Program-made: the position numbers and the translations under genes | Origin: a virus | Length of the DNA stretch: 24,846 nt | Strand: one strand, 5' to 3' | Virus record (IMG/VR): IMGVR_UViG_3300030102_005770 | Coordinates: 10,197-35,042 of that record | In this document: positions 1 to 24,846 of the stretch, in pieces | How positions within the stretch are numbered: the first letter of the stretch is position 1 | Layout of the letters: each line of letters opens with the position of its first letter | The notes under the pieces: model-generated | Seen by the model: only the letters and a program-made list of their open reading frames with translations | Databases searched by the model: none | Told to the model about the DNA's origin: nothing

Positions 1-63
1 TACAAGGTGTTCTTTAATCTCACCATTCACAAACATTAATAAGGCTACAACTGATTCTATCAT
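1..63 (-). CDS. Small hypothetical protein, 5' part only (cut by window edge)
   Basis: The first 21 codons of a minus-strand gene are present; the rest lies beyond position 1. The ATG overlaps the TGA of the upstream 70-aa gene in an ATGA arrangement, so translation is probably coupled. The visible N-terminus (MIESVVALLMFVNGEIKEH) is hydrophobic for about 12 residues and then charged, as in a short secreted or membrane-associated peptide. I do not recognise a function. It is the last visible member of the run that begins at the tube-initiator gene. Confidence 0.55.
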   Translation of the reverse strand, partial: MIESVVALLMFVNGEIKEHLV

Positions 64-272
64 ATCGTTTCGTTCCTTTCACAACCCACTTCTAAATGTT
101 CAACAATCAAAAAACCTTCTTCATCTGTTAACTGTTCTCTTGTTGTTGCTTCTTTAACAACAGCCGCCGCTAAACATTCTTGTTTTGTTTCAAATGTTCT
201 TGGCGGGTCTTCGTACATTGTTTTACAATCTAAGACTGTTGCAAAACAGATGATTGCAAACATCTTAAACAT
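60..272 (-). CDS. Small cysteine-containing hypothetical protein, possibly exported
   Basis: A 70-aa protein with a short hydrophobic N-terminus (MFKMFAIICFATVL) followed by an acidic, charged body. It has four cysteines (about residues 9, 16, 33 and 64), which would suit disulphides if the protein is exported. Its ATG shares a base with the TAA of the upstream 149-aa gene (TAATG) and its TGA overlaps the next ATG, so it sits inside a tightly packed operon. The sequence around Cys16 has Asp just before the cysteine and is not a proper lipobox, so I do not call it a lipoprotein. Function unknown. Its reality is supported by the start/stop overlaps on both sides. Confidence 0.6.
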   Translation of the reverse strand: MFKMFAIICFATVLDCKTMYEDPPRTFETKQECLAAAVVKEATTREQLTDEEGFLIVEHLEVGCERNETI

Positions 273-721
273 TAATGACCGTTACCGTTTTTGTAAACAA
301 TTTCTCTGTCAGCATCTTTTAATTTTTCAATATTTTCTTGAGCCTTCTCTAATTGTTTTGTTAAGAACTCAATATTAATTTTGTTGTTAGCCATGTCATC
401 TAGATGCTGTTGCATTCTGTCCACTGATTTATAAAGATCCTCAATCAACATGAATTGTTCAATATCCTGGGAACTTTGACCTAATTCACCTCTTGGATAT
501 TTTATTCTAAACTCTGTATTTTGTTTAACTTCGTTGTGTAGTCTCTCATCTTCAGCAGTCACGTCTTTTTCTATCAAAACTGTTTGCGTTTCTAACTTGT
601 TCAGTCTTTCAATAACACCAAAATATGCCCATACACCAACTGCCACTGCTGACACAATGGCTATCAAGTTTTTCATTGGCATACTGATTGCCGTTTGATC
701 GCTTATATCTAGTCTTTTCAT
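272..721 (-). CDS. Single-pass membrane protein with long coiled-coil tail
   Basis: A 149-aa protein. Residues about 18-36 form one clear transmembrane segment (KNLIAIVSAVAVGVWAYFGV). After it comes a polar region rich in heptad-like leucine/isoleucine spacing (about 37-70 and 88-140), which predicts a coiled coil. The C-terminus is short, ending KNGNGH. The architecture, an N-terminal anchor plus a periplasmic coiled coil, resembles an inner-membrane spanin or another envelope-spanning phage protein, but there is no family signature I can name. A late-promoter-like octamer lies 8 bases before the ATG with no Shine-Dalgarno. The gene follows gp4 by about 20 bases and overlaps the 70-aa gene downstream. 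Confidence 0.7.
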   Translation of the reverse strand: MKRLDISDQTAISMPMKNLIAIVSAVAVGVWAYFGVIERLNKLETQTVLIEKDVTAEDERLHNEVKQNTEFRIKYPRGELGQSSQDIEQFMLIEDLYKSVDRMQQHLDDMANNKINIEFLTKQLEKAQENIEKLKDADREIVYKNGNGH

Positions 722-729
722 AATGTACG

Positions 730-737
730 TATTTATC
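730..737 (-). promoter_or_regulatory. Late-promoter-like octamer GATAAATA before the 149-aa membrane protein
   Basis: Read on the minus strand this is GATAAATA, one base away from the T4 late -10 box TATAAATA. It lies between the gp4 stop and the next ATG, with 8 bases between the octamer and the start codon and no purine-rich ribosome site. A message from this promoter would start at or almost at the ATG. Confidence 0.55.
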
Positions 738-741
738 TAGA

Positions 742-1176
742 TTATCTTCTCTTGCCCTGATGGAACAGGTCTTTTTCGTTTACTATTCTAAAACGCAAAC
801 CTTTGTTCTTACACCATGCTTGGGCACTCTGCCATTTGGCTTTGTTGACAATAAGTTGACCTTGATTCATTCTGCCTTTTGCTTTTTCAACAAGAGTTTG
901 ATTTTCAGGTTTTATTTCTATTACTTCTGCGTGTGGTTTTCCGTTTTTGTCAACGTATGCAATAAAAAAATCTGGAATGTAAATTGTGTACTGTCCTGTG
1001 AAAGGATGTCTATATGGAATTTTTATTGATTCACTGGCCCATTTGCTGATGCTAGGACTTTCATCACAAAATTTCATAAATGCAAACTCCCAACTGCTTC
1101 TATACAAAGGAGTTCTACCGCCAACATATTTGTCAGGGTTTTTCATACTGAATCTACCTGATGCAAATTTTTTCAT
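742..1176 (-). CDS. gp4: Head completion protein, T4 gp4-like, nuclease fold
   Basis: A 144-aa protein, close to T4 gp4 (about 150 aa). The N-terminal pattern GRFSMKNPDKYVGG followed by YRSSWE is typical of the gp4 proteins of marine T4-like phages. In T4 this protein finishes the packaged head before tail joining. The sequence has the layout of a PD-(D/E)xK nuclease: Glu30 in RSSWE, Asp69 in IPDF, then Glu87-x-Lys89 in EVIEIKP, so the catalytic set looks intact. The stop of the 120-aa gene lies 3 bases before the ATG and there is no good Shine-Dalgarno, so coupled translation is likely. Assignment rests on remembered family patterns and motif order. Confidence 0.82.
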   Translation of the reverse strand: MKKFASGRFSMKNPDKYVGGRTPLYRSSWEFAFMKFCDESPSISKWASESIKIPYRHPFTGQYTIYIPDFFIAYVDKNGKPHAEVIEIKPENQTLVEKAKGRMNQGQLIVNKAKWQSAQAWCKNKGLRFRIVNEKDLFHQGKRR

Positions 1177-1179
1177 GGC

Positions 1180-1542
1180 TTATACCATTATGTTTCTTTT
1201 TTCAGATAAGTTTGTAGGTGATTCTACTTTGTAACCAAGAGATGATGTTAATGATCTGCTGTTGTTTAAAACTTCTGTAACTATGTAACTTAATTGTACT
1301 TTGTCTAAACCTTTTAAACTATCAAGTAACTCAAAAACTTTTACATTGTCTATTTTTGCTTGTTTTAAAATTACTGCCGCTGTGTTTATACTTGATGTTT
1401 TTTCAAAACCTCTTGATTCAAAAAAGCCTACCACTGCGTCAACATCATTAGATGGAAAACTTAAAGGCTCATTGAAATAATTGTCAAAGAAATCTTTGAC
1501 TGGTGCTGAACTGTCATTGGTTTGTTTTGGTAAACTTGTCAT
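1180..1542 (-). CDS. Conserved hypothetical protein of the marine T4-like structural cluster
   Basis: A 120-aa soluble, mainly helical-looking protein with no membrane segment and no cysteine. The visible pattern DFFDNYFNEPLSFPSNDVDA near the N-terminus, a middle stretch TAAVILKQAKIDNVKVFELL and a C-terminus ending EKRNIMV look familiar from cyanophage structural clusters, but I cannot attach a T4 gene number. It lies between the tube initiator (3-base gap) and gp4 (3-base gap), which suggests a small baseplate, tail or head-completion role. No Shine-Dalgarno is visible, so its translation probably depends on the upstream gene. Confidence 0.65.
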   Translation of the reverse strand: MTSLPKQTNDSSAPVKDFFDNYFNEPLSFPSNDVDAVVGFFESRGFEKTSSINTAAVILKQAKIDNVKVFELLDSLKGLDKVQLSYIVTEVLNNSRSLTSSLGYKVESPTNLSEKRNIMV

Positions 1543-1545
1543 ATG

Positions 1546-2685
1546 TTATAGTCTTTTCTTTGCGAATGTTAAACCTTTCTTTAAACCTTTTCCTATATTA
1601 GTTGCACTTCTACCTATAAATGTGTTTGGTACTCCGTACGAACTATCTGCTGTGCCACCTATACGTCCGATAGCACCTGTCAAAATATTAAAACCTTCTT
1701 GACGTAATCCTTCTTTAGATAATTTTTTTGCATTTTTAATTCTATTGGCTGTTGTAATTATTGATGCTAAAGTTATTCCTCTTCTACCTGCACCTAATTG
1801 ACTTCCAATGTAAGTGTTTGGTCCATCACCTGCGCCAAATAAACCTGTAAGTATACCACCGTCACCAAGTAAACTTGTTGAACCACCACCTAATAAACTG
1901 TTAGGTGAAGGAGTTTTATCATAGTGTTCTTCACCAAAGCCTTGTGGTGCTCCATTGGCAGAAACTCTGCCTCTTGAATAAAATACTGCTTCATATTGAA
2001 CAACCATCTGATTTGACATTACATCGCTTTGTTGATTGTTTAATGTGTCATGTTGCCATTGTTGTATCAATGGATTAACAAGTGTATAACAGGTATAAGT
2101 CTTTCTTGCAAGTTGATAAATTTGTATGCTTGTAAAAAAGTTTGCTATAGGAATGTTGTTGTCCAAACCAAATTGTGTTTGATTAAACTTTGCTCCTTCG
2201 TATGCTGAACCTCTGTTGTATGCTCTTTGTGTGGAAGTTGTAGGATTGCCTGCTGTATCTTTACCACCATGGTTACCATCTTTGTAGTAGTATCTATAGT
2301 AAGTTTCCCAAAGTGCAGTGGTTACTCCATAGTTGTCATCATGAAAAACTATTGTAACTGGATCATATGTAATTTTTGTTTGTATGTTTCTTTTCTTATT
2401 ATATTGTTGAACAGTTACCATGTCTACAGAATATTTAGGTAAGTCAACATTTTTAACCAACATATTCAACTCACGTTGGTGATTCTTGATCGGTGGATCA
2501 CTTATTTTTGATACAGATGGATCTAAATTGAATACACAGTGATATAAAAATTTTTGTTTGGGTGCTAAACGGAAACTGTCATCTACATATAATCTGGCAC
2601 CATGAGCAAAATCACCAAGGTTACCTTTAGGATTAAGTACACCTTTTCCTAGATTATCTAAAAAACCTTTGAGTAAATTTGCCAT
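1546..2685 (-). CDS. Baseplate tail-tube cap/initiator, T4 gp48/gp54-like
   Basis: A 379-aa protein. Residues about 42-56 (APKQKFLYHCVFNLDP) and 76-134, including LVKNVDLPKYSVDM, QQYNKKRNIQTKITYDP and IVFHDDN followed by an aromatic run (ALWETYYRYYYKDG), match the tail-tube-like domain shared by T4 gp19, gp48 and gp54. The length is near T4 gp48 (364 aa) and gp54 (320 aa) and far above a tube subunit. In T4 these proteins cap the baseplate hub and start tube polymerisation. The Gly/Ser-rich stretch at about residues 245-300 may be flexible. It is the first gene after the terminator behind gp19 and has its own late-type octamer 6 bases before the ATG. gp48 and gp54 cannot be told apart here. 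Confidence 0.65.
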   Translation of the reverse strand: MANLLKGFLDNLGKGVLNPKGNLGDFAHGARLYVDDSFRLAPKQKFLYHCVFNLDPSVSKISDPPIKNHQRELNMLVKNVDLPKYSVDMVTVQQYNKKRNIQTKITYDPVTIVFHDDNYGVTTALWETYYRYYYKDGNHGGKDTAGNPTTSTQRAYNRGSAYEGAKFNQTQFGLDNNIPIANFFTSIQIYQLARKTYTCYTLVNPLIQQWQHDTLNNQQSDVMSNQMVVQYEAVFYSRGRVSANGAPQGFGEEHYDKTPSPNSLLGGGSTSLLGDGGILTGLFGAGDGPNTYIGSQLGAGRRGITLASIITTANRIKNAKKLSKEGLRQEGFNILTGAIGRIGGTADSSYGVPNTFIGRSATNIGKGLKKGLTFAKKRL

Positions 2686-2691
2686 ATACAG

Positions 2692-2699
2692 TATTTATG
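2692..2699 (-). promoter_or_regulatory. Late-promoter-like octamer CATAAATA before the tube initiator
   Basis: On the minus strand the sequence reads CATAAATA, then six bases, then the ATG. No Shine-Dalgarno fits in the gap. The site follows the terminator at 2721-2751, so the tube-initiator operon appears to be transcribed independently of gp18/gp19. Confidence 0.6.
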
Positions 2700-2720
2700 T
2701 TATGAGAAATGTGGTGTTTT

Positions 2721-2751
2721 AAAAACAAAAAAGGGGCCGAAGCCCCCTTTT
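2721..2751 (-). terminator. Rho-independent terminator after gp19
   Basis: On the minus strand AAAAGGGGGC, a TTCG loop and GCCCC followed by six T form a stem of about ten pairs (one G-T) closed by the very stable cUUCGg tetraloop, with a T run on the 3' side. It begins 24 bases after the gp19 stop. The plus-strand reading would also fold but lacks the UUCG loop and has a shorter T tract, so the minus direction is favoured. Confidence 0.88.
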
Positions 2752-2774
2752 AAATTTATAAATGCAAATAAAAA

Positions 2775-3401
2775 TTACTGACCGCCGCCTGTAATTAGTG
2801 TGTTTACAGTTCTGCCTACAGCAGTTCCAACACCTGTTCCTTGTGGAGTTTGGATAGCATTATCGTATCTCATTTGTAACGTTACTGTTACAGGATCACT
2901 TGTACCATATGCTAACTGATTATAGTTTGCTGACTCAATGTAGCAACCGTATAATTCAAATGTTTCTAAAACACCAACTGCATTAGCACCGTTACCACCA
3001 TCTGTAATTTCTATTCTAGTTACAAATTTGTAATCGCTACCTGAAGCCGCCGCTGATTGTTCAAAGAAATCAAATTGTTTCTGAAGTTGTTCACCAACTA
3101 ATTTCTGTACGTTGTTAGATACATCTTCTCTTAAAGTTAATGTAACTGTTTCCCAAGTGTGTTTACCTGCTAGATAAACTTTTGAGTTGTACACATCTAT
3201 AGTTGTTGTTTCAAACGATAAATTAGGTCTTGTTATATCTACAACCTGCTTTGTTAATTCTGTTGTTGGTGTAGATACACCAAAGTTTTCTAAACTCACT
3301 CTAAAACGATATTGTAGTTTAGGCATTAACAAGCCTTGGTTAGAAGCACTTTGGCTACTATCCAGTGGTACTGTAATTTTTGATAGTGTAGATATACTCA
3401 T
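2775..3401 (-). CDS. gp19: Tail tube protein, T4 gp19-like
   Basis: A 208-aa protein in the position and size range of contractile-tail tube subunits (T4 gp19 is 163 aa). It follows the sheath gene immediately, as in T4. The N-terminal half has the alternating pattern of a tube beta barrel (YRFRVSLENFGV, then KQVVDITRPNLSFETTTIDV and TWETVTLTLREDVSNNV). The C-terminal half has FELYGCYIESANYNQLAYGTSDPVTVTL, the characteristic late strand pair of the family. The tail is Gly/Thr-rich. A GATAAATA octamer lies 15 bases before the ATG and a TAGGAGA Shine-Dalgarno sits about 6-8 bases before it. A strong terminator follows the gene, suiting a highly expressed subunit. Confidence 0.87.
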   Translation of the reverse strand: MSISTLSKITVPLDSSQSASNQGLLMPKLQYRFRVSLENFGVSTPTTELTKQVVDITRPNLSFETTTIDVYNSKVYLAGKHTWETVTLTLREDVSNNVQKLVGEQLQKQFDFFEQSAAASGSDYKFVTRIEITDGGNGANAVGVLETFELYGCYIESANYNQLAYGTSDPVTVTLQMRYDNAIQTPQGTGVGTAVGRTVNTLITGGGQ

Positions 3402-3416
3402 TTGTTTCTCCTATAA

Positions 3417-3424
3417 TATTTATC
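3417..3424 (-). promoter_or_regulatory. Late-promoter-like octamer GATAAATA before gp19
   Basis: On the minus strand GATAAATA lies in the short gp18-gp19 gap. It is followed by TATAGGAGA, which supplies a good Shine-Dalgarno before the gp19 ATG. This gives the tube gene its own late message in addition to read-through from gp18. Confidence 0.65.
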
Positions 3425-3427
3425 TTA

Positions 3428-6400
3428 TTATAATCCTGCTATTTCGCCAGTATTTTTTAATCTCAATGGTACGTAGATAAACTCAACTGCTTTGACTGGT
3501 TCAATCGCAATATCCAAGTACAACTCGTTTCTATCTATTCTAGTTGGAGTGTTGTTTGTTTCGTCACACACAACTAAGAAATCAAAGATTGCTCTGTTAC
3601 CAACTAACTCTAACAATAAACTTTCTGCTTGAGCCTTGATTTCATCTCTTGTGATTTTATCATTTGGTTCAAACACATATGGTCTTGCTAGTTTGTTTAA
3701 TTGACTTCTTAAGTAGATTACAAGTCTTGCAACATTAATTCTGTCCAAAGCACTTGAACCTGCAAATCTAGTTTTTTGTCCATAGTTTACTAAACCTGCA
3801 CCTGTTATGAAAGTAATTGGGTTAACATTGTTTGTATACAATGTATCTCTTTGACCTTCATTTAATGCTGTTGAAACAAATTCACCTTCGCTATTGATAT
3901 AACCAGTTGAACTTGCATTAGTGATACCACCTCTTCTTGTTCCTGCTGGTGCAAACCATGGGAAAGAAACTTGATCGCTTAATGCGATAGTTCTTAACAT
4001 CATGTGTGATGCTGGAACAACAACATTGTTACCGAAGTTATCTGAAGTGAATCCTGATGGATAAAATACTCCTAGATATTCGTTTGTTGTAACTAAACCA
4101 TTGTCGTTATCTTCAACAGCCTTGTTAACGTTCGTTGCCCAGTTTTGTAAACTTGTTGCATCTGGTGTTAATCTCATTGGTGAGTCACCAACTATAAATG
4201 CTGACAAGCCTCTGTCTGCGTTTAGTGAAATCATTTCGCCTATTAGTTCTGGATAACCAGGTGTTGCTAATAAGTTGAATATTCTTGATTCATCATCTCT
4301 AACTTCTTGGTTAGAATTCATCTCTGCTTGTAAACCTTGTACAATAACTTTTCTTTGTGCGTGTCTACCAAATGAACCTGAACCATCTGCTTGGTTAGCC
4401 GATTCAGTTACCCATCTGTGCGGATAGTATGCTGACATACTTGCATCACCCTGTCTAGGGTTTGTTGCTGTTGTGTCAACATGATTTCTAACAAATTTTT
4501 TAACATTAAATCCAGAACGTCTTGTGTTCCATAGCAACATACCTTTTGGATATAATGCTGGATCTGGAGCATCTGCATCTAAGAAGTCACTTGCTAATAA
4601 ATCTGCAATAGTACCTGCTGGAGCCGCCGAAGCCGTTCCACCTGTTGTACCAAATCTTGCATCTGCAAACACAATTCCGTTTTCAGTTGTTTGATCAGTT
4701 TTGTCTACTAATACCCATTTTAGAGTTGAACCATTCCATTTGTAAATTGTTGGATAGTTCTCTAAGTCTGCTGTGCTTATCCATAAGTCACCATCAACAA
4801 GTGCTGATGCATCTGACTGTGTAGTTGGAGCAGTTGCAGAAACTTGTGGACCTGCTGGGTCTGAACCTGTTACTGCTGAATAACCTTTCCATGTTGTACC
4901 ATTGTGATACATTATGTCTACTTCGTCTACAATTGATGAGTACCATAGTTGACCATCATTTGTTAATGAAGTTACTGCTGTTGCACTTGCAGTATAAGTT
5001 AATGCTTTCCAGTTACTTGCTCTGTACTGTTTAGGATTTGTTCCTGAACCTGTTCCTGGCTCATATCCCATGTTAGTTGTTGTTTGTAAGAAACCTGCTT
5101 CTGCTAAAGAGCCGTCTGTGTCAACAAACTTCATCTCACCACCTTTTGTGTGTTCGATAACTATTCTGTTTGATGAGTCAACACTTGCTTTAACGTTTGT
5201 AAATCCAGCGCCGTTGATTTGACCTGCAATTACATCTGCATCTGAAGCCGCACCAGTTAATGTGCTTGTTACTGTGATTGCTGAATTTAATGCTTCTTGA
5301 CCTACAATTGATTCTTGAATAGTAAATGATTTACTACCTGCTGTCATTCCCGTAGATATTGCTGTACCTGTAACTTTTGTTGAACCTGTAGATTCTCTTC
5401 TGAAAATAACATGGTCAACTTCAGTTGTGCCATTGCCATAGTTGATGTATAAATCACCTACTGCCAAACCTGCACCGCCACCTGTCTTATCTAAATTGAA
5501 TAATGCAGATTCGTTGCTAGAATGTAATGGAGCACTTACAGTTTCCCATAATTTTGTTGTGTCGTTCCATTTTTTTACACTCCATTTAGCACCTAAATTA
5601 GGCTCTGTAGTTTTTAACCAAACTGAGCCTGTTGGTCTTGGATTTGAATCTGTTGATTTGAACGCTGGTACTGAAGTGTGTGGAGCAACTGATAATGCTG
5701 GCACATAGTAAGTACCTGCTGTTATACCAAATGATGTGCTTACATCTGCTGTACCATTTGCAATTTGAACTGTGTCGCCTGCCGCACCTGTGTAATATAT
5801 TTCTAAGATACCGCCGTTGTTTCTTGCACTTAATCCTGAAACACCAGCACCTGTGATGTCAGTCACTGCTGAATCAACTGTTGTACCACTGTTTGTGATT
5901 GTTGTGTTTTGTGCATTAATTGTGATTACATAGTTCTGTCCTGAACTTATTGTACCACCTGCTGAACCTTTAATAGTTGGATTAGAACCTACCCAATCCG
6001 CTGTGCCTACTGCTACCCAGGCTCCATCATATTTTTTGTAGAATAAATCGTTGTTTGTGTCAGTGGCATTGATCGCATAATCACCTGCTTGTCCTACTGA
6101 ATTTTTAGGAAAGTTTGCTGAAATTTGATCTGCGTCTGTAATTACTGTTACTGGTTGGTTTGTAAATGATTGACCACCTGTTGTAGTTGCCGCTGAACCA
6201 TTCCATTCAAATACTCCGTATTTTGAATTTACTGTGTCAAACCAGTATGTACCTGCAACTGGATTTGCCGCTGGTGCTGTTGCACTTGCTTCTAATTGAC
6301 CTAAATCAACATTTGCTCTTACAACGAATGCTCTGTTGGCAACACCTAAGAATGAATAAGCCGCTTGTAATCCGTACTCGTTTGTTTCACCACCGTGGAT

Positions 6401-6649
6401 TGGATTATTACTTGCATCAGTTTTGAATACTGGATCACCAAATGTTTCTGCTAATTCTCTTTGTGATGTCATCAAGAAAACTTTACCGGCATTTGCCGCT
6501 GTTGTTCCTTGTGCTGTGCCTGTTCCAGAACTAGACGTTTTGTCTTGTGCTGTTGCTATGAATATACATGGAACCGTTCCTGGTTCTGCTGGTGTATAAA
6601 AACTTTCGTCAATTACGCTGACTTGTACTCCTGGTGAAACTAATGCCAT
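3428..6649 (-). CDS. gp18: Tail sheath protein, T4 gp18-like, with a very large internal insertion
   Basis: A 1073-aa contractile sheath subunit, much longer than T4 gp18 (659 aa). Residues 1-118 (start MALVSPGVQVSVIDES; ELAETFGDP; EYGLQAAYSFLGVANRAFVV) and about 690-1073 (LINY-type block AGLVNYGQKTRF, RINVARLVIYLRSQLNKLAR, end FIYVPLRLKNTGEIAGL) form the conserved sheath core. Between them, about 570 residues are Gly/Thr/Ser/Asn-rich and contain five short aromatic motifs of the type GDLW...IYKWNGS..W. The insertion probably decorates the outside of the sheath. A TAGGAG Shine-Dalgarno lies 8 bases before the ATG and a late octamer about 45 bases before it. gp19 follows at once. Confidence 0.9.
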   Translation of the reverse strand: MALVSPGVQVSVIDESFYTPAEPGTVPCIFIATAQDKTSSSGTGTAQGTTAANAGKVFLMTSQRELAETFGDPVFKTDASNNPIHGGETNEYGLQAAYSFLGVANRAFVVRANVDLGQLEASATAPAANPVAGTYWFDTVNSKYGVFEWNGSAATTTGGQSFTNQPVTVITDADQISANFPKNSVGQAGDYAINATDTNNDLFYKKYDGAWVAVGTADWVGSNPTIKGSAGGTISSGQNYVITINAQNTTITNSGTTVDSAVTDITGAGVSGLSARNNGGILEIYYTGAAGDTVQIANGTADVSTSFGITAGTYYVPALSVAPHTSVPAFKSTDSNPRPTGSVWLKTTEPNLGAKWSVKKWNDTTKLWETVSAPLHSSNESALFNLDKTGGGAGLAVGDLYINYGNGTTEVDHVIFRRESTGSTKVTGTAISTGMTAGSKSFTIQESIVGQEALNSAITVTSTLTGAASDADVIAGQINGAGFTNVKASVDSSNRIVIEHTKGGEMKFVDTDGSLAEAGFLQTTTNMGYEPGTGSGTNPKQYRASNWKALTYTASATAVTSLTNDGQLWYSSIVDEVDIMYHNGTTWKGYSAVTGSDPAGPQVSATAPTTQSDASALVDGDLWISTADLENYPTIYKWNGSTLKWVLVDKTDQTTENGIVFADARFGTTGGTASAAPAGTIADLLASDFLDADAPDPALYPKGMLLWNTRRSGFNVKKFVRNHVDTTATNPRQGDASMSAYYPHRWVTESANQADGSGSFGRHAQRKVIVQGLQAEMNSNQEVRDDESRIFNLLATPGYPELIGEMISLNADRGLSAFIVGDSPMRLTPDATSLQNWATNVNKAVEDNDNGLVTTNEYLGVFYPSGFTSDNFGNNVVVPASHMMLRTIALSDQVSFPWFAPAGTRRGGITNASSTGYINSEGEFVSTALNEGQRDTLYTNNVNPITFITGAGLVNYGQKTRFAGSSALDRINVARLVIYLRSQLNKLARPYVFEPNDKITRDEIKAQAESLLLELVGNRAIFDFLVVCDETNNTPTRIDRNELYLDIAIEPVKAVEFIYVPLRLKNTGEIAGL

Positions 6650-6694
6650 TTGCTTATCTCCTACTTAAAGTATTAAAAACTTTATTATTGTTTG

Positions 6695-6702
6695 TATTTA
6701 TG
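6695..6702 (-). promoter_or_regulatory. Late-promoter-like octamer CATAAATA before gp18
   Basis: On the minus strand CATAAATA is followed by a leader of about 45 AT-rich bases and a TAGGAG ribosome site (6658-6663). This is the longest leader among the late genes in the window. Confidence 0.6.
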
Positions 6703-6773
6703 ACATAATGCCGAAATGCACCAAATTAAAAGGTATAAAAAAGGGGTAGGAAAGGGCAGGTAAATACGTGCAT

Positions 6774-7115
6774 ATGAGACCATTATGTACAAAATGTAGT
6801 AAAAGACCAGCCGCAGTAAATTATAAAAAGGCAGGTAAGACCTATTACAGAAAGCAATGTGAGTTGTGTTTGCGATATGGAGGACCAAGCGGATATATGC
6901 CTAAATGGCACGTGGCTGGCTATCGTATCAACAAGCAATGTGATAAATGTGGTCACAAAAGCACCTATGAATCACACTTCAACGTGTTTCACATAGATGG
7001 TAATCTTGATAATTGTAAGTTCAGTAATTTAAAGACTGTGTGTGCTAACTGCCAAAGATCTTTGCACCTTGAAGGAATCCGTTGGAAACAAGGTGATCTT
7101 GTACCTGATTTTTAA
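6774..7115 (+). CDS. HNH-like zinc-binding protein
   Basis: A 113-aa protein if started at the ATG at 6774 (MRPLC); a GTG at 6768 in the same frame is also possible and gives 115 aa. A purine-rich region AAAGGG...AGG lies at 6751-6760, 8-14 bases ahead. Numbering from the GTG, there are four CxxC pairs: Cys7/10, 31/34, 58/61 and 92/95. The stretch FHIDGNLDNCKFSNLKTVCANC has the H-x-D-G-N...N...NL...C..C layout of HNH fingers, although the final metal-binding histidine is not in its usual place. Such proteins occur in marine T4-like phages as presumed HNH endonucleases or nucleic-acid binders. It is the only plus-strand gene between gp18 and gp13, and its 3' end overlaps the dNMP kinase gene by 71 bases, tail to tail. 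Confidence 0.75.
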   Translation: MRPLCTKCSKRPAAVNYKKAGKTYYRKQCELCLRYGGPSGYMPKWHVAGYRINKQCDKCGHKSTYESHFNVFHIDGNLDNCKFSNLKTVCANCQRSLHLEGIRWKQGDLVPDF

Positions 7116-7671
7116 GACTATTAATAGTTGAATTATTTTCAAATTCAGCATTAAAATTTGTATTTGCCCATGCCCATTCAGATGCGTGTACATCTTTAGG
7201 TTTCTGCCCAATGTCTTGATACATTCTAAACCACATAGGCAGTTGTCCACGTTTTACCCACCAAACTTCACCACCTAATTCTTGTATCATGTTTGCTTCA
7301 TTTTCGAATCTTACATCAGGTATTACCCAATTAATCTGTGGATTGTCTTTAAGTTTCTTTTTAACTAAACTAACCCATATGCCATCATAGAATCCATCTC
7401 TCATGCACTCTGTTCCAAACTTTTGCAGTACAAGTCTTGGAGTCACTTCATGTTTCAATTCCATACTCCAGAAAGGATCCATTTGTTCACGCCATTTTCT
7501 ACTCTGTTCTGTTTTGCCATCCAGTAGGTCTCTGTTCCAATCAAACATTGTGGCAACACTGTCTTTCAGTTTGTCTGCAAAAGACAATTTTACAAATGAA
7601 TGATCATCAACTAAATGATCTGCTATTGTGTCTTTGCCTGATCCAATCAAGCCACATATTCCTATAATCAT
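7045..7671 (-). CDS. Deoxynucleoside monophosphate kinase, T4 gene 1-like
   Basis: A 208-aa P-loop kinase. Residues 7-14 (GLIGSGKD) are the Walker A motif; the SFADKLKD stretch, the PRLVLQKFGTECMRDGF block and VIPDVRFENEA (Asp-Arg pair for nucleotide binding) match the phage dNMP kinase family represented by T4 gp1 (241 aa). It would phosphorylate dNMPs made from degraded host DNA or phage-made nucleotides on the way to dNTPs. Its ATG overlaps the TGA of the upstream oxygenase gene, and both are probably read from the sigma70 promoter at 8318-8346, fitting an early gene. The 3' end overlaps the opposing HNH-like gene. Confidence 0.88.
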   Translation of the reverse strand: MIIGICGLIGSGKDTIADHLVDDHSFVKLSFADKLKDSVATMFDWNRDLLDGKTEQSRKWREQMDPFWSMELKHEVTPRLVLQKFGTECMRDGFYDGIWVSLVKKKLKDNPQINWVIPDVRFENEANMIQELGGEVWWVKRGQLPMWFRMYQDIGQKPKDVHASEWAWANTNFNAEFENNSTINSLKNQVQDHLVSNGFLQGAKIFGS

Positions 7672-8309
7672 ATTTCTAATTGTTTTGTTCCTGATCCAAT
7701 TTTTCCTACAGGAAAACTATTAAAGGCCAAACTGATTCTTGCCACATCAGCAGGTTGAGGATATACTGTATGTTCCAACCAAGATGGAAACATCAATACT
7801 TCTCCTGGCTTAGGTTTAACACCATAGTAGTCTGTGTTGTATTCGTTTTTGTTGTTTTCTTCATACGTAAGTTGAACATTTTGATGTGCAATATTTGTGT
7901 ACAAATAAGGCTTCTCAAATATTATTGGTGCACAATCTGGTGTTGTTTCTATGTAGTACACACCACTTATCACACTGTTAGGATGTGAATGTTTATATAT
8001 TTGTTCGCCTTTGTTGTTTCTGTTGATCCAACTTGTTGTGATTCTAAATTCTTCTTTTATGCCCAGCACATCTTTTGTAAAATGTTTTAAACTTTTTTGT
8101 ATATTTGCTTTCAGTGATTTCAATTGGGGAGTATCCAATAAATGCATACCTCTATTTTCAGGTGGCAAGTGATCATCGGAATGATCTGTACCAACACTTT
8201 GTGGTGGGAAATCTAACTCTCTGATCCATGTTTTTTGGAGTACATCCAATTCACCTATTGGTGCTTTGTACAAAGGCACGGAGAATAATGGAATCATTTG
8301 ATGTTGCAT
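7668..8309 (-). CDS. 2OG-Fe(II) oxygenase-like protein (TIGR02466-type)
   Basis: A 213-aa double-stranded beta-helix protein. The region KHSHPNSVISGVYYI (His107-x-His109) and MFPSWLEHTVYPQ (His180), followed by Arg191 in ARISLAFN, give the metal- and 2-oxoglutarate-binding layout of the small oxygenases annotated as TIGR02466 in marine phages and bacteria. Such proteins hydroxylate unknown substrates. The first Met (8309) gives MQHQMIPLFSVPLY; Met5 at 8297 gives MIPLFSVPLY, closer to the usual family start. With the promoter ending about 8 bases before Met1 there is no room for a Shine-Dalgarno, so the start is uncertain. It heads an early pair with dNMP kinase. Confidence 0.8.
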   Translation of the reverse strand: MQHQMIPLFSVPLYKAPIGELDVLQKTWIRELDFPPQSVGTDHSDDHLPPENRGMHLLDTPQLKSLKANIQKSLKHFTKDVLGIKEEFRITTSWINRNNKGEQIYKHSHPNSVISGVYYIETTPDCAPIIFEKPYLYTNIAHQNVQLTYEENNKNEYNTDYYGVKPKPGEVLMFPSWLEHTVYPQPADVARISLAFNSFPVGKIGSGTKQLEI

Positions 8310-8317
8310 ATCATACG

Positions 8318-8346
8318 ATAATACAACAAAAATACTAATATGTCAA
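8318..8346 (-). promoter_or_regulatory. Consensus sigma70 early promoter (oxygenase-dNMP kinase)
   Basis: On the minus strand, TTGACA (8341-8346), a spacer of exactly 17 bases, and TATTAT (8318-8323). The -35 box is perfect and the -10 box has one mismatch to TATAAT. It fits in the 44-base gap between gp13 and the oxygenase gene. The predicted start of transcription falls within a few bases of the oxygenase ATG, so the message has essentially no leader. This is what an early phage gene read by unmodified host polymerase would carry. Confidence 0.8.
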
Positions 8347-8353
8347 TATGGAA

Positions 8354-9112
8354 TTAACCAATTAAGAATGAATAGCCTTGACCACCAGCAGTTTGAGTTT
8401 TGACTTCTTGTTCAAGTCGTTCCATTTCTGCCTGTGCTTCTTGTTTTAAAGTGTCACCATTTAATGACGTACCACCTTGTGGACCTGCTATTGTGTTGAA
8501 TTTGCTTCTGGCTTCACCAAGCATGAACTTGCATTTTGCCAAAGTGTAATCTTTGATCCATTTTTTTGCCAAATAATCTTTGAATAATTCTGAATCTGGT
8601 CTGTGCATATACACCATCATCAACACTTTTTCGTTTGCTCTTGGTCTTTGTAGAATAGTTAATTTTTTAGTTGTTGTGTTCCATTTGAATTCAATAAATG
8701 AACCAAACATACGTCCTACTAGTTCTTGGTATTGTGAAAACAAGTTGTATGTTGCTACACCACCCATATTAGAACTGGCTAAAAGGTATGTGTTTGTGTA
8801 TGCTAAATTGAATGGTTCAAAGATTGTACCACCGTCACCACCGCCTGATCTTGACCCAATTGATCTTCTGAATATTTGACGTACTTCTATTATTTCATTA
8901 GCAAGAGTGTAATCGTTGACATCATTTTCAAGGGGCAAAAAAATGTAACTTTCTTCAACAGAATTGTCTGATCTCTGTCTAAATCTGTCTAATGAGTCCT
9001 GCAATGCTGTTTCGTAGTGTGAAGGATCCAGTTCTACGTCTACCATTCCGCCACCTAGCGAATTGAATACGTAGTCAAATACCTCTTGTTTTTCTGTGGT
9101 TAAATTGCTCAT
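8354..9112 (-). CDS. gp13: Neck protein, T4 gp13-like
   Basis: A 252-aa protein (T4 gp13 is 309 aa). The N-terminal pattern NSLGGGMVDVELDPSHYETALQDSLDR, followed by RQRSDNSVEESYIFLPLE and DVNDYTLANEIIEVRQIFRR, is the recognisable start of gp13 in marine T4-like phages. In T4, gp13 with gp14 forms the neck ring that closes the head and receives the tail. A Gly-rich loop (SRSGGGDGG) is followed by LAYTNTYLL and FIEFKWNTTTKKLTIL; the C-terminus is Gln/Glu-rich and helical. A TAAGGATA ribosome site lies about 7 bases before the ATG and a GATAAATA octamer further up. It runs away from gp14, whereas in T4 the two genes are co-directional. Confidence 0.85.
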   Translation of the reverse strand: MSNLTTEKQEVFDYVFNSLGGGMVDVELDPSHYETALQDSLDRFRQRSDNSVEESYIFLPLENDVNDYTLANEIIEVRQIFRRSIGSRSGGGDGGTIFEPFNLAYTNTYLLASSNMGGVATYNLFSQYQELVGRMFGSFIEFKWNTTTKKLTILQRPRANEKVLMMVYMHRPDSELFKDYLAKKWIKDYTLAKCKFMLGEARSKFNTIAGPQGGTSLNGDTLKQEAQAEMERLEQEVKTQTAGGQGYSFLIG

Positions 9113-9130
9113 TTATAATATCCTTACTGA

Positions 9131-9138
9131 TATTTATC
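9131..9138 (-). promoter_or_regulatory. Late-promoter-like octamer GATAAATA before gp13
   Basis: On the minus strand GATAAATA lies 18 bases before the gp13 ATG, with a TAAGGATA ribosome site between. It mirrors the plus-strand octamer at 9153-9160. Confidence 0.65.
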
Positions 9139-9152
9139 AGTAGTGACCATCC

Positions 9153-9160
9153 GATAAATA
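9153..9160 (+). promoter_or_regulatory. Late-promoter-like octamer GATAAATA before gp14
   Basis: GATAAATA lies 7 bases before the gp14 ATG, with no Shine-Dalgarno in the gap (TAACAGT). Together with its mirror copy at 9131-9138 it forms a nine-base inverted repeat around a 14-base spacer, giving two back-to-back late promoters. It is the only late-type octamer I found on the plus strand, so it probably drives the entire gp14-to-cupin run. Confidence 0.65.
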
Positions 9161-9167
9161 TAACAGT

Positions 9168-10325
9168 ATGCCAAGATTAAGTCTATATAAACCCGAAAAA
9201 GGTCATGATTACACGTTTTTAGATAAAACAGTAGCAGAAATGTTCACTGTTGGCGGTACTGATGTCTTTGTACACAAATACCTAGGACCTAAGAATCCAA
9301 GTGAGGACGATGCCACAGCGGCTGAACCAAGATACAATGCTGTAAAAGAAACCAACATTCAGGATATGTTATTCCTAGAAAATAGGGATAGAAAGTATGA
9401 TCCTGATGTGTACAAACTTCGTGGAATTTATAATGTTGCAGACATAGACTTTGATATGAGTCAATTTGGACTTTTCCTAGCCAATGACACACTGTTTATG
9501 ACTATACCTATCACTTCAAGTGTAAAAACTTTGGGCAGAAAAATTATGCCAGGTGATGTATTTGAATTACCACATCTAAAAGATGAATATGCGTTGAATG
9601 ATTTTCAAGTTGCACTCAAACGTTTTTATGTTGTAGAAGATATCAACAGAGCGGCAGAAGGTTTTTCACCTACTTGGTATCCACATCTTTACAGAGTAAA
9701 ATTAAAACAAATTTACGACTCACAAGAATTTAAAGACATACTTGATTTGCCTACAGAAGAAGGTTCTTCACAAAAATTACGTGATGTACTTTCTACATAT
9801 GAACAAGAAATGCAAATTAATAATGCAGTTGTACAACAAGCAGAAGCAGATTCCGGCAAGTCAGGATATGATATTGCACATTTTTACACTCTACAAGTTG
9901 ATGATAAAGGCAAACCTGAACTTGTTACAACAGATACAACACAATTAGATACAACTACACAAAATACACTAGCAGATAGAGTAAATCAAACACCTAGTAA
10001 AACTGGTTATGATGGTTACTTGTTAGGTGACGGACTTGCACCTAATGGAGAAGTATTTGGATTTGGAATAAGTTTCCCAACTGCTTCAGACAAAGGCGAT
10101 TATTTTTTACGTACTGACTTCTTACCAAATAGATTGTTTAGATATGATGGTGGACGTTGGGTGAAAATGGAAGATAATATACGTCATACATTGTCACAAA
10201 CAGATACAAGAGCAAATCAAAAAGGAACGTTTATCAATAATACAAAAACTAGAAATGTTGGTGGCGAAACTGTAAAAGAAAGACAAAGTTTATCAAAAGC
10301 ATTAAGACCTAAGGCGGATGGATAA
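9168..10325 (+). CDS. gp14: Neck protein, T4 gp14-like, with C-terminal extension
   Basis: A 385-aa protein. The blocks MPRLSLYKPEKGHDY, EMFTVGGTDVFVHKYLGP, FLENRDRKYDPDVYKLRGIYNV, DFDMSQFGLFLANDTLF and GDVFELPHLKDEYALND are the signature of the gp14 neck protein of marine T4-like phages; T4 gp14 itself is 256 aa. It partners gp13 in the neck. Residues about 195-385 form an extra region rich in Gln/Thr/Asp that includes, at 310-332, the short aromatic motif GDYFLRT...LFRYDGGRW also seen in gp15 and gp18. The ATG has no Shine-Dalgarno; a late octamer ends 7 bases ahead. Its TAA overlaps the ATG of the 53-aa gene. Confidence 0.83.
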   Translation: MPRLSLYKPEKGHDYTFLDKTVAEMFTVGGTDVFVHKYLGPKNPSEDDATAAEPRYNAVKETNIQDMLFLENRDRKYDPDVYKLRGIYNVADIDFDMSQFGLFLANDTLFMTIPITSSVKTLGRKIMPGDVFELPHLKDEYALNDFQVALKRFYVVEDINRAAEGFSPTWYPHLYRVKLKQIYDSQEFKDILDLPTEEGSSQKLRDVLSTYEQEMQINNAVVQQAEADSGKSGYDIAHFYTLQVDDKGKPELVTTDTTQLDTTTQNTLADRVNQTPSKTGYDGYLLGDGLAPNGEVFGFGISFPTASDKGDYFLRTDFLPNRLFRYDGGRWVKMEDNIRHTLSQTDTRANQKGTFINNTKTRNVGGETVKERQSLSKALRPKADG

Positions 10326-10486
10326 TGAAATTAAAAGAGTTATTTGGCATAGTCGGTATACCAATGGATCATACAGCAGGACCGCAAGGACTTAAAAAGG
10401 TAACTAAAAATTATATGGGGAAAGTAAGAACGTATTACGCACCTAAAAGTAAAAAATTTAACGAAAAGAATAAAGAGAAAAAATAA
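10325..10486 (+). CDS. Small basic hypothetical protein between gp14 and gp15
   Basis: A 53-aa reading frame, starting MKLKELFGIVGIPMDHTAG and ending in a Lys/Glu/Asn-rich tail (EKNKEKK). The start overlaps the gp14 stop (TAATG) and the stop overlaps the gp15 start in the same TAATG way, which strongly argues that it is a true coupled gene. It is highly basic, with about 15 lysines and one arginine, has no membrane segment, and could bind nucleic acid or a neck/tail surface. I do not recognise a family. Confidence 0.7.
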   Translation: MKLKELFGIVGIPMDHTAGPQGLKKVTKNYMGKVRTYYAPKSKKFNEKNKEKK

Positions 10487-11943
10487 TGCAACATTTTTAC
10501 GATGGACAAATTAGAAGATATATTACTCAATTAATTCGTCTATTAAGCAATTTTTCATACAAAGATGGCGATGGCGCATTAAGACAAGTGCCTGTAATGT
10601 ACGGAAACATCACAAGACAAGTTGCTCACATTATTAGAGACAATTCTGAAAATAAATTGCCTTCTGTTCCAAGAATGGCGGCATACGTTACTAACTTAGA
10701 AATGGACAGAACACGAATTGCAGATGCAAGTTTTGTGAGTAAAATACACATTAGAGAACGTGCATATGACAGCAATAATAAAGAGTATCTAAACACTCAA
10801 GGAAAAAACGTGACTGTAGAACGTTTGATGCCTACACCTTACACACTAACAATGACTGTTGATATGTGGACAAGTAATACAGAACAAAAATTACAAATTA
10901 TGGAACAAATTATGATGTTGTTCAACCCTAGTTTAGAAATACAAACAACTGACAACTATGTGGACTGGACAAGTTTAAGTGTGGTTGAGTTAACGAATAT
11001 ATCATTTGCTTCTAATACAATTCCAACAGGCACAGAAACAGAAATAGATGTCGCATCAATGACTTTTACAATGCCTATATACATTAGTCCACCTACAAAA
11101 GTTAAAAAGTTAGGAGTGATAACTCATATCATCACAAGTATATTCAATGAAAGAACAGGAAATATAGATTTAAGTCAAACAATGCCTGAACTTATGGCGT
11201 ATCAAGATGATTACGAAAAAAGTATTAAAGCAGACATTAGAGCAAGTGCAGATGGCACTATTGATTCGAGTGTTGCAACAAGAAAAGATACAAGTTCTGT
11301 ACAAGGAACAACAGGCACACAATTTGATGTGTATGTGTTAAACAGTGTTGTACAAATTATAGACAAAGGTGTTATTGGCGGAATAGTATGGGACGGATAT
11401 TTAGATGTTATTCCAAATTTCAAAACAGGATTAAGTCAAATATCTCTACATAGAGAAGGAATAGATGTACCAGTGATTGGTACAGTTGCAGTGAATGAAA
11501 CAAATCCTTTCCAACTGCTAGTTACTTGGGACGAAGACACTATTCCAACTGATACAGTAATTGTTGGCCCTGTAGATACAAGAGGTTCTGTGGACTTTAT
11601 AGTTGATCCAACAACATACAATCCATCAGGTGTTAAACAAAATGGAAAAAGATTATTATTATTAAAAGATATAGGCAGTGCTTCAAATGTTGATGGCGCA
11701 GATGCTTGGAAAGGTGACAGTAATATTGATTTGGTAGCAGGTGCTAATGACATTGTTGAATGGAATGGTACTAATTGGGAAATAATTTTTGATGCAAGTG
11801 CTAATCCTGATCCAGGCGACAGCACATTTATACCTTCATACATTACCAATTTAAAAACAGGTGTACAATACAAATGGAATGGTAGTGAATGGTTATTATC
11901 GTTCGAAGGCGAATATCGAAAAGGCACTTGGAAGATCTCCTAG
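10486..11943 (+). CDS. gp15: Tail sheath stabiliser, T4 gp15-like, extended
   Basis: A 485-aa protein. Residues 1-220 match T4 gp15 (272 aa) in order: HFYDGQIRRYITQLIRLLSN (T4 YFYNSSFRRYATLMGDLFSN), VPVMYGN, LPSVPRMAAYVTNLE, the PTPYTLTMTVDMWTSN block, QIMEQIMMLFNPSLE and FTMPIYISPP. In T4, gp15 caps the head-proximal end of the tail and joins it to the neck. The other 265 residues are an added domain with two short aromatic motifs near the C-terminus (IVEWNGTNWE at about 423-432 and YKWNGSEWL at 462-470), like those in gp18 and gp14. Start overlaps the 53-aa gene stop. The Nudix gene follows after 16 bases. Confidence 0.85.
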   Translation: MQHFYDGQIRRYITQLIRLLSNFSYKDGDGALRQVPVMYGNITRQVAHIIRDNSENKLPSVPRMAAYVTNLEMDRTRIADASFVSKIHIRERAYDSNNKEYLNTQGKNVTVERLMPTPYTLTMTVDMWTSNTEQKLQIMEQIMMLFNPSLEIQTTDNYVDWTSLSVVELTNISFASNTIPTGTETEIDVASMTFTMPIYISPPTKVKKLGVITHIITSIFNERTGNIDLSQTMPELMAYQDDYEKSIKADIRASADGTIDSSVATRKDTSSVQGTTGTQFDVYVLNSVVQIIDKGVIGGIVWDGYLDVIPNFKTGLSQISLHREGIDVPVIGTVAVNETNPFQLLVTWDEDTIPTDTVIVGPVDTRGSVDFIVDPTTYNPSGVKQNGKRLLLLKDIGSASNVDGADAWKGDSNIDLVAGANDIVEWNGTNWEIIFDASANPDPGDSTFIPSYITNLKTGVQYKWNGSEWLLSFEGEYRKGTWKIS

Positions 11944-11959
11944 TCACATAATTAATTAC

Positions 11960-12391
11960 ATGAGCAGTAAAATAACCGGGTGTGGAGCACTCTTCTACAC
12001 TTTAGACACACAACGTTTCTTGTTGTTACATAGAACGCAAAGTAAACAAAATCAAGTTTGGGGACTAGTTGGAGGTACAACTACCAATGAAAATTTATGG
12101 GAAGGTCTTCAAAGAGAAATAAAAGAGGAAATTGGTGACCAGAATATTATTAAAAGGATACCAATGGAAACCTTTATCAGTAATGATGAAAACTTTTTGT
12201 ATCACACATACATCTGCGTTGTTGAAAAAGAATTTATTCCAAAATTGAATACAGAACACGATGGCTATGCCTGGGTAAGTTTTGGTCATTGGCCCAAACC
12301 TTTGCATCAAGGATTACGCAAAACTATCCAAAATAAAATGAATCAATTAAAATTGGATACTGTGTTCAAAATGTTAAAATTAATGCAATGA
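11960..12391 (+). CDS. Nudix hydrolase
   Basis: A 143-aa protein if started at the ATG at 11960 (MSSKITGCGALFY). The frame is open upstream into gp15, but a start there would overlap gp15 by over 80 bases and add unrelated sequence. The complete Nudix box is present from Gly38: G-x5-E-x7-REIKEEIGD, with all metal-binding glutamates. Upstream of it is the usual substrate strand (RFLLLHRTQSKQNQVWGLVGG). Nudix enzymes cleave X-diphosphate bonds in nucleotides or nucleotide sugars; the substrate cannot be read from sequence. T4-like marine phages often carry one. Its TGA overlaps the hldE ATG, so it is the first gene of the sugar-nucleotide block, though no clear Shine-Dalgarno is seen. Confidence 0.86.
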   Translation: MSSKITGCGALFYTLDTQRFLLLHRTQSKQNQVWGLVGGTTTNENLWEGLQREIKEEIGDQNIIKRIPMETFISNDENFLYHTYICVVEKEFIPKLNTEHDGYAWVSFGHWPKPLHQGLRKTIQNKMNQLKLDTVFKMLKLMQ

Positions 12392-13647
12392 TTAAAATAA
12401 TTGGTGACGTAATGTTGGACTCCTGGATTGAAGGAGATTGTGATAGAGTCAGTCCAGAAGCACCAGTCATTGTACTCAAAGAGAAAACAAAAGACTTCAA
12501 CGTTGGAGGGGCAGGAAACCTCGCTTTAAACCTGTCAAACTTGGGCACAGACACGTGGCTATATGGTGCCGTGGGCAAAGACATTGCCGGGCACAAAATC
12601 ATTGAAATTTTACTGCAAAATAACATATCGTCACGTGTTTGCCAAGATGCTGAAATGACCACAACCAAAACAAGAATGGTAGGACAAAATGGTCAACATC
12701 TGTTAAGAGTAGACAAAGAACTATCATATACCAAAAGCACAGTTGAAGATGAATTATTGAAAGACCTTGTAGATACTGACACTGTTTTAATCAGCGATTA
12801 CAACAAAGGAGTAATACAAAAAGATACAGTCCAAAAAATTTTAACAAAATGTAAAAATGTTTATGTAGATCCAAAGCAAGGATTCAGTAGATATATTGGA
12901 GCATTTTTAGTAAAACCAAACATGAAAGAATACGAAGCATGGTTTGGCAAATTTAACATTGAAATTGCACAACAAAAATGTGTATTCAATTTGTGGACAT
13001 GGTTAATTGTAACTGATGGTGCTAATGGCATTCATGTGGTTAGCAAAGATTCATACACACATATAAAAGGTGATGCAATTGAAGTATCAGATGTTAGCGG
13101 TGCAGGTGATTCTGTGCTTGCCATAATTGCTCATTACAGTCAATACAAAGATATTCCTAGTGCTTGTGAACTTGCATATAAAGGTGCTCAAAAAATTGTA
13201 CAAAAAAGAGGAGTATCTGTGATTTCTAAAACAGATGTTGAAGACACAGTGGTATGGACAAATGGTGTGTTTGATATATTGCATAAAGGACATTTAGAAT
13301 TATTAAAATTTGCAAAACAACAGGGAGATATTCTGATTGTTGGCATTAATTCTGACTCCAGTGTAAAAAGATTAAAGGGCGATGATAGACCATATAATAA
13401 TGCTCTAATACGTGAACAACAATTATTACAATTACCTTGGGTAGATAAAGTGGTTGTGTTTAATGAAGATACTCCAATAGAAGCAATAAAAAATAATGGA
13501 CCAGACATCATAGTCAAAGGTGGAGATTACACTGTGGCAACAACAGTAGGAAATGAATTAGCAGATGTAAAAATTTTTCCCACAGTACAAGGTTTTTCGA
13601 CATCTAATATAGTGGACAAAGTAAATGAACAAAACAATAAAAAATAA
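12388..13647 (+). CDS. hldE: Bifunctional heptose-7-phosphate kinase / heptose-1-phosphate adenylyltransferase
   Basis: A 419-aa two-domain enzyme (E. coli HldE is 477 aa). The kinase domain, about 1-285, is of the PfkB type: IIGDVMLDSWIEGDCDRVSPEAP, VGGAGNLALNLSNLG, ISDYNKG, VYVDPKQG, LVKPNMKEYEA, and DVSGAGD at 235-241 with catalytic Asp241. The second domain, from about 288, is a HxGH nucleotidyltransferase: TNGVFDILHKGH (His299, His302), VKRLKGDDRPYN, VKGGDY and FSTSNIV, as in bacterial HldE. It would phosphorylate D-glycero-D-manno-heptose 7-phosphate at C1 and later add AMP to heptose 1-phosphate, in the cytoplasm. Both active sites look intact. The ATG overlaps the Nudix stop; the 3' end overlaps the next gene by 23 bases. 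Confidence 0.93.
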   Translation: MIKIIGDVMLDSWIEGDCDRVSPEAPVIVLKEKTKDFNVGGAGNLALNLSNLGTDTWLYGAVGKDIAGHKIIEILLQNNISSRVCQDAEMTTTKTRMVGQNGQHLLRVDKELSYTKSTVEDELLKDLVDTDTVLISDYNKGVIQKDTVQKILTKCKNVYVDPKQGFSRYIGAFLVKPNMKEYEAWFGKFNIEIAQQKCVFNLWTWLIVTDGANGIHVVSKDSYTHIKGDAIEVSDVSGAGDSVLAIIAHYSQYKDIPSACELAYKGAQKIVQKRGVSVISKTDVEDTVVWTNGVFDILHKGHLELLKFAKQQGDILIVGINSDSSVKRLKGDDRPYNNALIREQQLLQLPWVDKVVVFNEDTPIEAIKNNGPDIIVKGGDYTVATTVGNELADVKIFPTVQGFSTSNIVDKVNEQNNKK

Positions 13648-14227
13648 TAAAATTATAATTACAGATGCGTTGAGTAAAGAACAATTTCAAAGCATTAAAG
13701 ATATAATGTTTAGTGATAAATTTCCTTGGTTTTATCAAGACCACGTTGTACATCCTCACCAAGCAAACACAGATGAAAGATTACAAATACAATTTGTACA
13801 CAAATTTCACGAAGTAAGCAACATTGTGACAGGACCAGAACTATGGAATATGTTAATACCGATATTTGCTGTGTTACAACCACATACTTTTCTACGTGTC
13901 AAAGCAAATAATATACCCAGTCAGAGTGAGATCATAACTCATGGTATGCATTGTGATGTAAGTGTGCCATTAAGTTACACAGCAATTTTTTATTGTAATA
14001 CAAACAACGGATACACAGAATTCAAAGATGGCGATAAAGTACCTAGTGTTGAGAACTCTATGGTTATATTTCCTAGTTATATGGAACACTCTGGCAGTAC
14101 TTGTACAGATAAAAGGTCAAGAGTAAACATTAATATAAATTATGTAGCACATCATACAGACGAATTGACAAAAGATATAGCGCCAAAAGGCTCAGAGGAA
14201 ATTATAAAATTGTGGAGTAACACGTGA
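13625..14227 (+). CDS. 2OG-Fe(II) oxygenase-like protein within the heptose block
   Basis: A 200-aa protein. The segment ITHGMHCDVSVPLSYTAIFYCN contains the His109-x-Asp111 metal pair; MVIFPSYMEHSG supplies the distal His155, and Arg164/Arg166 (KRSRVNININY) lies where the 2-oxoglutarate-binding arginine is expected. This is the prolyl-4-hydroxylase-like oxygenase layout. It is distinct in sequence from the oxygenase at 7668-8309, which has His-x-His. It starts inside the end of hldE (23-base overlap) and its TGA overlaps the GTG start of hldD, so it is co-translated with both heptose genes. Placement suggests a substrate linked to surface sugars, but that is only inference. Confidence 0.82.
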   Translation: MNKTIKNNKIIITDALSKEQFQSIKDIMFSDKFPWFYQDHVVHPHQANTDERLQIQFVHKFHEVSNIVTGPELWNMLIPIFAVLQPHTFLRVKANNIPSQSEIITHGMHCDVSVPLSYTAIFYCNTNNGYTEFKDGDKVPSVENSMVIFPSYMEHSGSTCTDKRSRVNININYVAHHTDELTKDIAPKGSEEIIKLWSNT

Positions 14228-15042
14228 AAATTTGTTTAACAGGATACAAAGGATTTATAGGCAGTCATTTAGGAATGCAATTAGCCAAAGAAGGACATGA
14301 AGTGATTGGCTTTCCTTGGCAAAATTATAATCATTTTCCAGACCCTTCTTTATACGATTGGGTAATACATCTTGGAGCAATATCAAGCACCACTGAAAGG
14401 AATGTGGATAAAATTTTAAAACACAATCTAGAATACAGTATGAAACTTTTAGAAATGTGTGACACAATGGGTACAAACTTTCAATATGCTAGTTCGGCAA
14501 GTGTGTATGGTAACACTGGAAACTTTAAAGAAGACGGTGATGTGTATCCTCTCAATGCATATGCTTGGAGCAAATATATGTTTGATAGATTCGTTGAAAG
14601 CATCATGGGAGAATTTAAAGTTCTTGTGCAGGGTTTCAGATATTTTAACGTGTATGGAAACAATGAAGAAAGCAAAGGAGATCAAGCATCGCCAATTACT
14701 AAATTTGCAAACCAAGCCAAAACAGGCAAAATAAAGTTATTTGAAAACAGTGACAAATATCTAAGAGATTTTGTAAGTGTAAATGATGTGTGTGAAGTGC
14801 ATGGCAAAATGCTTACAAAAGATGTATCCGGAATTTTCAATATAGGCACAGGAGCACCAATTTCTTTTCAAAAAGTTGCTGATTTGGTTGCCAAAAAATA
14901 CAATGCTGAAATAGAAATAATACCAATGCCTGGAAAATTACAAGGACAGTATCAGACCTACACCTCAGCAGATTTAACAGAATTAAATAAACATATACAA
15001 CACAATTTTAAAACAGTTGAAGAATTTTTAAATGATCAATAA
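14224..15042 (+). CDS. hldD: ADP-L-glycero-D-manno-heptose 6-epimerase
   Basis: A 272-aa short-chain dehydrogenase/epimerase (E. coli HldD is 310 aa). The NAD(P)-binding motif is GYKGFIG at 7-13. Next come GAISSTTE (E. coli GACSSTTE), YASSASVYG, the catalytic Tyr113-x3-Lys117 (YAWSK), [20 protein letters not shown] (E. coli [20 protein letters not shown]), [12 protein letters not shown] and [10 protein letters not shown], ending KTVEEFLN. These match HldD more closely than other sugar epimerases. It would convert ADP-D-glycero- to ADP-L-glycero-D-manno-heptose, the step after HldE. It starts with GTG overlapping the previous TGA. The region between the NAD motif and GAISSTTE is shorter than in E. 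coli. Confidence 0.92.
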   Translation: [272 protein letters not shown]

Positions 15043-15415
15043 AGAAGGTAAAGTAGATAAATCTTGGGGTTACGAATTAATATTCGCTTCCAATGATCAG
15101 TATTGCGGAAAACTTTTAGTTTTTACAAAAAAGAATGCTAAATTTTCAATGCATTTTCATAAAACAAAAGATGAAAGTTGGTTTGTCAATTCAGGAAAAT
15201 TTTTATTGAGTTGGATTGATACGAAAGACGCAACTCTTTACACAAAAGAATTAAAAGAAGGCGAAACATGGAGAAATTTGCCTTTGATGCCACATCAATT
15301 ACAATGCATCACCGACTCAGGTAGTATAACTGAAGTTAGCACTGCTGACGATCCTGAAGATAATTATCGAATTATCAAAGGTGATAGCCAATTAAAACCT
15401 TTAGAAGAAAAATAA
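15032..15415 (+). CDS. Cupin protein, mannose-6-phosphate isomerase type II-like
   Basis: A 127-aa single-domain cupin. Residues 11-15 (SWGYE) recall the PWG start of phosphomannose isomerase type II cupin domains. Cupin motif 1 is complete: His41-x-His43, Glu48 and Gly55 (MHFHKTKDESWFVNSG). Motif 2 has PHQLQ with His88, then EVSTADDPEDNYRI, where isomerase-type cupins have an EVST...DD..R ending. It is likely metal-binding and may act on a sugar phosphate or nucleotide sugar. It starts 11 bases inside hldD and is the last gene of the plus-strand run; the giant minus-strand gene ends only 3 bases beyond its stop. Substrate unknown. Confidence 0.82.
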   Translation: MINKEGKVDKSWGYELIFASNDQYCGKLLVFTKKNAKFSMHFHKTKDESWFVNSGKFLLSWIDTKDATLYTKELKEGETWRNLPLMPHQLQCITDSGSITEVSTADDPEDNYRIIKGDSQLKPLEEK

Positions 15416-15418
15416 AAA

Positions 15419-18400
15419 TTACGCTTGTGCTTCTGACCAACGCAGTGTTACTGTTGCTGGAACACCACCTGTACCTGCTGTTCTATAAACGTTAATTGCC
15501 AACACGTCTGGACCATTAGGGAACGTACCTCGTCCACCTAGTGTTGTGTTAGTCAATACCTTGATCTTGTCAAGTGCCAAGTTTGCACGTTCTCCCGGTA
15601 CCGCAATGAATGAAAAGATTGTTTCACCTGGTTGTGCATATGGTGGTTGACCAAATACAAACGTGATTGAACTACCCGCGGCAATCGTTCCTGTTGATGT
15701 CTGTGTGAACACCACTCTGTAGAAGTTTGTTGCTCCAAATGTATCTAATGTGTCAACCTGTTGTACTGTTGTACCTGGTGGGAAATTAGTGTAACCTGTG
15801 TCAACTTCTGTACCACTTACTGCACCTGAAGCCTCCCAACTTGCTTGGTCCATGTACAAGAAGTTTGTACCTGTTAGGTCACCACCTAGTGCAAAATCAA
15901 CTGCTTGTCCACCTGATATACCTGTGTGTCTGTTGTTGAATCTTACAAAGTAGTATGAGTTATAGTCAATAATCTGTGTAACAACTGTACCTGCAGGGAA
16001 TTGTCCTGAAGTAACTGACATACCAACTCTTAAACCCTTGCCTTCCCATTGTGCTTCAAGGAAGTATGCATAGTTTCTGTTACCACTCAAGTTGAACCAG
16101 TGGTTTGCTGTTGCAGTCATCTGTGCTTGAGTGTCTGCTGTTTGAGTGGTAGTTGATGCACCACCGTTCCAGTTAACTGAACCACCTGCCGCTATCTGAC
16201 CAAAACTTGGCTGACCACCTTGGGCAACACCCGTTAAGTCTGCCCAACCAATATCTGCTGGATCAATTGGATAGTTTTGTGGATTCAATACACCCTGTAC
16301 GACCAACTGACCTTGATCACCTGATGCCGCTGGGTTAGATGTAATTTCAATACCGTCTAGTAGCAACTGTGCTCTGTTTAATAAGTCTCTGTCTCCCAAG
16401 TCACCTGTCAATGCATTCGATACTGAAGGTGCTAGTCTTAATAGGAATACAGTTTGTCTTGTTGTTGTTAAAGCAAGACCTGTTGCCGCGTAACTGAATA
16501 GGTATCCTCTATCTTCGTCGAAGTTACCATCTGTTAGATATGCTGATCCCCAGTGTGATATGTTTGGAGATGCTGTGTTGGATATCAATACAACACCTGA
16601 ATTTCTAAAGTGTGTACTTGCTGTACCACCTGTGTATGATCTTGTGGCACCTGAAGCAAAGTTTGTTAACTGTGCCGCACGTGTACAACCTGTTAATGTG
16701 TCACCTGACACACCCGTAAATGTAATAACTTCATTATCAATAAACACTGTTCCACCTGTTGTTGGGAAGAATGAAGCGTCAACTAAAGGCACAGTAGTTT
16801 GTACAGCAGTCATGTCTGCTTCTAATCTACCATTTGGACCTTCATTTGTTACTTCATAACGCACAGGTTGGTTACCTGTTCTCATAAATGCTTCTGTGTT
16901 AATGTTTGAATTTCTCATTCTGTGGACAAATATAAACTCACCTTTGTGACCTCTACACATCCAGTCAATAAATCCAGCCCCGTACCATGAAAATTGTATC
17001 CCAATCATCTGCATCTTAGATACGTTCCAATTGTATCCACTTGGACCATTGCCGTCCAATACATCTCTATTGAATTCTGATTGTTTTGCTTTTTTATCAA
17101 CGACTGCACAAATTTTAACACCAGCAGAAGCATTAACACCTCTGTAATCTGGAGTAACGTTCATAGATGTGTTACTTGCCACACCTGCAACCACGTGTGT
17201 CATACCTCTGATTACAACTCTATCACCTGCTTTAAGTTGTTCTCTAAATCTTGTGCCAACACCTGTTACTGTGTTGGAGTCTGGTGTTACAGTTACAGTA
17301 CCAGCCAACTGTCTTGTTGCTGTACGTTGTACTGCGTTTGTTTGTTGTCCATCGTATTCCCAGAAAATTCCGTTTTGATCATCAAATATACCTGATCTTA
17401 CAGTTGCACCATTCCATTGATACAACGATACCTGTGGTTGATCTGTAAATTCTGCTGTTGTGGCTCCTAGAGTGATTTGTGCTATTACAGTCAAAACTCT
17501 TTCACTTGTTACTGAAGCAACTGTGTATGTGCCATCATATCCTGATGTGGCAATACCAACCAATCTGATTTTTGCACCGACCTGTAAATTGTGATCTACA
17601 TCATCAACTGTAACTGTGATTGTTGAACCAGCATTGATACCATCTGCTGTACAATCTAAAATATCATAACTTGGAGCAAATAAGGCACCCGTTGTGTACA
17701 TACAACCTTTACCTGATTGATATCTAATATATTTTTTAGATTGACGTATTGCCTGTGCACCGTGTGCCGGACCACCTGTACCTAATTGTACACCACCATC
17801 AAATGGTCTGTGTACAAAGAATGAATCTGGTCTACCATAAACAAATCCTTGCCATCCTGAGTCTGTAATAGCACCTGGGGATCTAACTTGATATCTTAAT
17901 TGTGTTGCTGATGGAATTGCCGTTGCAAGGAATGGTCCTGATGCAAGAATGTGATTGTTTGCACCATCATCTGATTGTATTACTACAAGGAAAGCATTTC
18001 CTGGAACTAATCCATGAGGTGTTGCAAAGTCTATCTGCATTGTTGCCAACGCACTGTAAGTTATTGTTGATGTTTGTGCTATGTTTGTTGTTGTTGGATC
18101 TGAAATTGTTACCGAACTGAACACTTGTAAGCCTGTACCACCAACTGCTACACCTTCGTGTGTACTTGCAAGTATTCCACCATTTGTGTTTACCTGTTGT
18201 ACTCTTACTGTGATATCATTTGTGATGTTTTGTCCACCTAAATTTGAACCTGAAATTATTAATTTGTCTCCTACAGCATAGTTTGAACCTGTACCAGTTA
18301 CAGTACACTCTGTATATGCTGTGGATGAGTCTGTGTCATTTGTTCTTGTTACACTGTATTGTGCACCAACACCTTGTGGTGTTCTATTTGTGCCTGCAAC

Positions 18401-21400
18401 ATTTAAACTTTGCCCTGTTCCTGTGTTTGCTGTTCCTGATATGTTAGCCAGAGAAGTTACAACACCTGTGCTTTGTGCATCTACTCCACCAACATCAAAT
18501 GTTAAATCATTTGTTGGTGATGCACCAAATAAAGAAGTACCTGGTACTGTGAATGATTGGTTAGCATTGTATCCTGAACCTGCATTGTTTAATGTAACTG
18601 TGTATGTACCACCTGATAGTTCAACATTAACAGTTAAGCCAACACCTGTTCTGTATGCTTTGTTCACGTTTGTAAATGTTTGTGTGTTTACTGCTGTACC
18701 TGTTACGTTGTAAGTATCAACTGCGCCTGCATTCACTCCAGTTACTGTGATAGTAACATCATTTGCTGGTGATGATCCACCAACTTCAGTACCAGCAATA
18801 GTAATTGTGTCGTTCTGTGCAAATCCTGTTCCTGTGTTTGTGAAAGTTGCTGTGTATGTTGCACCTGTTCTGTTTATATCAATCACTGCACTTGCACCTG
18901 ATTGTCCTGTTGACCAAGTTACACCTACATAATCAACGTTTGCATCTGTACCTGTACCTGAAATTGATAAACCTGTAATACCACCCTGTCCATTAACAGA
19001 TGAAACTGAAACATATGCATCGTTCACTGCCGCTGAACCTCCAAGGTCACTGCCACCTACAAGATATAAATCACCTACATTGTAACCTGATGTGCCATCT
19101 ACCGGTGCCGCACCTGCTGAACCTGTGTATGCTTGTGACAATGTACTGATTGGACCTGCACCAGTTCCACCAGTTACCGCTGTTACTGTTACTGTGATAT
19201 CGTGAACACCGTCCTGTCCACCAAATAATGAACCTAATAATAAAATTCCTTGACCTACACCATAATCATCACCTGCCGCATTTAAAGTTACAGTTGCAAC
19301 TGCACCTGAAATTGCAATGTCAAATGTGCCTGATGAACCAACAAGGTTTACACCTGTTGCTAAGGCTGTGTAATCTTTTGTGTCAACTGCTGTACCCGCC
19401 ACAGTGAAAGTTAAAATACCACCGTTGCCATCAACTGAATCTACAGTAATTGACGCATCGTTAGCCGTTGTTGCACCACCTAAGTTTGTTCCCACAAAAG
19501 TTAAAACTTCATTTTGCACATAACCTGAACCAATGCCAGTGATAACTGCTGAATATGTTGTTCCAGTTCTTGTTACATTGAACGCGGCATTAACACCTAC
19601 TAGATTAGAAGTAAATGCTGGTGAAGTGTATGTAACTTCTTGTGGTGGAGCATTACCGCCTGAACTAATTGTTTGGATTTCTCCATTTCCACCTACTGCT
19701 GTTACTCTTATGTTCAAGTGATTTGAAGTAGTACCGCCAAACTCTGAACCTGAGATTCTTATTATATCATTTTGAGCATAGCCAGTGCCTGCATTATTAA
19801 TTGCAACAGTATAGTTTCCACTTGCCGCTGTGACATCAAATGTTGCATTGCCACCACCTGGTGTAGTCTGTGTTCCTGCAATGTTTGTGTATGTAGGTGA
19901 ATTCAATGCAACTGAATATGTTCCATTTGTTTTTGTTACATTCAACTGTGCACCTGTACCTGCATTACCATTGAACGTAGGTGCAACACCTGTTGCTGTA
20001 CCTGTACCAGTAAATGCTGAACCACTTGCAGATACAGTTAAAATTTCTCCACCTGTGTCCACACTTTCTACAAGGACTGTACAATCATTGTCTGGAGTAG
20101 AACCGCCTAAGTCTGTGCCTGACACCACTATTGCGTCACCTACTGTATAGTTTTCACCTGATGCAACTATTGCCGCGGCATAATTTCCGCCTGTTCTTGT
20201 GATGTTAAATCTTGCTAATTGTCCTTGTGGTATATAATTTGTACCTGCTAAATTTGTATATTGTGTTATATCACCTACCAGAGGTTGTGTCAATGGTGCT
20301 GACAATGTTAATGAATTTCCTGCAACGTTTGTGATTGTTACTGCATATCCATCGCCTCTATCAATCACAGAGTTTTGTACAATACCTGCTGAATCCGCCA
20401 CTTGTATTTCTGTAACACCTGAATTGTAATCACCTGTCACAGTTGGAGAAGCCAACGCACCACCTGTTCCATTGATTGCTGTAATTTGTGTACCTGTCTG
20501 GATGCCTGATCCTGATAATGGAGCACCAATTGGTGGAGTTGCTCCACTGTATGGTAAGAAAGTTGTGCCACTTAAAGCCGCAAGTGCTGTTACAATACTA
20601 CCAGATGAACCATTGTCCGCTACACTGAAAGTTGGAAAACCAATCGCCGCACCTGTGTAAAATGCACCTTCTCTTAATTGTGTTGCATTTGTACTGATTG
20701 TTGTTGGATTAACTTGTCCAACTTTGGCTTTTGCGTAATATGTAAATTGTGTTGTGCTGATAACTGTGTTTACTGTAAAAGAACCAGCGGCTCTACTTGC
20801 ACCTTGTACACCATTGTCAAAACCTGTAATTGTTAAAGGTTGTCCTGGTTCAAAACCGTGTGGTCCAACAGTTGTTACTGTGATTAAAGATGAACCAATA
20901 CCTTGTGTACCTGCTGATGCATCTGATGTTACAGTTGCAACGTCAAAGTCTGTGCCTGGTACTTCATAAATTGATGGATAACCTCTTTGTGTAGAAATCG
21001 CACTCCACTTGGTTGGTTGAAGACCATATTCAAAGTCAGCATCAAGCATTGATTCAGGTTGTGCAACCCTCATACGTTCAATTGCATCAGTACCAAAGTC
21101 AAAAGGTCTTACTGTTAATTGATTATCTTCTACAAATATTTGAATTCTATCTGTGCTGTTATCTGCTGATGTATCTACATCTAAAAATAAAGTTGTGATT
21201 GCATCATTTCCATGATATGCTTTTGGAAAATCTGGATCTACATAAGCAGTCGGATTTGATGTATCAGTAGAAAATTCTCTTCTGTATTCTGCAGTTGCAC
21301 CTTTTGATGGATCGTTAAATGTGTACAACACATTGTTATCTGATGCATTTGTAATTAATAATAATCTTTCTAGGTCAATTTTTTCTGGAACTTTAACACT

Positions 21401-22444
21401 TGAAATTCCGTTGTTTATCTGTGCAGGTAAGTTATCTAAACCATTTATAACTACATCTGTGATAATACCAAACAATTCTGTTACACGTGTAGTTGCACCT
21501 GCTTCACCTGGTGTGCCTAAAATTGTTTGTTGTGTCACAACAGGACTTTGTCTTGATGTGAAAGCAACTCCTGGTATCACATAATTGTTTATGATATTTC
21601 TTATTTCATTTTTAACAGCCTCTTCAGGTTGTCTGTCACCACTTAATACTGATACTGTGCCAACCCAGTAAGTTGATGCATTGTATCTTGATTGTTCATT
21701 ACCACCGTATCTTAAATCTTTTAAAATACCATCAATATTGTAACCCATATCTCTTTCACAAAGATATGATTCATATGTAAAGTTTTCAAACACATAAATT
21801 GAACTTACCAATGCTGGTAATGTTAAAATACCATTGTCTATTGCATTTGTGATCACATTGTGATTTGATGTGTAACCTGATATACCACCTGCCTCACCAT
21901 TTGATCCTGTTGTGTTCTGTGATAAACCGTCTGTGTTGATAGAACTGTATGCTATGCCAGGTAAAATATATTGGACAACAATATCTCTTGCTTTTGTAAG
22001 GTAAGCAATTTCTGGATCTCCATCATTTGCTAATTGTAAAACACCGTCAACAAAATATGTTTCTGACTGTGATCTTATATTTTCGTTACCGCCGTATCTT
22101 GTGTCTCTGTATGCCGCACTTACAACTTTACCTACATCTGTTTTAATATCTGCCGCAAGTTTTGTGTAACCTGCAAAAGGTGATACATTGCCGGCAACTT
22201 GAACTGCTACCCATGCCGCCACCTCTGCTTTTACATATTCTAAATTATTTGTAATTCTAGCAGATGTATTAGGGAACAAATCTGCCGCTGTGTCTTGTGC
22301 AATTTTGTAATCGATGAAAGCATTGGATTCATCTTTTAACCATTCTTTGTTAGCATTGATTTGTGCCCAGGCATTAGGATATAGATTACCACTTAATGGA
22401 ATACCTGGTGTAAATTTGTAATTTTCTATTCGTCTTTTTGCCAT
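15419..22444 (-). CDS. Giant repeat-rich virion structural protein (fibre or baseplate-associated)
   Basis: A 2341-aa protein starting MAKRRIENYKFTPGIPLSGN. Residues about 100-342 hold two copies of a helical unit with the motif LRYGGNE/TRYGGNE, about 130 residues apart. Residues about 740-1440 consist of about eight Gly/Thr/Asn-rich beta units, near 88 residues each (core GsGY..gd.i.i.Gt.LGG....ND.tv.V). Then comes a conserved block with DGNGPSGYNWN, QMIGIQFSWYGAGFIDWMCRG and FVHRMRNSNINTEAFMR, familiar from cyanophage virion proteins, and a C-terminus ending TVTLRWSEAQA. No enzyme motif was found. A TTAGGAG ribosome site overlaps the end of the 620-aa gene, so the two are coupled. Its exact virion location is unknown. 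Confidence 0.85.
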   Translation of the reverse strand: MAKRRIENYKFTPGIPLSGNLYPNAWAQINANKEWLKDESNAFIDYKIAQDTAADLFPNTSARITNNLEYVKAEVAAWVAVQVAGNVSPFAGYTKLAADIKTDVGKVVSAAYRDTRYGGNENIRSQSETYFVDGVLQLANDGDPEIAYLTKARDIVVQYILPGIAYSSINTDGLSQNTTGSNGEAGGISGYTSNHNVITNAIDNGILTLPALVSSIYVFENFTYESYLCERDMGYNIDGILKDLRYGGNEQSRYNASTYWVGTVSVLSGDRQPEEAVKNEIRNIINNYVIPGVAFTSRQSPVVTQQTILGTPGEAGATTRVTELFGIITDVVINGLDNLPAQINNGISSVKVPEKIDLERLLLITNASDNNVLYTFNDPSKGATAEYRREFSTDTSNPTAYVDPDFPKAYHGNDAITTLFLDVDTSADNSTDRIQIFVEDNQLTVRPFDFGTDAIERMRVAQPESMLDADFEYGLQPTKWSAISTQRGYPSIYEVPGTDFDVATVTSDASAGTQGIGSSLITVTTVGPHGFEPGQPLTITGFDNGVQGASRAAGSFTVNTVISTTQFTYYAKAKVGQVNPTTISTNATQLREGAFYTGAAIGFPTFSVADNGSSGSIVTALAALSGTTFLPYSGATPPIGAPLSGSGIQTGTQITAINGTGGALASPTVTGDYNSGVTEIQVADSAGIVQNSVIDRGDGYAVTITNVAGNSLTLSAPLTQPLVGDITQYTNLAGTNYIPQGQLARFNITRTGGNYAAAIVASGENYTVGDAIVVSGTDLGGSTPDNDCTVLVESVDTGGEILTVSASGSAFTGTGTATGVAPTFNGNAGTGAQLNVTKTNGTYSVALNSPTYTNIAGTQTTPGGGNATFDVTAASGNYTVAINNAGTGYAQNDIIRISGSEFGGTTSNHLNIRVTAVGGNGEIQTISSGGNAPPQEVTYTSPAFTSNLVGVNAAFNVTRTGTTYSAVITGIGSGYVQNEVLTFVGTNLGGATTANDASITVDSVDGNGGILTFTVAGTAVDTKDYTALATGVNLVGSSGTFDIAISGAVATVTLNAAGDDYGVGQGILLLGSLFGGQDGVHDITVTVTAVTGGTGAGPISTLSQAYTGSAGAAPVDGTSGYNVGDLYLVGGSDLGGSAAVNDAYVSVSSVNGQGGITGLSISGTGTDANVDYVGVTWSTGQSGASAVIDINRTGATYTATFTNTGTGFAQNDTITIAGTEVGGSSPANDVTITVTGVNAGAVDTYNVTGTAVNTQTFTNVNKAYRTGVGLTVNVELSGGTYTVTLNNAGSGYNANQSFTVPGTSLFGASPTNDLTFDVGGVDAQSTGVVTSLANISGTANTGTGQSLNVAGTNRTPQGVGAQYSVTRTNDTDSSTAYTECTVTGTGSNYAVGDKLIISGSNLGGQNITNDITVRVQQVNTNGGILASTHEGVAVGGTGLQVFSSVTISDPTTTNIAQTSTITYSALATMQIDFATPHGLVPGNAFLVVIQSDDGANNHILASGPFLATAIPSATQLRYQVRSPGAITDSGWQGFVYGRPDSFFVHRPFDGGVQLGTGGPAHGAQAIRQSKKYIRYQSGKGCMYTTGALFAPSYDILDCTADGINAGSTITVTVDDVDHNLQVGAKIRLVGIATSGYDGTYTVASVTSERVLTVIAQITLGATTAEFTDQPQVSLYQWNGATVRSGIFDDQNGIFWEYDGQQTNAVQRTATRQLAGTVTVTPDSNTVTGVGTRFREQLKAGDRVVIRGMTHVVAGVASNTSMNVTPDYRGVNASAGVKICAVVDKKAKQSEFNRDVLDGNGPSGYNWNVSKMQMIGIQFSWYGAGFIDWMCRGHKGEFIFVHRMRNSNINTEAFMRTGNQPVRYEVTNEGPNGRLEADMTAVQTTVPLVDASFFPTTGGTVFIDNEVITFTGVSGDTLTGCTRAAQLTNFASGATRSYTGGTASTHFRNSGVVLISNTASPNISHWGSAYLTDGNFDEDRGYLFSYAATGLALTTTRQTVFLLRLAPSVSNALTGDLGDRDLLNRAQLLLDGIEITSNPAASGDQGQLVVQGVLNPQNYPIDPADIGWADLTGVAQGGQPSFGQIAAGGSVNWNGGASTTTQTADTQAQMTATANHWFNLSGNRNYAYFLEAQWEGKGLRVGMSVTSGQFPAGTVVTQIIDYNSYYFVRFNNRHTGISGGQAVDFALGGDLTGTNFLYMDQASWEASGAVSGTEVDTGYTNFPPGTTVQQVDTLDTFGATNFYRVVFTQTSTGTIAAGSSITFVFGQPPYAQPGETIFSFIAVPGERANLALDKIKVLTNTTLGGRGTFPNGPDVLAINVYRTAGTGGVPATVTLRWSEAQA
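18110..20222. repeat. Array of about eight diverged protein-level repeats inside the giant gene
   Basis: The repeats are in the encoded protein (residues about 741-1445) and are diverged at DNA level. Each unit of about 85-90 residues runs: FnVtrtGxtYtvt, GsGYaxxD, Gt-LGG with an ND dipeptide, VxxVxxxGGI, then GtA. Copies have, for example, FNVTRTGTTYSAV / VIDINRTGATYTAT and GTNLGGATTANDASITV / GTEVGGSSPANDVTITV. One copy (near residue 1110) lacks its first half. Confidence 0.8.
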
Positions 22445-22451
22445 GCTTTTT

Positions 22452-24314
22452 TTATACTCCTAACGCAATCGCTAACACTGTGGCTGTGTTATCAACGTAT
22501 TGCTTCTTAGTTACGTCGTTAGCACTGCTTGGGTCGTTTGTTACAGTCGCACCTGTAAAAGCCGCCGAAGCCGCAGTGGTTAAACCTATTGTAGTACTAT
22601 TTAACGTTCCTTGGGCAGAAACAATATTTGAAAAGGTTCCATTTCTTGGAATTACTCCCCCAATAGTCACGTTATCTACAGTGCCTAAATCAATTGGTCT
22701 TATTGATAAATTTCCACCTGCTTGTGGACTGATAGTTACATCAGCATTTGGTGTTAAACTAACATTATTTGTTGCTGTCAACTGCTGAGCATTGACGTTC
22801 ATGTTGCTTATAGTACCAACTGCTTCTGGTTGTATAGTAACTAGACCTGTTCCTGTTGGTTTAATCTCAACATTTGCATTAATGCCATTGTTTAAAAAAT
22901 TTCCTGTGTTTAAAATTGAACTGAATACACCTGCTCCAATCAATGAAGGTTGAGCAACAGTGATTATGCCTGCTGGTATTCCGTCTGCGTCACCATAAAA
23001 TAAAGAATCTGGAGCATCAACAGGAACTTCATAAGTTAATGTTCCTGATTGTTTACCTTGTGCTTCCGCACCTGTTAGAGTAGTTGAAACTGGAATATCT
23101 ATATAAGATGCAACTGCAATTTGTGTTGTGATTTGACTTCTTATATTGTTTTGATAGTTGGCAAAATTGTTTGCAACATCAAGATAACTGAACAATCTGA
23201 TATTTCCTGATTCATATGAAATTAATTCACTGCTATCAGGTTGCTGAACACCTGTTGTTTCTTTTGTATCAATAGTCCCATCTGCCTGTGCCATTGCATA
23301 GATAGTATCTACCGCACTGTATAAAACTTGATTCTGATATGTACCACCGTTGTAAACATAATTCAATTCATTTTTACCATTAAACATTGTAACTTTTTTA
23401 TCTGACAATGGTGTAACTGCTGACCAATTTACTATTGTGGAATTATCTGTATTCTGTGGGTCTAAAGTATAATTGTAAAAAGTCGGTCCTGCTGGTAAGT
23501 ATTGATCTTCATGCAACAAACCATTATAAGTTATAATGTGTTTTACAGATGCGTTCTGAGTGTAGTTTGCATATTGTAATGCCAACTGTGCACCATTACC
23601 AAAACCAACTATTGCAATTTCTCTTGTGTCAACATTATCGTAACCATCTAAACTTGCTATGATTGAATCTATGAATGCAACATCATTTGCTTTACTTGTT
23701 TGATAACCAACGTTCCATTCGTTGCCATAACCTTGTGGAGCAATTAAAATTCTGTCGTTTACCCAATTTATTTTTGCAATACCTTGTCCTTGTGTTTCAT
23801 TTGTGTCATGAAGCACAATTAAAACTGGAATTTTTTTACCTGCTAAGGCTGTGCCTGTTGTGTCTGGAACAAGTATCTGTGCTGTTCTGTCATAACCACT
23901 TTGTTGTTGTGCCCATGTTTGTGAAACAGTTATTGAACCTGATGCAAGTGTGCTTCCAGTAACAACATTTTGATGACTTAAACCTGTGCTGTACAAATTA
24001 CCTGGAGTGTTTGCATCGTTAACATCGGGTTGGAAAATATTGAAAGTTAAACTTGATAGATTTAATACAAAATTATAAGTTTTACCACGCTCAAGTGTGA
24101 TGTTAGGATTGTTTCCTGAAAGTGGATTACCTTCTTTAAGCCATGTGAACTCACCCGCAGTTTCATTTGTATTGAAATCTGGTGATGGTGGAACCACTGG
24201 TGGAGTGTATGTGTTTGTAATTGTTCTTACAACAACATTTCCAGCATTATCAACTGTGAATCCTGGACTTTTAAATCCGTATTCCGCTTCAAACTGTTTT
24301 AATACAACTGCCAT
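22452..24314 (-). CDS. Fibre-like virion protein with an inserted, apparently inactive esterase-like domain
   Basis: A 620-aa protein. Residues about 55-135 and 411-460 look like two halves of a cupredoxin-like beta domain common in marine phage proteins (NPNITLERGKTYNFVLNL; SGTLTYEVPVDAPDSLFYG). Between them, about 140-400, lies an alpha/beta-hydrolase-like region resembling PHB-depolymerase/LpqC esterases: IPVLIVLHD, WNVGYQTSKANDVAFIDSI, REIAIVGFGNGAQLALQYA. The nucleophile position in the G-x-S-x-G elbow is Gly239, and no convincing acid or histidine is seen. From about 470 a repetitive fibre-like region (VSLTPNADVTISPQ..., NGTFSNIVSA) ends with NDVTKKQYVDNT, typical of tail-fibre ends. 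It starts one base after the 144-aa gene stop and is followed by the giant gene. Confidence 0.78.
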   Translation of the reverse strand: MAVVLKQFEAEYGFKSPGFTVDNAGNVVVRTITNTYTPPVVPPSPDFNTNETAGEFTWLKEGNPLSGNNPNITLERGKTYNFVLNLSSLTFNIFQPDVNDANTPGNLYSTGLSHQNVVTGSTLASGSITVSQTWAQQQSGYDRTAQILVPDTTGTALAGKKIPVLIVLHDTNETQGQGIAKINWVNDRILIAPQGYGNEWNVGYQTSKANDVAFIDSIIASLDGYDNVDTREIAIVGFGNGAQLALQYANYTQNASVKHIITYNGLLHEDQYLPAGPTFYNYTLDPQNTDNSTIVNWSAVTPLSDKKVTMFNGKNELNYVYNGGTYQNQVLYSAVDTIYAMAQADGTIDTKETTGVQQPDSSELISYESGNIRLFSYLDVANNFANYQNNIRSQITTQIAVASYIDIPVSTTLTGAEAQGKQSGTLTYEVPVDAPDSLFYGDADGIPAGIITVAQPSLIGAGVFSSILNTGNFLNNGINANVEIKPTGTGLVTIQPEAVGTISNMNVNAQQLTATNNVSLTPNADVTISPQAGGNLSIRPIDLGTVDNVTIGGVIPRNGTFSNIVSAQGTLNSTTIGLTTAASAAFTGATVTNDPSSANDVTKKQYVDNTATVLAIALGV

Positions 24315-24315
24315 C

Positions 24316-24750
24316 TTAACTTGTTACCTGTTGTCCACCTACTAATGCGTTTTGTGTTGCAAAATATGATGCTCCAAAAATCACTTTACTGCCTGTGTAT
24401 TTTTCTGTTTGTGATTTATCTGCTGGTTCAACAGTTACTTTCACAAGTGAATTATCCACAGTGCTGTTTAATTTTATTAGATTGTTACCTAAATTTGATC
24501 TGCCATATATTGTTAGACTAGATTGATTAGGACTTGCCGCTACTAGCACTTTTAGTATTTCTTTGTTGTTTGTATCGTAATCTACACTGATTGTATATTC
24601 TGCAGACGTGAATGTATTCACGTGCCATTGGTCTAAAACTAACCCTTCTTCAACAACTAGATATGGCCCATTATATGAAAAATTTAAACCATTCTTCAAT
24701 AATAGAGTGTTTCTCTCTCCTTTGCCAAAAAATCTTGATACATCAAACAT
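24316..24750 (-). CDS. Small virion structural protein preceding the fibre genes
   Basis: A 144-aa soluble beta-rich protein starting MFDVSRFFGKGERNTLLLKNG. The stretch YLVVEEGLVLDQWHVNTFTSAEYTISVDYDTNNKE looks familiar from cyanophage structural clusters, but I cannot give a T4 gene number. No membrane segment and no catalytic motif. An AAGGAAAT ribosome site lies about 6 bases before the ATG, and a GGTAAATA late-type octamer 23 bases before it. It heads the minus-strand run with the 620-aa and 2341-aa genes, spaced by 1 and 7 bases, which supports a role in the same appendage or its attachment to the baseplate. Confidence 0.72.
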   Translation of the reverse strand: MFDVSRFFGKGERNTLLLKNGLNFSYNGPYLVVEEGLVLDQWHVNTFTSAEYTISVDYDTNNKEILKVLVAASPNQSSLTIYGRSNLGNNLIKLNSTVDNSLVKVTVEPADKSQTEKYTGSKVIFGASYFATQNALVGGQQVTS

Positions 24751-24773
24751 ATAGAAATTTCCTTGTTATAGTG

Positions 24774-24781
24774 TATTTACC
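24774..24781 (-). promoter_or_regulatory. Late-promoter-like octamer GGTAAATA before the fibre operon
   Basis: On the minus strand GGTAAATAC lies 23 bases before the ATG of the 144-aa gene, with a Shine-Dalgarno between. It departs from the NATAAATA pattern at the second base, so it is a weaker match than the others. The remaining bases to the window end show no gene on either strand. Confidence 0.45.
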
Positions 24782-24846
24782 TTATTGACGGGAGTTGTGT
24801 TGTATGTATAAAAAGGCTATTTACGGGTATTTTTACCGTGTTTTAT

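Follow-up and report, generated by a model that had tools for sequence, protein, structure and literature searches.

The protein described here probably presents, on a phage tail, a module for binding or display that does not hydrolyse; the module would derive from a Ser-Asp-His esterase and appears to be inserted in a cupredoxin-like domain. The window, meaning the whole stretch of 24,846 nucleotides that was analysed, corresponds to positions 10197-35042 of a 35,042-base IMG/VR virus record (IMGVR_UViG_3300030102_005770), and the features discussed are collected in Table 1. In the proposed history, an ancestral CE1/PHB-depolymerase-like esterase with a Ser-Asp-His triad would have been presented to the host envelope by a tail protein. 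The lineage would then have lost the nucleophile (to Gly), the His and the oxyanion glycines with the fold kept, and would have gained clade-specific invariant residues, several of them near the old active site; the same fold may now be displayed on the tail without chemistry, for binding or display. Homology-based annotation would label this protein an esterase or depolymerase.

Table 1. Features of the fibre locus, in window coordinates.
Feature	Position	Strand	Remarks
Probable tail-fibre protein carrying the domain	22452..24314	(-)	620 aa; one conserved architecture in 24 further IMG/VR loci
Cupredoxin-like fibre domain, first half	23946..24170	(-)	Residues 49-123; NPNITLERGKTYNF...LYSTGLSH
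Alpha/beta-hydrolase (CE1 / PHB-depolymerase-like) domain	23115..23942	(-)	Residues ~125-400; AF2, fold searches, PHROG 2576, NCBIfam
His169, oxyanion-loop 'LHG' motif	23808..23810	(-)	Sole invariant His of the domain
Gly239 (GGT) at nucleophile Ser position	23598..23600	(-)	'acc' on the + strand; GFGNG = residues 237-241
Glu316 (GKNE) at acid position	23367..23369	(-)	Sister lineages mostly have D; L049-L051 have N
Asn382 at catalytic His position	23169..23171	(-)	His in at least 90% of live relatives
Cupredoxin-like fibre domain, second half	22956..23105	(-)	Residues 404-453; SGTLTYEVPVDAPDSLFYGDADG; lacks the Cu ligands C, H and M seen in relatives
C-terminal repetitive fibre-like region	22455..22955	(-)	Ends ...NDVTKKQYVDNTATVLAIALGV; strongly conserved across the clade
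Neighbouring 144-aa cadherin-like beta-sandwich protein	24316..24750	(-)	Gene order shared with L042

Assignment of the fold was carried out with profile searches and structure prediction. The PHROG 2576 profile matched residues 125-391 (E 1.3e-21), and the best NCBIfam model was extracellular PHA depolymerase type 1 (NF050058; E 2.8e-5, 23.8 bits against a cut-off of 150). Pfam gave sub-threshold matches only (Abhydrolase_2 and DLH), and a single-sequence phmmer search of the PDB gave no match, 9j07 being reached by profiles only. An AF2 model of residues 117-410, built on 44 phage sequences, had a pLDDT of 89.7 and a pTM of 0.91. Its top structural relative by VIA-align was the acetyl xylan esterase AoAXEB (9j07; Z 25.4, rmsd 2.8, 247 residues), feruloyl esterases were among the best relatives, the PHB depolymerases 8daj and 9byu gave Z ~21 by the same method, and LpqC (3d0k) was Foldseek hit 7. 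As modelled, the domain has its nearest relatives among acetyl-xylan/feruloyl (CE1-like) esterases and extracellular PHB depolymerases. It shares the whole-domain fold with the former (9j07, 8jh8, 5x6s) but is without their nucleophile Ser and His and is only ~15% identical; with the type 1 depolymerases and LpqC it shares fold and order, yet it lies far under the family cut-off and is without the triad. The initial annotation had read the residue order as that of PHB-depolymerase/LpqC-type hydrolases and had proposed superposition on them as a check, and the predicted structure agrees with that reading. Of the domain span that it gave, residues ~140-400 (23115-23897), the end holds and the start moves to about residue 125.

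Comparison of the active site with the esterases was based on fold-level alignments and sequence columns. GFGNG replaces G-x-S-x-G as first described, and both the codon and its coordinates were confirmed. The catalytic His and the acid had likewise been described as seemingly missing: the His is indeed gone, replaced by Asn, whereas the acid seems only partly lost, being Asp in sister lineages. The motif aligned at the nucleophile in L049-L051 is GYGVG, and GIANG in those sequences is a separate GxxNG stretch. The glycines of the HGxGG oxyanion loop that follow His169 are degraded in the window clade. A hidden alternative triad was ruled out, with no conserved replacement for the catalytic His found: the domain has three His (169, 259 and 268), of which only H169 is invariant in the clade, and the whole protein has no Cys. 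By sequence, the domain appears catalytically dead, and some unusual residual activity would be compatible with the same residues.

Intact relatives were found both in phages and in cells. Cyanophage and most IMG/VR relatives retain G-x-S-N-G, N-D-x-x-x-P-Y and [GA]-H, and so keep the Ser-Asp-His that the initial annotation had suggested looking for in phage homologues. Ser (GxSNG) was carried by 53/54 IMG/VR loci in one sample, Asp and His were kept in nearly all sampled distant phage relatives, and Ser was also present in cellular Bacteroidota and Planctomycetota relatives, with G-x-S-N-G retained in marine bacterial ones. Two MAG contigs with phage members of this family, L199 (PAOW01000006.1, 'Euryarchaeota') and L183 (PBPT01000016.1, 'Neomarinimicrobiota'), were placed inside or beside phage clades and were taken as probably misbinned phage contigs and not as cellular relatives. 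At the sequence level, a profile built from the family, most of whose members carry Ser, finds 9j07 (E 3e-13) and brings S, D and H into line with those of the esterase. Structure searches with a model of the Ser-bearing phage relative L104 led to identical PDB neighbours (Z 24.5 against 9j07). PHROG 2576 itself consists of uncharacterised cyanophage proteins (S-RIM14, S-ShM2, ACG-2014d/h) with a homologous domain, encoded in tail/baseplate gene clusters; unlike the window protein, these retain Ser-Asp-His, and their N-terminal domains are different ones (YHYH, subtilase-like). A literature search, with most subscription papers outside its reach, returned no report of this domain.

The sequences on either side of the hydrolase appear to belong together, as parts of a single beta domain. 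When joined, they matched one uninterrupted domain in P-TIM68 (E 1e-4; the N half by itself gave 0.09). Weaker matches were to P-SSM2 and further cyanophage proteins annotated as tail fibre or baseplate wedge tail fibre connector; the beta-domain pattern NPxIxLxRGxxYxF ... VPxDAPxxLxY is present in the joined halves when aligned with P-TIM68. By sequence, the hydrolase appears to be inserted inside a cupredoxin-like domain. In P-TIM68, P-SSM2 and ACG-2014h this domain carries HPFxI and YYxCQxHSxM, a plastocyanin-type copper ligand set (H-C-H-M), and the ACG-2014h domain matches Pfam Copper-bind at E 1e-3, slightly under the cut-off. None of the four type-1 copper ligands is found in the window clade by alignment, and since copper ligands and catalytic residues are both gone, two functional sites would have been lost in one polypeptide. 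Besides the window, the loci noted for this cupredoxin-like domain of marine phage fibre proteins are L001, L181 and L182; in cyanophages its set of type-1 copper ligands appears complete.

A role in a fibre, as the initial annotation had it, or in the tail is supported indirectly by the tail fibre and baseplate connector homologues of the cupredoxin-like domain, by the neighbouring genes and by the fibre-like sequence at the C-terminus, which as a query by itself gave no match in the phage collection. The cyanophage hydrolase homologues adjoin gp9 baseplate genes. Tail sheath and tail tube genes mark a contractile-tailed phage, and the window tail sheath is nearest to those of the jumbo phages Atu_ph07 and PA5oct (~41% identity); the source is taken to be a marine jumbo-type myovirus. 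Adjoining the fibre gene is a 2341-aa repetitive, probably structural protein (15419-22444, (-)) with many 'GxGYxxGDxIxIxGxxLGG'-type repeats. Elsewhere in the window, a single frame (12388-13647, (+)) matches phrog_8133, its C-terminus matching a heptose kinase/adenylyltransferase-type family; it adjoins nucleotide-sugar and NUDIX genes, a possible sugar-nucleotide pathway. In L042 a NolO-like carbamoyltransferase gene (2302-4131), flanked by two phrog_8954 copies, lies directly upstream of the fibre locus.

Conservation and selection were assessed in the same-architecture set, which comprised 25 sequences including the window (17 IMG/VR loci with full-length matches and 7 more divergent ones). 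Gly239 was present in 25/25 of these, 46-98% identical in the domain, and was spelled by three synonymous codons (GGT, GGC and GGA); apart from the two closest pairs, dN/dS in the domain lay between 0.05 and 0.22. The window clade forms one side of a 100/100-supported branch of ~1.29-1.4 changes per site in a protein tree without a sure root, and Ser is taken as the ancestral state because the wider relatives carry it. Loss of Ser in the clade is most simply read as a single event, and the long, fully supported branch suggests that this change was old and was followed by a long shift and then by constraint. The part of the earlier proposal in which an enzyme has become a non-enzyme is well supported by the existence of Ser-Asp-His relatives, the clade-wide loss, the purifying selection and the lack of a conserved replacement His; the ester- or acyl-bearing surface glycan that it named as a possible ligand is a guess.

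Among the positions that became fixed in the clade are Q132, R143, Q243, Q247, Y248, L266, W297 and L317, and several of these sit on the helix directly after the nucleophile elbow. Around the old active site, Q243, Q247, Y248, Y204, W297 and L317 are invariant and clade-specific, and a WN...D loop (W200, N201, D211) is common to the window clade and the Ser-bearing group. A point against the binding or display reading is that W200, N201, D211, H169 and the Asp at 316 of sister lineages could equally have been retained for a structural role. The main rival to a binding or display role, rather unlikely in our estimate, gives the domain nothing but a structural part in the fibre, as a ligand-free spacer or assembly platform with a vestigial pocket and a fold kept for stability alone. 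The position inside another fibre domain that has also lost its metal site suits such a spacer, and purifying selection, with an omega similar to that of neighbouring regions of the protein, might act on folding alone; a need for stability by itself, however, gives no reason to expect the polar and aromatic residues that are invariant in this clade only to cluster just behind the old nucleophile and in the WN loop. Continued catalysis by way of a different nucleophile or an activated water, with H169, D211 or D/E316 as examples of where this might occur, was considered very doubtful. The invariance of H169 and D211 and an acidic residue at the acid position in most of the clade would fit it, but the one invariant His is the ancient oxyanion-loop residue, Cys is absent, L049-L051 have Asn at the acid position, and the glycines of the oxyanion loop have degenerated. 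Sequencing error or a decaying pseudogene, to which the single base between GGT and a Ser codon (AGT) might point, has a negligible chance, being contradicted by the identical Gly in all 25 sequences from separate metagenomes with differing codons, the intact frame and a dN/dS well below 1.

Replacement of the nucleophile was not confined to this clade. In L138-L143, Ser has changed to Gly (GEGNGG) inside a Ser-bearing clade with acid and His retained, and in L052-L057 (IMG/VR 3300032130_000005 and relatives) the position holds Asp (GFDTG, codon GAT), again with acid and His retained; L058, the sister to these, carries Ser. Judging from the aligned residues, the nucleophile is replaced at least twice more in the family outside the window clade, giving at least three independent replacements. 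An Asp nucleophile with intact acid and His resembles the haloalkane dehalogenase arrangement, and L052-L057 may represent a switch towards Asp-nucleophile chemistry or one more case of a disarmed site.

Precedents exist for dead alpha/beta hydrolases acting in adhesion or as scaffolds: neuroligins are without the active-site Ser (PMC8526735), and no enzymatic role belongs to the alpha/beta hydrolases gliotactin, thyroglobulin and NDRG (PMC7022630). Neuroligins, gliotactin, NDRG and DPP6/DPPX reuse a dead hydrolase fold for binding, as is proposed here, and the window domain shares with such non-catalytic proteins a fold without nucleophile under purifying selection. The neuroligin-type proteins are of animals and belong to other hydrolase subfamilies, and their likeness to the window domain is at the level of the fold only.

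For the binding or display module preferred here, a wider reading is offered tentatively: by replacing the nucleophile, marine phages might time and again have made virion esterases into modules that bind a receptor and do not cut it. In this jumbo-phage lineage the host-recognition module might then be a CE1-type esterase and a surrounding cupredoxin domain, both disarmed, that reversibly binds an ester-decorated envelope glycan in place of cleaving it. It is usual to keep tail-spike enzymes apart from fibres that only bind. With both live and dead versions of what would be one virion esterase, this family may offer a natural series for the passage from cutting a receptor to holding it.
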